NCBI GenBank assembly: GCA_003155915.1
Contig: PMFA01000005.1
Location: 217,526-281,525, forward strand
DNA from: Acidimicrobiaceae bacterium
Lineage (GTDB): Bacteria > Actinomycetota > Acidimicrobiia > Acidimicrobiales > RAAP-2
Direction: 5' to 3'
Length of the DNA stretch: 64,000 nucleotides
In this document: positions 1 to 64,000 of the stretch, piece after piece
How the letters are laid out: each line of letters opens with the position of its first letter
Numbering within the stretch: position 1 is the first letter of the stretch
The notes under the pieces: model-generated
Database searches by the model: none
What the model was told of the DNA's origin: nothing
The model's input: only the letters and a program-made list of their open reading frames with translations
Position numbers and translations under genes: made by a program

Positions 1-29
1 ATTACGTGGACATTCGCGTGCCCTCGGTC

Positions 30-851
30 CTAGTCGAGGAGACCTTCGGGGTTGGGGTACGCCTCGGCATCACTCGGGAAGTCCCCACTTCGGACGTCCT
101 CGGCGAAATGGCGAATCGCCTCGGTGATCACGGGACCGAGATTGGCGTACTGGCGCACGAACTTCGCCGGTTGGCGGTTCGTCAGTCCCAGCAGGTCGTG
201 AAAGACGAGCACCTGCCCGTCGGTGTCCGGGCCAGCGCCAATTCCAATAGTGGGGATGTCGAGGGACTCGGTGACGCTCTTGCCCACCACGCTCGGCACG
301 CCTTCGATCACGATCGCGAAGACGCCCTCGTCTTGGAGGAGTTGCGCGTCCTCGATCAGCAGCTTGGCGCTCTCCGTGGTCTTCGCCTGGACCCTGAATC
401 CCCCGAACGCCATCACGCTCTGCGGAGTGAGACCAAGGTGGCCCATCACAGGAATTTGAGCGTCGAGCAACGCGCGAACGACACTCTGTCGCACGCGACC
501 GCCTTCGAGCTTCACGCTGTCGGCACCCGCGCGAATGAGCTTCGCGGCGTTGCGAACGCTTTCTCCGAGGTCAACGTGATAGCTCAACCACGGCATGTCG
601 GCGACGACGTGGGCTTCGGGCTTCGCGGCGGCAACGGCGCGCACGTGATGGCACATCTCGTCGATCGTGATGTGCAAGGTGGTCTCCTGGCCAAGCACGA
701 CGTTCGCCATCGAGTCGCCCACAAGGATCAGGTCGACACCGGCCGCCGAGGCCAAACGGGCCCCCGGCTCGTCGTAGGCGGTCACCATCACCAGGGGAAT
801 TGCACCATTTCGACGCTTTCGGACCCGGATCGCCGGGGCACTCAGCGTCAT
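30..851 (-). CDS. panB: 3-methyl-2-oxobutanoate hydroxymethyltransferase (PanB)
   Basis: This cytosolic enzyme transfers a hydroxymethyl group from methylene-tetrahydrofolate to 2-oxoisovalerate, giving ketopantoate for pantothenate and CoA synthesis. The 273-residue product has the family landmarks: VTAYDEPGARLA near the N-terminus, the metal-binding VGDSMANVVLG segment, VKLEGG, and VMGHLGLTPQSV. The length is normal for PanB. The frame stays open further upstream, but the ATG at 851 is preferred because the protein then begins just before the conserved core and its ATG overlaps the stop of the upstream DUF5318 gene by four bases (ATGA), implying translational coupling. Nothing is annotated in the 29 bases beyond its stop. 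Confidence 0.95.
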   Translation of the reverse strand: MTLSAPAIRVRKRRNGAIPLVMVTAYDEPGARLASAAGVDLILVGDSMANVVLGQETTLHITIDEMCHHVRAVAAAKPEAHVVADMPWLSYHVDLGESVRNAAKLIRAGADSVKLEGGRVRQSVVRALLDAQIPVMGHLGLTPQSVMAFGGFRVQAKTTESAKLLIEDAQLLQDEGVFAIVIEGVPSVVGKSVTESLDIPTIGIGAGPDTDGQVLVFHDLLGLTNRQPAKFVRQYANLGPVITEAIRHFAEDVRSGDFPSDAEAYPNPEGLLD

Positions 852-1276
852 TCGCCCACCTCTTGTCGCTCGATCGCGTTCACGCGGCGCGCGCGGCGCG
901 CACCGGCCGACCACTTTCGCACGAGGTGGTGGAACGAACATCCCACGCACACCTCGACGGCGTAACACTGCACCGGCTCTTCGCGTCGCTCCAATTTCAA
1001 CAGTTCCGCGCGCGACGTCGGACAGGTGCCACCCGAGGGCAACCTCGAGCCAAAGACGTACGTCACTTCGACGAGTTCGACGTCACGACAGATAGGACAC
1101 GTCTCGCCGGTCTTTCGTCCGAGGTTCTTCGCCGCGCGCAAGAGTTCGGGGTGCGCGTCGCACACGTCCTCGTAGCGGATGATGCCCGCGGTGACCTTCG
1201 CGAGGAGAGCGTGACGAACGAGCCCGAACTCGACCACCGCTCCGTTTGCGGTACTCGTGCGGAAGCGCTTATCCAT
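848..1276 (-). CDS. DUF5318 family protein
   Basis: This small cytosolic protein of 142 residues has no known function. It matches the actinobacterial DUF5318 family: the VEFGLVRHALLAKVTAG start region, CDAHPELLRAAKNLG, a CPIC pair, VTYVFGSRLPSGG, and a CVGCSFHHLVRKW ending. The two C-x2-C pairs (CPIC and CVGC) could bind zinc, which is inference. The ATG at 1276 gives the family-like N-terminus; ten further residues are possible upstream. It overlaps panB by four bases, so the two genes form a unit transcribed away from the PadR gene. Confidence 0.8.
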   Translation of the reverse strand: MDKRFRTSTANGAVVEFGLVRHALLAKVTAGIIRYEDVCDAHPELLRAAKNLGRKTGETCPICRDVELVEVTYVFGSRLPSGGTCPTSRAELLKLERREEPVQCYAVEVCVGCSFHHLVRKWSAGARRARRVNAIERQEVGE

Positions 1277-1328
1277 TAGGGGTGACCTTACACACCTTTG
1301 TTTCATTGGGAAATGACACCACTGTACG

Positions 1329-1342
1329 TTCGATATATCGAA
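1329..1342. promoter_or_regulatory. Palindromic operator candidate for the PadR regulator
   Basis: TTCGATATATCGAA is a perfect 14-bp palindrome ending 17 bases before the GTG start of the PadR gene and lying in the divergent space with the DUF5318-panB unit. PadR proteins bind dyad sites of this kind and often regulate their own genes. The palindrome is seen; the binding is inferred. Confidence 0.5.
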
Positions 1343-1359
1343 GTGATATTATATTTCGC

Positions 1360-1971
1360 GTGTTAGACATTGCCATCCTGGGTCTGCTCATGGACCGCGA
1401 CCACCACGGTTACGAGATACGCACACAACTGCGCGACCGACTCGGTGTTTGGGCGAATGTTTCCTTCGGTTCGATCTATCCGGCACTCGCGCGCTTAGAG
1501 CGTCAGGGCTGCGTGGAAGCGGTCACCTCGAGTGAGACTCGACTGAGCTCGCTCTCCACCGGTTCGCTCTCTGGTGAGCGCGCGTCATTGCGTTCACTTC
1601 GCACGACGACGGGACTCGGACGCCGCGGCCGAAAGGTCTATCGCATCACCGAGCGAGGTCGTCGTGACTTCGTCTCCATGCTCGCCGACCCGGCGACGCT
1701 CGATGACGGCAAGAACTTCTCGTTGCGCATGGCCCTCGCCCAGTACCTGAACCCGAACGCTCGGGTCGGGCTGCTCGAGCGTCGCCGTGGCGACCTCATT
1801 GCTCGCCTGGCCGAAGTCCGGGTCGGGGCGAACAACGAACTACTCGACCCCTACGCGCGCGGCGTCATGGAGCACGCGGCCCAGGGTGTCGAGCTGGACC
1901 TCGCGTGGATTGACGGTTTGTTGTCCGCCGAACGTAGTAATCAAGAGTCCTTCGCGCACGACGCGAAGTAG
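1360..1971 (+). CDS. PadR family transcriptional regulator next to ino1
   Basis: A winged-helix DNA-binding protein of about 203 residues. The N-terminal domain (LDIAILGLLMDRDHHGYEI, then FGSIYPALARLERQG and RKVYRITERG) is PadR-type, and the C-terminal helices (LLERRRGDLIARL to WIDGLLSAER) form the dimerisation region. A mycobacterial PadR protein (Rv0047c) sits beside ino1 in the same way, so control of inositol phosphate synthesis is likely. The GTG at 1360 places the start directly before the conserved domain; earlier in-frame starts would run through the palindrome at 1329-1342. Residues about 57-82 are a Ser/Leu/Arg/Thr-rich insertion in the wing, absent from typical members. ino1 follows 12 bases after the stop. 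Confidence 0.85.
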   Translation: MLDIAILGLLMDRDHHGYEIRTQLRDRLGVWANVSFGSIYPALARLERQGCVEAVTSSETRLSSLSTGSLSGERASLRSLRTTTGLGRRGRKVYRITERGRRDFVSMLADPATLDDGKNFSLRMALAQYLNPNARVGLLERRRGDLIARLAEVRVGANNELLDPYARGVMEHAAQGVELDLAWIDGLLSAERSNQESFAHDAK

Positions 1972-1983
1972 GAAAGGAGAGCC

Positions 1984-3075
1984 ATGGAGAAGATTCGCGT
2001 GGCCATTGCGGGCGTCGGAAACTGCGCCAGTTCACTCATCCAGGGCGTTACCTACTACCGCGACGCCAATCCCGCCGACGACGTGCCCGGTCTCATGCAC
2101 GTGATGCTCGGGGATTATCACGTCAGCGACATCGAGTTCGTCGCCGCCTTCGACGTCGACGCCTCCAAAGTCGGCAGCGACCTCGCAAAGGCCATCGAAG
2201 GCGGTCAGAACAACACGATCAAGTTCGCCGACGTTCCGACGTTGGGTGTCACCGTGCAACGTGGCCCGACCATGGACGGACTCAACAAGTACTACCGCGC
2301 CGCGATCGAGGAGTCTCCTTACGAGCCCGTGGATGTCGTACGCGCCCTTCGCGACTCGCGCGCCCAAGTCTTCGTCTCGTACCTTCCCGTTGGCTCCGAG
2401 GATGCCCAGCGCTTTTACGCGCAATGTGCGCTTGATGCGGGCGTCGCCTTCGTGAACGCCATCCCAGTGTTCATTGCCTCGGACCCCGTGTGGGCCCAGA
2501 AGTTCACCGACGCCAAGTTGCCCATCATCGGTGACGACATCAAGAGCCAACTCGGCGCGACGATCGTCCACCGCGTCTTGGCGCGCCTCTTCGAGGACCG
2601 CGGACTGACCCTGGACCACACGTACCAGTTGAACGTCGGCGGCAACATGGACTTCAAGAACATGCTCGAGCGCGAACGCCTCGAGTCCAAGAAAATCTCC
2701 AAGACCCAAGCCGTCACGTCGCAACTCGAGATCTCCAACATGGATCCCGACGACGTGCACATCGGACCAAGCGACCACGTGCCGTGGCTCCACGACCGCA
2801 AGTGGGCCTACATCCGCATGGAAGGCCGCAACTTCGGTGACGTGCCACTCAACGTCGAGCTCAAGCTCGAAGTGTGGGACTCGCCCAACTCCGCCGGCGT
2901 CATCATCGACGCCGTGCGCTGCGCGAAGATCGCCCTGGACCGCGGCATCGGAGGCCCGATCATCGGACCATCGGCGTACTTCATGAAGTCACCGCCGATC
3001 CAGTACCACGATGACATCGCGCACAACATGGTCGAAGAGTTCGCCGAGGGTGCCGAGAACCCGGTCTGGCCGTAA
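1984..3075 (+). CDS. ino1: myo-inositol-1-phosphate synthase
   Basis: This NAD-dependent enzyme isomerises glucose 6-phosphate to inositol 1-phosphate, the precursor of mycothiol and phosphatidylinositol lipids. The 363-residue product has the actinobacterial-type sequence: the N-terminal nucleotide-binding [16 protein letters not shown], the [13 protein letters not shown] segment, [12 protein letters not shown] near the active site and the [13 protein letters not shown] region. Length matches the short actinobacterial form rather than the eukaryotic one. AGGAAAGGAGA precedes the ATG at good spacing. Mycothiol use in this genome is also suggested by the mycothiol-dependent-isomerase-like gene at 39720. 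Confidence 0.95.
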
Positions 3076-3139
3076 GTAACTCCGGTCTCGGTTTCGAACT
3101 TAACTGGTTCGACGCGACTGACTAACAACTACTGCGCCG

Positions 3140-4564
3140 CTATTGTTCCTCTTCAGCCCACCATTCGCGAAGTCGAACCGCCGCCTCTTGTGGCGTGATC
3201 TCGCCTTCGTCGAGTCGAATCTCCATCAGAAATTCGAGCGCGCGTCCGACTGCCGGACTCGGCGCGATGTTCAACAGTTCCATCACCGCCACGCCATCGA
3301 GGGCCGGGCGGAGCCGTTCGAGGTCTTCGCGTTCGCGCAGTTCGGCGATTCGAATCTCTAGTTCGTCCATGCGCTTGGCAAGTTCTGCGGCCTTGCGCGC
3401 GTTGCGCGTGGTGCAGTCACACCTCGTCAACTCGTTCAGCTCCTCGAGCAGTGGTCCGGCGTCGCGCACGTAGCGCCGCACGGCCTTGTCGGACCACCCC
3501 AACTTGTACGTGTGAAAGCGCAGGTGCAGCTCGACGAGGACGCTGACGTCGTCGATCATCTCCTGTGAGTAGCGCAGGGCCATCATGCGCTTACGCGTCA
3601 TCTTGGCGCCCACGACCTCGTGAAACCGGAAGGTCACGCCCTCTTCGGTGATGGCGCGCGTGGCCGGTTTCCCTATGTCGTGGAAAAGGGCGGCGAGACG
3701 CAGCACCAGATGGGGCGACGTCTTGTCGACGACTGCCCAGGTGTGTCCGAGCACGTCCTTATGACGATGGATCGGGTCTTGTTCGAGCTGTAATTTGGGC
3801 AGTTCCGGAAAGAAATATTCGGCGAGACCGGTGCGAACGATGAAGTCCAGTCCCACCGAGGGCGCGTCACTCATCATCAACAGGTCCAGCTCACCGCGGA
3901 TCCGCTCGGGCGACACCTTGGTCAGACGATCGGCCATCTTGATGGTCGCGGCTTCGATCGCGGAATCGATCTGAAGTGAGAATCGAGCGGCGAATCGAGC
4001 GGCGCGCAACATTCGCAAAGGGTCATCACTGAAGAGGATCTCGGGATCGATCGGCGTACGCAGCACGCGCTCGTGGAGATCGTTGAAGCCGTCGTAGAAG
4101 TCGAAGAGGGTCTGCACGCCCGGCGTCGCCGACTCGATCGCGACGACGTCGAGGGCGAGCGCGTTGATCGTGAAATCGCGTCGACTGAGATCGGCCTCGA
4201 GCGAGTCGCCCCATTCCACGGCCGGTTTACGAGAGTGGTCGACGTACGCCTCGGAGCGGAACGTGGTGATCTCGATCTTGATGCCGCTGGTGCGAAGCAG
4301 TCCGCCGATCGTCCCGAAGGCCCGGCCCTGCTCCCACAGCGACGTGCACAGCGGCGTCATGAGCGCCACGATGTCGTCCGGGCGCGCGTTGGTCGTGAAA
4401 TCGATCTCGAAATCCTCGTCGCGCTCCTGGCCCAAGATTGCGTCGCGCACCGAGCCCCCCACGGCGTAGAGGGAGAAGCCCGCGTCGGCGAAGGCGCGGG
4501 CCACGGGACTCGACAAATGAGCGAGATCGCTGAGTCGGTCGTGGACTTGATCGAAGGAAGTCAC
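3140..4564 (-). CDS. pcnA: CCA tRNA nucleotidyltransferase / poly(A) polymerase family, with HD domain
   Basis: The enzyme adds or repairs the 3' CCA of tRNAs. Visible landmarks in the 474-residue product are the nucleotidyltransferase LYAVGGSVRDAILG, the acidic catalytic DEDFEIDF, RRDFTINALALDV, the DPLRMLRAARFAARF head-neck segment, and a C-terminal HD domain (LAALFHDIGKPATR). It heads the conserved origin-left block, as in mycobacteria. The frame is open to 4657, but that start would overlap the divergent gene at 4624. The GTG at 4564 is chosen because homology begins just after it and it leaves a 59-base divergent promoter region. No clear Shine-Dalgarno decides it. Confidence 0.9.
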   Translation of the reverse strand: MTSFDQVHDRLSDLAHLSSPVARAFADAGFSLYAVGGSVRDAILGQERDEDFEIDFTTNARPDDIVALMTPLCTSLWEQGRAFGTIGGLLRTSGIKIEITTFRSEAYVDHSRKPAVEWGDSLEADLSRRDFTINALALDVVAIESATPGVQTLFDFYDGFNDLHERVLRTPIDPEILFSDDPLRMLRAARFAARFSLQIDSAIEAATIKMADRLTKVSPERIRGELDLLMMSDAPSVGLDFIVRTGLAEYFFPELPKLQLEQDPIHRHKDVLGHTWAVVDKTSPHLVLRLAALFHDIGKPATRAITEEGVTFRFHEVVGAKMTRKRMMALRYSQEMIDDVSVLVELHLRFHTYKLGWSDKAVRRYVRDAGPLLEELNELTRCDCTTRNARKAAELAKRMDELEIRIAELREREDLERLRPALDGVAVMELLNIAPSPAVGRALEFLMEIRLDEGEITPQEAAVRLREWWAEEEQ

Positions 4565-4623
4565 TGCGAACGAGGATAGGTGGCGCCCGACTTCACGGTC
4601 GCACGAAGGTAGATTGTGAAAGC

Positions 4624-6579
4624 ATGTTCCACCGATTTTCAACCTGGTGGCGGGCACTCAGCGTCGTACTTCTCTGCCTCGCAACGATGGCGTGGCCCAC
4701 GGCCGCGCGCGCAGGAACGACGCCCTCCTTCACACTTCTGCACCAGGACGCCGTGGCGACCGTGACGGCCAAGGGCACCTCGCACTTCGCCCTTTCGCTT
4801 TCGACGTCGCCCGCGAGTACCCCTTCGCGCGCACGGGTCACGATCTATCCCCGCGTCATCGATCGCTCCCAGCTCGCTCCGATCGTCGCCGGCATCGGCA
4901 CGACGCAAAAACCACTCGGCACGACCAGCGCTTTTACGCTCAAATGCGAGACCCACGGCCAATACAAGTTCACGGTCAACCTCTATTCGAGACGGCCCGA
5001 AGCCTCGCGTCGCACGTGCGCGCCGGCGCCGCGCCTGCACTTCCCCTGCCCGGCGCTGCGCTGTGACGGGGTCTATCCGATTCGCATCGAAGTGACGACG
5101 AACGCGACAACGACGATGCAGTGGTCACTCCTCGCCGTCCAGTCCACGCCGGTCGAGGAGCCGCTGCGCGTCGAACTCGTTGAAACGATGGACCCGAATG
5201 CCTGGATTCACGCGAAACGCTCCATCGCCGTACTGCATCTCCTCGCGCGCCACCCCTCGTCGGCGATCTCGTTGAGTGCGGACTATCGCACGCTCGACAC
5301 CGTCGCTCAGCCGGGGTCACTGAACACGCTCTTTCACACGGCACTGCGCGAGGCGTTCGTCAGTCCCCTGCACGAGGCGGTCAACGCGCCACCGGCGAAC
5401 ATCGACTTCGGCGGCTTGGCGGCCCACGGCTTCGGCGACGAGGTGCGACAACAACTCGGTCTCTCGGCGACCCTCTTGAAGAGCCTGACCGGTCGCGACA
5501 CCGACAGCCCGGTACTTCTCAACGGCACCCCGTCGCCGCAAAGCCTGCGAGCGCTGAAGCGCGCCGGGATCAGAGACGTCGTGCTGCCCGAAGCCGACCT
5601 CAGCGTCGCCCCGTCGACGACGCTCTATTGGGGGGCGCCGTTTCACGTTGCGGGCGCGGGCGGGATCACCGCGCTGAGCACCGATGGTCCACTGTCCACC
5701 CTCTTCGCTGACACTTCGATCGGTGCGGGCCGACGAGCGGCGCTCACGTTGGGGACCTTGGCGTTCCTACACTTCGAGGCCCCGGACGCCGAGGCCCCTC
5801 GCGCCGTCGTCATCGTCGCGCCGATCTCCCAGACCTCCGTGGCCATTTTGAAGGACGTCCTCAACGGCTTCGCCAGCAACCCCTTCATCACCCTCGCCAC
5901 GCTCACGCCTTCGTTCGCCGACGACCTCGTCGCCACCAACGGCGCGCCGGCCGCGCGGTCCATGATCAACCCCGTCGTCCACACGACGTGGACCTCACAC
6001 AACATCACGTCCCTGAGCACTCTGGTCGTCGAAGTGAACTCCTACGCGCCGGCTCTACGCTCCACCAACATCGGCAACGACCTCACCGTCGCCATGGAGG
6101 CGTCAGAGATCACCGGGACGCCCAGTGCGCGCCAGAGCGCGATTAACGCCGCCACGAACGCGCTCAAGGGTCAGCTGGGTAATTTCTCAGTGGATCCGAG
6201 CACCATCACGCTCGCCGGGTCCGGTACATCGATTCCCATCACCTTGACCAATCACGCGCCGTACACGGTCATGGCCGACGTCCATCTGGTGACCAACCAG
6301 ATCACGTTTCCCAAGGGCGATGACGTACCCGTGTCCTTGAACGCGCCCACGAAGTCGGTGCGCGTCGCCACGTCGAGTCACACCGGCAGCAGTTTGACCT
6401 TGCAGGTCATCGTCACTACGCCGAACAACCGTCTGGTCCTGGCACGCGCCGCCATCCAAGTCCGGATCGCGGGGACCTCGATCGTCGGATACTTCTTGAC
6501 CATCGCGTCGCTGCTCGTGCTCGCCTATTGGTGGTTGCGTACGGTTCGAAAACGACCTAAGGGCCGTCACGCCCGATGA
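4624..6579 (+). CDS. Secreted/membrane-anchored DUF6049-like protein (Rv3909 position)
   Basis: A 651-residue exported protein of unknown function. It has an N-terminal signal sequence (hydrophobic LSVVLLCLATMAWPTAARA), a long extracytoplasmic region, and a C-terminal membrane anchor (SIVGYFLTIASLLVLAYWW) followed by a basic tail. Its place between pcnA and murJ and its topology match the actinobacterial DUF6049 proteins such as Rv3909. Its stop overlaps the murJ start (ATGA), which suggests that the two proteins are made together and that it acts in envelope assembly; that role is inference. Family assignment rests on position and topology more than on motifs. Confidence 0.8.
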   Translation: MFHRFSTWWRALSVVLLCLATMAWPTAARAGTTPSFTLLHQDAVATVTAKGTSHFALSLSTSPASTPSRARVTIYPRVIDRSQLAPIVAGIGTTQKPLGTTSAFTLKCETHGQYKFTVNLYSRRPEASRRTCAPAPRLHFPCPALRCDGVYPIRIEVTTNATTTMQWSLLAVQSTPVEEPLRVELVETMDPNAWIHAKRSIAVLHLLARHPSSAISLSADYRTLDTVAQPGSLNTLFHTALREAFVSPLHEAVNAPPANIDFGGLAAHGFGDEVRQQLGLSATLLKSLTGRDTDSPVLLNGTPSPQSLRALKRAGIRDVVLPEADLSVAPSTTLYWGAPFHVAGAGGITALSTDGPLSTLFADTSIGAGRRAALTLGTLAFLHFEAPDAEAPRAVVIVAPISQTSVAILKDVLNGFASNPFITLATLTPSFADDLVATNGAPAARSMINPVVHTTWTSHNITSLSTLVVEVNSYAPALRSTNIGNDLTVAMEASEITGTPSARQSAINAATNALKGQLGNFSVDPSTITLAGSGTSIPITLTNHAPYTVMADVHLVTNQITFPKGDDVPVSLNAPTKSVRVATSSHTGSSLTLQVIVTTPNNRLVLARAAIQVRIAGTSIVGYFLTIASLLVLAYWWLRTVRKRPKGRHAR

Positions 6580-8174
6580 GTTCGACGTCGACGCACAGTT
6601 CGCGCGTCGTTTCCATGGCGAGCGGCACGATGGTGTCGCGACTGACCGGACTCTTTCGAGTGCTCGTGTTGGCGTGGGTCCTCGGCTTCACCCCCATCGC
6701 CGACTCGTTCAACCTCGCCAACACCGTGCCGAACATGCTCTTCGACCTGGTGCTCGGTGGCGTCGCGGGCGCGACGTTCATCCCGGTGTTCGTGGAACGA
6801 CTCGCGCTCGACGGCGAGCGCCGAGCGTGGAAATCGATCTCGAACGTGGTCACCGGCGCCATCATCGTCCTCGCCGGAGCGTCGTTGATCGCGTGGTTCT
6901 GCGCTCCGTGGATAATCGACGGCTTCACGGCCTTTCGCGACTCGAAAACCACTGCGTCGTTGATGGTCCTCGCCCAACAACGCGCCGTCGCGACCGATCT
7001 TCTGCGTTGGTTCGTTCCACAGATCTTCTTCTACGGCGTTATCGGCGTCGCGACGTCGCTCCTTAACATTCGCAATCGCTTCGGCGTCGCGGCGTGGGTC
7101 CCCGTCGCCAACAACATCGTCTGCATCGGCGTACTCATCTGGTTCCACCTCGTCGACCCCACACCGATGCTCTCGACGCTGAGCGGCTCGACCGACCTGA
7201 TGTGGCTGGGACTTGGCACGACGTTGGGCGTCGCGGTGCAGTTCCTCTGTCTCTTGCCCTCGCTCTTTCGCAGTGACCTCTGGCGACTCACATTCCGCTT
7301 CAATCTGAAGGATCCTGCACTACGCGCCGTGGGTCGTCTCGGTAGCTGGACGTTGCTGGTCGTGCTGCTCAATCAGTTGTCGCTCTTCGTCGTGCTGGCC
7401 TTCGCCTTCGGCGTCGGCGGCGACGGGCCGGTCAGCGCCTACACCTACGGCTGGTCGTTCATGCAGATGCCCTACGCCGTCGTGGTCGTCTCGGTGCTCG
7501 GTGTCCTCACGCCGCAACTCGCTGGCATGTCGACCGCCGCCAACATCGAAGGGTTGAGCGAGCGACTGCGATTCGGACTTCGACAGTCGCTCGTCATCAT
7601 CATCCCGTGCACGCTCGTGCTCCTGGTGCTCGCGCAGCCGATCGTCTCGATACTGGTGAAGCACTTCAACGCGAGTCACCGGTGGGACGTCGGAACTGTG
7701 CTCGCCGTGCTCGCGGCCGGACTGCCCGGCTTCACGATCTTTCAACTTTGTGTGCGCGGCCTGCAGTCGATGCAACGTGCGCGCGAGGTCTTCTATCTCT
7801 ACGCGTTTCAAAATGTGCTGACCATTGCCTTGTGCATCGCCATCGGTCGCCACTCGATCGCTGAGTTGACCGCGAGTGTCTCCATCGCCTACAGCGCCGC
7901 CGCCGTGGTGGCCCTCTTCGCGCTCGCTCGTCACCGCGTCACCATCGCGTCGGTCATCTGGTCGCGGCACGTGCGACGGAGCCTGGGCGCCTCGCTCGTC
8001 ATGGCGCTCGTCATGGCGCTCGTCTACGCCGGACCGACGTGGAATCGCGGGATCGGACTACTCACCCGATTCTCCTTCGCGGTCGTGGCGGGGCTGGGCG
8101 CCTACGCGCTCGTCGTCGTGATACTCCAGCACCGCGTTACGCGCGTCGGGGCGAAAGATGCAAGGCTGAACTAG
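6576..8174 (+). CDS. murJ: Lipid II flippase MurJ (MviN)
   Basis: A polytopic inner-membrane protein of 532 residues in the MOP superfamily, predicted to flip lipid II for peptidoglycan synthesis. The N-terminus carries the characteristic MASGTMVSRLTGLFRVLVLA and the NTVPNMLFDLVLGG segment, and the hydrophobic pattern fits about 14 membrane helices. It is close to the core MurJ length and lacks the long C-terminal extension of mycobacterial Rv3910. It overlaps the upstream gene by four bases. degV follows 14 bases after the stop, where mycobacteria carry sigM instead. Confidence 0.92.
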   Translation: MSSTSTHSSRVVSMASGTMVSRLTGLFRVLVLAWVLGFTPIADSFNLANTVPNMLFDLVLGGVAGATFIPVFVERLALDGERRAWKSISNVVTGAIIVLAGASLIAWFCAPWIIDGFTAFRDSKTTASLMVLAQQRAVATDLLRWFVPQIFFYGVIGVATSLLNIRNRFGVAAWVPVANNIVCIGVLIWFHLVDPTPMLSTLSGSTDLMWLGLGTTLGVAVQFLCLLPSLFRSDLWRLTFRFNLKDPALRAVGRLGSWTLLVVLLNQLSLFVVLAFAFGVGGDGPVSAYTYGWSFMQMPYAVVVVSVLGVLTPQLAGMSTAANIEGLSERLRFGLRQSLVIIIPCTLVLLVLAQPIVSILVKHFNASHRWDVGTVLAVLAAGLPGFTIFQLCVRGLQSMQRAREVFYLYAFQNVLTIALCIAIGRHSIAELTASVSIAYSAAAVVALFALARHRVTIASVIWSRHVRRSLGASLVMALVMALVYAGPTWNRGIGLLTRFSFAVVAGLGAYALVVVILQHRVTRVGAKDARLN

Positions 8175-8188
8175 TTCAAGGGGGGGCC

Positions 8189-9028
8189 ATGGCTCGAATT
8201 CGCGTAGTAACCGACAGTGCGTGTGACATTCCAGAAGAGGTCGCGCGTCGCCTCAACATCGACATCGTCTCACTCAGCATCCGTTTCGGTGACGAGGAAT
8301 TCACCGATCGCCTCGATCTCACACCGGAAGCGTTTTGGGCGAAGTGCAAGGCCAGCAAGACACTTCCGGAGACAGCGGCGCCGTCGCCCGGCGCTTTTCA
8401 GGCCGCGTACGAACGGGCGAAGGCCGACAACTGCGACGGCGTCATCGTGCTCACGTTGTCGGCGTTGCTGTCGGCGACGAACCAGTCGGCGGTCCTCGGC
8501 TCCGAGGCCGTGGCCGGTGCCTTGGCCGTTCGCGTCATCGACACCAAGGCCGTCTCGATGGCGCAGGGCCTTCTCGTGATCGACGTGGCCGAGCTGGCCG
8601 CGACCGGCGCCGACCTCGACCAATTGGTCGCGCACGCCGAGTCACTGGTCGCCAAGGTCGGCGTCGTCGCGATGCTCGACACGCTCGAACACCTCATCAA
8701 GGGCGGACGCGTCGGAGGTGCTCGCGCTCTGCTCGGACAGGTGCTCTCGATCAAGCCGTTGCTCGAATTGAAAGACGGTGTCGTCGCCGAGGCCGGACGT
8801 CAGCGAACTCGCTCCAAGGCATTGGTGGCGATCGCCGAGGTCGTCAAGTCCCACGCGCCGCTCAAACGCCTGGCGCTCGTTCACGGCGCGTCGAGCGAGG
8901 TCGCCGCCCTGGAGGCACTGGTGGCCGACATCGACACGCAGAACGCGATCATCGTCACCGACATGGGTCCGGTCGTGGGCGCGCACGGCGGCCCGGGGAT
9001 CATTGGACTGTGTTGGATTGAGGTCTAG
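8189..9028 (+). CDS. DegV family fatty-acid-binding protein
   Basis: A 279-residue cytosolic protein of the DegV family, whose members bind a fatty acid; some serve fatty acid kinases. Landmarks are RVVTDSACDIPEEVARR at the N-terminus, the SPGAFQAAYERA segment, IDTKAVSMAQGLLV, and LIKGGRVGGARALLGQVLSIKP. The ATG at 8189 is chosen because AAGGGGGGG lies a few bases upstream; the open frame extends back over the end of murJ. It shares orientation with murJ and trxB and is probably cotranscribed. Confidence 0.9.
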   Translation: MARIRVVTDSACDIPEEVARRLNIDIVSLSIRFGDEEFTDRLDLTPEAFWAKCKASKTLPETAAPSPGAFQAAYERAKADNCDGVIVLTLSALLSATNQSAVLGSEAVAGALAVRVIDTKAVSMAQGLLVIDVAELAATGADLDQLVAHAESLVAKVGVVAMLDTLEHLIKGGRVGGARALLGQVLSIKPLLELKDGVVAEAGRQRTRSKALVAIAEVVKSHAPLKRLALVHGASSEVAALEALVADIDTQNAIIVTDMGPVVGAHGGPGIIGLCWIEV

Positions 9029-9054
9029 GCGCCCCACACAGGTAAGTTGTTCCC

Positions 9055-9372
9055 GTGAACGAAGCGAAGAAACCCAGCGACGGCGACTTTGTCGACAAGG
9101 CGCTCTTTCAGTTCGACCACGTCCTGGACGTCGTCCACGACCGGGTGCTTCGCCCGATCCTGCTGGCCGGTCGAGCGCTCGCCTACGGACTCATCATCCT
9201 CTTCGCCGCGCTGTTCCTTATTGGGGCGTTGCTCATCGGACTCATCCGCTTCATCGACATCTACTGCTTCGCCGGACGTGAGTACCTCAGTTACGTCTCG
9301 GTCGGGGCCATCTCGCTCGTCGCGGGACTGATCATCTGGCGCAAGCGTCGTCCAGTCAACCTGAGGAAGTAA
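9055..9372 (+). CDS. Small two-helix membrane protein, unknown function
   Basis: A 105-residue protein starting with GTG. After a charged, soluble N-terminal third come two hydrophobic helices ([20 protein letters not shown] and [16 protein letters not shown]) and a basic C-terminus. No family is recognised. The stop overlaps the trxB start by one base (TAATG), so translation of the two is probably coupled. Its position in the block suggests an envelope or redox-linked accessory, but this is only contextual. Confidence 0.75.
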
Positions 9373-10325
9373 TGCCCGAACACACTCGTGTCTTGATTAT
9401 TGGCTCGGGGCCGGCCGGGCTCACGGCGGCGATCTACAGCGCTCGCGCGCAGCTCAACCCCATCGTGATCGAAGGCGAGCCCTCCTCGACGACCGATCAG
9501 CCCGGCGGCCAGCTGATGCTCACGACCGACGTCGAGAACTATCCGGGCTTTCCCGAAGCGATCACCGGCCCTGAGCTGATGGCCAACATGCGCGCCCAGG
9601 CCCTGCGCTTCGGCGCTGACCTTCGTATCAACAAGGTCCAAGTGCTCGACACCGACTCGCGTCCGTTTCGTGCGTGGCTCAGTGACGACGACGAACCGAG
9701 CATCACGGCCGACACCGTCATTCTCGCGACCGGCGCGCGCTCGATGATGATGAACGTACCTGGCGAAGAGCGCCTACTCAGTCACGGTCTCTCGACGTGC
9801 GCGACGTGCGACGGTTTCTTCTTTCGCGGTCAAGACATCGCCGTGGTGGGCGGCGGAGACTCGGCGATGGAAGAGGCGTTGTTCCTCACACGTTTCGCCT
9901 CGAGCGTCACGGTCGTGCACCGGCGTGACGCCCTTCGCGCGTCCAAGATCATGCAAGAACGCGCCCTCGCCAACGAGAAGATCCGCTTCGCGTGGAACAC
10001 GAAGGTGACCGAGGTCCTCGGCGACGAGAAGGTCACCGGACTGGCGGCGCAAGACACCGTGACCGGTGAAGACCGGGTGCTCGACGTGACGGGTGTTTTC
10101 GTGGCCATCGGGCACATTCCGAACACGACCTTGGTCATGGGTCAAGTCGATCTCGAGGAGAACGGCTACGTGCGCACCGGCCTTGGTTCGTTCACGAACG
10201 TCGACGGTCTCTTCGCCGCGGGCGACGTCCAGGACCACGTCTATCGCCAGGCCGTCACGTCGGCCGGATCTGGCTGTATTGCCGCGATCGACGCCGAACG
10301 TTGGCTCGAAGCACAAGGTCACTAA
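9372..10325 (+). CDS. trxB: Thioredoxin-disulfide reductase
   Basis: A homodimeric FAD enzyme that reduces thioredoxin with NADPH. The 317-residue product contains the FAD-binding [18 protein letters not shown], the redox-active CATC in a [11 protein letters not shown] context, the NADPH-binding [10 protein letters not shown], and the C-terminal FAD contact [10 protein letters not shown]. Length is standard. It is coupled to the preceding membrane-protein gene by a one-base overlap and followed 61 bases later by trxA, its substrate. Confidence 0.97.
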
Positions 10326-10386
10326 CGCACCACCACCGGATAAAGTGGTCTCCTGGCGCACGAAGGCGCCACCTTTGGAGGTTCTT

Positions 10387-10713
10387 ATGAGCGAGCAGAT
10401 CACGACCCTGACCGACGCAACGTTTGACGAAGTTGTGGGCGCGTCGGACAAGCCGATCCTGGTCGACTTCTGGGCCGAATGGTGTGGTCCGTGCAAGATG
10501 ATCGCTCCAATTCTCGAAGAGTTGGCCGTCGAGCAGTCTGACAAATTCACCATCGGCAAGCTCGACGTCGACGTCAACGTCGCGACCGCTACGAAGTTCT
10601 CCGTCATGAGCATCCCGACACTGTTGCTGTTCAAGGACGGCGAAGTCGTGGCGCGACTAGTAGGCGCCAAGCCCAAGGGCGCCATGCTCCAAGAGATCTC
10701 CGCGAACCTGTAG
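10387..10713 (+). CDS. trxA: Thioredoxin
   Basis: A 108-residue cytosolic thioredoxin with the canonical [16 protein letters not shown] active site (WCGPC) and the cis-proline segment [14 protein letters not shown]. The ATG at 10387 is preceded by GGAGGTTCTT, a clear Shine-Dalgarno; the open frame upstream is trxB shadow. The TAG stop at 10711 is in the same reading frame as the following cwlM-like gene, which has no ATG, GTG or TTG before residues of its first domain. Confidence 0.97.
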
Positions 10714-10719
10714 TTCACG

Positions 10720-11664
10720 CTGTCGAACTTCGAATCGCTCCAACTCGGTGACACGGGTGCGCGCGTACGTGAACTGCATGAGCGACTCGCCTCCCTAGGA
10801 CATCTCTCGACGAACGACGCGTTAGAAGTCTTTGGCGACGGCACCGTCGCTCTCGTTGAGGCGTTTCAACGTTCGCGCGGGCTTCCAATCTCCGGCTCCG
10901 TTGACGCCACCACGTGGGAATGTTTGATCGAGGCCGCCTGGCGCCTCGGGCAGCGCCTGCTCTACCTGACCCATCCCAACTTGCGCGGTGACGACGTCGC
11001 CGAATTACAAGTGCGGCTGGCACAGTTCGGATTCAATCCCGGTCGCATCGACGGGATCTTCGGCGTCCTCACCGAGGAGGCCCTGAACGAATTCCAGAGG
11101 AACTGCGCGCTCGAAGTGAGTGGCACCTTGACGCGCGCCACGTTGACCGAGCTCGTGCGCATGACCTCGACGCACACCGCACGAAGTCTCGTCACCGAAG
11201 CGCGTGATCGCGCGGGCTTTCACGAAGCGCCCACCGGACCACTGGTGATCTCTGGTCAAAGTCCTCTCGCTCCCCTACTCGCGCGAAGTTGTGCACGAGT
11301 TTTGAAGGTTGAAGTTCTTCGTGACGAGAGTCCCGAGGCCGTCGCGGCCTTCGCCAACGCCAACGCCGCCGCGTTCGTCATCTCTCTCCAAACCCTCAAG
11401 CACATCGACGGCGTACACCTCCACTACTGGGCGAGTTACCGTTCGCACTCACGACGCGGCGAGCAACTCGCGAGTCAGATCGCCTCGGCTTTCACGCACG
11501 CGGCCGACCTACCGCGGGTTGAGGTGACGGGCATGGCGTTGCCGGTCTTGCGCGAAACCAAGATGATCACGCTCCATATCGAACACGGAACCGACCAAGT
11601 TGAGACCCTCGAGAGGCTGGCGCAGGTCATTGCGACGGTTCTGAGCGAAGTTATCCACAGGTAA
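10720..11664 (+). CDS. CwlM-like protein: two peptidoglycan-binding domains plus degenerate amidase domain
   Basis: In mycobacteria CwlM sits at this place and regulates peptidoglycan precursor synthesis rather than cleaving wall. Two PG_binding_1 repeats are visible: LQLGDTGARVRELHERLASLG to DATTWECL, and THPNLRGDDVAELQVRLAQFG to TRATLTEL. A C-terminal region resembles the amidase_3 end (LPVLRETKMITLHIEHG) but lacks the usual DPGHGG zinc site, so it is probably not an active hydrolase. The first canonical start (TTG at 10924) would delete the first repeat. The frame is open back to the trxA stop, with CTG at 10720 the nearest plausible start. Either a rare CTG start, coupling, or readthrough of the trxA TAG is needed; the start is uncertain. 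Confidence 0.75.
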   Translation: MSNFESLQLGDTGARVRELHERLASLGHLSTNDALEVFGDGTVALVEAFQRSRGLPISGSVDATTWECLIEAAWRLGQRLLYLTHPNLRGDDVAELQVRLAQFGFNPGRIDGIFGVLTEEALNEFQRNCALEVSGTLTRATLTELVRMTSTHTARSLVTEARDRAGFHEAPTGPLVISGQSPLAPLLARSCARVLKVEVLRDESPEAVAAFANANAAAFVISLQTLKHIDGVHLHYWASYRSHSRRGEQLASQIASAFTHAADLPRVEVTGMALPVLRETKMITLHIEHGTDQVETLERLAQVIATVLSEVIHR

Positions 11665-11765
11665 GCGTAAATTCGCACCCTGAACTAGACGATTTGGTCG
11701 ACTAAATCCCTTTGTTTAAAGCAAAACCTGAGAAACCCACAACTTCATCCACAAGTTGGGGATAA
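11651..11765. other. Cluster of three DnaA-box-like sites between cwlM-like gene and parB
   Basis: TTATCCACA (11651-11659) is a perfect DnaA box, inside the last codons of the cwlM-like gene. TCATCCACA (11745-11753) and the inverted TGGGGATAA (11757-11765) each differ from the consensus at one base. The space between the two converging genes is otherwise AT-rich with no clear terminator; CAACTT/AAGTTG arms form a weak hairpin at about 11740-11758. Confidence 0.45.
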
Positions 11766-11798
11766 CTTCAACTTGAGGTTTAGATTTAGAGTTGAAGG

Positions 11799-12725
11799 TT
11801 ACTTAGGGTTCGAGATAGCGATATAGATCCGTTCGAGGTCGTCCAGGTCCGCAAAGTCAATGATTATGCGGCCATTGCGACCTTTTAGGTCGACGTGAAC
11901 TCGAGTATCCAGGTAGTCCTCGAGCAAATGCTCGAGTTCGGCGACGCTCGCGTCGGGCACGGGGCGGAGGCGCGCAGCCCCGAGACCCGGCTTGGCGACT
12001 GGCTCGGACTCAACGACGACCTTGGGCTCCAGGAAGCTCTTCACGGCCTCTTCGGTCGCTCGAACCGACATCTCGTTCTTTATGACCCGTGCGACCATGG
12101 TCGCCTGGGCATTGGAATCGGTGATTGCCAACAACGATCGGGCGTGGCCAGCGGTAATGAGTGATGAGGCGAGCGCCGATTGCGCAGCTTCGCCCAATTG
12201 CAAAAGTCGTAACGTGTTCGTAATATTTGCTCGGCTCTTACCAACCCGCTGCGCCACCTGCTCATGTGTGAGGTCGAACTCATCAATCAACTGTTGGTAG
12301 GCCGCTGCCTCTTCCAACGGATGTAGGTCGACTCGATGAAGATTCTCTACGACGGCCTGTTCCAACGAGAGTCGATCGTTCACGTCAATCTGAACGAGAA
12401 CGGGCATGAACTCCAACTCGGCAAGAATGGCTGCGCGCCAGCGCCGTTCTCCGGCGATCAGTTCATAATGCCCTTCTTCCCCATCTACTGGACGCACAAT
12501 GATGGGCTGGAGAACGCCGAGCTCTTTGACGGACGACGCGAGGGCCACCAAGCTCTCGTCATTGATGGCTTTACGAGGCTGGTAGGGATTGGGACGAATC
12601 GACTGCACCGGCACACGGCGCAATGGCCCCTCACTCTGCGTAGTCGTCGCCGCGACGTCGACGGGTGTCTCGTTCTCGGGGATAAGGGCGCCGAGCCCTT
12701 TGCCCAACCCTGGTTTCCTAGCCAT
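11799..12725 (-). CDS. parB: Chromosome-partitioning protein ParB
   Basis: A CTP-dependent DNA clamp that loads at parS and spreads along the origin region. The 308-residue product has the RKPGLGKGLGALIP N-terminal ParA-contact motif, the ParB/Srx domain with GERRWRAA (CTP-binding box) and NLHRVDLHPLEEAAAYQQL, the helix-turn-helix LTHEQVAQRVGKSRANITNTLRLL, and a C-terminal dimerisation domain. It overlaps parA by eight bases and lies close to three parS sites. Its partner in segregation is the adjacent ParA. Confidence 0.97.
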   Translation of the reverse strand: MARKPGLGKGLGALIPENETPVDVAATTTQSEGPLRRVPVQSIRPNPYQPRKAINDESLVALASSVKELGVLQPIIVRPVDGEEGHYELIAGERRWRAAILAELEFMPVLVQIDVNDRLSLEQAVVENLHRVDLHPLEEAAAYQQLIDEFDLTHEQVAQRVGKSRANITNTLRLLQLGEAAQSALASSLITAGHARSLLAITDSNAQATMVARVIKNEMSVRATEEAVKSFLEPKVVVESEPVAKPGLGAARLRPVPDASVAELEHLLEDYLDTRVHVDLKGRNGRIIIDFADLDDLERIYIAISNPK

Positions 12726-13491
12726 TCATGATCTCCTCTGCTAGAGCGCGATACGCCTGCGCGCCTTTTGATGTTGGGTCGAAGACGGTTATCGGCTGGC
12801 CAAATGAAGGGGCCTCAGCCAATCTGACCGTACGGGGGATTACGGTGCGACATAGTTCATTTTCGAAGTGCCGTTTCACTTCTTTGGCGACGTCTCCAGA
12901 AAGTGTGATCCTCGAGTCGTACATGGTAAGTACAACCTTCGATATCCGCAACGTGGGATTGAGATTCTTCTGAACCAGATCCACGATGCGTTGGAGCTGG
13001 GTCAAACCTTCGAGCGCGTAAAACTCAGTCTGGACCGGGACCATGATCTCCGTCGCGGCGGCAAAGGCGTTAATGGTTATGAGTCCAAGCGAAGGGGGAC
13101 AGTCGATGAAGATGTAGTCAAAATCCCCCTCGACGGAGGTTAAAGCCCTCTTCAATCGCAACTCGCGAGAGATCACTGACGTGAGCTCCTGTTCGACGCC
13201 AGCGAGGTCGAGTGTTGCCGGAGCGACGAAAAGGTTGTTGTAGCCCGTAGGTTCCACAATGTCGACCATCGGAACATCATTTAAAAGTACGTCATAGACC
13301 GAGCGTTCGAATTGGCGGCCGTCAACTCCGAGTCCCGTAGTGGCATTTCCCTGAGGATCCAGGTCGACGATCAAGACTCGCTTGTCCCGTTCTGCCAGCG
13401 CGGCACCCAATGAGGTTGTGGTTGTGGTCTTGCCGACACCGCCCTTTTGGTTGGCTACAGCAAAAATCCTCATTGTGGTGGCATCCGCCAT
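12718..13491 (-). CDS. parA: Chromosome-partitioning ATPase ParA
   Basis: A deviant-Walker ATPase that moves ParB-parS complexes. Seen in the 257-residue product: QKGGVGKTTTTTSLGAALA (deviant Walker A with the signature lysine), VLIVDLDPQGNATTGLG, FDYIFIDCPPSLG (Walker B), and VVLTMYDSR. The ATG at 13491 is supported by AAGAGG just upstream; an internal ATG six codons on is less likely. It is the first gene after the parS cluster and is translationally coupled to parB by overlap. Confidence 0.97.
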   Translation of the reverse strand: MADATTMRIFAVANQKGGVGKTTTTTSLGAALAERDKRVLIVDLDPQGNATTGLGVDGRQFERSVYDVLLNDVPMVDIVEPTGYNNLFVAPATLDLAGVEQELTSVISRELRLKRALTSVEGDFDYIFIDCPPSLGLITINAFAAATEIMVPVQTEFYALEGLTQLQRIVDLVQKNLNPTLRISKVVLTMYDSRITLSGDVAKEVKRHFENELCRTVIPRTVRLAEAPSFGQPITVFDPTSKGAQAYRALAEEIMNG

Positions 13492-13576
13492 GAGCCTCTT
13501 CCCGACCTAAGGAATCCCGACACTGCGTCGAACTCCTGCCATTCAACTCTCTTTTCTGCACTTCGTCAAGTACTGA

Positions 13577-13592
13577 TGTTTCACGTGAAACA
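13577..13592. promoter_or_regulatory. parS site 1
   Basis: TGTTTCACGTGAAACA is the exact 16-bp bacterial parS consensus. The symmetry extends to 20 bp (13575-13594). It lies about 85 bases upstream of the parA start, so bound ParB may also affect the parA promoter. Confidence 0.97.
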
Positions 13593-13614
13593 TCGAAACC
13601 CGACGCCGACCGAA

Positions 13615-13630
13615 TGTTTCACGTGAAACA
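13615..13630. promoter_or_regulatory. parS site 2
   Basis: A second exact parS 16-mer, with perfect symmetry extending to 22 bp (13612-13633). Its centre is 38 bp from that of site 1. Confidence 0.97.
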
Positions 13631-13707
13631 TTCCTCAATTCGCAAACACACGCATCACAAGTGTTTCAGCGCAAACTGGTCGCAGTTCGCACTATAAGAC
13701 CTCAAAT

Positions 13708-13723
13708 TGTTTCACGTGAAACA
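13708..13723. promoter_or_regulatory. parS site 3, abutting the rsmG stop codon
   Basis: A third exact parS 16-mer. Its last base directly precedes the stop codon of rsmG on the opposite strand. Confidence 0.97.
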
Positions 13724-14347
13724 TCAGAACAGGGGCCTCTTTCGCGGTGTTCCAATAGACCTAGGGTACTCCCTGGGAGTGGTGTGGGTCTTCACGAGGA
13801 CTTGATACGCGGCACCGTGGCGTCTACGGCCCTCCGCTGACAGCCCTAATTCGGCTAATTTCTCGATATTCCAGCGCTGGCTGTCCGTGTCATCCGGTGG
13901 CTCGGAAACGATCATCACTCCCCCGATCCTCAGAAATTGCACGCCGCATTCAGCTGTTACCGCCGGCGGACCAAAGGAACGCGCGGTCACTAGGTCAAAG
14001 GATTCGACGAGTTCGGGCATTCTGGCGGTTTCCTCAACTCTTCCCGTAATTACGGTGCCGTTGTCAGGAGCTCCTGCCCAATTGAGTACTTCTTCAAGGA
14101 ATTTTGCTCGCTTCACCATCGAATCGGTAAATACGGCTCGACAATGCCACCGATCAAGCAAGAAGAGGCCAGGTAGTCCGCCGCCACTTCCTAAGTCGAG
14201 GAAAGAGGCGGGCGGGGCGGGTTCTCGCTCTTCCCAGCAGAGTGCAAACCCTAAGGAATGCGTGAAGTGCGGTTCAATCGCGTTGGGGCCTAAAAAACCC
14301 CGCGCCCTCGATTCCTCGAGGACGCGGGGTAACCAGTCGTTATTCAC
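13724..14347 (-). CDS. rsmG: 16S rRNA (guanine527-N7)-methyltransferase RsmG (GidB)
   Basis: Methylates G527 of 16S rRNA using S-adenosylmethionine; loss gives low-level streptomycin resistance in other bacteria. The 207-residue product has ARGFLGPNAIEPHFTHSLG, the SAM-binding FLDLGSGGGLPGLFL, and VTARSFGPPAVTAE. The GTG at 14347 is chosen because it falls eight bases after the jag stop and just before the conserved region; the open frame reaches 14617 only by running through jag. An intrinsic-terminator-like hairpin with a U-tract lies inside codons 6-19. It sits between jag and parA as in other Actinobacteria. Confidence 0.92.
   Translation of the reverse strand: MNNDWLPRVLEESRARGFLGPNAIEPHFTHSLGFALCWEEREPAPPASFLDLGSGGGLPGLFLLDRWHCRAVFTDSMVKRAKFLEEVLNWAGAPDNGTVITGRVEETARMPELVESFDLVTARSFGPPAVTAECGVQFLRIGGVMIVSEPPDDTDSQRWNIEKLAELGLSAEGRRRHGAAYQVLVKTHTTPREYPRSIGTPRKRPLF
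14292..14330 (-). terminator. Intrinsic terminator-like hairpin inside the 5' end of rsmG
   Basis: Read on the minus strand, the arms 14330-14316 and 14311-14297 pair over 15 positions with a single C/A mismatch. They close on a GGAA (GNRA-type) loop and are followed by six U residues (14297-14292). This is a strong rho-independent terminator or attenuator by structure, placed 17 bases after the proposed rsmG start. It may limit readthrough from the rpmH-jag operon into rsmG-parA-parB. Confidence 0.75.
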
Positions 14348-14354
14348 TGTCCAA

Positions 14355-15215
14355 TTATGACGGTGCCACCACCACAAAGCGGCGAGGGTCGTCCCCTTCA
14401 GATCGAGTGACGACGTCCGCGTTCTCGGACAATGCATCATGCACGGCTTTTCGATCTGCCGCGGACATCGGCTCGAGTGCTCGCTCCTCACCGGTCTCGA
14501 CGACTTCCGAAGCCACCTGCTGGGCGAAGCGCCCCAGTGCCGCGACTCGACGTTCCCGGTATTGAGCAACGTCGACGAGGATCCGATCAGTTCGACTTGG
14601 GCTCTTGGCCTGAACAACCGTACGCGTCACTTCTTGCAACGCTTGAAGCGTCGTACCGCGCGGTCCTACGAGGACGCCCAGCTCCGTGGGCGGACTCGCG
14701 TTGACCGAAAGTTCGACCGTCTCCTCGTCGAGTTCCTTGACCGTGATCTCAGCTTGAATGTTCATCGACGCCAACAGGCCTTCGAGGAACTCCTTCGCTA
14801 TCGATCCCTGTTCGGCCAGCGAAATTCCTTCGGCCATGGTGTCCTCCTTTAATGGACTCTTGGTAGATCGTGGCGCGGCCTTCACCGCGCCATCGGGCTG
14901 ACGACGGGCCGCGCTCTTTTCGCGGTCTCGTCGTGGTTCGGATTCGCTCCTCGGAGCTCGTGGCTTCTCACTCCGTGGTGCATTGGATCGCGGTCGTTCT
15001 TCACGGCCGCCGGATCGGCGAGAGCGCTTGGGTCGTGGGCCGCTCGGACGAATACGCGCTCGAACTCGAGCTTCGCCTCGGACGCGACCGAACAACCCAG
15101 CCTTGGGCTCCTCAATAACTTCGACTTCAGCGTCGTCGCGATGTACGCCGAGGTGGGCGAGGGCTCGATCGGTCGCCTCTTCGATTGATTTTCCAGTAGT
15201 TTCTACCCAGTCCAT
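14355..15215 (-). CDS. jag: Jag/KhpB RNA-binding protein (Jag_N, KH and R3H domains)
   Basis: An RNA-binding regulator linked to YidC and to cell division in other bacteria. The 286-residue product has an N-terminal Jag_N domain (VETTGKSIEEATDRALAHLG to KAGLFGRVRGEARVRAR), a long basic linker rich in Arg, Ser and Pro (about 55-125), a KH domain (LGVLVGPRGTTLQALQEV), and an R3H domain (RRVAALGRFAQQVASEV). yidC ends three bases before the ATG. A perfect internal Shine-Dalgarno precedes Met127, so a 160-residue KH-R3H-only form is probably also made; many actinobacterial Jag proteins are that short. Confidence 0.93.
   Translation of the reverse strand: MDWVETTGKSIEEATDRALAHLGVHRDDAEVEVIEEPKAGLFGRVRGEARVRARIRPSGPRPKRSRRSGGREERPRSNAPRSEKPRAPRSESEPRRDREKSAARRQPDGAVKAAPRSTKSPLKEDTMAEGISLAEQGSIAKEFLEGLLASMNIQAEITVKELDEETVELSVNASPPTELGVLVGPRGTTLQALQEVTRTVVQAKSPSRTDRILVDVAQYRERRVAALGRFAQQVASEVVETGEERALEPMSAADRKAVHDALSENADVVTRSEGDDPRRFVVVAPS
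14842..14850 (-). promoter_or_regulatory. Internal Shine-Dalgarno within jag
   Basis: On the minus strand AAAGGAGGA stands four bases before the in-frame ATG at 14837 (Met127 of Jag). It is stronger than the site for the full-length start and predicts a short Jag of 160 residues (14355-14837) lacking Jag_N and the linker. Confidence 0.65.
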
Positions 15216-15218
15216 GGG

Positions 15219-16259
15219 TTAACGCGCCTTTCTTTTACGCTTCGCTTTAGAGCGAGACTGTATTTGCGGTTTGGGGGTTGAAGGTTTGGTCGCCGGTCGC
15301 TTCTGTGGTTGAGGCTTACTGGGGTCCGGTTTGTTCGCTTGAACCTTTGGGGACGCTCCGTTCGACGGATTGGCACCCGGAATCTCTTCGACCTCGGGTC
15401 GATTGGCGCCGTCCTTGTGCTCTTCTTCGATCTCGGCCCGGTGCGTCGAGGCTTTGGCCCCGTGCTTGGTGGGATCGGAAACGCCCGTGATGAACATTAG
15501 ATGTTGAGTTAATATGCGGATTAATGTTGAAATAATCATATACAACACGACAGCTGCAGGGATGAGCATATAGAAATATGCAAAAATGAGCGGCAGGAAC
15601 CTCTGCATCATGAGTTGTTGAGCCGGCATCGCCTGTCCGGTCTTACGATTTCGGTTGTTTAACTGCGCCATCTGGAAGTACTGCAGTCCGACGGCCGCCA
15701 AGACGAAGAGGATGAACGGGATCTGCGCCAGGAACGAACTATGGACACTGAAGAGCTTCAGGTTGAGGTCCATGCCGAAGGACTTGATCTGACCACCGGA
15801 CCGCACGAGATCGTGGTACATCTTGGAACCGGTGGGGATGTATCGCGGCAGCGAGACCAACTTGCCGTGCACCAATACTTTGTTAGCCAGACCCTTGATG
15901 ACACCGTAGAGCATGATGAGAAACGGGGTTTGCAGCAGCATCGGCAGGCATCCACCAAGCGGATTGACGCCCTCTTCCTTGTAGAGCTTCATCATCTCTT
16001 CGTTGAGGAGCTGGCGGTTTTCCGGACCTTTGTACTTCTGTTGGAGTTTCTTCAACTCCGGCTGAAGCTTCTGCATCGCAATCATTGACTTCGTGCTCTT
16101 GATCGTGAATGGCGTCAACACACCCATGATCACGACCGTCAACAGGGCAATCGCGACCGCGTAGTTCGGGATGATCCCGTAGAAGAAGGCGAGAATACGC
16201 CCTAGAAGGTCATAGATTGGCTGGAAGATCCGGCCGATGTCGTGGGCAAATGACTTCAT
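15219..16259 (-). CDS. yidC: Membrane protein insertase YidC
   Basis: Inserts and folds inner-membrane proteins alone or with SecYEG. The 346-residue product is a Gram-positive-type YidC core: an N-terminal helix, [21 protein letters not shown], the cytoplasmic [20 protein letters not shown] coiled-coil hairpin, [20 protein letters not shown], and later helices, ending in a Lys/Pro-rich basic tail (about 295-346) that may contact ribosomes. Its start overlaps the yidD stop (ATGA), and jag follows three bases after its stop. Confidence 0.96.
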
Positions 16260-16558
16260 CGCGGCGTACTCCTGGCTTGCTTCGGTTGGGGGACCAAGTC
16301 CACACCGTGGGGACCTAAGGGGCGACAGCGCGACAGTCGGCGTAGTGCGAGTGCGCTTCCACGCCCCGCGCCGTGAATCTGGATCGCCTCAAGCGCGTAG
16401 TTCGAGCACGACGGATAGAAGCGACAGGCCGAGACGCGACCGGCGCTGAGCCGTTGAAAGAGCGCGAGGCCCTTAAGTAGTGCCCGAGCGACGAACGTCG
16501 CCTCGGAGCGCACCGGCTCGATCGAGGGATTCGAGAAGGTGATGCTGGAGTTCTTCAT
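16256..16558 (-). CDS. yidD: Membrane protein insertion efficiency factor YidD
   Basis: A small, amphipathic membrane-associated protein that aids YidC-dependent insertion. Within about 100 residues it shows the family signature: [19 protein letters not shown], then [19 protein letters not shown]. The ATG at 16558 is used. The gene overlaps the 3' end of rnpA by 86 bases in another frame and yidC by four bases, so the unit is tightly packed. Confidence 0.92.
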
Positions 16559-16832
16559 AGGAGAGTTTTCCTGTCTCATTTCCGCACCTGATCAGGTATT
16601 TACCAGGTTGGGGTTGGGGGTCGAGTTCGTCGAAGAGCGCCCGTAAACGCCGGCGAATCCGATTGCGAACAACCGCATTGCCGACCTTCCGACTGATCGC
16701 GTAGGCCACGGCCACCGAACGGACATCTGAGGTCTCAGCGACGAAACTGATTCGAAGTGAGCCACTCTGTCCCCGTCCAGTTGGTGTGGCGAACAAGGCG
16801 AACTGCCGTCGGGTTCGAACCCGATCGGGCAC
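16473..16832 (-). CDS. rnpA: Ribonuclease P protein component
   Basis: Protein cofactor of RNase P, which trims tRNA 5' leaders. The 119-residue product has the core signature [24 protein letters not shown] (RNR motif), preceded by RTRRQFALF. Its GTG lies seven bases after the rpmH stop. The 3' end is shared with the start of yidD in a different frame. Confidence 0.94.
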
Positions 16833-16839
16833 GTTACGC

Positions 16840-16974
16840 TTAGACCGTCAGCTGGTGACGGCCCTTGTTGCGACGAGCTTTCAGGACGGCGCGACCAGCG
16901 CGGGTTCGCATGCGCGCACGAAAACCGTGCGTTTTAGCCCTTTTACGCTGGTTGGGCTGATAGGTACGCTTCAC
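16840..16974 (-). CDS. rpmH: 50S ribosomal protein L34
   Basis: A 44-residue, very basic ribosomal protein. Reading 16974 to 16840 on the minus strand gives [20 protein letters not shown], then [19 protein letters not shown], ending QLTV, which is canonical L34. GTG is the start, preceded by AAGAGGA. It is the first gene of the rpmH-rnpA-yidD-yidC-jag operon, diverging from dnaA. Confidence 0.97.
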
Positions 16975-17146
16975 AAAATCCTCTTCTCAAATGTCTCAAT
17001 ACGCTTCGCGGTACCTCCTGGAGGTCGCTGGCGCGCTACTGGGAACAATCTTACCTGACGGGACGGGACCCCTCGGCGAGGCGTTTGAAATGGGTGTATG
17101 GTGACTCTCCCGACGGGCACCACGCGAGCTCTGCGGAGCTGTGGCC

Positions 17147-17155
17147 TGTGGATAA
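17147..17155. promoter_or_regulatory. DnaA box upstream of dnaA
   Basis: TGTGGATAA is a perfect consensus DnaA box (reverse of TTATCCACA). It ends one base before the likely dnaA GTG, where bound DnaA could block its own translation or transcription start region. The rest of the rpmH-dnaA gap (16975-17146) must hold the divergent promoters; I could not assign them. Confidence 0.7.
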
Positions 17156-17156
17156 T

Positions 17157-18554
17157 GTGAAGTTCGATCTGTGGAGGAAGCGCGTGCAAGGTGGCGAGGA
17201 GATCTGGGTTGCTCTCCGTGACTCCTTACGTGGCAACGCTTCTGAGGCCGTATGGGCCGCGGGACTTAACACACTGCGCCTTGTGGATTACCACGATAAT
17301 GAAATTGTGATTGGTGCGCCGAATCAGATTCAACTGCTACGCGTGCAACAGCGATACCTTCCCTTCATCACCGAACAGGCGCAGTTATTGGTCGGTCATG
17401 ACGTGCAAGTTTCCCTCACGATCACCAATCCGGCCGATGACCCAGGTGCTCTCGCAACGTCGGAAGAGGAGCCGGAGGTGACGACGACGACCGTCGCCTT
17501 CGCGCCGAGCGTCGACCGCCCGGCGCGACTCGACCCGCGGATGACGTTCGACTCATTCGTTCCCGGTTCGTCGAACCGATTAGCCTTCGCCGCCGCCCAG
17601 TCGGTCGCCGAAACACCTGGTCGTGCCTACAATCCACTCATGATTTACGGGAACTCCGGTCTCGGTAAGACCCACCTACTCCACGCCATCGGCAATTACG
17701 TGCAAGAGAACTATCCCGGCCGCAAGGTCCTCTACGTCTCGACCGAAACGTTCCTTAACGACTTCATTCGAGCCATTCAGACGCGAACACAACTCGCGTT
17801 GCACGAGCGCTATCGCGAAAACGACGTGTTGCTAATTGACGACATCCAGTTCATGGAAACGCGAGGCGAAACGTTCCACGAAGAGATCTTTCACACGTAC
17901 AACGCGCTGCATGGCGAGGGGAAGCAGATCGTTCTCACGTCAGACCGTTCACCACGCGACCTCGCGGGTCTTCAAGAACGCTTTCGCAGTCGCCTCCTCC
18001 AGGGCTTGGTCACCGAGATCGACCAGCCGGACCTCGAGACGCGCATTGCCATCCTTCGATCGAAGTCTGAGCGCGAGGGCATCGATCTCCCGAACGACGT
18101 GGCTGAGTGGATCGCGCATCGCGTCCGTGACAACATCCGTGAGTTGGAGGGATCCATCACGATGCTTCGCGCCTTCGCCAACCTTCGCCAAGAGCCGATC
18201 TCGCTCGAGCTCGCCAAAGCGCACCTCACCAACCTGGGCCAAGAACAGGTCATCCTCAAACCTGAAACAATCCTCTCGGTGGTGGCCGACTTTTACGGCC
18301 TCTCAGTGGAGGACGTTCGCGGCTCCAAACGTCTACGACCGTTGGTGCACGCGCGACACATCGCGATGTACCTAATTCGAGATCTCTTGAACAACTACTC
18401 CTATCCGATGATCGCGAGAATCTTCGATGGTCGTAATCACACGACCGTGATCAGCGGCGTAGAAAAAATCAAAGAGCAGATCACGGTTAATCCTGAAGTG
18501 CTCGCTCAGGTGAATCAACTCAAGCGTCGGCTTCAGGGGGAGAGCAGGGAATAG
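17157..18554 (+). CDS. dnaA: Chromosomal replication initiator DnaA
   Basis: ATP-dependent initiator that binds DnaA boxes and melts oriC. The 465-residue form has a domain I starting KFDLWRKRVQGGEEIW, a short linker (about residues 90-135), the AAA+ Walker A YGNSGLGKTHLLHAIG and Walker B VLLIDDIQFM, the sensor segment LTSDRSPRDLAGLQERFRSRL, and the domain IV signature FDGRNHTTVISGVEKI. The GTG at 17157 is preferred because DnaA domain I begins there; TTG 17085 and GTG 17094 upstream are alternatives. No strong Shine-Dalgarno decides it. Confidence 0.96.
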   Translation: MKFDLWRKRVQGGEEIWVALRDSLRGNASEAVWAAGLNTLRLVDYHDNEIVIGAPNQIQLLRVQQRYLPFITEQAQLLVGHDVQVSLTITNPADDPGALATSEEEPEVTTTTVAFAPSVDRPARLDPRMTFDSFVPGSSNRLAFAAAQSVAETPGRAYNPLMIYGNSGLGKTHLLHAIGNYVQENYPGRKVLYVSTETFLNDFIRAIQTRTQLALHERYRENDVLLIDDIQFMETRGETFHEEIFHTYNALHGEGKQIVLTSDRSPRDLAGLQERFRSRLLQGLVTEIDQPDLETRIAILRSKSEREGIDLPNDVAEWIAHRVRDNIRELEGSITMLRAFANLRQEPISLELAKAHLTNLGQEQVILKPETILSVVADFYGLSVEDVRGSKRLRPLVHARHIAMYLIRDLLNNYSYPMIARIFDGRNHTTVISGVEKIKEQITVNPEVLAQVNQLKRRLQGESRE

Positions 18555-18805
18555 TTTGTGCGCAACGCTGGGTTCTCCCTGTTGATTACGAGTTGACAAC
18601 GGTCCGGTCGTGCACATCACTTCAGGGTTGAGTTCGCAAGGTTGAAGGAGTTAGCCACAGAGTTGTGCGTAGGCCGACTTCGTGAAAGAGTCTTTTAACC
18701 AGGGATGTTGTGAGGTATTCCACATTTCCACAGACCTACTACTACTAAGACTTCTACACACATAAAAAACACACCGTAATCTCAGTAGCAACGAAAGGCA
18801 GGCGA
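18555..18805. other. oriC: Chromosomal origin of replication (oriC) in the dnaA-dnaN gap
   Basis: The 251-base gap carries DnaA-box-like TTAGCCACA (18651), then overlapping TATTCCACA (18716) and ATTTCCACA (18724). Three bases later comes CTACTACTACTA (18736-18747), four uninterrupted DnaA-trio units (3'-GAT-5' on the other strand), and then an AT-rich stretch (about 18757-18770). Box, trio, unwinding element is the basal unwinding system described for Bacillus subtilis. The boxes are imperfect, so the trio array and position carry most of the weight. Confidence 0.8.
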
Positions 18806-19906
18806 ATGAAGTTCAAGTCCGAGCGCGACATTCTCGTTGAAGCACTCAGTGCCGCGAGTCGTGTTGTCGCCACACGTCTCATCGGGGCTTCGTCGGGTGT
18901 CCTGCTCTCACTCACGGGAAATCAACTCGTCGTCACGGGTACCGATCTCGACATCACGGTTCGCACGACGGTTGACGTCATCGGAATCGAGGATGGTTCG
19001 TCAGTCGTGCCAGCACGACTGATCGTCGACGCAGTGCGCTCACTCGAGGCCGGCGCAGTCACGATTTCAAGTACCGAAGAAACTGTCGAAATCTCGCTCG
19101 CTCGCGCCAAATTCTCCCTCCGTACTTTCGCGGTGATTGACTATCCGAAGTTGCCGCCAGTCACCGGCCCTCAAACGTCCATAGCGGCGTCAGACCTCAT
19201 CGCCGGGCTCAATCAGGTTGTGCGCGCGGCCGCCAACGATGACGCCCGCCCGCTCCTCACTGGAGTGCTCTTCACGACCGACAACGGCGTGCTGCGTCTC
19301 ATCGCCACCGACTCCTATCGCCTGGCCGTGCGTGACGTACCAGAGGTCGAGGGCATTGGTGGTTCCCACGATCTGCTGGTGCCAGCTCGGGCGCTCCAAG
19401 AACTCCAGCGCGCCGCGGCCTCGTTGGCTCCAGAGGCGACCATCGGTGTCACCCTGACCGACGCGGAGATCTGTTTCATGGTGGGCGGTACGAGCATCGC
19501 TTCACGTCTGATCGACGGGAACTACCCCTCGGTGCTGCAACTTATCCCGGCGAGCTATCCCAATCAACTTCGTGTGGCGAAGGACACCCTGCTCACGTCA
19601 CTCAAGCGCGCCAAACTACTCGCGAAGGACTCGACCTCGTCAGTGCGACTCACGATGAAGGATCACTCCGTCGAGATTCGTACGCAGAGCCACGACGCCG
19701 GTGACGTGGAGGACAACGTCGACGCGGACTACGGCGGCGAAGAGATGACGATCGCCTTCAACCCAAGTTTCCTGATCGACGGCATCGAAGCCGTGCCCGG
19801 CGATGAGGTCGTGTTGGAAATGTCGGACTCGGTGCGTCCCGCGATGGTGCACGGCGTTGAGGACTCGCGATTCCGCTACCTTCTCATGCCGGTGCGCGTT
19901 CAGTAG
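18806..19906 (+). CDS. dnaN: DNA polymerase III sliding clamp, beta subunit
   Basis: Ring-shaped processivity factor for DNA polymerase III. The 366-residue product has three clamp domains: MKFKSERDILVEALSAASRVV opens domain 1, PLLTGVLFTTDNGVLRLIATDSYRLA is the domain 2 signature, and the C-terminus ends with the typical YLLMPVRVQ. AAAGGCAGG precedes the ATG. It follows oriC directly and precedes recF by 15 bases. Confidence 0.97.
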   Translation: MKFKSERDILVEALSAASRVVATRLIGASSGVLLSLTGNQLVVTGTDLDITVRTTVDVIGIEDGSSVVPARLIVDAVRSLEAGAVTISSTEETVEISLARAKFSLRTFAVIDYPKLPPVTGPQTSIAASDLIAGLNQVVRAAANDDARPLLTGVLFTTDNGVLRLIATDSYRLAVRDVPEVEGIGGSHDLLVPARALQELQRAAASLAPEATIGVTLTDAEICFMVGGTSIASRLIDGNYPSVLQLIPASYPNQLRVAKDTLLTSLKRAKLLAKDSTSSVRLTMKDHSVEIRTQSHDAGDVEDNVDADYGGEEMTIAFNPSFLIDGIEAVPGDEVVLEMSDSVRPAMVHGVEDSRFRYLLMPVRVQ

Positions 19907-19921
19907 TTACGGTCGAACGTC

Positions 19922-21004
19922 GTGGGCCTCCACGAGTTGCGTCTACGGAACTTCCGGCTCTTCGAAGAGCTGACCTTTCAACCCGACACCGAGGCCATCA
20001 CCGTTCTCCTGTCGCCCAACGGAACCGGCAAGACGACGGTCCTCGAAGCGGTGTACACCCTCGCGACCGCGACGTCGTTTCGCACCGGCGCGGCCAGTGA
20101 TCTGATTCGAACCGGCGAGAGCGCGAGCGAAGTTCACGGGGTGCTCTACCAACGTGAGCGGCGCGTACAAGTCGACCTGACCCTCACGCGCGGCACGAGG
20201 AATACCACCAAGCGCATGCTGGTGAACGGTCAGCGTCCCAAGTCGCGCGCCGACGTCGCCGACGTGCTGCCCCTCACAATATTCACGCCGGAGGGTGTCG
20301 ACATTGTCCGACAAGGCCCCGAGAACCGACGGGAGTTCTTGACGAACCTCCTCACCGACGTTGACCTGACGACCGGTGACGTCATCGAACGTTTCACTCG
20401 AATACTCAGTCAACGAAACGCGCTCCTACGCCAACTCCAAGGTGAGCGTCCGACGACCTTGCAACAGGGTGAACTCGAAGTCTGGACGAGCGACTTTTGC
20501 AGCGTCAGCGACGAACTGGTCGCGCTGCGAAAAAAGTTGCTCGACGATGTCGCGCCGCTCGTCGCGAACTACTACCACGAACTCGCCGAAGACGATTCGA
20601 TCGTCGGCGTCACCTATGAGCAATCGTGGAGTGGCGACCTCGAGCGCGCGTTGCGCGCGTCGTTCGACGACGACCGCTATCGCGGTCACACCACGATCGG
20701 ACCACAACGCGACGACCTCGCGTTGACGCTGGACGGACGTGACACGCGACGCCAGGCGTCCCAGGGCGAACAACGTTCGTTGGCCCTGGCGATACGTCTC
20801 GCCGGACACGAATTAGTTCAAAACCGACGCGGCGTCGATCCACTTCTGTTGTTGGACGACGTCTTCAGCGAACTCGATCCACACCGAAGCGACCGGCTCT
20901 TAAATCTCCTCCCAACAGGTCAAACGCTCGTGACGACGGCGTCACCGCTGCCGGCCGGTATGAGCCCGGCCGCCGTCATCGACCTGACCGCGTTGGCGAT
21001 ATGA
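19922..21004 (+). CDS. recF: DNA replication and repair protein RecF
   Basis: SMC-like ATPase that helps load RecA at gaps. The 360-residue product has LRLRNFRLFEELTF, Walker A SPNGTGKTTVLEAVY, SQGEQRSLALAIRLA (signature motif), and Walker B LLLLDDVFSELD. GTG is the start. Its stop overlaps the start of the next gene (ATGA). Confidence 0.95.
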   Translation: MGLHELRLRNFRLFEELTFQPDTEAITVLLSPNGTGKTTVLEAVYTLATATSFRTGAASDLIRTGESASEVHGVLYQRERRVQVDLTLTRGTRNTTKRMLVNGQRPKSRADVADVLPLTIFTPEGVDIVRQGPENRREFLTNLLTDVDLTTGDVIERFTRILSQRNALLRQLQGERPTTLQQGELEVWTSDFCSVSDELVALRKKLLDDVAPLVANYYHELAEDDSIVGVTYEQSWSGDLERALRASFDDDRYRGHTTIGPQRDDLALTLDGRDTRRQASQGEQRSLALAIRLAGHELVQNRRGVDPLLLLDDVFSELDPHRSDRLLNLLPTGQTLVTTASPLPAGMSPAAVIDLTALAI

Positions 21005-21306
21005 AATCACGTGACGAGCAACCGGCAACATTGGGCGAATTGCTCAATACACTCGCGGGACGACTGCGTAAAGTCGATCTTCGCGACATCGACGAGATAC
21101 GAAATCTGTGGCCGAACATCGTGGAACCGGTGATCGCCGAACACTGCCGGCCGGAGTTCGTGAAGAACGGAGTGCTGTTGGTGAGCGTGCCCTCAGGTGC
21201 ATTCGCACAGCGCGTCATGAGTGACGCGACGACGATTCTCGAAGGCTTTTCGTCGCTCGGCGCGCGGGCGCCGAGGTCTCTTCGGACGGTGCTCGAGAAG
21301 CCCTAA
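21001..21306 (+). CDS. dciA: DciA/DUF721 family protein (Rv0004 position)
   Basis: DciA proteins help load the replicative helicase in bacteria without DnaC or DnaI. The 101-residue product has the DUF721 core: WPNIVEPVIAEHCRPEFVKNG, LLVSVPSGAFAQRV, and the C-terminal helix. It lies between recF and gyrB as in mycobacteria and is coupled to recF by a four-base overlap. Confidence 0.88.
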   Translation: MKSRDEQPATLGELLNTLAGRLRKVDLRDIDEIRNLWPNIVEPVIAEHCRPEFVKNGVLLVSVPSGAFAQRVMSDATTILEGFSSLGARAPRSLRTVLEKP

Positions 21307-21371
21307 AAATGGCGCAAAGAAGGGGCCAAAATCGACCTTCGAACGATCGAGAGTTACACCATTTCGGGTAG

Positions 21372-23375
<2,004 letters not shown>

Positions 23376-23387
23376 GAGGAGAGGCAT

Positions 23388-25868
23388 ATGGCACGCACAA
23401 CCGACAACTCCGGCGCAGGTTCGCCGCCGCCCGAAGACGGAGTCGTCGGCTACATCGAACCCATCGAGATCAACCTGGAGATGGAGCGATCGTTCCTCGA
23501 GTACTCGATGTCGGTGATCGTCTCGCGTGCGCTGCCCGACGTGCGCGACGGTCTGAAGCCAGTGCACCGACGAATCCTGTACTCGATGTTCGACCAGGGT
23601 CTGCGACCCGATCGTCCGTACGCGAAGTGCGCCAAGGTCGTCGGCGAAGTCATGGGTACGTATCACCCGCACGGCGACTCAGCGATCTACGACGCCCTGG
23701 TGCGAATGGTGCAGGACTTCTCGATGCGCCACCCGCTCGTCAGCGGCCACGGAAACTTCGGAGGCACCGGACCCGACGAGGGTGCCGCCGCCATGCGCTA
23801 CACGGAGTGTCGACTGGCCCCCCTGGCGCTCGAACTGCTCGATTCGATCGACGAAGAGACGGTCGACTTCGAGGCGAACTACGACAACTCAACTCAACAG
23901 CCGACGGTGCTGCCGGCGCGCTTCCCGAACCTCTTGGTCAACGGCTCCCAAGGCATCGCCGTGGGCATGGCGACGAAGATCCCACCCCACAACTTGGGCG
24001 AGGTGATCGACGCCACGCTGCACCTGCTCGCGAACCCGGAGGCCACCGCCGATGACCTGATGGCGTTCGTGCGGGGTCCCGACTTTCCGACGGGCGCACA
24101 GATCCTGGGACGACAGGGAATCCTGGACGCGTATCGCAGTGGTCGCGGATCGATCAAGATGCGCGCCGTCGCCGAGATCGAAGAGACGAGCAAGGATGTC
24201 CGCATCGTCGTCACCGAGTTCCCGTACGAGGTGTCCGTCGAGTCGATTGAGGAGAAGATCTACGACCTCGTGAAGAATGGCGACGTCGACGGAATCTCGG
24301 CCGTGCAGAACGACTCGGCCGGACGCAAGGCGCGCCTCGTCGTGAAGCTGAAGCGCGACGCCAACGCGAACGTCGTGCTCAACAAGCTCTACAAGAACAC
24401 CTCACTCCAGACGACCTTCGCGGTCAACATGCTGGCGCTGGTCGACGGGGTGCCGCGCACGCTGAACCTCGCCCAAGTGTTGACGCACTACATCGCGCAC
24501 CAAGTCGAGGTCCTCACGCGACGCACGCAGTTCCGACTTCGCAAGGCCGAAGCCCGCGCGCACATCGTCGAGGGACTACTCAAGGCCATTGACATGCTCG
24601 ACCTCGTGATCGCGGCGATCCGTGGTTCCGACGACCGCGGGGCCGCGCGCATCGCGTTGATGGCCGCGCCGTTCGACTTCTCCGAGGAACAGGCGAACCA
24701 CATCCTCGATATGACGCTCGGACGCCTCACTCGACTCGGTCGCAGTGAACTCGAAGACGAGATGGCGAAACTGCGCGAGACGATCGCCGAACTCCAATCG
24801 ATACTCGCGAGCGACGTGAAACTTCGTGGCGTCATCGCCACGGAGATGACCGCCATCCGCGACAAGTACGCCAACGAACGTCTGACCCAGATCGTGAATG
24901 ACCCGGGTGAACTCGGGATGGAAGACCTCATCGACGATGAAGACATCGTGATCACGATGACCCAAGCCGGTTACGTGAAGTCGGTGGCCGCCGACGCGTT
25001 CCGCGTGCAGGGTCGCGGCGGACGCGGGGTCCAGGGCGCGAAATTACGCGACGAGGACTTCGTCCAACAGATCGTGCACACGACGACGCACGCGTATCTC
25101 TTGCTATTCTCCAACCTCGGACGGGTCTTCCGACTCCGTGGTCACGAGATCCCGATGAAGGAGCGCACGGCCAAGGGCACCGCCATCGTCAACCTCTTGA
25201 ACCTGCAGCCGAACGAGTCGATCCAGGCGATCGTGACGACCGACGACTTCCCGAAGGACAAGTTCCTGGTCTTCGCGACCGCGAATGGCACCGTGAAGAA
25301 GACGGCCTTCAGCGAGTACGACAAGTCACGCCGCGAGGGATGGATCGCCATCAACCTGCGCGAGGGCGACGAAGTCGTGCGCGTGGTGGCGACGAGCGGA
25401 GACGAGGACCTCATGGTCGTCACGTATCGCGGCATGGCGATTCGTTTCCAAGAGGGCGAAGTGCGTGAAGTCGGTCGCGACTCGATGGGCGTGCGCGGCA
25501 TCAAGTTGCGCGGCGACGACAAGGCGATCTCGCTCGACGTCGTACGCGACGACGCCGACCTCTTCGTGGTCACGGACACGGGATTCGGCAAGCGCGTAAA
25601 AGTTGAGCGCTTTAACCGTCAGGGCCGCGGGGGACAGGGTGTTCGCGCGATCAAGCTGACGGCCGCGCGCGGCTTCCTCGTCGCGGCCTTCATGACGCGC
25701 CTCGACGACGAAGTGATGCTCGCCTCAACCGGCGGCGTACTCATTCGAACACCGGTGCGCGAGGTCTCCTCCCAGGGCCGTGACGCGACGGGCGTGCGGG
25801 TGATGAACCTCGACGAAGGCCACTCCGTGGCGACGGCGGCCTTGGTGCCGACCGAAGAAGAGGACTAG
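23388..25868 (+). CDS. gyrA: DNA gyrase subunit A
   Basis: DNA-cleaving subunit of gyrase. The 826-residue product has LPDVRDGLKPVHRRILYSM, the quinolone-pocket HPHGDSAIYDALVRM with the drug-sensitive Ser and Asp residues, the catalytic tyrosine in AAMRYTECRLAP, and C-terminal GyrA-box-type QGRGGRG and RQGRGGQG. AGGAGG precedes the ATG. Its TAG is the CTAG palindrome shared with the converging gene on the other strand. Confidence 0.97.
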   Translation: MARTTDNSGAGSPPPEDGVVGYIEPIEINLEMERSFLEYSMSVIVSRALPDVRDGLKPVHRRILYSMFDQGLRPDRPYAKCAKVVGEVMGTYHPHGDSAIYDALVRMVQDFSMRHPLVSGHGNFGGTGPDEGAAAMRYTECRLAPLALELLDSIDEETVDFEANYDNSTQQPTVLPARFPNLLVNGSQGIAVGMATKIPPHNLGEVIDATLHLLANPEATADDLMAFVRGPDFPTGAQILGRQGILDAYRSGRGSIKMRAVAEIEETSKDVRIVVTEFPYEVSVESIEEKIYDLVKNGDVDGISAVQNDSAGRKARLVVKLKRDANANVVLNKLYKNTSLQTTFAVNMLALVDGVPRTLNLAQVLTHYIAHQVEVLTRRTQFRLRKAEARAHIVEGLLKAIDMLDLVIAAIRGSDDRGAARIALMAAPFDFSEEQANHILDMTLGRLTRLGRSELEDEMAKLRETIAELQSILASDVKLRGVIATEMTAIRDKYANERLTQIVNDPGELGMEDLIDDEDIVITMTQAGYVKSVAADAFRVQGRGGRGVQGAKLRDEDFVQQIVHTTTHAYLLLFSNLGRVFRLRGHEIPMKERTAKGTAIVNLLNLQPNESIQAIVTTDDFPKDKFLVFATANGTVKKTAFSEYDKSRREGWIAINLREGDEVVRVVATSGDEDLMVVTYRGMAIRFQEGEVREVGRDSMGVRGIKLRGDDKAISLDVVRDDADLFVVTDTGFGKRVKVERFNRQGRGGQGVRAIKLTAARGFLVAAFMTRLDDEVMLASTGGVLIRTPVREVSSQGRDATGVRVMNLDEGHSVATAALVPTEEED

Positions 25869-26512
25869 GCGGCCCGGCGGGCCCAGGCCCGTTGCAACAC
25901 GTCGAGGATCTGTTCGGTGCCTTGGGCGCCGGACACCATGAACTTCGAGTCCATTAAGAAGCACGGGACCCCGGTGACGCCGAGCTCTTGCGCCGCCGCT
26001 TCGTCGGCGCGCACCTCGACGGCGAACGCGTCGCTTTCCCATAGGCCGTCCACGTCGCTGACGCCGACTTCGCCAGCGAGCCCACTGAGACGTTGGTGGT
26101 CGCTCACGAGTTCACCTTCACAGAAGTACGCGCGGAAGAGTCGTTCGCTCGCTTCGTCACCGAGACCTTGGGACGAGGCGAGGGCGATCACGCGGTGCGC
26201 GTCAAAGGTGTTGGTCGGTTTCGCGGTGTCGAGTGACCAGGTCATGCCGAGGGCGTGGGCGTTGTTCTCGAGGCGTTCGTGCATGGTGTGCACCTGCGCG
26301 ACCGGCATGGCGTACTTTGCGGCCACCAACTCAGCCAGCGGTCGGTCGTAGGCGAACTGGGCGCGCGGGTCCAGCTCGAAGGCGCGGTGGCGCAGCGTGA
26401 CGTCCTCGCGGTGTTCGAAGCGTTCGAGCGCCGCGGTCAGTTGCCGCGAGCCGAGGTAGCAAAACGGGCACACGACGTCGCTCCAAATGTCGATGACGAA
26501 GGTCTCACTCAT
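25865..26512 (-). CDS. DsbA family oxidoreductase, FrnE-like
   Basis: A thioredoxin-fold protein of 215 residues with the FrnE-type start VIDIWSDVVCPFCYLGSRQL (CPFC active pair), the helical insertion, and the cis-Pro region GVTGVPCFLMDSKFMVSGAQ. No signal peptide is visible, so it is cytosolic; members act as disulfide isomerases or polyketide-related oxidoreductases. ATG 26512 is used, with GTG 26515 directly before it. Its stop codon overlaps that of gyrA in one CTAG. Confidence 0.9.
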   Translation of the reverse strand: MSETFVIDIWSDVVCPFCYLGSRQLTAALERFEHREDVTLRHRAFELDPRAQFAYDRPLAELVAAKYAMPVAQVHTMHERLENNAHALGMTWSLDTAKPTNTFDAHRVIALASSQGLGDEASERLFRAYFCEGELVSDHQRLSGLAGEVGVSDVDGLWESDAFAVEVRADEAAAQELGVTGVPCFLMDSKFMVSGAQGTEQILDVLQRAWARRAA

Positions 26513-26556
26513 CACTAAATCGTTGCACAGTGGGTCGGTTCGTGCAGAATGGTGCG

Positions 26557-27855
26557 GTGAAAGCGCGCGAGATGACCGTCGAGGAGGCCGCGGCGCTCGT
26601 ACGAGCGCGCGACGCGATCGGCTTCGGCATCATCACCGGCACGCCGGTCGCGCTCTTTCGGGCGCTTGGAGAACGCAGTGACTGGGAGGACCTCACCTTC
26701 AGCGGCGGTCTGTCGCTTGGCTCCCCGGACGTCTTTCTCCATCCCAACGTGCACTACCGCGTGAATTTCTTTGGCGGGAACGAACGGGCCCTGATGGCCA
26801 GGGGCGCCGACGTCCAGCACGTGCCGTCGTTCTTTCGTCACTACGGTCTCCTGATCCAACATCTCAGCCCCCGGGTGATGATGGCGCCGGTGTCGATGCC
26901 CGACGAGAACGGTCACGTCAGCCTCTCGCTCCACAGCGGAGCCATTCTCGAGGAGTTGGTGCGCGCCGGTCGCGATCCCGATCGACTGCTCATCGTCGAA
27001 GCGTCCGCGCACTTCCCGAGGACGCACGCGTTGGTCGGTCACGAGAATCACCTCGACTTAGAAGACGTCGACGTCATCGTCTACACCGACGAGCAACCAA
27101 CGACCTTCGCCAACGACCCCGGCTCACCGGAGGACTCGAAGATCGCCGAGTTCGCCGCGCGGTACATCCCCGATGGCGCGACCTTGCAGACCGGCATCGG
27201 CGCCGTGCCGAACCTCGTGGCGCGCGCGTTGGCCAAGGGTGACGGCGGTGAGTACGGCGTGCACTCCGAGATGTTCACCGACGGACTCTACGAACTTATG
27301 GCCGCGGGTAAGGCGACGAACACGAAGAAGACCATCAATCGCGGGACGTCGGTGATCACCTTCGCCGCCGGGACTCGAGACATGTACGACTTCATGGACG
27401 ACAACCCCGATATCGGCGTGGCGCCGGTCTTCTACACGAACGATCCGCACGTCATCGCCCAGAATCATCGGATGGTGTCAATCAACTCGGCGCTCGAGGT
27501 CGACCTACAGGGTCAGATCGTCGCCGACACCATCGGGGCCCGCCAGTTCTCGGGCGTCGGCGGTCATATGGATTTCACCGAGGGAACGAGCCTGTCGCTC
27601 GAACACGTGTCGCTCATCTGTCTCCAATCGACCGCCACGGTCGACGGCGTTCTGAAGAGCCGTATCATTGGAGACATGACTCCGCATTCGACAGTGACTT
27701 CGCCACGCCATTTGGCCGGAGTCATCGTCACCGAATACGGATCGGCCGACCTGCGCGGACTGACGGTGAAAGAACGCGCCGCCGCCCTCACGGGGATCGC
27801 CCATCCGCAGTTCCGAGACGAACTCTCTGCAGCGGCTGAGTTGCTAGGGCGCTAA
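26557..27855 (+). CDS. Acetyl-CoA hydrolase/transferase family CoA-transferase
   Basis: A cytosolic CoA-transferase of about 432 residues in the acetate/4-hydroxybutyrate CoA-transferase family. Landmarks are IGFGIITGTPVALFRAL, LIQHLSPRVMMAPVSMPDENG, LQTGIGAVPNLVARAL, the HSEMFTDGLYELM segment with the likely catalytic glutamate, and the C-terminal VTEYGSADLRGLTVKERA. The exact acyl substrate cannot be told. GTG 26557 is preferred for its family-like start; GTG 26530 is possible. The ABC-F gene starts at the very next base after its stop. Confidence 0.88.
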   Translation: MKAREMTVEEAAALVRARDAIGFGIITGTPVALFRALGERSDWEDLTFSGGLSLGSPDVFLHPNVHYRVNFFGGNERALMARGADVQHVPSFFRHYGLLIQHLSPRVMMAPVSMPDENGHVSLSLHSGAILEELVRAGRDPDRLLIVEASAHFPRTHALVGHENHLDLEDVDVIVYTDEQPTTFANDPGSPEDSKIAEFAARYIPDGATLQTGIGAVPNLVARALAKGDGGEYGVHSEMFTDGLYELMAAGKATNTKKTINRGTSVITFAAGTRDMYDFMDDNPDIGVAPVFYTNDPHVIAQNHRMVSINSALEVDLQGQIVADTIGARQFSGVGGHMDFTEGTSLSLEHVSLICLQSTATVDGVLKSRIIGDMTPHSTVTSPRHLAGVIVTEYGSADLRGLTVKERAAALTGIAHPQFRDELSAAAELLGR

Positions 27856-29454
27856 ATGCTCATAGTTCGAGATTTAGGCATAGAGATCGGCGCTCGGCGT
27901 ATCCTCAACCCCGTCTCTTTCACGGTCGGCAACGCCGAAAAGGTCGGGATCGTCGGGCGAAACGGGGCCGGCAAGTCGACGTTGATGTCGATTCTGCTGG
28001 GAGAGCACCCCGAGCACCTGCGCATCGAAGGATCGGTCACGCACCAAGGGACCATGAGCCACCTGCCCCAAGAGCCCGTGCCGGGCGGACTCGGCGTCGA
28101 GCCGATCGGACTCTCGCACGTCCTGTCGGCGCGAGGCCTCGACCAACTCGACGCCGACATGCAACACGCGCGCCACGAGCTGGCGGCCGACCCGACGGAC
28201 GCGACCATCGAGCGCTTCACCGCGCTCGAAGAGAAGTTCCGGGAACTGGGCGGCTACGAAGCCGAGTCCGAAGTGTCACGGCTCGCGGCCGGACTGGGTC
28301 TCAAGGAGGACCTCCTCTTGGAGGACCTCGATTCGCTCTCGGGCGGTCAGCGTCGGCGCGTCGACCTGATGCGCGTGCTGTACGAAGAACCGACGACGAT
28401 GGTCCTCGACGAACCGACGAACCACCTCGACAAGGCCGCGAAGCGCTGGCTCTTCGAAGAGCTCGACCGCTTTCGCGGCACCGTGTTGGTCATCAGTCAC
28501 GACCTGCCCCTGTTGGACAAGTCGATCGATCGGGTGTTGGCACTTCGCGAAGGGCAGTTGCGCGAGTACAAAGGCAACTACACGAAATTCCTCAAACTCG
28601 AAGAGGAGCGACGGCTGAGTGAAGAGAAGCTCGCGTCGCACCAGGACGAGCAGATCGACCGTCTCTCCAAACTCGCCGATTCGATGCGCGGACAGACCGA
28701 GAAGCGCGCCCGACTGGCCAAGGTGCTCGACCGCAAAGTCGAGAAGCTGCAGGACAATCGAGTGGAAGTGACGAAGAAGGAGCGTAAGGTCGTCTTCAAG
28801 TTGCCGATTCCTCCGCGCAGCGGTGACGTGCCGATGACCGTCGAGCACGTCGCGGTGAGTTACGGATCGCTCAAGGTCCTGAAGGACGTGAACTTCATCA
28901 CGCGCCGCGGCGACCGCATCGTCATCGTGGGGCGCAACGGCGCCGGCAAGTCCTCGATGCTGCGTTGTCTCGCGGGCACCCAGAAGGCGCAAAAGGGTCT
29001 CGTGAAGTTCGGCGCGAACGTGACGGTCGGTTACTTCGCTCAGGAGAACGAACAACTCGACTTCGACAAGACGGTCTTGGGCAACTTGGAGAACGCCACC
29101 GTGGTCACTGAAGTGCAGCGTCGATCACTGCTCGGCGCCTTTGGTCTCAAGGGCTCGGCCGCTCACCAGATGCCCGCGACGTTGTCCGGTGGCGAGCGCG
29201 CCAAGCTGGCGCTCGCGATTTTGGCGTCGTCGGACGCGAATCTCCTGTTGTTGGACGAACCGACGAACAACCTGGACCCCGCCAGCGTTCTGGCGCTCGG
29301 CGACATGATGCACAAGTGGAAGGGCACGATCGTCGCGGTGAGTCACGAACGGGGTTTCGTCGAGACCCTCGAGCCAACTCACGCCGTCTTGTTGCCCGAG
29401 GAGTACTTCGACCTTTGGAATGACGACTACATGGAGCTCATCGAACAGCGTTAG
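27856..29454 (+). CDS. ABC-F family ATPase
   Basis: A soluble tandem ABC ATPase of 532 residues that should act on the ribosome rather than in transport. It has two nucleotide-binding domains: GRNGAGKSTLMS with SLSGGQRRRVDLMRVL and LDEPTNHLD, and GRNGAGKSSMLRCL with TLSGGERAKLALA and LDEPTNNLD. They are joined by a charged helical linker (about residues 240-320). No membrane segments are present. The subfamily (housekeeping or antibiotic-resistance type) cannot be decided by eye. It abuts the CoA-transferase gene without a gap. Confidence 0.92.
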   Translation: MLIVRDLGIEIGARRILNPVSFTVGNAEKVGIVGRNGAGKSTLMSILLGEHPEHLRIEGSVTHQGTMSHLPQEPVPGGLGVEPIGLSHVLSARGLDQLDADMQHARHELAADPTDATIERFTALEEKFRELGGYEAESEVSRLAAGLGLKEDLLLEDLDSLSGGQRRRVDLMRVLYEEPTTMVLDEPTNHLDKAAKRWLFEELDRFRGTVLVISHDLPLLDKSIDRVLALREGQLREYKGNYTKFLKLEEERRLSEEKLASHQDEQIDRLSKLADSMRGQTEKRARLAKVLDRKVEKLQDNRVEVTKKERKVVFKLPIPPRSGDVPMTVEHVAVSYGSLKVLKDVNFITRRGDRIVIVGRNGAGKSSMLRCLAGTQKAQKGLVKFGANVTVGYFAQENEQLDFDKTVLGNLENATVVTEVQRRSLLGAFGLKGSAAHQMPATLSGGERAKLALAILASSDANLLLLDEPTNNLDPASVLALGDMMHKWKGTIVAVSHERGFVETLEPTHAVLLPEEYFDLWNDDYMELIEQR

Positions 29455-29606
29455 TTCACTGACTCGAGAGACACCACTACTCCCGGTTCGTTGCGAGACG
29501 AAACGGCAACGGGTGACGGTGGATCCAACGACGTTAGGGTGCCCTATGCGTGACGGCGAACCTCCCAGATCCCGAAGAATCAATCGACGAGAGTTCGTGA
29601 GCGACC

Positions 29607-30260
29607 ATGTGCTTCTCACCTGAGGGAGATTTGATCGGTGGCCTCGTCGTCACCGCGATCGGTGTTGATGCCTGCTACCACCTTCGGGGTCGTCCCGAGT
29701 ACCGATTGATCGCTCCCTTTCCGATCCTGCTAGGCCTGCACCAGATCGACGAGACCTTCGTGTGGTGGCAACTGCAAGGTCACGTGCCGCACGCCCTCGG
29801 CGTCGTCGCCATGTGGATCTATCTACTCTTCGCCTTCGTGGCGTTGCCCACGCTCGTACCGACGATGGTGTTGCTCCTCGAACCACGAGGCCGACGAAGA
29901 GTGATCGCGCCGTTCCTCGCGTTGGGTGTGGTCACGTCGGCCCTCTTGCTCGAGACGATGTTGAGCGGTCACCCCAGCGCCAAACTCGGCTCGTATCACG
30001 TGGCCTATTCGATCGGTCTCCAACACGGTGTCGTGATCATCGGCCTGTACATCCTCGCGACGTGCGGTTCGATGCTCGCGTCGGGGCTGCGCAACGTCGT
30101 GTGGTTCGGCGCGGTCAACCTGGTCGCCGTGATCGTGCTGGCGAGGTTGTGCGCCAACGGCTTCGCATCATTGTGGTGTTTCTACGCAGCGCTGGCGAGC
30201 GGCGCGATCGCGTTGCACCTGCGCTTCGCCAAGGCTCGCAAGGTACCAGTCGCGGTCTAG
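29607..30260 (+). CDS. DUF6629 family membrane protein
   Basis: A 217-residue membrane protein with about seven hydrophobic helices. The N-terminus MCFSPEGDLIGGLVVTAIGVD and the LLGLHQIDETFVWWQLQG segment match the DUF6629 family, whose function is unknown. It ends with a basic tail. The 152 bases upstream, after the ABC-F gene, hold no gene. Its TAG shares a CTAG with the converging acetyltransferase gene. Confidence 0.8.
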   Translation: MCFSPEGDLIGGLVVTAIGVDACYHLRGRPEYRLIAPFPILLGLHQIDETFVWWQLQGHVPHALGVVAMWIYLLFAFVALPTLVPTMVLLLEPRGRRRVIAPFLALGVVTSALLLETMLSGHPSAKLGSYHVAYSIGLQHGVVIIGLYILATCGSMLASGLRNVVWFGAVNLVAVIVLARLCANGFASLWCFYAALASGAIALHLRFAKARKVPVAV

Positions 30261-30874
30261 TCAGCGCGGAGTCGCTCTTCCAGTCGAGTTCGTACGTCGG
30301 GCCATTCCGGGGGCAGGATCGAATACATGACGGAGTTTCGCGTGGCGCCCTCTTCGCCGTTCACCTGGGCCGCCTGCCAGTTGCGCAGGACCCCTTCGAA
30401 GCGTCCGCCGATTCGTTCGATCGCTCGACGAGAGCGCTCGTTGCGCTCGTCGGTTTTGAGATCGAGCCGTCGCACACCCCACACGTCGAAGGCGTGGGTC
30501 ATCATGAGCAACTTCGCCTCGGTATTGGCGGGCGTTCGCTGGGCCGTGGCGGCGAGGAACGTGCCGCCGATCTCCGCGGCGTCGGGGAACTCGCGCGCGA
30601 AGAACCACCGCAACGTGAGGAACCTCGTCATGCCGATGATCTCGGACGTGTCGCTGCGTCGAGTGGCGAAGGGCACCGCGCAACGTTGATCGCGCTCGCC
30701 GAGCAGTCGACGAACCGCGACCTCCATGTCCTCACTCGTGTCGGGCACGATCGACCACCCGAACGTTGAGCGGTCGCCCGACGCCGCGCGAACCAGTCCC
30801 GGGACGTCTTCGAGCGCGAGCGGCGTCAGCGTGACGTGGTGGCCGGTGAGGGTGATGGAAAGTGGGGAAGCCAT
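30257..30874 (-). CDS. GNAT family N-acetyltransferase (RimJ/RimL-like)
   Basis: A 205-residue acetyltransferase. It has the RimJ/RimL-like layout: LTGHHVTLTPLALEDVPGL at the N-terminus, the EIIGMTRFLTL strand, the EIGGTFLAATAQRTPANTEAK acetyl-CoA-binding motif region, and VWGVRRLDLKTDERNERSRRAIERIGG. The substrate is unknown. Its stop overlaps that of the converging DUF6629 gene. Confidence 0.88.
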   Translation of the reverse strand: MASPLSITLTGHHVTLTPLALEDVPGLVRAASGDRSTFGWSIVPDTSEDMEVAVRRLLGERDQRCAVPFATRRSDTSEIIGMTRFLTLRWFFAREFPDAAEIGGTFLAATAQRTPANTEAKLLMMTHAFDVWGVRRLDLKTDERNERSRRAIERIGGRFEGVLRNWQAAQVNGEEGATRNSVMYSILPPEWPDVRTRLEERLRAD

Positions 30875-30980
30875 CGTTCAACACTAGGAGAGCGCTGGAT
30901 CGGGTCTCGAGCGCGCCTACTCTCTATGATTCGGCGAAGTCAGTCGTGAAGGTCTGGTCAATGGGGAGAGGGGAGAAAAC

Positions 30981-32165
30981 GTGTACGTAGTCGAGTACGT
31001 CGTGGGCCTGCTCATAGTTCTGGTCACGATCGTCAGCGTCCTGTTCATCCTGGTCTTGCCGCGACAGCCCCAGGGACTCGAGAAGCTGACGCTGATCGTG
31101 AACAAGTCAGTCCACTACACGTTCGTCGCCCTGTCGCGACTGGCGCGGACCTACGAGGGAAAGGACTCGGTGCTCGCACCGACCGCTCCGGTGGCGCTCC
31201 TCGCGCAACTGCTCTTCTGGGCCGCGAGTCTGGTTCTCGGATTCGCCCTGATGCTCATGAATACGACGCACTCGTTCGTCCACGGTCTGACCCAAGCACT
31301 GACAGCGCTCTTCACCGTGGGCGCGATTCACAGCGGCGGGGCGCCGAATACGGCGCTCGACATCGCCGCCGGCGCGACGTGGGTCGTGATCGTGGCCCTG
31401 CAGATCGCCTATCTCCCTTCGCTCTATAACTCGTTCAGTCGCCGCGAGGCCTTGGTCACGATGCTCGAGAGCCGCGCCGGCGCACCGGCCTGGGGACCGG
31501 AACTGCTCGCTCGCCATCAACTCGTTGGCATCATCGACGCGCTGCCCCAGCTCTACGGCGACTGGGAAGAGTGGGCGGCGGAGGTGACCGAAAGCCACAC
31601 CACCTATCCGGTGCTACTGCTCTTTCGCTCACCCGAGCCGTGGCTGAACTGGATCATCGGGCTCTTGGCCGTGCTCGACGCGGGAGCGATGCAGATGGCG
31701 CTCTGTCCCACGACGGCGCCGAGCCAGACGCGCCTCTGCTTGCGTATGGGCTTCACGATGTTCAATCGTCTGGCGGCTTCGCTGGGCTACCCGGTCGATC
31801 CCGACCCCGATCCCGACGCGACGATCACGTTGTCCTACGAGGAGTTCTCCAGCGCCGTCGACAAGTTGAATCTCATCGGCTTCCCGACCGAGCGCAGCGC
31901 CGAAGAGGCGTGGCCGCACTTTCGGGGCTGGCGGATCAACTACGAGAGTTCGGCCTACCGTCTTGCGGACTCCTTCACGGCGCCCCTCGCGCCGTGGTCG
32001 GGCACCCGGCGTAATCTTCGCGCCGGCGTCGTGGAGCCGAAGCGGCCGCCGCACCGTGCGCCGGCCGGTGTCGCCAAATTGATGAGCGCCCGACCAGAAG
32101 TCGTCAACCCTCCTCGCGCGCAACAGACCCGCACGTGGAAGCCGTCGCGTCGCAAGCCCCAATGA
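30981..32165 (+). CDS. Membrane protein resembling a two-helix ion channel with a degenerate filter
   Basis: A 394-residue protein with an N-terminal helix (VVGLLIVLVTIVSVLFILVL), then helices near residues 70-90 and 120-145, then a soluble domain. The pair of helices with a re-entrant-like LTQALTALFTVGAIHSGG resembles a potassium-channel pore, but the TVGYGD filter is replaced by TVGAIH, so selective conduction is doubtful. The C-terminal half carries a Pro/Asp repeat (DPDPDPDA) and a basic tail. GGGGAGAGGGGAG precedes the GTG at 30981. A perfect hairpin terminator follows. Confidence 0.75.
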   Translation: MYVVEYVVGLLIVLVTIVSVLFILVLPRQPQGLEKLTLIVNKSVHYTFVALSRLARTYEGKDSVLAPTAPVALLAQLLFWAASLVLGFALMLMNTTHSFVHGLTQALTALFTVGAIHSGGAPNTALDIAAGATWVVIVALQIAYLPSLYNSFSRREALVTMLESRAGAPAWGPELLARHQLVGIIDALPQLYGDWEEWAAEVTESHTTYPVLLLFRSPEPWLNWIIGLLAVLDAGAMQMALCPTTAPSQTRLCLRMGFTMFNRLAASLGYPVDPDPDPDATITLSYEEFSSAVDKLNLIGFPTERSAEEAWPHFRGWRINYESSAYRLADSFTAPLAPWSGTRRNLRAGVVEPKRPPHRAPAGVAKLMSARPEVVNPPRAQQTRTWKPSRRKPQ

Positions 32166-32166
32166 G

Positions 32167-32198
32167 CCGAACCCCGCGCCCTAGAGCGCGGGGTTCGG
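32167..32198. terminator. Bidirectional hairpin terminator
   Basis: Perfect 13-bp arms (CCGAACCCCGCGC, 32167-32179, and its complement at 32186-32198) enclose a six-base loop, between two convergent genes. T residues after the stem are few (TT, then GTG), so it may act mainly as a strong pause or RNA-stabilising hairpin. Confidence 0.75.
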
Positions 32199-32263
32199 TT
32201 GTGTGCTGACGTCTGTGCGGGTGGAGACTGCGTCGGCCTCGTCGACAGACATTTCAGATGTGA

Positions 32264-33601
32264 TTAGTAGAGGATGGGCCCGCCGGGATTGATACCTCCT
32301 GATGACGAGGTGGATACTTGGATGTAGGTCGGGTCGACGGCGATGGTGGACCAGGTTCCCGTGTAGGACGAGCCGTCGGCGTTGGTGACCAGTCCGGTGT
32401 AGTTGTAGATCGGCAACATCCACACCGAGCCGTCGGTCAGTTGGTACGTCTGGTACGAGATCGTCTCGGCGTCCAGTGTGACGTCGACGATTGGCGGTCC
32501 CGAGGGCGTCGTGGTCGTCGTGTCATTCGTGACGGCCGTCGAGGGCGGCGTCGCCGGCGATGAACCGCTCGAACCCGTGAGTGGTGTCGTCGAAGATCCG
32601 GGTCCGCTCGACTGGCCCGAGGCCGTAATCTGCGCGATGTTCGCCTGCTGTTGGGCCTCGAGGACTTCCACTCCCGCGGCGGGGCTCTGCAGCGGGTAGT
32701 TGACGGCGGGCTCGGCGCTGAAGGCCGGTCCGTCGGCCGAGACCACGTTGTTGTTCTGGTCGACCGTGAAATCCAGGGACTGATCGGTCACCTGTCCGTT
32801 GACCGTGACGCTGTAAGTCGCCTGCTCTTCATTGGTCGTGACCGTCGCCTGACCGGGGGAGGTCACGACGTTGTTGGACGTCGAGAACTGGGGATCGCTC
32901 ACCTGGTAGCCGTAGCCCAGTTGGCTCAGGTAGTTCTGCACGTCGCCGTTCACGGTGGACTGACTCGGCATGGGAACCGTCGTGCCGTCGCTCGTCGTCG
33001 ACGAAGTGTCGGCCCCTTGCGGGATCGCGACGGAATACGACCACTGGGGGACCGTGTCGTAGGTCTCGTAGTCGACGTAGTCACCCGAGGAGTCGGTAAC
33101 GGTGAAGTCCTGGCCGTCGTTGTTGGTGTCAACCGGCGTACCCGACACACCGAAGATCGCGGCGATGCGCGCGTCTTCGGCCGAGGCGCTGGTGGGCAGC
33201 TGTAACTCGTAGGCCGCGCCGGTGCCGGAGTTGGTACTGAGGTCCGGTCCCACACTGAAGTCGAACTCCTCGTAGATGCGCATGATGTTGGAATTGGGAA
33301 TCTCGGCGGTACCAAATTTGGCAGTCGGAGACCTGACACCGAGCGCGCTGTGCGGTGCGGCGAGCGCGAACACGGCGAGGGACGGCGAGGCACCCTCGAG
33401 CGCAGCGATGCCGCCGACGGTCAGGGCCGCCGCGACGGCGACCGATCCGGCCATCCGTAGTTGGAAGCTTCGCAGCACGTGGCGTCCGGCGCGCGGCGCC
33501 CGGGCCATGATGCGCGAGATCATCGCGTTGGTATCCGGGTGTTGGTAGCTGCTGGTCGCGGCCGGGTCGGCCGCGCGTAAGCGTTCTTCAAAATCACTCA
33601 T
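32264..33601 (-). CDS. Membrane-anchored extracytoplasmic protein, putative partner of ECF sigma factor
   Basis: A 445-residue protein of unknown family. A cytoplasmic N-terminus of about 48 residues (FEERLRAADPAATSSYQHPD) is followed by one membrane helix (MAGSVAVAAALTVGGIAAL). A large Ser/Thr/Gly/Asn-rich external region has a low-complexity Ser/Thr/Pro stretch near residues 335-375. Its gene lies 52 bases downstream of an ECF sigma gene, the usual place for an anti-sigma or co-regulated surface protein, but no recognised anti-sigma domain is visible. Function is inferred only from position. Confidence 0.7.
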   Translation of the reverse strand: MSDFEERLRAADPAATSSYQHPDTNAMISRIMARAPRAGRHVLRSFQLRMAGSVAVAAALTVGGIAALEGASPSLAVFALAAPHSALGVRSPTAKFGTAEIPNSNIMRIYEEFDFSVGPDLSTNSGTGAAYELQLPTSASAEDARIAAIFGVSGTPVDTNNDGQDFTVTDSSGDYVDYETYDTVPQWSYSVAIPQGADTSSTTSDGTTVPMPSQSTVNGDVQNYLSQLGYGYQVSDPQFSTSNNVVTSPGQATVTTNEEQATYSVTVNGQVTDQSLDFTVDQNNNVVSADGPAFSAEPAVNYPLQSPAAGVEVLEAQQQANIAQITASGQSSGPGSSTTPLTGSSGSSPATPPSTAVTNDTTTTTPSGPPIVDVTLDAETISYQTYQLTDGSVWMLPIYNYTGLVTNADGSSYTGTWSTIAVDPTYIQVSTSSSGGINPGGPILY

Positions 33602-33653
33602 GAAAGCTCCTCCGCCTGCATACCAAGTTCATGTCGCGAGGCGCCCGAAACTT

Positions 33654-34157
33654 TCAGGTGACTTGAGCCGCCGCAAAACGCTCGCGAAAACGGGCCTGGG
33701 CTCGGGAAAGTCGCACCGCCGCGGCGTTCGTCGTGATCGAGAGGGCGATACCGAGGGCGTGGGTGTCGAGTCCGTCCCAAGCGTTCAGCATCAGTACCTC
33801 ACGGTCGTCGTCGTTGAGGGATTTCAGGGCGTCGCGCACGCTGACGTCGGCGATGACCAGGTCTTCGGCCGAAGGTTCGTCGGGGGCCGCGCGGAGTGTT
33901 GATTCGAAGTTCGTGCGCCGATACTGACTACGGCGCGAGTTTCGCAAGACATTGCGCGCGACGCCAATCATCCACGGAAGTTCGGCCTCGTCAGGCACGC
34001 TGTCAATCCGACGCCACACGACGAGGAGCGTCTCTTCGACCAGGTCGTCGAGGTCGGCCAGGGTCAGGGGGTAGAGGCGTCGTCGGAGGTAGTTGCCAAT
34101 GGCCGGGCTGTGTTCGTGAACGAGGCGACGGAAACGATCATCTTGAGGTGAGCCCAT
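33654..34157 (-). CDS. ECF-type RNA polymerase sigma factor
   Basis: A 167-residue group 4 sigma factor. Region 2 is visible as RFRRLVHEHSPAIGNYLRRR to DLDDLVEETLLVVWRR and LPWMIGVARNVLRNSRRSQYRR; region 4 as VRDALKSLNDDDREVLMLNAWDG with the ITTNAAAVRLSRAQARFR helix-turn-helix. It precedes the membrane protein at 32264 in the same direction, as sigma/anti-sigma pairs do. The regulon is unknown. Confidence 0.92.
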   Translation of the reverse strand: MGSPQDDRFRRLVHEHSPAIGNYLRRRLYPLTLADLDDLVEETLLVVWRRIDSVPDEAELPWMIGVARNVLRNSRRSQYRRTNFESTLRAAPDEPSAEDLVIADVSVRDALKSLNDDDREVLMLNAWDGLDTHALGIALSITTNAAAVRLSRAQARFRERFAAAQVT

Positions 34158-34226
34158 TAACCGCTTCTGTCCGATTGAACCTGAAACTTACCGCCGAGGC
34201 GAGAAATATCGTGAAGATGCTACGTC

Positions 34227-35201
34227 TCACACGTTGGTTCGAACGAGCATGGCCTCTTGCTCGCGCGTCAGCCACCACGAAGGGGCCTCGTGGTCACCCC
34301 ACCAGTCGATGACGTCCTCCACGCTCTCGCTGAGACCACGAAACGTGAGACCGGCCGCGACCGCCTTGGCGGGGTCGACGGCGAGGGCGGTCTCGCTCTT
34401 CGATCCCGACCAGAGGGGGAATCTCGAATCGAGATGGTGACTCTTGATGTGACGGGGAGAGATCTCGACCAGGCGAGTGTCGCTCGGCGAGATCTGTTCA
34501 CTGATCGTTTGGATCACGTCATAGAACCGGCCCGGGGGGTAGGGGCCCGCCGCGTGGAAGGCGCCGAGCGTCGAATTGGCCGCGAGCGTGACGACGAACT
34601 CGCCGAGGTCACGCGCGTCGATGTACTGGAGGGCGTTGTCACGAGGTCCGGGAACCGCGACATTGCCCCCCCGGCGGAGGCGCTCGACCCAGTAGGGGAA
34701 GCGGAGCGTGGCGTCGTGGCTCCCGATGACGAACGTCGGTCGCACAAAGGTGAGTCGATCACCGAAGTGCTCCTGCGCCGCTCGCTCGCAGGCCGCCTTT
34801 AGTGGTCCGTAGGTCTCGGCGGTCACCTCGGCGTCGGGCGCGAGGGTCGTGTCGTGCCAGAGGGTGGCCGTTTCTTCGGTCGCACCTTCCTTGGGCGGGT
34901 CGTCGTAGGCCGAGACCGACGAGATCTGGATGTGGTGGCCGCCGCGATCGCCGAGGGTTTTCGCCAGAACGTCAACGTCAACGGGCCGATAGGCGATGGC
35001 GTCGACGGTGACGTCAAATGAGAGATTCGCGAGCGCCGACATGTCACCGTGGCGATCACCGACCAAACGGGTGACGGACTCCGGCAAGTCACTCGGCGTT
35101 TGACCGCGATTGATGACGGTGACGTCATGACCGGCGTTCAGTGCGGCCCAGGCGACTCCTCGCCCGACGAATGACGTTCCACCAACGATGAGTAGTCGCA
35201 T
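34227..35201 (-). CDS. NAD-dependent epimerase/dehydratase (extended SDR)
   Basis: A 324-residue Rossmann-fold protein. LLIVGGTSFVGRGVAWAAL is the NAD(P)-binding glycine motif; ISSVSAYDD and the ETYGPLKAACERAAQ segment give the SDR Tyr-x3-Lys pair (YGPLK). Members act on nucleotide sugars or similar substrates; the actual one cannot be read here. It is transcribed in the same direction as the sigma gene downstream but separated by about 70 bases. Confidence 0.88.
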   Translation of the reverse strand: MRLLIVGGTSFVGRGVAWAALNAGHDVTVINRGQTPSDLPESVTRLVGDRHGDMSALANLSFDVTVDAIAYRPVDVDVLAKTLGDRGGHHIQISSVSAYDDPPKEGATEETATLWHDTTLAPDAEVTAETYGPLKAACERAAQEHFGDRLTFVRPTFVIGSHDATLRFPYWVERLRRGGNVAVPGPRDNALQYIDARDLGEFVVTLAANSTLGAFHAAGPYPPGRFYDVIQTISEQISPSDTRLVEISPRHIKSHHLDSRFPLWSGSKSETALAVDPAKAVAAGLTFRGLSESVEDVIDWWGDHEAPSWWLTREQEAMLVRTNV

Positions 35202-35308
35202 GCAGTTTCCTTCCCGCGATACCCGTCATGCTACGAGAGAACGTTGCAATTTCTGGTGATTGCTGATGACCTCGACCACCAAGGACGTCACCACGACGTC
35301 GCCCTGCG

Positions 35309-35968
35309 TTAGTTGAGGTGGCGCTCGCTCGCCCAGTGCGAGAGTTGATAGCGACTGGACAGTTGGAGCTTTCGAAGAACGGACGAGACATGGCTCTCGA
35401 CGGTCTTGGTCGAGATGGTCAACTCCTTGGCGACGTCCTTGTAGGAGTAACCACGGGCGATCAATCGCAGCACTTGGCGTTCGCGCGCGGTCAGTTGGTC
35501 GAGGTCCGGATCGGCGATGACAACGGGTTGATCACCTTGTGCGGTGCTAAAGGCGTCGAGGACGAAGCCGGCCAAACGGGGCGAAAAGACGACGTCGCCG
35601 GCGGCGATTCGGTAGATGGCGTCGACGAGGTCGGGTCCGGAGATGTTCTTGGTGACGTAGCCCCGGGCGCCCGCACGTATGACGCTGATGACGTCGACCG
35701 AGGCGTCGGAGACCGAGAGGGCGAGGAATCGAGTCGTCGTCTCGTGCTCACCGACCGCGCGAAGGACCGCCTGGCCCCCGCCGTCGGGCATGTGCACGTC
35801 GAGGAGGACGACGTCGGGGGTACGTTCGAGGATCATCTCGATGGCGGCCGCCACTTCATCGGCCTCGCCCACGATGTCAACGGAGTCGGCAATCTCGGCC
35901 CGGATGCCCGCGCGAATGAGTTCGTGGTCATCGACCAGGAACACGCGAGGTCGGTGGGACTCGGTCAC
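35309..35968 (-). CDS. LuxR-type (NarL/FixJ) response regulator
   Basis: A 219-residue DNA-binding regulator. The receiver domain starts RVFLVDDHELIRAGIRAEI and has the phospho-acceptor Asp in VVLLDVHMPDGGG and the Lys in YVTKNIS. The C-terminal LuxR helix-turn-helix is LTARERQVLRLIARGYSYKDVAKEL to TKTVESHVSSVLRKL. Its start overlaps the stop of the sensor kinase gene by four bases, giving a clear cognate pair. The 107 bases between it and the epimerase gene start are empty. Confidence 0.95.
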   Translation of the reverse strand: MTESHRPRVFLVDDHELIRAGIRAEIADSVDIVGEADEVAAAIEMILERTPDVVLLDVHMPDGGGQAVLRAVGEHETTTRFLALSVSDASVDVISVIRAGARGYVTKNISGPDLVDAIYRIAAGDVVFSPRLAGFVLDAFSTAQGDQPVVIADPDLDQLTARERQVLRLIARGYSYKDVAKELTISTKTVESHVSSVLRKLQLSSRYQLSHWASERHLN

Positions 35969-37215
35969 AGGGATCGCGGCATGACGAGCTGGACCTCAGA
36001 GCCCGAACCAACCACAGTATTGATCGACGCTTCGCCGCCGAGTTGCCCCATGCGTTCGCGGATCGACAGGGCAATGCCCCGTCGATCGGCGGGGATCGCG
36101 TCGAGATCGAATCCCACACCCCGGTCGCGAACGAAAATCGAGATCGTGGTGGGTTCGACTTCGGCAAAGATCGAGATGCTCGCGGCCTCGGACCACTTCG
36201 CCGCGTTGATGGCGGCCTCGCGACCGGCCGCGACCAGGGTCACGACGCGATCGTCGGGCACGCAGTCGCCGACGGTCACGAGTTCCACGCGCACGCCGTA
36301 GTCGTTCTCGACGTCGTGTTCGATCGCGCCGACGAGTCCGACGAAGGACGTCGGCGTGTCGGTCATCGTCTCGGGGCTGAAGAGCCACTGTCGCAGTTCG
36401 CGCTCTTGGTTTCGCGCGAGACGTACGACGTCGGCCTCGTTGGCCGCGGCGCGCTCGATGAGCGTCAGCGTCTGAAGTACGGAGTCGTGCAAATGCGCGA
36501 CCATGCGGGCGCGTTCTTCGATGCGGACTCGTGCACGTCGCTCACTCGTCAGTTCGCGAACGTTTTGGAGCCACCAGGGAGCAAACAGTACGAGGACGCC
36601 GATGACTAAGACCGCCGTCCCGATGATCCCCGAGCCGGCCCGCCCCCAGAAGCCGCCCAGGTGGTGCAGTTGGTGCAGTCCGACGACAATGAGAGCGGCG
36701 CCGAAGATGATGCGCAGCAGGAACCCCGTTCGACTCTTGGAGAATGCGCCACCGATGAACGGTGCCGTGTTGAAAAACTCGGTCAAGCGGTTGCGCTCGT
36801 CATTCGATGCGCCTCGCCAAACAGCGAAGGCGGCGAAACCGCTCAACACCAGCGGCCATCCGAAGCCGTCGGACGTCCACCCTCCGGCAGTTTGCAGGGT
36901 GATGATCAGAATCACCGTCGCGATGAAGGCGACCAGCACGAGTTGCGCCTCGCGCCGCTTCTGGAAGATCTGCTGGATGATCGAGTGCTCCTCGCCGGAG
37001 CGAGTGAGGACGAGCCAGAACGTCATGTAGAGCAGGATCCCCAGTCCAAAGATCAGGGTCAGCAGGGCAAAGATGACGCGAATGTTGCGTTCCTTGATGC
37101 CGAGCCGCGTCGCGAAACCTCCGCAGACGCCCCCGAGGATGCAGTTGTCGCGACCACGTCGCAGCGGTCGCAGGGGTGTACCGACGACGGCGTGGCTCGA
37201 GGTGGTGATCGACAT
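35965..37215 (-). CDS. Sensor histidine kinase with N-terminal PspC domain
   Basis: A 416-residue membrane kinase. A PspC domain (NCILGGVCGGFATRLGIKERNIRVIFALL) leads into membrane helices; more helices follow to about residue 220. The HisKA_3 region has the phospho-acceptor in RMVAHLHDSVLQTLTL, and the ATPase has GREAAINAAKWSEA and VRDRGVGFD. The second of two close ATGs (37215) is chosen because GGGAG lies six bases before it, whereas it abuts the ATG at 37221. It is coupled to the response regulator and diverges from a second PspC gene. Confidence 0.92.
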   Translation of the reverse strand: MSITTSSHAVVGTPLRPLRRGRDNCILGGVCGGFATRLGIKERNIRVIFALLTLIFGLGILLYMTFWLVLTRSGEEHSIIQQIFQKRREAQLVLVAFIATVILIITLQTAGGWTSDGFGWPLVLSGFAAFAVWRGASNDERNRLTEFFNTAPFIGGAFSKSRTGFLLRIIFGAALIVVGLHQLHHLGGFWGRAGSGIIGTAVLVIGVLVLFAPWWLQNVRELTSERRARVRIEERARMVAHLHDSVLQTLTLIERAAANEADVVRLARNQERELRQWLFSPETMTDTPTSFVGLVGAIEHDVENDYGVRVELVTVGDCVPDDRVVTLVAAGREAAINAAKWSEAASISIFAEVEPTTISIFVRDRGVGFDLDAIPADRRGIALSIRERMGQLGGEASINTVVGSGSEVQLVMPRSL

Positions 37216-37379
37216 TCGCATCTCCCTTCGACGACATTGTGGCGGCGGAGCGAACAAAGTCTGTCACGAAGACATCCCTTTGTATCTAAGGGGAAACCCT
37301 GACGGTTGAACCACCTCGACGGCCGCCCTGAGGGTTCATACCCATAGTCCTTAATCGGCGCGGACCGTACATTTGAAGC

Positions 37380-38399
37380 ATGGATGAAGAGCACGAGCAG
37401 GTCGAAGAAAATACGTCTACGCCACTACCGCCGATGACGCCGGAGCCGGAAGCCAAAGAGGGACGCACGTCACCACCACTGGCGCCCGTGACGCCGGAGC
37501 CGGAAGTCGAGCGTGAGGGACGCCTTCGACGCAGCACCAAGCGCCGGATGGTGGGGGGTGTCGCCGGTGGCATCGCCGAACGATTCGACGTTGACGCCAA
37601 CATCGTGCGCGTCGTGTTCGTCGTCCTCTCGTTTCTTTGGGGTTTGGGCGTCGCGATCTACCTCGCGATGTGGGTCTTGATTCCTCAGTCGGGCCGCAGC
37701 GACGACGCCGAGGAGTCCGTCGACGCGCCCCCCGCGTCAAATCTGCGGCTCCTGCGATACGTGCTTTTGGCGGGCGTCGTCGTTGTGGCGGTCATCGTGC
37801 TTGCGACTATCGGCGGTGCACCGAAGGTCGGCGGCGGCGTTGGTGTTCTCTGGCTGGTTTTGCTTGCCGTCTTGGCCGTACTCTCACTGCGCTCCTCGGC
37901 ACGCCAGCACATGCTTCGTCGATTCATCGCCCTCGTCTTCCTGTCGATTCTGACCATCGTCATCCTGATCTCGGGCGCCTTCCTCGGTTTCCTCGCGTCA
38001 ACCGGTGTTCCCATGACGGGCGGCAGCGGGGCACGCGACTATCAACCGAGCAACGTCGCGCAAATCCAATCCACGTATCGCACGGAGTTCGGGACGATGA
38101 CCATTGACCTGCGCCAGGTTCATTTCAGTTCGACCACTACCTCGGTTAGCGCGAGCGTCGCCGTCGGTTCCTTAACCGTCTATGTGCCGGCGAACGCCAT
38201 CGTTTATCTGAAGACGCACGTCGGCGCCGGAACGGTCGAGTACCTTGGCCGTTTCGGGTTCAACACGCAACCCTTTCGGGCTATTCCTTCGTCACTGAAG
38301 ACCCTCGCCAGTCAGGAGCGCGCGCCGCACTTGAGCCTGAACATCCAGGTCGGTGCGGGCCAAATCAACATTTTCCGAGGCTACGAGAATCAGCCCTGA
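37380..38399 (+). CDS. PspC domain membrane protein with LiaF-like C-terminus
   Basis: A 339-residue protein divergent from the PspC-type kinase. The acidic N-terminus contains a duplicated segment (PMTPEPEA and PVTPEPEV; 18 identical bases at 37435-37452 and 37489-37506). The PspC domain is RLRRSTKRRMVGGVAGGIAE to LSFLWGLGVAIYLAMWVLIP; three more helices follow. A beta-rich C-terminal domain with GTMTIDLRQV and VGAGTVEYLGRFG resembles LiaF/YvqF domains that sense envelope stress. With the kinase and regulator it probably forms one envelope-stress module. Confidence 0.85.
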   Translation: MDEEHEQVEENTSTPLPPMTPEPEAKEGRTSPPLAPVTPEPEVEREGRLRRSTKRRMVGGVAGGIAERFDVDANIVRVVFVVLSFLWGLGVAIYLAMWVLIPQSGRSDDAEESVDAPPASNLRLLRYVLLAGVVVVAVIVLATIGGAPKVGGGVGVLWLVLLAVLAVLSLRSSARQHMLRRFIALVFLSILTIVILISGAFLGFLASTGVPMTGGSGARDYQPSNVAQIQSTYRTEFGTMTIDLRQVHFSSTTTSVSASVAVGSLTVYVPANAIVYLKTHVGAGTVEYLGRFGFNTQPFRAIPSSLKTLASQERAPHLSLNIQVGAGQINIFRGYENQP

Positions 38400-38477
38400 T
38401 CAGCCACCGCACTCGGGTCACGTCGACGCGATCGCTCCGCTCGTAGACCAACATTCCAATGCGCTAAGGATGTTGTC

Positions 38478-39119
38478 GTGACATCGGCGCACATCATCGA
38501 ATCGCCAACGATCGGCGACGCGTGGATCGCCGTCGCGCAACTCATCATGCGCGCCGGCGTCACGAGCACTTACGACGGTTTGGCCATGCGTGAAGTACTG
38601 ATGGCGCTGATCACGGTGGGCAATCCGGAGATCGAAGACGAGATCATCGAGCGCTTCGCTGATCCCGAGCGACTGTCGTGGATGCGCGCGAACTTCGTCG
38701 ACTTCAACGAGGTGCGTGAGCTCGGCGACGCGGACAGCTACGCCACGAGGCTGCACAACTACGCCGGGACCGGACTCGATCAAGTGCGCTGGGTGAGCGA
38801 TCGGCTTCGCAGTGATCCGCTCAGTCGGTCAACCGCGATCACGACCTTCCAACCGTTGAGCGACACGTCCTACATTCCGTGCGTCAGCTTGCTGGACTTC
38901 TATCTGCACGCCGACGAGCTGCGCCTCGTGGTCTACGCCCACAGCATTGACTTTGGGGCGAAGGGCTACGCCAACTTGCTCGAACTCGCCGTGATTCAGC
39001 ACCACGTGGCTGCCGATCTCGGCCGTGCGGTTGGTTCGCTCACCATGATCGTCAAGTCGGCCCACGTCTATGACATCGACGCCGACTACATGACCTCGGT
39101 TCTTGAGAACTTCAACTGA
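38478..39119 (+). CDS. Atypical thymidylate synthase-like protein
   Basis: A 213-residue cytosolic protein whose C-terminal two thirds follow the thymidylate synthase fold. It has GLDQVRWVSDRLRSDPLSR (compare DQI..VI..L..NP.SRR), the nucleophile segment SYIPCVSLLDFYLHADELRL with its Cys, and AHSIDFGAKGYANLLELAVI in place of QRSxDxxxGxPFN, then KSAHVYDID. The phosphate-binding Arg of the QRS motif is replaced by His while Ser, Asp and Asn are kept. It is shorter than ThyA (about 264 residues). It may be a nucleotide hydroxymethylase-like relative or a non-catalytic paralogue; the reaction is unknown. GTG is the start. Confidence 0.7.
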   Translation: MTSAHIIESPTIGDAWIAVAQLIMRAGVTSTYDGLAMREVLMALITVGNPEIEDEIIERFADPERLSWMRANFVDFNEVRELGDADSYATRLHNYAGTGLDQVRWVSDRLRSDPLSRSTAITTFQPLSDTSYIPCVSLLDFYLHADELRLVVYAHSIDFGAKGYANLLELAVIQHHVAADLGRAVGSLTMIVKSAHVYDIDADYMTSVLENFN

Positions 39120-39131
39120 GGCGATTGCGCG

Positions 39132-39716
39132 TTAGCCCGCGTCGCGCGCGATTTTCAGGGCGGTTGCCCACCACACCAAATCCTTGATAAGCATCTCGAG
39201 TCGTTCGTCCAACGATTCGAAGAGTGAGGGCGAAAACTCTTCGGCGGTCATCGCCGGGAGCATGACGCTTCCGAGGATGTGCACGGCGTGTCGAAGCGGT
39301 GCCATCTCGAACTCGATGGTCACTAAACGCAGCTGCTCAATCGCCCGGGCGCCGCCGACGTTGCCGTAACCCACGAACGCCATTGGCTTGCGCTTGAACT
39401 CGGGGAACACGTAATCCATCGCGTTTTTTAAGGACGCCGGATAGCCGTGGTTGTACTCACTGGTGAGCGCGATATAGCCGTCAGCGGAGTCAAAACGCTT
39501 TCCGAGTGCCGCCACGGCCTCATTCGGATACTCACGCAGGCTCCTCGCTGGCGACGTCGGGCTGTCAAAAAGGGGGAGCGGGTGATCGCGAAGGTCGAGG
39601 ACGTCGAGCTCGAAGTCGTCGCGATCTGAGAGTCGGTCCACGAGCCACGCGACCGGCTTGTCGGCGAAGCGACCCGGTCGCGTCGAACCGATAATGATCT
39701 GGAGGCGAAGGGACAT
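39132..39716 (-). CDS. NADPH-dependent FMN reductase
   Basis: A 194-residue flavodoxin-like reductase. The N-terminal LQIIIGSTRPGRFADKPVAW binds FMN phosphate; ALTSEYNHGYPASLKNAMDYV and KPMAFVGYGNVGGARAIEQLR are the typical core motifs. Such enzymes reduce FMN, quinones or metal ions with NADPH. It is followed upstream, after three bases, by the gene at 39720, so the two are an operon. Confidence 0.92.
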   Translation of the reverse strand: MSLRLQIIIGSTRPGRFADKPVAWLVDRLSDRDDFELDVLDLRDHPLPLFDSPTSPARSLREYPNEAVAALGKRFDSADGYIALTSEYNHGYPASLKNAMDYVFPEFKRKPMAFVGYGNVGGARAIEQLRLVTIEFEMAPLRHAVHILGSVMLPAMTAEEFSPSLFESLDERLEMLIKDLVWWATALKIARDAG

Positions 39717-39719
39717 GAT

Positions 39720-40475
39720 TTAGAACCCCGGGAAGACCCGGCGAAGTTCGGGGAGGTGCGTGGGGTCGATGCCCGCGGGCGTGTGCTTTTCGTCTAAGCG
39801 ACCGTAGGCCAGACGCAGGAACGACTCTGCCGGAAGTTCCAAGTCGAAGACCTCCACGCCTTCCACCTCGTTCAGCGTCACTCCGTCCGCGCTCTGGGTC
39901 AGCGCGAAGTCCTTTTGCGGGGCGGTCGTTCGAATGTGCAACGTGTGCTCGTTCCCGGTCGGTTTGACGGCGAAACGCATCAGCAGTTCAAGGTTGCCGA
40001 ATAAGAAGGGCACCGCCTCGGATTGCAGCGTCACCCGGGAATCGAACGTCACTTCGATGTCCCACGTGTGAAAGACGTGCTCGCCAAGACGCAGTCGCAC
40101 AGCGCGATCGAAGTCGAACTTCATCGGTCCCAGGTTGAGGAAGTAGCGGTCCTTCTCATCGGGCGTCAGCTCGTTCAGTCGAGCGACGAGTGCCCTGTCG
40201 GCGTCAAGGGAGTCAGTGACCTGGGCGTGCGGTGTCTTGGCGTTCCATACGTCCCACACGGATTCGTTGAACTTCGGCGGTGTCTCGCGTTCGTTCAGCG
40301 AGTCGTCGACACCCCGCTTGAAGATGATGGCCGCTGAGCCGATGTGACTCATGACGTCGGCGACCGTCCACTCCGTCGGGTACGCCGACGCCACGTACTG
40401 ATCCTCACTGAGTCCCTCGACGAGGGAATGCAAATGGTTGACGGAAGCCCCTAGGGCTTCGAGGGAGTTGGTCAT
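39720..40475 (-). CDS. Maleylpyruvate isomerase-family, mycothiol-dependent-type protein
   Basis: A 251-residue DinB/MDMPI-fold protein. The N-terminal helical bundle has SLVEGLSEDQYVASAYPTEW followed by TVADVMSHIGSAAIIF (metal-ligand His), and RLGEHVFHTWDIEV supplies the other conserved His residues. Family members use mycothiol as cofactor or nucleophile, consistent with ino1 in this genome. Substrate unknown. It lies 39 bases downstream of the FMN-dependent dehydrogenase gene and three bases before the reductase gene. Confidence 0.85.
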   Translation of the reverse strand: MTNSLEALGASVNHLHSLVEGLSEDQYVASAYPTEWTVADVMSHIGSAAIIFKRGVDDSLNERETPPKFNESVWDVWNAKTPHAQVTDSLDADRALVARLNELTPDEKDRYFLNLGPMKFDFDRAVRLRLGEHVFHTWDIEVTFDSRVTLQSEAVPFLFGNLELLMRFAVKPTGNEHTLHIRTTAPQKDFALTQSADGVTLNEVEGVEVFDLELPAESFLRLAYGRLDEKHTPAGIDPTHLPELRRVFPGF

Positions 40476-40514
40476 GGGACTCTGCTTTCGTAAAGTCGGG
40501 CGAACCCGGGGGGC

Positions 40515-41693
40515 TTACTCTTCCAACACGACTGTACGGTCGAGGTCGCGAACGTCGTTCACCCCGGTCAGTCCGAGGGTCACCATCATCTCGGATTGGA
40601 TGATTCGCAAGATGTGCTCGACACCCCTCTGGCCGCGAGCGGCGACGGCGTAGGCCCACGGTCGACCGACGAGACAGGCCCGGGCCCCCATCGACATCGC
40701 CTTGACGACGTCGAGCCCGCTGCGGATTCCACCGTCCATCAGCACCTCGCACTGACCGGCGACCGCGGCGGCGACTGCGGGCAATGACCGGATGGTCGAG
40801 GGCACGTCATCGAGTTGTCGACCGCCGTGATTCGAGACGATGACCGCGTCGGCGCCCCGATCGACCGCTTGGCGCGCGTCGTCGGGGTCGAGAATCCCCT
40901 TCAGGGCAATCTTGCCGCGCCAGTGTTCTCGCAGCCAGGCGAGGTCGTCCCAGGTCACACTGGGATCGAACTGCCCGGCCACCCAGGCCTGGAAGTCGCC
41001 GGGCACGTTCGCGTCGGGTAGGGCCTTCTCGAGATTCCCGAACGTCAACGGTCGACCGCCGAGGGCGACGTCGCGGACCCACTTGGTGTGGGTGAAGAGA
41101 TCGGCGCCTCGACGCAACTGTTTCGCTCGCGCAATCTGGCCGCTGACGCCGTTTCGTGCGTCGCGGTAGCGTTGACCGACAACGGGGAGGTCCACGGTCA
41201 GCACCAACGTCGTGCACCCGACGGCCTGGGCGCGGGCCATGAGATCCTCGGCGTAACTGCGATCCTTCATCACGTATAGCTGGAACCAGACCGGCCGCTT
41301 GACGGCGGCCGCGACCTCTTCGAGGCCGCAGATCGAGAGCGTCGACTCACAAAATGGGATACCCGCGTGCTCGGCCGCCTTCGCCGCCTGGACCTCGGCG
41401 CGTCGAGCGAACATTCCACCAAAACCGACTGGGGCGAGGATGACCGGCAAGGCGAGCTCCTCGCCGAGGACGGTCGTCGAGAGGGAGCGAGTGGAAACGT
41501 CGCGCAGGACCCGTTGGCGAAACTGGATGCGGTGAAGGTCGTCACGGTTCGCGGCGAGCGTCGATTCACCGAAGGCGCCCCCGTCGATGTAGTCGAAGAG
41601 CTGTCGGGGAAGTTTGCGGCGCGCCAGCTCGCGGTAGTCATCAATCGAGGCCGGGGCGAGATTGAGGCTGTGGTCACGTTTGTTCTGGGTCAC
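40515..41693 (-). CDS. FMN-dependent alpha-hydroxy-acid dehydrogenase (LldD-like)
   Basis: A 392-residue TIM-barrel flavoprotein that oxidises L-2-hydroxy acids such as lactate. It has the N-terminal LFDYIDGGAFGESTLAANRD, the FMN/substrate segments PVILAPVGFGGMF and WFQLYVMKDR, LTVDLPVVGQRYRDARNG, and the catalytic His in VIVSNHGGRQLD followed by the FMN phosphate segment LMDGGIRSGLDVVKAMSMGA. It heads the operon with the isomerase-like and FMN reductase genes. Whether its substrate is lactate cannot be proved by eye. Confidence 0.9.
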   Translation of the reverse strand: MTQNKRDHSLNLAPASIDDYRELARRKLPRQLFDYIDGGAFGESTLAANRDDLHRIQFRQRVLRDVSTRSLSTTVLGEELALPVILAPVGFGGMFARRAEVQAAKAAEHAGIPFCESTLSICGLEEVAAAVKRPVWFQLYVMKDRSYAEDLMARAQAVGCTTLVLTVDLPVVGQRYRDARNGVSGQIARAKQLRRGADLFTHTKWVRDVALGGRPLTFGNLEKALPDANVPGDFQAWVAGQFDPSVTWDDLAWLREHWRGKIALKGILDPDDARQAVDRGADAVIVSNHGGRQLDDVPSTIRSLPAVAAAVAGQCEVLMDGGIRSGLDVVKAMSMGARACLVGRPWAYAVAARGQRGVEHILRIIQSEMMVTLGLTGVNDVRDLDRTVVLEE

Positions 41694-41770
41694 AACTCAT
41701 TATGCAGCACCCGTCGAGAGTTCTCCCCGGAACCCTTGACCTTGCCCGGTGACCGCGCCATGCTCTTGCA

Positions 41771-42307
41771 ATGTTCGAGACCGCGAGTGAACTCGCTTCG
41801 CTGGATGCGTTGATGGCTGGGTCATTCGATCGCGCCGGTGATCATCTCTCGTCGATCATCTCGGCCGATCGCCGACTCTCGGCCGCCGACCTCGCTCGCT
41901 ATCTCGTGGGCGTACGCCACCTGGTCGTCGCCACGGTCACCGCGAGGGGGGAGCCGCGATGTTCGGCGGTCGACGGCCTCTTCATTCACGGCCGGTTTTG
42001 GTTCTCGACGAGTGGGCAGTCGATAAAGGCACGTCACCTCGAACGTCGACCCGCCCTGAGTGGCGCTCACGTCGTGGGTGATGACGTCGCGGTGTTCGTG
42101 CACGGTCGCGCCCGAGTGATCCCCGGGGGACCGGGCGAAGCCGACGCGATACGGCACTTCTGGACCGAGGTCTACGATGCCTCGCCCGAGGACTGGGTGT
42201 CGGCTCCCGGTGACGCTCGCTACGTCGAAATCCTTCCGGGTTCGATGTACTCCTACGCCTTCTCGCGCGAGCGTTTCGAAGCGTTGTGCGAGCGCGAGGC
42301 GCCCTAG
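41771..42307 (+). CDS. Pyridoxamine 5'-phosphate oxidase-like flavin-binding protein
   Basis: A 178-residue split-barrel protein. The FMN/F420-binding fold is visible from LARYLVGVRHLVVATVTARGEPRCSA through FWFSTSGQSIKARHLERRPALSG to VFVHGRARVI. Members are FMN or F420 oxidoreductases or haem-binding proteins; this one is unassigned. It diverges from the lldD-like gene by 77 bases. Confidence 0.82.
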   Translation: MFETASELASLDALMAGSFDRAGDHLSSIISADRRLSAADLARYLVGVRHLVVATVTARGEPRCSAVDGLFIHGRFWFSTSGQSIKARHLERRPALSGAHVVGDDVAVFVHGRARVIPGGPGEADAIRHFWTEVYDASPEDWVSAPGDARYVEILPGSMYSYAFSRERFEALCEREAP

Positions 42308-42387
42308 GAATTCGCCGCGTGAGTCAATGACGCGATTGACGACGACGGATAGCCTTTGGCGGAGGTTGTCCTAGGGGGGGTTGAAAA

Positions 42388-42756
42388 ATGGTTCGAAAGT
42401 TCGCCGCGGAGTTTCTCGGAACCGCGTCGCTCGTCTTCTTCGCCGTGGGCGTCGCGACCCTCACTTTTGGTTTCAAGGCCGACGGGAGTTCTTTCATCGC
42501 CGGCGTCGTCGCGACGGCGCTCGCATTCGGCCTCACGTTGCTGGCGCTGGCCTACGTCCTCGGACCGATTTCGGGCTGCCACGTCAATCCGGCGGTCACC
42601 CTGGGCGCACTCGTGGCCGGACGAATCTCGTTGCGTGACGCGGCGACGTATTGGGTCGCGCAGTTCATCGGCGGCGTCCTCGCCGCCCTGGCGCACCGAG
42701 CGCTCTTTTCCGCGAAAGAGGCGTCGCCAATGGGCTTCGCCGCCGCTCAAAGCTGA
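42388..42756 (+). pseudogene. Half-length aquaporin (MIP family), probably truncated
   Basis: A 122-residue reading frame with the first half of an aquaporin: FAAEFLGTASLVFFAVGVATL (helix 1), helix 2, the first pore loop SGCHVNPAVTLGALVAGR (NPA), and helix 3, ending with GFAAAQS. Full MIP channels are about 230-250 residues with a second NPA half, which is absent: the stop is followed after 53 bases by another gene with no trace of it. A run of Gs just upstream could serve as ribosome site. It may be a truncated pseudogene, or a half-channel that dimerises; the former is more likely. Confidence 0.7.
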
Positions 42757-42809
42757 TGTTGGCCGAAAGGGCCCCGCGCCCTGGCCGGGGCTGACAAAAT
42801 GGCGAAGCG

Positions 42810-43961
42810 ATGCGACTCCTCTTCTGTTCCACGGGCCTAGCGGGGCACTTCAATCCCTTGGTGCCCTTCATCGAGGCCGCGCGAGAACGGGGCGACGAGC
42901 TTTTCGTGGTCGTTCCACCAAGCCTCGCCCAGGAAGTGGAGGAACTGGGCGTCGAACATTATTTGAGTGACTCGCCGGACCCGACGAAGTCGAAAGAGCT
43001 CTGGCGGCGCGCGGCGCGGCTGCCGCACGCCCAAGCGGCGCGGCTCCTGGACGGAGAGTTCTTCGGACGGCTCTCGACCGACGCAATGCTCGCGACCGTC
43101 GAAGCAGCGTGCGACAAGTTTCAACCGGACCTGGTCCTTCGAGAACCCTGCGCCTACGCCGGGGCCGTGGTCGCGCACCGGCGTTCCATCGACCACGCGC
43201 AAGTCGCGATCTCGACGGCGCGTACCGAATGGAGCGTCATCGGACTCGTCGCCTCCATTCTCGAGGACTTCGAGGGCGGTATGGAACAGGTGCTGCGCCA
43301 GACCCGCTACCTCTCTCGAATGCCCACGAGCCTGGACCCCTCGCCGTTCCCCAATACGTTGCGGTACCGAGAGAACGTGGTCCCGGAGGTCGTCAAGCCC
43401 GGCCGCTGGGCCGAAGGCGGCGGCCCGTTGATCTATCTGACGTTTGGCTCGGTGGCCGGGGGCCTCGACACGGCCGAATCAGCCTTTCAGAGGGCGATTG
43501 ACGCCGTGACCGGCCTCGACGCCCGGGTACTGGTCACGACCGGTAGGAGTTTTGATCCTCACGTGCTCGGACCGGTGCCACCGAACGTGGTGGTGGAGTC
43601 CTGGGTTCCCCAAGCGTCGATCTTCCCCTTCGCCTCGATGGTCCTGTGTCATGGTGGATCGGGGACGACCTACGGGGCGCTCGCGGCCGGCCTGCCGATC
43701 GTCTTCGTGCCGATGTTCGCCGACCAGCGAACGAACGCGCAACTGATCAGCGTCGCCGGCGCCGGCGTGGTCGTTGACGTCGGCTCGAAGTCCGAGCCGG
43801 GGTTTCGCGCCATCGCTGGGATGGACGTCCCGCGCATCCGCGCGGCCGTCACCGAAGTTCTCGCGAAGAGCTCCTACGCACTCGCGGCCCAAGTTATTGC
43901 TGAAGAGATCAGTTCGACCGGCTCGGCGCGCGACTGTCTGGAAGAACTGTTCGCTCGTTGA
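42810..43961 (+). CDS. GT1-family glycosyltransferase (MGT-like)
   Basis: A 383-residue GT-B fold enzyme. The N-terminal acceptor domain begins LLFCSTGLAGHFNPLVPFIEAA; the C-terminal donor domain has VESWVPQASIFPFASMVLCH leading to GGSGTTYGALAAGLPIVFVP and the MFADQRTNA that ends the GT1 signature. Such enzymes glycosylate macrolides, carotenoids, sterols or lipids using nucleotide sugars; the acceptor is unknown. No biosynthetic cluster surrounds it. A small GCCCCG/CGGGGC hairpin lies in the short gap before it. Confidence 0.88.
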   Translation: MRLLFCSTGLAGHFNPLVPFIEAARERGDELFVVVPPSLAQEVEELGVEHYLSDSPDPTKSKELWRRAARLPHAQAARLLDGEFFGRLSTDAMLATVEAACDKFQPDLVLREPCAYAGAVVAHRRSIDHAQVAISTARTEWSVIGLVASILEDFEGGMEQVLRQTRYLSRMPTSLDPSPFPNTLRYRENVVPEVVKPGRWAEGGGPLIYLTFGSVAGGLDTAESAFQRAIDAVTGLDARVLVTTGRSFDPHVLGPVPPNVVVESWVPQASIFPFASMVLCHGGSGTTYGALAAGLPIVFVPMFADQRTNAQLISVAGAGVVVDVGSKSEPGFRAIAGMDVPRIRAAVTEVLAKSSYALAAQVIAEEISSTGSARDCLEELFAR

Positions 43962-44011
43962 GTGACGCGGCTCTCTCGTAGCACATAAAACGTGAAAGGG
44001 TGAGTACACCC

Positions 44012-44050
44012 AAAAAGTGAAGAGTTTTGAGTCGACTTTTCACAATTTTT
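44012..44050 (+). terminator. Intrinsic terminator after the glycosyltransferase gene
   Basis: GTGAAGAG (44017-44024) pairs with CTTTTCAC (44036-44043) with one G-U pair and an 11-base loop, then AATTTTT follows. Flanking AAAAA and TTTTT can extend the stem. It sits 50 bases after the gene stop, in an AT-rich stretch (43962-44138) otherwise without a gene. Confidence 0.55.
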
Positions 44051-44138
44051 ACGCCTAGAGGCCTTTAAATCAGCGGATTATCGAGAGATTTCTCTTTTCC
44101 ACGATTTTTTTGCCGTTCCCAACCCTAAAATGGTCATT

Positions 44139-44265
44139 CCTCCGCTTAATCATCCAAGAGGTGGCCGTTGTGCCATACCTCGGCGGTAGGTCTCGAACCG
44201 TGGACCGTGAGTCCTGAGCGGTTCTCAAGGTGTCGTCGAGGGCGACTTACACAGTTAGGCGGAGG
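44139..44265 (+). promoter_or_regulatory. Structured leader RNA, possible c-di-AMP (ydaO-type) riboswitch
   Basis: Four helices can be drawn. P1 is CCTCCGC (44139-44145) with GCGGAGG (44259-44265); then GAGGTGGC with GCC-AT-ACCTC; GAACCG with CGGTTC enclosing GGAC/GTCC; and GTCG/CGAC. The 3' strand of P1 contains the GGAGG Shine-Dalgarno of the gene at 44273, so P1 formation should block translation. GCTTAATC after P1 and ACAGTTAG before its end resemble conserved ends of ydaO RNAs, which often control actinobacterial wall-lysis genes. The helices are seen; the class is tentative. Confidence 0.5.
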
Positions 44266-44272
44266 ATTCCAA

Positions 44273-44911
44273 ATGATAGAGGCACGCAAACGATTGAAAC
44301 GCGTCCAAGGCCATTCGCGGAGCGTGATCTGGTCGTGCGCGGTGGCGCTCACCATCTCACTGACTCTCTTGCCGACGCCTTCTCCCGCGGCCACGACGTT
44401 TTCCCAGCCCATTCGTGGTGTGGCTGCCGAGACGACCACGCTGTCACCGATTCGTCACGCCGCGCCGCGCATTCGCGTCGTTAGTGTGGTCGTCTCGGCG
44501 ACCACACTGTCACCGATTCGTCACGGCGCGCCGCGCCTCCGGCGCCATCGCGTCGGCGGCGTGGTGGCCGAACTGGCCGACTTCACCAATGACCCGACGC
44601 CGAGCGACGGGTACGTAGTTGGCCTTATTCATCAGGACTTTCCTACACGGGCCTGGCACGACGCCGAGGCCGTGGCGTGGTGTGAATCCAAGTTTCGAAC
44701 GACCGACATCGGCTTTGACAGCGACGGCACCCACGACCGGGGCCTTTTCCAGCTCAATGACGGCGGCACCGAGCAGTATTTGATGGCAATGATCGGTCAA
44801 AACCCCAAGAACCTGAACCTGGCCTTCAATCCCGTGCTCAACGTGCGCGCGGCCGCCCTCTTGTACGCGCGAGACGGCTGGAGTCAGTGGTCCTGCGCTT
44901 CGGCGATCTGA
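44273..44911 (+). CDS. Secreted lysozyme-like (Rpf/transglycosylase-type) protein
   Basis: A 212-residue exported protein. A basic N-terminus and hydrophobic SVIWSCAVALTISLTLLP form a signal peptide. A linker has a 22-residue tandem duplication (TTLSPIRHAAPRIR and TTLSPIRHGAPRLR). The C-terminal lysozyme-like domain has AEAVAWCESKFRTTD with the presumed catalytic Glu, DRGLFQLNDGG, FNPVLNVRAAALLYARDGW and a final WSCASAI. It probably cleaves or remodels peptidoglycan outside the cell. The ATG at 44273 is set by GGAGG seven bases upstream, which lies in the leader RNA stem. Confidence 0.85.
   Translation: MIEARKRLKRVQGHSRSVIWSCAVALTISLTLLPTPSPAATTFSQPIRGVAAETTTLSPIRHAAPRIRVVSVVVSATTLSPIRHGAPRLRRHRVGGVVAELADFTNDPTPSDGYVVGLIHQDFPTRAWHDAEAVAWCESKFRTTDIGFDSDGTHDRGLFQLNDGGTEQYLMAMIGQNPKNLNLAFNPVLNVRAAALLYARDGWSQWSCASAI
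44433..44536 (+). repeat. In-gene tandem duplication in the lysozyme-like gene
   Basis: Two copies of 38 bases (44433-44470 and 44499-44536) differ at two positions and are 66 bases apart, so the reading frame is kept. They encode the duplicated linker segment between signal peptide and catalytic domain. Confidence 0.85.
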
Positions 44912-44938
44912 CGGATCGAACCGTCGCGCACGACGAAG

Positions 44939-45553
44939 CTACGAAACTCGCCTGATCCTTCTCGCCGCCAACGGCAGTGGCGCCGAGAGGTCGTGCAAGT
45001 GAATGTAGCCAGTGGGCTCCGTGAACGGGGCCCACGTACTCGACGTGTAGCCGTCACTGTCGACGGCGTAGTTGTCCGACACGAGGAATACCGTGCGATT
45101 TGACCAGTCGACGCGCGCGACGTAGGCCACGTGACCCATTCCCGGACCGTCGTACCAGGCGATCGCGCCCACGGCCGGGGTCTGATTCGTCTCGGACGCC
45201 AACGTGAGACCCCACTGATCGGCGTAGCCCCACGGGTGCCCGGGATCGGGCAGTCCGTTGTGCGCGAGCATCCACGCGGCGAACAGCGTGCAGTTGTGTG
45301 GGGGAGTGCCGATGCCATCTTTGGTGTCGCTCCCGTAATACTTGGCGGCCCAACTGTCGTTCATGGTGGTCGCGTTGTACCCGTCGAGCGTGCAGGCGTA
45401 GCCACTGCTCTTGCAGGCCGTCGCCGCACTCGCGGTACTGCTCTGGGTGACGAAGAGGGTAAGTACGAACGTGGCCGCCAATGCGAGACGGAGCAACGTC
45501 ACTACGGCCGAGGCGCGAAGCGCCCGCGCCCGCAATCGTTCGGTGATCGCCAT
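44939..45553 (-). CDS. Secreted CHAP-domain peptidoglycan amidase/endopeptidase
   Basis: A 204-residue exported protein. The signal peptide is hydrophobic around VVTLLRLALAATFVLTLFVT and ends before ATACKSSGYAC. The CHAP domain shows the catalytic Cys in PPHNCTLFAAWML, the GDAxx-like AVGAIAWYDG, and the catalytic His in MGHVAYVARVD. Such enzymes cut peptide cross-bridges or amide bonds in peptidoglycan. It converges with the lysozyme-like gene, giving a pair of secreted wall enzymes. Confidence 0.88.
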   Translation of the reverse strand: MAITERLRARALRASAVVTLLRLALAATFVLTLFVTQSSTASAATACKSSGYACTLDGYNATTMNDSWAAKYYGSDTKDGIGTPPHNCTLFAAWMLAHNGLPDPGHPWGYADQWGLTLASETNQTPAVGAIAWYDGPGMGHVAYVARVDWSNRTVFLVSDNYAVDSDGYTSSTWAPFTEPTGYIHLHDLSAPLPLAARRIRRVS

Positions 45554-45690
45554 CAGCCCCCCTCAGCGCCTCCGGTACCGTAGCACCGACCACTTTTTCA
45601 GTTCAAATGGTCTAGAAAACGCTGGGAAATAGGGGCAAAGCCTCCAATCGAGGGCGAGAACACCTTCGATCGAGTTGGTCGCTCTCGGTC

Positions 45691-45942
45691 TTGGTTTGGT
45701 TTGGCCTGAGTCACCCGGAGATCGCGATCGAGATCGAAACGTCGAAACCCGAAAGCCCGAACACGGAGTATGTGAACGAATTCGAACAGACTCTGGAGTC
45801 GAATCTGCGAAGGGCCCTCGGCGAGGAGGGGTTCGAGCGCGGGTACGCCATCGGGGCTGGACTCTCGGTGAGTTCGGCGACCGAACTGGCCCTGGAACGA
45901 TCGCGACCGACGACGCACGAGAACGGTCCGGTCGCGAGCTAA
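45691..45942 (+). pseudogene. Remnant resembling the C-terminal end of an ATPase-type transcriptional regulator
   Basis: An 83-residue reading frame starting with TTG. LESNLRRALGEEGFERGYAI followed by GAGLSVSSATELALE resembles the last helices of large LuxR/AAA-type regulators, where a segment like RALGEEAFEAAWAEGRALS is common. No ATPase or DNA-binding part precedes it: a stop lies about 75 bases upstream. The rest of the 45554-46016 gap holds no gene I can support, apart from the katG promoter region. Confidence 0.35.
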
Positions 45943-46016
45943 AAATCGGCGTGTCGAAGCGACCAGTGAATTCGTTACGCTGATGCTTAATTCATGCGGC
46001 AATATCAGGAGAGAAA

Positions 46017-48209
46017 ATGGACAGCGAAAACCAGTGCCCGGTCGCCGACGGATTTGACGCCACGCCGTCGGGGCGACGCCCCCACCAAGACTGGTGGCCC
46101 AATCAGCTGAAGCTCGACGGGCTCGAACGAAAGCCACCATCGGGCAATCCAATGGGCCCAACGTTCAACTACGTCGAGGAGTTCAAGAGCCTCGACCTGG
46201 ATGCCGTGAAGAAGGACATCATGGCGCTCATGACGACCTCCCAAGAGTGGTGGCCGGCCGACTACGGCCACTACGGCCCGTTCTTCATCCGGATGGCCTG
46301 GCACAGCGCTGGCACGTACCGGATTTCAGATGGTCGTGGCGGCGGCGGTTCCGGCACCCAGCGCTTCGCGCCACTCGACAGCTGGCCCGACAACGTGAGT
46401 CTCGACAAGGCCCGAAGGCTGATCTGGCCGATCAAGCAGAAGTACGGACGAAAGATCTCCTGGGCCGACTTGATAATCCTCACGGGCACACTGGCGCTCG
46501 AGTCGATGGGTCTGAAGACCTACGGCTTCGCCGGCGGGCGCGAGGACGTCTTCGAGGGCGATGAGGACATCTATTGGGGTCCCGAGGACGTCTGGCTGGA
46601 CGACAAACGTTACAGCGGTGATCGCGAGCTCCAGAATCCTCTGGGCGCGGTGCAGATGGGTCTCATCTACGTGAACCCCGAAGGTCCGAACGGCACTCCG
46701 GATCCGCTCGCGGCCGCCAAGGACATTCGTGAGACGTTCCTGCGGATGGCGATGAACGACGAGGAGACCGTGGCGCTGATCGCCGGGGGACACACCTTCG
46801 GCAAGGCCCACGGCGCGGCCGACTCGGTTGAGTACGTGGGCGCCGAACCGGAAGCCGCCTCGCTCGCCGAGCAGGGGCTGGGCTGGAAGGGCAGTTACGG
46901 CTCGGGTAATGCCGGCGACACGATCTCGAGTGGACTCGAGGGTGCGTGGACGCCGAGTCCGATCAAGTGGGACAACAGTTACTTCGACACGCTGTTCGGA
47001 CACGAATGGGTCCAGACGAAGAGTCCCGCCGGGGCGACCCAGTGGATTCCCAAGGACGGTGTCGACGCGAACTTGGTACCCGACGCCCACGACCCTACGA
47101 AGTCGCACGCGCCGGTCATGTTCACGACGGACCTCGCCCTTCGATTGGATCCGATCTACGCTGCGATCTCCACGCGCTTCCACGAGAACCCCGAGGAGTT
47201 CGAACTCGCCTTCGCCAAGGCCTGGTACAAACTGACGCACCGCGACATGGGGCCGCGTTCGCGCTGTTTCGGTCCGTGGGTTCCCGACGAACCTCAGATA
47301 TGGCAGGACCCCGTGCCCGAAGCGACGCACGCGCCAATCGACGCGGCGCAGATCAATGAGCTGAAGGAAAAAATCCTCGCCTCCGGTCTTTCGGTCTCAC
47401 AACTGGTCGCGACGGCGTGGGCTTCAGCCGCGACGTTCCGCGGCACCGACAAGCGTGGAGGGGCGAACGGCGCACGTATTCGCCTCGCACCGCAGAAGGA
47501 TTGGGAAGTCAACGACTCGGCTGAAGTGACGATGGTCCTGCGGACACTCGAGGGCATCCAGAGCGATTTCAATCACACGCACGGCGAGAGCCCTGTCTCG
47601 TTGGCCGATTTGATCGTCCTCGGTGGCTGCGCGGCTGTTGAGAAGGCGGCCAAGAACGCCGGACACGAGGTCGCGGTTCCCTTCTCGCCGGGACGCGGGG
47701 ACGCCCTGCAAGAGGACACCGACGTCGAGTCCTTCGCCGTACTGGAACCGACGTTCGACGGGTTCCGCAATTATCTGCGAGACGGTCACCGACGAACGGC
47801 GGAGGAGTTACTCCTGGAACGAGCCCAACTGTTGACGTTGAGTGCGCCGGAGATGACGGTGCTCGTGGGCGGCCTGCGCGTCTTGAACGCCAACTTCCGT
47901 GGATCGGACCTCGGCGTGTTCACGAAGCGAACAGACGCGTTGACGACGGACTTCTTCGTGAACTTGCTCGACATGAGTACGAAGTGGGAGGCGACGTCCT
48001 CGGCCGAGGCGACCTTTGAAGGCCGCGACCGCCGGACGAACGAACTCAGGTGGACCGGGACGCGCGTCGACATCGTCTTCGGCTCGAACTCTCAACTGCG
48101 CGCACTCGCTGAGGTCTACGCGAGTGACGACGCCCAAGAGAAATTCGTAGTCGACTTCGTTGCCGCGTGGAACAAGGTCATGAACCTCGATCGGTTCGAG
48201 TTGAACTAA
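46017..48209 (+). CDS. katG: Catalase-peroxidase KatG
   Basis: A haem enzyme that removes hydrogen peroxide and has peroxidase activity. In 730 residues it shows the distal site [20 protein letters not shown] (Arg, Trp, His), [11 protein letters not shown] and [13 protein letters not shown] (the Tyr and Met of the Met-Tyr-Trp adduct), and the proximal haem ligand in [13 protein letters not shown]; the second, haem-less domain follows from about residue 420. AGGAGAG precedes the ATG. It stands alone, with no furA-like regulator beside it. Confidence 0.97.
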
Positions 48210-48243
48210 TTTCGCGCGAGCGGACTAATGAGAAGCCGCGCGT

Positions 48244-48639
48244 TCACTTTTTGTCGACGCCGTCGTCGCTTCGCAGCGAGTCGTGCACCTCAATCTGATC
48301 GCGCACGCGCTCGACGAGTTCCTTCTCCTCGGCACGTTCGATCTGGACCAAATGATCGTCCGCCGCCGGGGAAGATCGAATGAGCTCGTCGAGCTTCAGC
48401 TGCAGCGCGGTTTGCTGACGATCTTGCGTGTGTTTCAACGCGAAGAGCAACATGATCACGATCGCATTCGCCACCGTGGAAAATCCCATTTGCCATCGTG
48501 GAGGAAATCCCCTTAAGGCGAGCGAAACTATGAATACGATCAAGACGAACGACACCACGGCGGCTGTCGCGACGTGCGAGATAATTTCGTCGAGTCGTTG
48601 GAAGACGCGACTCATTCGTTGGCGAAGTGCAGAGTGCAT
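48244..48639 (-). CDS. Low-affinity iron permease family small membrane protein
   Basis: A 131-residue membrane protein with two helices (ATAAVVSFVLIVFIVSLAL and MGFSTVANAIVIMLLFALKH) and the family segment HTQDRQQTALQLKLDELIRSS, then a charged tail. Members are labelled low-affinity iron permease by similarity to fungal Fet4, but bacterial function is unproved. It converges with katG across a 34-base gap. A 12-bp palindrome lies 36 bases upstream of its start. Confidence 0.85.
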   Translation of the reverse strand: MHSALRQRMSRVFQRLDEIISHVATAAVVSFVLIVFIVSLALRGFPPRWQMGFSTVANAIVIMLLFALKHTQDRQQTALQLKLDELIRSSPAADDHLVQIERAEEKELVERVRDQIEVHDSLRSDDGVDKK

Positions 48640-48674
48640 TGTTGGTCTCCCGGTAGCGGTGTCGAGCGGACAAC

Positions 48675-48686
48675 GTGATATATCAC
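48675..48686. promoter_or_regulatory. Palindrome upstream of the iron permease-family gene
   Basis: GTGATATATCAC is a perfect 12-bp palindrome. Its GATATATC core is the same as in the PadR operator candidate at 1329. A repressor site is plausible. Confidence 0.35.
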
Positions 48687-49038
48687 CTTATTTGTCCTCA
48701 ACAAATGAATGACCGTGGAGTGATCGCCAACGCACGCCAGATTCGTCGTACCACTGCCTGACACATCCTTAGCGTTTCCTTAATCGTGCGCGACCGTTTC
48801 CGGTGATGCGAGGTTGGTGCTTTCACACTCATGCGCCGAGAGCATTTGTTCTTGCGGTTGCCGGTGCAACGTGAGGCGACTTCAACATCAAAGGAGATGT
48901 CTGGGGTTGGCCGGGAACGGTTCGGCGTACAGTCTCCACGTTCATCGGCGCGATCATGTACTACGCGATCACTCGATCCAGAGATGGTGACGCGTCGAGC
49001 ACCACGTCCCAACTGCTCGAACGACGGAGCTGGTGCTC
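48687..49038. other. Gene-free stretch upstream of the second PadR gene
   Basis: About 350 bases with no supported gene. Short open frames here have no ribosome site and no recognisable protein sequence. It must contain the promoter of the PadR-membrane protein operon. Confidence 0.5.
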
Positions 49039-49059
49039 CTACTACGTCGTACGTAGTAG
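49039..49059. promoter_or_regulatory. Operator candidate for the second PadR regulator
   Basis: CTACTACGT (49039-49047) and ACGTAGTAG (49051-49059) are perfect 9-bp inverted arms around a CGT spacer. They end nine bases before the ATG of the PadR gene, where a repressor would overlap its ribosome site or start region. Confidence 0.6.
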
Positions 49060-49068
49060 CATTGGCGC

Positions 49069-49401
49069 ATGAACAAGAAGAGTTCGCAACTGCTGCGCCG
49101 ACCCAACGATCCGCCGCTGCTCCTTCTGACGAGTCTCGCGTCGGGCCCCAAACACGGGTACGCGCTTCTGAAAGACATCGAGGAGTTCGCCGGTGTCACT
49201 TTGAGTCCGGGCACGCTCTACGGTGCCATCACCCGACTCGAGGAGTTGGGACTCATTGAACCGGTGGCCGAGGTCGAGCGACGTCGCCCGTATCGCATCA
49301 CGACCGACGGACGACAGGTGCTGCGTGAAGTGACCACCGAGATGCGCCGTCTCGCCGACGTGGGTGTCGCGCGTCTTCGACTCGCTGCGCGGGGTGTGTG
49401 A
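49069..49401 (+). CDS. PadR family transcriptional regulator (short form)
   Basis: A 110-residue winged-helix protein: PPLLLLTSLASGPKHGYALL, then LSPGTLYGAITRLEELGLIE and RRPYRITTDGRQVLRE. It lacks the long C-terminal domain of the PadR protein at 1360. Its stop overlaps the start of the membrane protein gene (TGATG), the usual pairing of short PadR regulators with a membrane target. It probably represses its own operon through the dyad just upstream. Confidence 0.93.
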   Translation: MNKKSSQLLRRPNDPPLLLLTSLASGPKHGYALLKDIEEFAGVTLSPGTLYGAITRLEELGLIEPVAEVERRRPYRITTDGRQVLREVTTEMRRLADVGVARLRLAARGV

Positions 49402-50345
49402 TGAAGCGGAACCGTGACGTTCGACGATTGCTTCGGTGGTACCCGTCGAGTTGGCGCGACCGATACGGCGACGAGCTTCTTGCCCTCCTAGAGGATCGTC
49501 TCGTAGAAGCGCCTCTCACGATTCGGCTTGGTTCATCAGTGGCTATCGCGGGACTGCGAGAGCGTCTGTACGGATCAGGCATGCTCGGTTCACGCAGCTC
49601 TCCGTCGACGCAACGTCGAACTGGCTCGCTGACGGTGCTCGTGGCGTGGTCGATGATGGCTGTCGGTGGCGCCAGTTTCGTGAAGATGGCCGAGCACTTT
49701 CGTGCGGCGCTACCGACTTCATCGCGCGCCGTCGCAATCGTCGCGTACGACACGACCGCCCTCGCGGGACTCCTGGGGACGCTCTTTGTTGTGGTGGGCG
49801 TAACTGGTGCGTTGCCGGGATTCGTGCGGTTTCTTCGTGCCGACAAGTGGCCCCAGGTACGTGGCATGTTCGTGAGGTCGGTGGTCTCCTCTCTGGTGGT
49901 CGTCGTCGCCACGGCCGGTCTTTCTTGGTGGGCCCACCATTTGAACAGCGCGCAGCGCAATGGTGGAGACGGCGTGTACTCGGGCGTGTTCCTGGCGTTC
50001 GCCCTCTTAGTGGTGATAACGATCGGTCTATGGACGACGACCGGTGTCGCCGTGGCGTCGAGGATCGACTTCACACCCCGTGAACTGCGACGAGAGTCGT
50101 GTTTGGCGATTGCGGTGAGCCTTTCGTCAATCGTGGTCGTGGCCAGCGCTGCCGTGTGGGGAGTTCAAATTGGTCTGCACGCGCCATGGTTTCTCAATGG
50201 CACCGCGGCCGGCGTCGCAACGTCGCCATGGTCCGCTCAAGTGATCACCACGATGTTCGTGATGACACTCGCGCTCGTGACTGCGTTGTGGGGTGTCGTG
50301 CGCGTCGCGTCGACATACCGACCGACGCGTGTGAGCGCGCAGTAA
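49401..50345 (+). CDS. PadR-associated membrane protein
   Basis: A 314-residue protein. The N-terminus RRLLRWYPSSWRDRYGDELLALLED is the common start of PadR-linked membrane proteins (DUF1700/1707-like contexts). It is followed by about six helices (for example VLVAWSMMAVGGASFVKMA and LLGTLFVVVGVTGALPGF). The function is unknown. Start is ATG 49401, in a one-base overlap with the PadR stop; GTG 49398 is the alternative. Confidence 0.8.
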   Translation: MKRNRDVRRLLRWYPSSWRDRYGDELLALLEDRLVEAPLTIRLGSSVAIAGLRERLYGSGMLGSRSSPSTQRRTGSLTVLVAWSMMAVGGASFVKMAEHFRAALPTSSRAVAIVAYDTTALAGLLGTLFVVVGVTGALPGFVRFLRADKWPQVRGMFVRSVVSSLVVVVATAGLSWWAHHLNSAQRNGGDGVYSGVFLAFALLVVITIGLWTTTGVAVASRIDFTPRELRRESCLAIAVSLSSIVVVASAAVWGVQIGLHAPWFLNGTAAGVATSPWSAQVITTMFVMTLALVTALWGVVRVASTYRPTRVSAQ

Positions 50346-50525
50346 CCAGGACTTTCACCTACCGAGGCGGAAAGTCGACGAGTTCGTACGTCGGAATGAT
50401 CGCGCAGGGTCCCGCGTGGCGTTCATGATGATGTGACCTTTGTCCTTAGAACATTCGTTCGTAGGTTCGTAGGATTGATTTACGGTGGCCGAGATGTGCT
50501 CGGTGGACGATGTGAGGGACGATAG

Positions 50526-51677
50526 GTGACCAATCTGACGGTTCACGGGTCCGCGAGAGGGCAGTTCAACGATCGGCCACTCCTCGTCTTCTGGGAGATG
50601 ACCAAGGCCTGTCAGTTGGCGTGTTTCCACTGTCGGGCCAATGCGCAATTGGTTGGCGCGGCCGATGAGTTGAGCACGAATGAGGGCCGCGGACTCATCG
50701 ATTCATTGGCCTCGATCGGAAGCCCGCGCCCGATTCTTATTCTGACGGGCGGCGACTGCCTGATGCGCGACGACATCGTCGAACTCGCTTCCTACGCCCA
50801 GTCGGTACACGTGCCCGTGGCGATCGCCCCGTCCGTGACACCCCAGCTCACTGATTCGACGCTTCGATCGTTGCGCGACGTTGGCGTGAAGAGTGCGTCG
50901 CTCAGTCTTGACGGCGCCAGGCCGTCGACTCACGATGCGGTTCGGGGAATCGACGGGCACTTCAACTCCACGATTGAGGCCATTACGCGTCTACGTGAAC
51001 ACGGATTCACGACGCAGATCAATACCACCGTCATGCCCTCCAACGTTCGCGAGCTGGCCGACGTCGCCAGGTTGCTGCACGAATTGCGGGTGAACGTGTG
51101 GGAGGTCTTCTTTCTCATCACGACCGGGCGGGGCTCTGAAGTCACGGCGACTTCGGCGCGGGAGAACGAAGAGGTGTGTAACTTCCTCGTCGACGCCTCT
51201 CGATACGGGTTCACGGTTCGCACGGTCGAGGCTCCGTTCTTTCGACGCGTCGCGCGAGAACGCGCCAGCGGCATCGACGCATCGTCGCCCGTGGTGGCCG
51301 GCTCCACGTACGCGTTCCTTCAGGGGCGCCTGAACGAACTTCTAGGGCCTAGTTCGGCGCCGGTGCGCGCGCCAAGCGCCGCAACTCGTGACGGGAAAGG
51401 GATCATCTTCGTCGGGGCGAACGGCGACATCTTCCCCTCGGGATTCCTGCCCATCACGCTCGGGAACGTTCGAGAAAGATCGTTGATCGACGTGTATCGC
51501 GACGACGAACTGCTGCGCTCCATTCGCTCGGCCGAGTTCGTGGGTGCGTGTGGGTGCTGTGAACATTCCGACATGTGCGGTGGTTCACGATCACGGGCCT
51601 TCGCCACGTACGGCAATCCCCTGGCGTCTGATCCCGGCTGCGTTCGCGTCAGCAGCGTCCTCTCGACCGCGTGGTAG
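50526..51677 (+). CDS. Radical SAM/SPASM domain protein (BA_1875/TIGR04053-like)
   Basis: A 383-residue radical S-adenosylmethionine enzyme. RPLLVFWEMTKACQLACFHC contains the CxxxCxxC that binds the catalytic 4Fe-4S cluster. LILTGGDCLMRDDIVEL is the SAM-contact GGxP-like segment, with Cys instead of Pro (GGDC). The C-terminal SPASM-like region has FPSGFLPITLGNVRERSL, GACGCCEHSDMCGGSR and a late Cys (DPGC). The family is near those that modify peptides or haem; substrate unknown, and no precursor peptide was seen in the 180 bases upstream. GTG is the start. Confidence 0.85.
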   Translation: MTNLTVHGSARGQFNDRPLLVFWEMTKACQLACFHCRANAQLVGAADELSTNEGRGLIDSLASIGSPRPILILTGGDCLMRDDIVELASYAQSVHVPVAIAPSVTPQLTDSTLRSLRDVGVKSASLSLDGARPSTHDAVRGIDGHFNSTIEAITRLREHGFTTQINTTVMPSNVRELADVARLLHELRVNVWEVFFLITTGRGSEVTATSARENEEVCNFLVDASRYGFTVRTVEAPFFRRVARERASGIDASSPVVAGSTYAFLQGRLNELLGPSSAPVRAPSAATRDGKGIIFVGANGDIFPSGFLPITLGNVRERSLIDVYRDDELLRSIRSAEFVGACGCCEHSDMCGGSRSRAFATYGNPLASDPGCVRVSSVLSTAW

Positions 51678-51695
51678 CGGCGATCGAATCGCGCA

Positions 51696-52130
51696 CTACG
51701 AATTCACCTCGACCTTTCGCCCGGTAACGTCGCTCGTTCGAATTCGAAACGCAACCGGCGTTCGACCTTCACCGCGCGGGCGCGAGTTTACGGTCTCTCG
51801 ATTCTCTCGATTAGAGGACACGCGCTCGGAAATGATTTGAAGGGCCCGCACCGCGTCGTCGCCTTCCAACTCCTCGAAGACACCCTGGGCTATGACGCTG
51901 CGCCACGCGCCACTCGTGAGGTACTCGTCGATTTCAAAACAGACGCGCTGGTTCTCCCGCATCATGTCGACCTTCTTACCTTCGGTGGTGTACACGTAGA
52001 TGCAATTCCCATCCCACCCAAAGATGACGGGCACTACGTAGGTCTCGCCACCGACGTGACAGCCGACGCGGCCGACTTTCTGGGAGAGCACGAACTCCTC
52101 AACCTCACTCGGTGACATCTCGAGGATCAT
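51696..52130 (-). CDS. Pyridoxamine 5'-phosphate oxidase-related FMN-binding protein
   Basis: A 144-residue split-barrel flavin-binding protein: VGRVGCHVGGETYVVPVIFG, then IYVYTTEGKKVDMMRENQRV and CFEIDEYLTSGAWRSVIAQG. This matches the nitroimidazole-resistance (NimA)/PPOX type. It lies nine bases downstream of the nitronate monooxygenase-like gene and is probably cotranscribed. Function uncertain. Confidence 0.85.
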   Translation of the reverse strand: MILEMSPSEVEEFVLSQKVGRVGCHVGGETYVVPVIFGWDGNCIYVYTTEGKKVDMMRENQRVCFEIDEYLTSGAWRSVIAQGVFEELEGDDAVRALQIISERVSSNRENRETVNSRPRGEGRTPVAFRIRTSDVTGRKVEVNS

Positions 52131-52139
52131 CGCGCGAGA

Positions 52140-53612
52140 CTAACGAGTTTTCGAGGCGTCGCTCGCCGGCGTCACGTCGACGTCGACGCTCAGGTGGGCG
52201 ATGACGTCGCGCGCGCTGTAGCTCTCTCGATCGACCAGCAGTTCGCGAATGTCGTTCAGGTAGTCACCGCTCGTCACGATCGGCGGCTCGCGGCGTCCGT
52301 CGCTGCGGTATTGACCTAGCCCGCACGTCGCCATAAGCCCGTTGCAGAGACAAGTCGATCCATCGGTCGCTTCGAGCGCGCCACCCTTTCGTATGAAGGC
52401 ATCGACGGGCTCGGCCGCGCAGCGATAGCCCGTTGACCCGTTGGGTTTGAGGTACGCCTCACGCAGGTAGCCCAGGTCACACTTTCGCTCGCGATGGTCA
52501 TAGACGTCGGGGTCCGAGATCGTGTCTTCCACCGACGCGACCTTGAATGGATATCCCGTCGACGAAGCCCGCAGCGACGTCTTCACGGTTACCGATCCAG
52601 CCTTTACCTCGTCGAGCACGCGACGACGCAGGTCGGGGTCCATCCCTGACTCGTCGCAGTAGGCGAAGAGGGTGCCCACCTGGACGCCGCTCGCGCCGAG
52701 GTCGAACGCGTCGCGCACGTGCTCGGACGACGTGACGCCCCCACCGATCCAAAACGGTAGGCCGAGATTGGAGAGCACGTCGTAGTCGACGACGTCGCGC
52801 GCCCCGTATTGCGGGTTGCCTTCGTCGTCAACACCGAAGGCGCCGCGAGGCGGCGCGTTGTGTCCGCCGGCGCTCGGTCGCTCGACGACGAAGCCGTCAA
52901 CCGGACCGTTGCTGCGCTTGGCGAGCGCGGTCGCGAGCACGTGCGACGAGACGATGCCCACGAAGTTCGGTCGACGAAGTGCCTGCGTCCCGAGGTACGG
53001 GGTGGGATCAAAGTGGAGTGAGAGGGCCGGATCATCATTGGCCGCACCCGTCACGCTGAGGGGAAGGTCAACCGGTTCGCCCAGCGCGAGCCGCTCGAGG
53101 GCCCCGGGAATGTGAGTGGGGACGCCGGCCCCCATCAAGACGTAGTCGACGCCGGCGAGAATCGCACCACACAACGAGGCGGCCGTCGGGAGCTGGACCT
53201 TGGTGAGGAGATTGATTCCGACGAGGCCGTCGTGCCCCATCTTGGCGAGCTTTACTTCGATGAAGGAAGCCAACACGATCGCGTCGATGGAACGACCCTT
53301 GCTGCCGTGCGTCAATGCCGGGAGGCTGCGATACGGCGTCGAACCCGTTCGTCGCACGGCGCCGAATTTGTTGACGATGTCGGCAACGACACCCTGAGCC
53401 GGGAAGCAGTCGAGGGCGGTTTGTAGCTCGCCGTCGATCCCGTGGTCCTGAAGTCGGCGCACGAAGACGTTGTCGATGGCCGTCCCGGACACCACGCCCA
53501 ATTGACCCATGCTCGAGACTGCCCTCGCGAGGGGCCAACCGGATATTGCAATGCCCATGCCACCCTGGATAAGCCAGGGGACCGTTCCATCCAGAGGACC
53601 GGTGTCAGTCAT
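52140..53612 (-). CDS. Nitronate monooxygenase-like flavoenzyme with Cys-rich C-terminus
   Basis: A 490-residue TIM-barrel flavoprotein of the 2-nitropropane dioxygenase/PfaD-like group. Seen are WLIQGGMGIAISGWPLARAV, DYVLMGAGVPTHIPGALERL, FVVERPSAGGHNAPPRGAFG, and LPFWIGGGVTSSEHVRDAFD leading to LGASGVQVGTLFAYC. The C-terminal 120 residues contain a Cys cluster (KCDLGYLREA, YRCAAEP, STCLCNGLMATCGLGQY) that could hold a metal or Fe-S centre. Substrate unknown. It heads an operon with the FMN-binding gene at 51696. Confidence 0.85.
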   Translation of the reverse strand: MTDTGPLDGTVPWLIQGGMGIAISGWPLARAVSSMGQLGVVSGTAIDNVFVRRLQDHGIDGELQTALDCFPAQGVVADIVNKFGAVRRTGSTPYRSLPALTHGSKGRSIDAIVLASFIEVKLAKMGHDGLVGINLLTKVQLPTAASLCGAILAGVDYVLMGAGVPTHIPGALERLALGEPVDLPLSVTGAANDDPALSLHFDPTPYLGTQALRRPNFVGIVSSHVLATALAKRSNGPVDGFVVERPSAGGHNAPPRGAFGVDDEGNPQYGARDVVDYDVLSNLGLPFWIGGGVTSSEHVRDAFDLGASGVQVGTLFAYCDESGMDPDLRRRVLDEVKAGSVTVKTSLRASSTGYPFKVASVEDTISDPDVYDHRERKCDLGYLREAYLKPNGSTGYRCAAEPVDAFIRKGGALEATDGSTCLCNGLMATCGLGQYRSDGRREPPIVTSGDYLNDIRELLVDRESYSARDVIAHLSVDVDVTPASDASKTR

Positions 53613-53915
53613 ATCTCACCTCAGTGCGCCCGACAAATCTTCACGATTCGCCCAGCTCTAGCCTAGGTCGCCCCTTGATGAGACCTTCATTCGAACGCGC
53701 ATGACGTCGCGACTTTTCGAGGTGATGCGCGTCGCGGCGGTTCCTTCAGCCAAATGTCTGGATGCCCATCGCGTGGTGGGTGAGTGGGTCGGCCCGGCTC
53801 CGATCGCCCTCGTGGACGTACGGTCCACCTTTTCACGACGTGTGAATTCTGTGGGGAGTGGAGGTGGCGCGTCCTCAAAGCGGTCCGAACCGGATGGGGA
53901 TCGTGAGCAGGGACG
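53613..53915. other. Gene-free stretch between two minus-strand operons
   Basis: About 300 bases. The open frames here have no ribosome site and no recognisable protein. It contains the promoter of the nitronate monooxygenase-like gene and the end of the ABC transporter operon. Confidence 0.5.
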
Positions 53916-54641
53916 CTATTTGGTCACGCGTCGAATCGTGCTCGCTCCAGCGACGAGTGCGGCGAATATGTAGGCGAGCAAAATTGCGAACTGGCCAACG
54001 TAGTACTGGTTCGACTGCAGCGGGTTAATGGCGTGCACGGCGGCCGTCATTGGCAGCACTTTGGCGACGGCACGCAGCGCGCTCGGTAGCTGGCTGACAG
54101 GAATGACGAGACCGCAGAGGAGCAACTGGGGCAGGATGAACGCGGGCATGAACTGAACGGCCTGGAACTCGGTGTGGGCCACGGCACTCAGCGCCAATCC
54201 GAAGGCAGTGCCGAGCAGACCGGCGCAGAGCGCCACGGCACTGATACGCCACGGTACTCCCTGATGGGCGAGCCCGTACCAGGAGTAGGAGAGGACCGAG
54301 ACGAGCACGCTTTGGACCAAGGCGAGAGCCCCAAAAGCGATCGCGTAGCCCGCGACGAAATCGGCCTTGGTCAGGGGCAGCGTGAAGAGGCGCTCGAGAG
54401 TTCCGACGGTCCTCTCTCGCAGGGTGATGACCGACGTGACGAGAAACATGACGATGAGAGGAAACACGCCGAGCAGTTTCGGGCCCACCGAGTCGAAGGC
54501 ACCGGGCCGGTTGGTGAGGGACCACGCGAGCAGACCCATTAACGCAGTTGGGACGAGCAACAACAGTGCGAGGGTCCGCGGATCGTGGCGCAACTGCTCG
54601 AGAATGCGCCGAGTGGTGAGGAGCGTCCGTCGCAGGCTCAT
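53916..54641 (-). CDS. ABC-2 type transporter permease
   Basis: A 241-residue membrane protein with six helices, among them LALLLLVPTALMGLLAWSL, VFPLIVMFLVTSVITL, ALALVQSVLVSVLSYSW and AFILPQLLLCGLVIPVSQLP, with the typical RERTVGTLERLFTLPLTKAD coupling loop of ABC-2 exporters. It starts within the last four bases of the ATPase gene, so the two form an exporter. The substrate may be a drug or lipid. Confidence 0.92.
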   Translation of the reverse strand: MSLRRTLLTTRRILEQLRHDPRTLALLLLVPTALMGLLAWSLTNRPGAFDSVGPKLLGVFPLIVMFLVTSVITLRERTVGTLERLFTLPLTKADFVAGYAIAFGALALVQSVLVSVLSYSWYGLAHQGVPWRISAVALCAGLLGTAFGLALSAVAHTEFQAVQFMPAFILPQLLLCGLVIPVSQLPSALRAVAKVLPMTAAVHAINPLQSNQYYVGQFAILLAYIFAALVAGASTIRRVTK

Positions 54642-55360
54642 CGATCGCCTTCGATCAGACGCTCAAAGGCTTCGTCATAGCCGGACGCTTTGGAGGCCGC
54701 CAACAGTGATGCCGGTGTGCCGTCGAACAGTAGGGCACCGTCGCGCAGCAGCAGTAACCTGGCGCAACGAGCCGCTTCATCCATCACGTGGCTCGACACG
54801 ATGACCGTGGCACCGCTCTTCGCGAGGTCGTCGAACGTGTGCCAAAGGTCGCGACGCAGTATCGGGTCCAGTCCCACGGTCGGCTCGTCCAGGATCAGCA
54901 CGGGCGGAGATCCCACGAGGGCGACGCCCAGTGACACGCGCGCGCGCTCGCCGCCGGACAACGAAGCGACTAGTCGGTCGGCGAAGGGGGTGAGGGCGAC
55001 GACGTCCATTACGCGCGCGACCTCGGAAGGGCCCTGAGCTAGTACGCCGGTGAAGTAACGGATATTTTCCTCGACGGTGAGGTCGAGGTAGACGGCCGCG
55101 CTTTGGGCCATGTAGCCGAGTTTGCCGCGCAGCGACCGTGAGCCCGCGGCACAGTTCATAATCCGCGCGGATCCGTCGGTGATCGCCTGGACGCCGAGGA
55201 GTGAACGCATCAGCGTGCTCTTGCCGCTGCCACTTGGCCCGAGCAGGCCAATGAGTTCGCCGGGAGCGGCACGAAATGAGATCGACTTCAAGATTTCGTG
55301 GCCACTGCGAACGACGCGGAGGTTCGACACATCGAAGGTCGAGTGGTCAGAACTATCCAT
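54638..55360 (-). CDS. ABC transporter ATP-binding protein
   Basis: A 240-residue nucleotide-binding subunit: Walker A GLLGPSGSGKSTLMRSLLG, Q-loop YMAQSAAVYLDLTVEEN, signature SLSGGERARVSLGVAL, Walker B PVLILDEPTVGLD, and switch His in IVSSHVMDEA. It pairs with the ABC-2 permease encoded immediately downstream. Confidence 0.95.
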   Translation of the reverse strand: MDSSDHSTFDVSNLRVVRSGHEILKSISFRAAPGELIGLLGPSGSGKSTLMRSLLGVQAITDGSARIMNCAAGSRSLRGKLGYMAQSAAVYLDLTVEENIRYFTGVLAQGPSEVARVMDVVALTPFADRLVASLSGGERARVSLGVALVGSPPVLILDEPTVGLDPILRRDLWHTFDDLAKSGATVIVSSHVMDEAARCARLLLLRDGALLFDGTPASLLAASKASGYDEAFERLIEGDR

Positions 55361-55510
55361 CTGGTTTCACCCTACTGTCCTCGAAAGTCGGATTCGAATT
55401 GATTCACTCCGTGACATGGTGCAGTCGAGATCCAGAGCACTCGACGTGAGGAAGTGCCGTGCGGGTCGGACTGACGAGGGGCATCAACGATGGCTATAGA
55501 TTGAGCAACG

Positions 55511-55648
55511 ATGAAGAACGCATCCGTCGTCGAGTCAATACCGCAAGGTTGGCGTAGGCAGTCAGGTGCGTCACAGTTCGGTGCCCTCTTCGCGCCGTCA
55601 GACCTCACGGCCGTGATTCGCCGCACTCGTTCCCGCTGGGCGAGATGA
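55511..55648 (+). CDS. Small 45-residue ORF coupled to the pyruvate kinase-like gene
   Basis: ATG at 55511 opens 45 codons. The product is small and basic, without a signal or helix, containing PQGWRRQSGASQFGALFAPS and a C-terminal RRTRSRWAR. Its TGA overlaps the ATG of the next gene (ATGA), which is how coupled genes are arranged in this window. No Shine-Dalgarno is obvious. It could be a leader peptide that controls the downstream gene, or the end of a decayed gene. The rest of the 55361-55510 gap is empty. Confidence 0.35.
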   Translation: MKNASVVESIPQGWRRQSGASQFGALFAPSDLTAVIRRTRSRWAR

Positions 55649-57489
55649 ACCCGACGTCGGATGCTCGCGCTTCAATATCGGTGAAGGAAGTTGGGCTCGT
55701 TCGCGAACTCGCTGCGCAACTTGAGGAAATCCAGGAAGAGATGCGCCTGCATAACTTCGAGGCCGCCGAAGTCCTGCAACGGGTCCTTCCCGCCCATCGA
55801 CTCAGTGCCGCGAACCTGCTCGACTACTTGACGCTCCGAAATATCGACTTGCGCGAGATTCAAGCGGCACTCGCCCAGCTCGGTCTGTCCTCGCTCGGGC
55901 GCGCCGAAGAACACGTCATTACGACGCTCGAACGCGTCATCGACAACCTTCACGTCCTGGCGGGGGAGGAGTACAGTCGTCGGACCGAATCGGCGGTCAG
56001 CTACGAAGAAGGTGAACGGATACTGGCGGCGAACAGTGTGGCACTGCTCGGGTCAACTCGCCCGGATCGTGCGGCTCGAATCCTCGTTACGATGCCGACG
56101 GAGGCCGCCGACGACTACGGACTCGTTGTCGAACTCCTGGCCCGCGGCATGGACTGCGCCCGAATCAATTGCGCGCACGACACTCCCGATCAATGGCGTC
56201 AAATGGCCGCCAACGTTCGACGGGCGGCCCAGTCGATCGGGCGTACGTGCGCTGTGCTGATGGACCTTCCGGGGCCCAAGTTGCGAACGGGGCCTATCGC
56301 GCCGGGGCCGAGGGTAATTCGCTTGCGCCCGGAACGCGACCTGTTAGGACGACCCATCGAGTCGGCACTCGCCGTGTTCGTTGCCGGCGACCGGCGTGCG
56401 ATGTCATCGTTTGGCGAGCGAGCGACCGTGATTCCTGTTGATGTCGAATGGCTCACACGTTTGTGTCCCGGCGATCTCGTGTCGTTGCACGACACGCGCG
56501 ACGCGCGCCGCGTCTGCACCGTGAAATGGGTCACCGACGCCGGTGTGGGCGCGGAGTTCATTGACACCACCTACGTTGCCACTGGTACTCGCCTCATCGC
56601 GCCCGACGGCAGCGAGACCCTCGTTGGCTTGCTCGAAGCCTTGGAACAGAGCATCGTTCTACACGCTGGTGATGTGCTCACTGTCACCAGCGACCTCACG
56701 CCCGTGGATCCACGTGATCTACGCATCGGTTGTACTCTCCCGGACGCCTTGGCATCGGCTCGGGTTGGTGATCGAGTGCTCTTCGACGACGGCAAGATCG
56801 GTGGTCACGTCGTCACTTTGCGCGCTGGCGAGATTGACGTCTTGATCACCAGCGTCGCACAAGGGGGAACCAAGCTTCGATCCGAGAAGGGTATGAACCT
56901 GCCGGACACCGATCTCCACATTGCCGCGCTCGGGCCCGAAGACGCACTCCTGCTGCCCATCATTTTGGAGTGTGCTGATGCGGTGGCGCTCTCTTTTTCG
57001 CAGCGCGCGGCTGACGTGACCTCGTTGCAGGATCACCTCGAATCGATGGGCGGTGCGGGCCTCGGCATTGTGTTGAAGATTGAGACGGTTCGCGGTTTTG
57101 AACGGTTGCCGGAAATGCTCCTTGCGGCGATGGCCTTTGAGCGCATCGGCGTCATGGTGGCGCGCGGTGACCTCGCCGTCGAGTGCGGATTTGAACGACT
57201 TTCCGAAGTGCAAGAGGAGATCCTGTGGCTATGTGAGGCGGCCCATGTTCCGGCGATTTGGGCGACGCAGGTCCTCGATCAACTGGCCCGAACCGGCCAA
57301 CCGTCACGGGCTGAGATTTCGGACGCGATCATGGCCGGGCGAGCGGAGTGCGTGATGTTGAATAAGGGTCCGCACATCAGTGCTGCCGTCGCGGCACTCG
57401 ATGACATCCTGGGTCGAATGGACAGCTACCAGCACAAGAAGACCGCTCTCCTGCGGCGACTAACCAGCTGGTCTGAGCCACCGAGCTGA
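55645..57489 (+). CDS. Aberrant pyruvate kinase-like protein with N-terminal extension
   Basis: A 614-residue protein. Residues 1-140 are a helical extension of unknown role (LVRELAAQLEEIQEEMRLHN). The remainder follows a pyruvate kinase barrel: ARILVTMPTEAADDYGLVVE, LMDLPGPKLRTGPI, VLFDDGKIGGHV, GTKLRSEKGMNLPDTDLH, the Lys in VLKIETVRGFERLPE, and VMVARGDLAVECGFERL. The usual MLSGETA segment is replaced by MLNKGPHI, and the C-terminal regulatory domain is missing. It may still be a kinase, since the catalytic Lys and MVARGDL are kept, but its metabolic role is doubtful. Confidence 0.8.
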   Translation: MNPTSDARASISVKEVGLVRELAAQLEEIQEEMRLHNFEAAEVLQRVLPAHRLSAANLLDYLTLRNIDLREIQAALAQLGLSSLGRAEEHVITTLERVIDNLHVLAGEEYSRRTESAVSYEEGERILAANSVALLGSTRPDRAARILVTMPTEAADDYGLVVELLARGMDCARINCAHDTPDQWRQMAANVRRAAQSIGRTCAVLMDLPGPKLRTGPIAPGPRVIRLRPERDLLGRPIESALAVFVAGDRRAMSSFGERATVIPVDVEWLTRLCPGDLVSLHDTRDARRVCTVKWVTDAGVGAEFIDTTYVATGTRLIAPDGSETLVGLLEALEQSIVLHAGDVLTVTSDLTPVDPRDLRIGCTLPDALASARVGDRVLFDDGKIGGHVVTLRAGEIDVLITSVAQGGTKLRSEKGMNLPDTDLHIAALGPEDALLLPIILECADAVALSFSQRAADVTSLQDHLESMGGAGLGIVLKIETVRGFERLPEMLLAAMAFERIGVMVARGDLAVECGFERLSEVQEEILWLCEAAHVPAIWATQVLDQLARTGQPSRAEISDAIMAGRAECVMLNKGPHISAAVAALDDILGRMDSYQHKKTALLRRLTSWSEPPS

Positions 57490-57933
57490 CTCCACGCCTC
57501 GGTCGACGTCGTGGGTTGTTCGCGCAACTCTTGCGACCTGCAGCGTTGTCGCACGGATCCCGGACGAATCCTCTGCGAGGACGTGAAAATTCCTCCCCCA
57601 ATGCTTGTCGATGACAAGATCATTGAGGCCAATGAAACAGGAGAGTTGTTCGGATTCAGATTGATGTCCACAAGGTCGTAGTTGGGCAATTTGCTCCGAA
57701 CTATTCCGGAGACTCAAGGAACGCTCGATCAAGGCAATTTGACACCGTTGAGATTCGCGGGCGCCGTAGTTTTCGTTGAATCGCAACATGTTTACGGCAG
57801 CGGCCTCGCGCGCTTTGTTTCGCCATATCTCTGGCGAACCAGTCCCGACGACAAATAGGTCAAATGCCTCGCGTCCCTGACTAGATGTGCGTGCCGCACC
57901 ATATGAATTTCGGAAGTAGTTGCTCTTCCATCG
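57460..57933 (-). pseudogene. Possible decayed or frameshifted hypothetical gene
   Basis: The frame 57933 to 57460 on the minus strand is open for 157 codons and protein-like: FRNSYGAARTSSQGREAFDL, then GSPEIWRNKAREAAAVNMLR and FNENYGARESQRCQIALIER. The only ATG is internal (57789, giving 109 residues); there is no start before it. A second frame just upstream (about 58010-57880) reads LVVNDHWIVLQDDMTMEEQ and then stops, so one gene may be split by a frameshift. Base composition is more AT-rich than neighbours. No family is recognised. The tail overlaps the end of the gene at 55645 by 30 bases. Confidence 0.3.
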
Positions 57934-58053
57934 TCATATCGTCTTGAAGCACAATCCAGTGATCATTCACTACCAAGCCCTTCGCTGTCTGGAGTTGAAG
58001 GTCAGATTTGGGTTTTTATTGCGATGCTGGAGACTTCACGTTGATTGTTGTAG

Positions 58054-60255
58054 ATGAGTCTTAAAATTGTGATTAGCCCTTCGTCCGAACAGTCCGTCCC
58101 GGATTTGGACACGTCTCTTCATCTAAACGATGCCGAAATGCTCGTCCGCTCGGAGGAAGAGCGATTCATCGGTTTTCTAGATCAATATCCTCTCACCTGG
58201 AGTCGGTTGCTCACAGTACTGCCCGATGGGATTGCTTTCGTTGACGATCAAGGAGTGGTTCGATACGCGAACGAATTCTTCGTGGGACTAACGGGCTACG
58301 CTCGCGGCGAACTCGTTGGCCAGAACATTGAAAGCCTTGTTCCATCGAGTTATCGCGAGACGCACGTTCTGAACATTCGTGACTTCGCCCGAGACCCGAG
58401 CGTGCGGACGATGGGGCGCAACCCGGAATTGACGGTCCTGCGCCGCGATGGCCGCGAGATCCCCGTCGACATCGCCCTCGCGCCGCTTGTTCTTGGCGAC
58501 AAGCTGTGGATCATCGTGCTGATCCGCGACGACAGCGCCGAGAGAACGGCGGCCCTGAACCGTGCCGAGGTTGAACAGCGCTTTCGTCTCGCGTTCGAGG
58601 ACAACACGGCTCCCATGTTCTTCACCAATCTTGAGGACAGGGTCACCGCAGTGAACGACGCCTTCTGCCAGATGATCGGACGCACCAGGGAGGAAGTCCT
58701 TGGGCATGACTCGAGGTCGTTCACCCATCCCGAGGACGAAGGCATCACCGAAGAATCACACCGACGCATGATCGCTGGCGAGGTCGATCAGGTTCGGTAC
58801 ACCAAGCGTTACTTGCACGTGGACGGGCGGATCATCGTCGTCGAGGTGTCGAAGTCCGCGGCCCGCGACGCGGCAGGGAAGTTGCTCTACTTCATAGTCA
58901 TTGAGCGCGACATTACCGAGGAGCGAGCTCTTAGCGCACGGCTCCGCCACTCGGAGCTATATGACTCGCTCACGGGGCTCGCCAATCGGGCGCTCTTCGA
59001 GGACCGGCTCTCGCAGGCGCACGCCAGGGTCGTTCGTCAGGGCGGTCTTTGTGCGGTCTTGCTGCTTGACCTGGATGACTTCAAGGGAGTGAACGACACT
59101 CACGGGCACCTTGTCGGTGACCAGTTACTCGTGGCGGTCGCGCACCGATTCGAGCTGGCGTCTCGTTCTTCGGACACGTTGTGTCGCTCGGGGGACGACG
59201 AGTTCCTTTGTTTGACAGAGGGACTCGACTCGCTGGCTCAGGCCGAGGAGGTGGCCGCGCGCCTCCTGGACGTGCTGGCCGAGCCGTTTTCTATTGCCGG
59301 GTCACACATTGAGCAGCGTGCGAGCGCGGGAGTGGTCATCTGGGACGCCACGAATACGGATTACGCCAGCATTGTTCAAGATGCCGACGTCGCACTCTAC
59401 GAGGCCAAGCGAGCGGGCAAGGGTCGATATGTTGTCTTCGGTTCCGGCATGCGACAGCAGGCGGTCACTCGCTTTGAACTCGCCCAGGAGCTGCGTCACG
59501 CCCTCCACGACGGGGATCTCATGATGTACTACCAGCCCATTGTTGACCTCGTGACGACCGAAGTGGTCGGCTTCGAGGCGCTGATGCGCTGGCAACACCC
59601 CGAACGTGGCTTCGTGCCCCCGAGTGTGTTCATCCCGCTCGCCGAACAGAGCGACCTCATCCTGGAACTCGGCTCTTTTGCCATGCGCGAAGCCGTTGGA
59701 GCGGCCTCTTCGTGGGAGAGAAAAGGTGCTCGCACGAGCCGTCCCTACGTCACGGTGAACTTCTCCGCCCACCAGTTTCACGACCCGGGGCTGGTATCGA
59801 TGATCGAAGAAGCGCTGTTTGAGAGCGGACTTGAACCGGAGCGCCTCGTCATCGAGATCACCGAGAGCGTGACGTTGCGTAATGTCACCGAGACGTTACG
59901 CGTGATGGAACGTCTCAATCGCCTCGGAGTCAGTCTCGCGTTGGACGACTTCGGCACGGGATTCTCCTCGCTTTCCTACCTCACACTCCTGCAGCCGAAG
60001 ATCATCAAGATCGATCAGTCCTTTGTCAATGCTCCTCGAGAGAGTGCTCACGACGACACGCTGCTCGAAACGATTGTTTCACTCGGCAACAGGCTCAACA
60101 TGACAGTGCTGGCCGAAGGGATTGAAACGCCGACCCAGCTCTTGCGCCTGTGCCAGATCGGCTGTGAACTTGGACAGGGTTATCTCTTCTCGCCAGCAGT
60201 ACCGGCAGACCAGGCGTCGTCCATGGTTGGCCGTGTGCTGGGAAGCGGAGGATAG
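58054..60255 (+). CDS. PAS-PAS-GGDEF-EAL cyclic-di-GMP protein
   Basis: A 733-residue soluble signalling protein. Two PAS domains lie at about 60-170 (LLTVLPDGIAFVDDQGVVRY) and 175-300 (FEDNTAPMFFTNLEDRVTAV). A GGDEF domain follows (DSLTGLANRALFEDRL, LLLDLDDFKGVNDTHGH) whose signature reads RSGDDEF rather than GGDEF, then an EAL domain with YYQPIVDLVTTEVVGFEALM, ITESVTLRN, ALDDFGTGFSSLSYL, KIDQSFV and EGIETPTQL. The EAL motifs are complete, so phosphodiesterase activity is more likely than cyclase activity. No membrane helix is visible. Confidence 0.93.
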   Translation: MSLKIVISPSSEQSVPDLDTSLHLNDAEMLVRSEEERFIGFLDQYPLTWSRLLTVLPDGIAFVDDQGVVRYANEFFVGLTGYARGELVGQNIESLVPSSYRETHVLNIRDFARDPSVRTMGRNPELTVLRRDGREIPVDIALAPLVLGDKLWIIVLIRDDSAERTAALNRAEVEQRFRLAFEDNTAPMFFTNLEDRVTAVNDAFCQMIGRTREEVLGHDSRSFTHPEDEGITEESHRRMIAGEVDQVRYTKRYLHVDGRIIVVEVSKSAARDAAGKLLYFIVIERDITEERALSARLRHSELYDSLTGLANRALFEDRLSQAHARVVRQGGLCAVLLLDLDDFKGVNDTHGHLVGDQLLVAVAHRFELASRSSDTLCRSGDDEFLCLTEGLDSLAQAEEVAARLLDVLAEPFSIAGSHIEQRASAGVVIWDATNTDYASIVQDADVALYEAKRAGKGRYVVFGSGMRQQAVTRFELAQELRHALHDGDLMMYYQPIVDLVTTEVVGFEALMRWQHPERGFVPPSVFIPLAEQSDLILELGSFAMREAVGAASSWERKGARTSRPYVTVNFSAHQFHDPGLVSMIEEALFESGLEPERLVIEITESVTLRNVTETLRVMERLNRLGVSLALDDFGTGFSSLSYLTLLQPKIIKIDQSFVNAPRESAHDDTLLETIVSLGNRLNMTVLAEGIETPTQLLRLCQIGCELGQGYLFSPAVPADQASSMVGRVLGSGG

Positions 60256-60474
60256 ACCTTGTGCGGTCTCTTTCGGTTCGCCGACATTCACTCACGACCA
60301 GTCGCTCGACGCGCACGATCGGAACTACTGAACTCTCCCAGAGGACTTCCCTCAGTGAAATGTCGCGAAGTGGCCGATCAAAATCGTTTCGTGAACAACC
60401 CGAGTGAAATCGTCGTCAACGTTGTGCCGTTCTTGGTTCCGAATAACGCAGATAACCCAATCGAAAAGGGGAAT

Positions 60475-63111
60475 GTGACAATCAGGCTCCACAGATCTTG
60501 TGCAAAGGACGCGGCGAAGACGGTGTTCGCGCGATCACGTATCGGCCTCGCGTGGCGTACGTGGAGAAGCAATGGTTTCGGACACCGCGCAGTGGTGGGT
60601 CGACCTTCACGTCGCCCCGGCGCCGCGGCGATGGCGTTCTTGCTCGTGGCCGGTCTGGCTTTCGGCGTGTCGCAGCCGGCCGGTGCGACGGGCACTACCC
60701 GCTACGTCAGCACATCGGCCGTAGGGAGTGACACCAGCTGTTCGAGCCCCGGTTACTCGACGATTCAGTCCGCGGTGACGGCCGCTTCGTCCGGCGACAC
60801 GATTGTGGTGTGCGCGGGGACGTACGCCGGCGCTGTGGTCAATGCGAAGGCTCTAACCTTCCAGGGCGCGAACATCGGCGTGGCTGGCGCCACGCAGAGC
60901 GGCCCGGAATCAATTGTGTCGAGTATTGGCGTCACCAACGCCAATGTCACCATTGACGGGTTTGAGATAGACCCCGGCTCCAGCGGCAGCGGCGTGGCAC
61001 TTAGTTTTACCGGAGGCACATCGGAGACAGTTCAAGACAACATCATTACTGATTACGGGTACGACAGTGCCGTCGCGCAAGGCACCGAGGGTGTGACGCT
61101 TCTTGGCACGAGCGGCATGCTGTTTCAAGACAATCTCGTGGAGAACCCAACTCCGACCGGCCAAGTTCAATACACCAATGCTGCCGCGCAAGATGGCTTT
61201 TATGCCGGTGCCGGGGTTTCCAATAACACTCAGATTCTCAACAACGTGTTCGAAGGAGCCAGCACTTACCCGGGCACCGACATCGGTCTCTCGTACACCA
61301 GTGGAACCAACCCGGTCATCAGCGGCAACGTGTCGACGGGCGGCGCCACCCTGGTGACGCTGTTCAGCTCCTCGGGGGCTCAAATTAGCGGCAACTCTTT
61401 CACCAGTGACCCGAACGTGATTGGGACTGGGTCAGTTATCTACATCGGTGGTGGCGATACCAATACGACGATCAGTGACAACACTGTCAGCGGCGGTTAC
61501 TTCGGTGTGGCGTTGAGGAACGTCTACGGCGACGGCCCCAATGAAGGGACAACCACCGTCACCGGCAATGCCCTCCTCGACGACTACGGCGGTGGCATCA
61601 GCCTTAGCGGTACCGCTATTGACGCCAACTCGACGGTGGTAGCTCACGGTAACAACCTCGGAGGCTACGCCTTTACGTCGACCGACACCTCGTGCGATGG
61701 TAACCCTGCCACGTGTGGCATTAGCAACTCAACGATTTTCACCGTGAATGCGACAAACAACTACTGGGGAAGCGCGAGCGGGCCCTACAACGCGAGCTCC
61801 AACCCGAGCGCAACCGGCTCGCCCGTAACGGCCAACGTGACCTTCTCGGCGTGGTGGACGACGAGCAACGGGCTGCCTACGGTTCCGACGGCGGTGTCCG
61901 CGCTGGCGGGCAATGGCGCGGTGAGCGTGAGTTGGACGGCGCCCGCGCTCTCCGGGACGAGCGACGCCACCATCGCCTCCTACACGGTGAGCGCCTCGGG
62001 CGGCGGGAGTCAGACCTGTACCACGACGGCGACATCGTGCACGGTGAACGGGCTCACCAACGGCGTCAGCTACACCCTCTCGGTAAGCGCGACGACCAAC
62101 TCGCTCGCCACAGGCGCCGCGGCGAGCGTCACCGCGCTGCCCGTGCTGCCGCCCGCCCCACCACCGACCAACGTGCCGACCAACTCCTTGGGCGCACCGA
62201 CCTCGGTGAACGCGTCGCCCACGGTGCCCGTCACGATCTCCCAGATTTCGGGTGGGGCGAGTGCGGCCGTCACTGTGCCGGCCGGCGCGCTACCCAGTGG
62301 CACGACGGTGAGCGTCTATCCCGTGATCGATGCCGCGCCACTGGTGGCGGAGGTTCCCGCGGGCCAGTCCTACGTGGTCTCGTTGGTCGTGGCCTGGCAG
62401 GCGCCGGACGGCACGTCGCCGGTGGCCGCGGCGCCGATCACGATGTCGGTGAGCGACCCCGGCATCAAGGCCGGTGACACGATCTACGAAGTGACCACCG
62501 CGGGCCTGGAGGCGGTGGGCACGGCCACGGTTGATGGCACGGCCACGATCACGTTCTCGAGTGACCCGACGTTCCTTATCGCCGCGACGGTACTGTTCGC
62601 CCAGTCGGCGCTCACCATCACCACACGCACGGGCACGCTGGGCAGCGCCCTCGCGCTTCTGACGAGCGGTGGTTCGGGAACTGGCGCGATCACGTTTACC
62701 GCCGCGAATGGCACGGCGAGCGGCTGTGCGATCTCGGGGAGTTCACTCACCGCCACGAGCGCGGGCACGTGCCTCGTGACCTCGACCAAGGCCGGCGATG
62801 CCACACACCTGTCGGTCTCGTCACCGCCCACCACCATCACTCTGGCGGCCAAGGCGCTGCCCGTGACTCTCATGGTGAGAGGCCACGCCGTGGCCGGCAA
62901 GACCGTGATCCTGACGATCTCCGGCTCAGGTTTTTATGGTCGACCTATGGTCATGGCCCGCGCCGGTACGACCGTTGTGGTGACGCACGTCACTGCTGCG
63001 TTGCTTACCGTCCGGGTGACGGTGAAGGCCGGATCAATCAATGGTGTCTATAGCTTCACCATTCGCCTCGCCAATGGCAAGTCATACAAAGTGATGTACA
63101 CCCAGGGGTAG
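60475..63111 (+). CDS. Large secreted beta-helix protein with fibronectin III and Ig-like repeats
   Basis: An 878-residue exported protein. A basic N-terminus is followed by the signal MAFLLVAGLAFGVSQPAGAT. Residues about 80-450 are a right-handed parallel beta-helix (STIQSAVTAASSGDTIVVCAG, many short NTTISDNTVSGG-type turns). A fibronectin type III domain follows (PTAVSALAGNGAVSVSWTAP), then a ZU5-like segment and an Ig-like repeat (LLTSGGSGTGAITFTAANGT, AGTCLVTSTKAGDATHLS). It may bind or cut surface polysaccharide; no catalytic residues are evident. GTG 60475 is chosen because AAAAGGGG precedes it and the signal peptide lies close; an earlier TTG would add 72 unlikely residues. Confidence 0.82.
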   Translation: MTIRLHRSCAKDAAKTVFARSRIGLAWRTWRSNGFGHRAVVGRPSRRPGAAAMAFLLVAGLAFGVSQPAGATGTTRYVSTSAVGSDTSCSSPGYSTIQSAVTAASSGDTIVVCAGTYAGAVVNAKALTFQGANIGVAGATQSGPESIVSSIGVTNANVTIDGFEIDPGSSGSGVALSFTGGTSETVQDNIITDYGYDSAVAQGTEGVTLLGTSGMLFQDNLVENPTPTGQVQYTNAAAQDGFYAGAGVSNNTQILNNVFEGASTYPGTDIGLSYTSGTNPVISGNVSTGGATLVTLFSSSGAQISGNSFTSDPNVIGTGSVIYIGGGDTNTTISDNTVSGGYFGVALRNVYGDGPNEGTTTVTGNALLDDYGGGISLSGTAIDANSTVVAHGNNLGGYAFTSTDTSCDGNPATCGISNSTIFTVNATNNYWGSASGPYNASSNPSATGSPVTANVTFSAWWTTSNGLPTVPTAVSALAGNGAVSVSWTAPALSGTSDATIASYTVSASGGGSQTCTTTATSCTVNGLTNGVSYTLSVSATTNSLATGAAASVTALPVLPPAPPPTNVPTNSLGAPTSVNASPTVPVTISQISGGASAAVTVPAGALPSGTTVSVYPVIDAAPLVAEVPAGQSYVVSLVVAWQAPDGTSPVAAAPITMSVSDPGIKAGDTIYEVTTAGLEAVGTATVDGTATITFSSDPTFLIAATVLFAQSALTITTRTGTLGSALALLTSGGSGTGAITFTAANGTASGCAISGSSLTATSAGTCLVTSTKAGDATHLSVSSPPTTITLAAKALPVTLMVRGHAVAGKTVILTISGSGFYGRPMVMARAGTTVVVTHVTAALLTVRVTVKAGSINGVYSFTIRLANGKSYKVMYTQG

Positions 63112-63193
63112 TTTCGCACCTCTTAGAGCAACGGACCAGGCTTGATGGTGGGGTCAACGCGAACAGCGAACTTATGGATCGTGGGCCGTGCAG

Positions 63194-63225
63194 TCGTGGG
63201 CGAGGGGGGTCGTGGGCGAGGGGGG
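63194..63225. repeat. Exact 16-bp tandem repeat at the tRNA-Leu 3' end
   Basis: TCGTGGGCGAGGGGGG occurs at 63194-63209 and again at 63210-63225. The second copy includes the last 13 bases of the tRNA-Leu gene. A duplication of a tRNA 3' end is what an attachment site looks like, though here the copies are adjacent with nothing between. Confidence 0.85.
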
Positions 63226-63296
63226 ACTTGAACCCCCACATCCTTTCGAATACAGGCACCTGAAGCCTGCGCGTCTGCCAATTTCGCCACTCGCCC
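63213..63296 (-). tRNA. tRNA-Leu (CAG anticodon)
   Basis: Read on the minus strand, acceptor GGGCGAG pairs with CTCGCCC. The D-arm begins TGGCGAAATTGGCAGACGC; the anticodon loop TTCAGGT is held by GCAGGC/GCCTGT, giving CAG; a long variable arm (ATTCGAAAGGAT) marks a class II tRNA; the T-arm is GGGGGTTCAAGTCCCCC. The discriminator is A and the 3' CCA is not encoded, so CCA is added by the pcnA product. Confidence 0.93.
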
Positions 63297-63379
63297 CGAG
63301 ACCTTGCAACAATAGTCGACGCACCCAACTTCCCTTGCACCAACGATTGCCCTGAGCCGCCGGTACAGTTGGTGTTGGT

Positions 63380-64000
63380 ATGGCCCTGAAGAGTGTAGAA
63401 AATCGCCTCGAGCGGATCTTCGAAAAGACGTTCTCACGTACTTTCAAGAGCACGCTGCAGCCGATTGAGATCGGCACGCGCATCGTTCGCGAAGTGGACC
63501 TCACGCGCCGTCTCTCGAGCCAGGGTCCCATCTCGCCGAATCAGATTCGGGTGTGGCTCGGACCAGTCGACGCTGCGCGATTCGACGGCTTCCAAAAAGC
63601 CCTGGTGAGTGAGCTCGAAGAGACCGTACGACAGCACGCCGTAAGTGAGGGCTTCAGCTTCGTGGGTCCCGTCAAGGTCGAAATTTTCATCGATGACGAC
63701 ATCAAGCCCGGCAATCTCGAAGTGAAGACCGAGTTCTTGGGTGGCGAGAGCCAGCCTCGACTGATCGCCAACGACGGGCGATCCTTCAACGTGGGCGAGC
63801 GGCCGCTCGTGATCGGAAGAAGTCCCGACGTTGAGGTCGTCATCAACGACTCCAACGTGTCGCGACAACACGCCGAGGTCTGGCGCACGAGCGAGGGAGT
63901 GGCCATCCGCGATCTTCAATCAACCAACGGAACGTTCGTGAACGGCCACCGGGTCACTGCCGTGTCACTGTCGCCCCGTGACGACGTCACGATCGGCACG
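63380..64000 (+). CDS. fhaA: FhaA-like protein with DUF3662 and FHA domains (3' end cut off by window)
   Basis: An incomplete gene: 207 codons are in the window and the frame runs off the edge. The N-terminal DUF3662 domain is MALKSVENRLERIFEKTFSR then LQPIEIGTRIVREVDLTRR. The C-terminal FHA domain begins at RSFNVGERPLVIGRSPDVEV and has the phosphothreonine-binding NDSNVSRQHAEV and LQSTNGTFVNG. Its mycobacterial relative Rv0020c (FhaA) binds phosphorylated MviN/MurJ and controls wall growth; its neighbours there are fhaB, pstP and pknA/B. The murJ gene in this window makes the link plausible. Confidence 0.92.
   Translation, partial: MALKSVENRLERIFEKTFSRTFKSTLQPIEIGTRIVREVDLTRRLSSQGPISPNQIRVWLGPVDAARFDGFQKALVSELEETVRQHAVSEGFSFVGPVKVEIFIDDDIKPGNLEVKTEFLGGESQPRLIANDGRSFNVGERPLVIGRSPDVEVVINDSNVSRQHAEVWRTSEGVAIRDLQSTNGTFVNGHRVTAVSLSPRDDVTIGT

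Follow-up and report, generated by a model that had tools for sequence, protein, structure and literature searches.

In one genus of Acidimicrobiales, the ribosome-binding site of a lysozyme-like gene is very probably hidden by a conserved structured leader

The window, a 64,000-nucleotide stretch from the genome of an Acidimicrobiaceae bacterium (GenBank assembly GCA_003155915.1, contig PMFA01000005.1) whose genus consists of uncultured actinobacteria from soil, contains a gene for a predicted secreted lysozyme or transglycosylase-like protein, a glycosyltransferase gene upstream of it, and a structured leader immediately 5' of its start codon (Table 1). The protein matches the Pfam families SLT_3 (E 2.9e-5, 24.9 bits against a cut-off of 27) and SLT (E 3e-4, 20.8 bits against a cut-off of 21.3), both just below threshold, and orthologues were found in 9 of the 99 genomes of the genus. 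The linker of the protein (44430-44545) bears an apparent tandem duplication, in which ACCACGCTGTCACCGATTCGTCACG is repeated as ACCACACTGTCACCGATTCGTCACG, and alignment places this extra stretch in the window and not in three close relatives. A convergent gene with a CHAP domain (44939-45553), a second putative wall hydrolase, adjoins the lysozyme gene and is also present in genome G034 (locus L031). An N-terminal extension of the lysozyme in its main frame was ruled out, as indels between the window and the congeneric locus L043 break the reading frame.

Table 1. Features of the leader and of the gene that follows it, in window coordinates
Feature	Position	Strand	Basis or remark
Putative -10 promoter box TAAAAT	44126..44131	+	Box and near-constant spacing to the leader in 9/9 homologues
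P1 5' strand CCUCCGC (anti-Shine-Dalgarno)	44139..44145	+	Exact complement of 44259-44265
P2 5' strand GAGGUGGC	44158..44165	+	Pairs with 44172-44181
Possible upstream ORF GUG...UGA (MPYLGGRSRTVDRES)	44170..44217	+	Considered as a rival explanation
P2 3' strand GCC-AU-ACCUC	44172..44181	+	Pairs with the P2 5' strand
Internal Shine-Dalgarno mimic GCGGUAGG (putative antisequestor)	44183..44190	+	Can pair with CCUCCGC, one bulged U
Candidate pseudoknot 5' strand GGUCU	44189..44193	+	Overlaps the mimic; pairs with 44202-44206
P3 5' strand GAACCG	44195..44200	+	Pairs with 44219-44224
Candidate pseudoknot 3' strand GGACC	44202..44206	+	In the P3 loop; pairs with 44189-44193
P3 3' strand CGGUUC	44219..44224	+	Pairs with the P3 5' strand
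P4 hairpin GUCGUC-GAG-GGCGAC	44232..44246	+	3/6 pairs altered on both sides
P1 3' strand GCGGAGG, includes Shine-Dalgarno GGAGG	44259..44265	+	Position before ATG; folding
Predicted secreted lysozyme / transglycosylase-like protein, 212 aa, putatively regulated gene	44273..44911	+	SLT_3, SLT

The initial annotation had described a 7-bp stem, P1, closing a 127-base RNA whose 3' strand is the ribosome site, and had proposed that this stem sequesters the site. Both points were borne out, the complementarity between the two strands being exact and the same element being found at the same place in relatives. The leader measures 127 nt from the first to the last base of P1, and the GGAGG core (44261-44265) lies within the 3' strand, 7 nt 5' of the ATG at 44273. 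For a random 17-mer of local composition, the chance of a 7-bp match to GGCGGAGG is 0.0013. The minimum free energy of the leader is -57.1 kcal/mol as against a mean of -45.25 (sd 4.05) for 200 dinucleotide shuffles (z = -2.93), of which one was as good as the real sequence; in silico the Shine-Dalgarno is unpaired at most 0.9% of the time, and opening it costs 13.1 kcal/mol. This conserved, structured leader very probably hides the ribosome site of the lysozyme-like gene.

The RNA probably begins at P1 itself, with a predicted start at about 44138-44139, because a conserved -10 box ends 7 nt upstream of the stem and the layout is the same in relatives (TAAAAT, TAGAGT or TAGAAT in the nine homologues). 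Further upstream, a block at 44000-44032 (GGTGAGTACACCCAAAAAGTGAAGAGTTTTG) is strongly conserved among the four congeners (93% in 44000-44024) and has counterparts at similar places in G126 (AACCCTTTGATTCAC) and G003 (AACCCTTTGAGTCAC); it may be a regulator-binding site.

Four close leaders were compared, namely those of the window (W), L040 (genome G034), L041 (G109) and L043 (G105), together with a more divergent one from G010 (L054). Among the four congeners the leader is 89% identical and its core 94%; the intergenic DNA upstream reaches 72%, and the lysozyme domain 73% at its third codon positions. Within the leader, conservation peaks in the interior core. The leader of G010 retains GUGGCC...GUGCCA...ACC and GGCGGUAGGU. 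The 5' strand of P1 reads CCTCCGC in six of the nine homologues, with one change in L040 (CCCCCGC), CTTTCGC in G003 and loss in G124. This last leader (L045) keeps AACCAAGCGAGG and GCGGCAGGTCC without the CCUCCGC strand, and sequestration by P1 seems to have been lost or replaced there.

A covariance model (R1) built from five leader sequences found the element in seven species, in each case 5' of the same lysozyme-like gene. Neither G108 (E 0.016 for the genome; 2.8e-4 in a separate search) nor G126 (E 5.6e-6 in about 47 kb) had contributed a leader to its training, and their matches at the expected orthologous positions are an independent check. The genus search gave no match with E <0.2 away from the expected places, and when 397 genomes from the order were scanned with an E limit of 0.05, the model matched only the genome of the window. 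A DNA similarity search with the leader in 61 genomes recovered only G034 above chance. Within the sensitivity of a model made from five sequences, the leader therefore looks confined to one genus and one gene. A pattern search with GTGGCC-TGCCA-GGCGGYRGG over the same 397 genomes was discarded, its other matches being attributable to chance, with a backward control at least as frequent.

The internal helices show compensatory changes in relatives. The interior of the minimum-free-energy fold differs from the one backed by comparison, which is made up of helices P2, P3 and P4 and a possible pseudoknot at P3. In G010, two pairs of P2 are altered on both sides (UGGGU/ACCCA), as are 4/6 pairs of P3 and 2/5 of the candidate pseudoknot; hairpins of other sequence occupy the place of P4 in G010, G108 and G126. 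Counterparts of the pseudoknot could be made out by eye in G108 (GGAC/GUCC) and G003 (GGUC/GACC), and an alternative to it is a hairpin within the P3 loop, GGAC/GUCC (44202-44205 with 44211-44214). In an alignment of five leaders (A4), made by hand, padded with N and fitted to the structure, 97.8% of cells are paired over P1-P4 and 9 pairs are altered on both sides; with the pseudoknot added, 98.1% of cells are paired and 11/32 pairs are altered on both sides, 0/500 shuffles scored as high, and slid controls were 35-49% paired. Compensatory changes are seen in P2, P3, P4 and the possible pseudoknot, but a single divergent relative, G010, accounts for most of the pairs altered on both sides. 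Fold z-scores are weak in G010 (-0.81) and G126 (-0.41). P1 is backed by conservation and not by covariation, because it is nearly invariant, so that covariation in homologous leaders speaks for the internal helices and not for the closing stem. A single consensus fold was not reached across the nine homologues, G003 and G124 being too divergent.

The leader could instead encode a leader peptide, with a ribosome on the GUG upstream ORF at 44170 opening or closing the downstream structure by attenuation. A GAGG stands 8 nt 5' of the GUG, the frame in G108 gives the reading MPRAPGGRASRTV..., in which the residues in common differ mostly by synonymous changes, and that of G010 can be read as MPNPGGR. 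The stop of the window's frame, however, is not kept in L040, L041 or L043: in the first two the frame continues out of phase beyond the start of the lysozyme, and that of L043 joins the lysozyme in phase. The four leaders, the window's included, thus disagree in stop and frame, where an attenuator would have a short ORF and a stop that are both conserved. The changes between the window and L043 are chiefly non-synonymous, GGCGGUAGGU is free of synonymous drift between the window and G010, and P2 and P3 carry compensatory changes. Attenuation by a leader peptide is quite improbable.

In the folded leader, the 5' strand of P1 has a second possible partner. The internal mimic, GCGG-U-AGG, is nearly the ribosome site GCGGAGG with one inserted U, and its region is GGCGGTAGGT unaltered in the window, L040, L041 and G010 and GGCGGCGGGT in L043. 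When growing prefixes of the window's leader were folded, the 5' strand and the mimic paired with a mean probability of 0.98-0.99 in the majority of those ending between nt 52 and nt 118, the value dropping at nt 70, 76, 82 and 106; at full length this pairing is zero, the 5' strand passing to the real site once the 3' end appears. The close leaders behave likewise, the 5' strand pairing first with the mimic and last with the Shine-Dalgarno (probability 0.85-1.0), and prefix folding in L041, L043 and, more weakly, L040 resembles that of the window. The exceptions are L040 and L041, where another helix has taken the mimic by nt 102, before the Shine-Dalgarno appears. Taken leader by leader, the duplex of CCUCCGC with the mimic is within chance, 9-17% of shuffles equalling it in the window, L043 and G010, and worse elsewhere. 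At full length the pairing probability of P1 is lower in G010 (0.36), G108 (0.48) and G126 (0.14) and is essentially lost in G124; the 5' strands of G108 and G126 pair instead within a local hairpin.

In the mechanism that we infer, with its putative antisequestor, candidate pseudoknot, presumed direction of control and possible ligand, the transcript would start with CCUCCGC, a strand with two proposed, mutually exclusive partners, the mimic or the real Shine-Dalgarno. During synthesis CCUCCGC would pair with GCGGUAGG, stacked on hairpin P2, and the real site would be free (ON). Once the 3' end is completed, or the P3 pseudoknot captures the mimic (GGUC/GACC), CCUCCGC would pair with GCGGAGG and translation would stop (OFF). 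Because the AGG of the mimic overlaps the pseudoknot strand, stabilising the pseudoknot would tip the balance towards OFF, and a signal that does so, whether a small molecule or something else, could turn the gene off in the manner of a translational riboswitch. The initial annotation had predicted translational OFF control by a ligand; OFF control is plausible on this scheme, and the ligand is a conjecture within it. That the element is a genus-specific cis-regulatory leader controlling translation of the wall lysozyme by hiding its Shine-Dalgarno, through a switch between mimic and real site, we judge slightly better than an even proposition.

The initial annotation had raised a divergent c-di-AMP (ydaO) RNA, on the strength of the end motifs, or else another class. 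Almost all genes preceded by ydaO in Actinobacteria are wall-related (PMC9960051), as is the SLT_3/SLT-like gene here, whose matches fall just below the Pfam cut-offs. The nlpC gene of Corynebacterium glutamicum is preceded by such a riboswitch (PMC9960051), which, like the present element, lies in the 5' leader of an actinobacterial wall-hydrolase gene with no terminator and appears to act on translation, with OFF control and a GGAG/CUCC pairing proposed (PMC9960051); the theme is shared, and by analogy the present leader could possibly work like this translational switch. The ydaO riboswitch of Streptomyces coelicolor rpfA likewise controls a gene for a peptidoglycan-cleaving enzyme (PMC9960051), the protein here being instead SLT_3/SLT-like. 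The ends of the window's leader do resemble CGCUUAAUC and GUUAGGCGG, but these motifs are not kept in relatives, which have GCUGAAUC, GCGUGACG and GCGUUAAC, and unlike the nlpC and rpfA cases the leader has no RF00379 match; other motifs are conserved in it than in the nlpC switch.

The RF00379 model, run with E limits as loose as 10 on the leader and 5 on eight homologous loci, matched none of them; it also gave no match in the window's own genome and none above cut-off in 100 relatives. Weak ydaO matches in relatives were set aside as chance, the inspected loci lacking a wall-gene leader and several lying apparently in coding sequence or repeats. The diadenylate cyclase (DAC) domain was found in none of the 99 genomes of the genus, with positive controls detected, and was present in 2 of 4 sister-genus genomes and in all 3 tested genomes from other families of the order, which points to an apparent loss of c-di-AMP signalling in the genus. 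A c-di-AMP riboswitch is very unlikely because no enzyme making c-di-AMP was detected in the genus, and the ydaO reading is for us a highly improbable one. Nor did a search of the leader and its relatives with all Rfam classes, at gathering and permissive thresholds, place the leader elsewhere: nothing reached the gathering score, and the sub-threshold matches were implausible, none covering the leader.

With ydaO set aside, the leader might be an orphan riboswitch for another second messenger or metabolite, with c-di-GMP or a related dinucleotide as a sensible first candidate because the carrier genomes are rich in GGDEF domains, with 5-16 matches in each. The compact multi-helix core, with its possible pseudoknot, is joined directly to the Shine-Dalgarno stem. 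On the other side, no Rfam c-di-GMP or other riboswitch class matches, and one gene in one genus is narrow for a riboswitch; we consider this reading possible but doubtful. The translational riboswitches preQ1-II and SAM-II occlude the Shine-Dalgarno, and the leader is like them in that a stem or pseudoknot joined to a folded, conserved core hides this site; unlike them it has no Rfam match, and its 127-nt core is closed by P1.

Alternatively, P1 might be a static or temperature-responsive brake that damps initiation, or adjusts it to temperature, with no ligand involved. RNA thermometers such as ROSE and FourU hold the Shine-Dalgarno in a stem, a trait the leader shares, and here the stem is GC-rich and its first strand opens the RNA. 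Related genomes in public records are Acidimicrobiaceae or Acidimicrobiales MAGs, and the isolate names of several contain 'palsa', which suggests a permafrost peat origin and would suit such a brake. A thermometer, however, needs neither an opening cost of 13 kcal/mol, nor a long-range stem spanning 127 nt, nor a conserved interior, and the conservation is highest in the interior core; unlike ROSE and FourU, the leader is not a local imperfect hairpin and has no Rfam match. We hold a static or thermal brake to be possible, though rather unlikely.

Weighing these comparisons, the leader is best classed as a narrow, orphan, riboswitch-like element. It could represent an undescribed riboswitch class, with a pseudoknotted core and an anti-Shine-Dalgarno strand shared by mimic and real site, serving a muralytic enzyme in a genus without detectable c-di-AMP synthesis, although we would sooner bet against this than for it. 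What is plain is that the leader matches no catalogued RNA family and is an uncatalogued element. Its small size and the explicit choice between mimic and Shine-Dalgarno make it easy to test in vitro. Actinobacteria commonly put wall-cleaving enzymes under c-di-AMP riboswitches; if the reading given here is true, then in a genus where no diadenylate cyclase was found the control point of a wall lysozyme can be filled by a different RNA.
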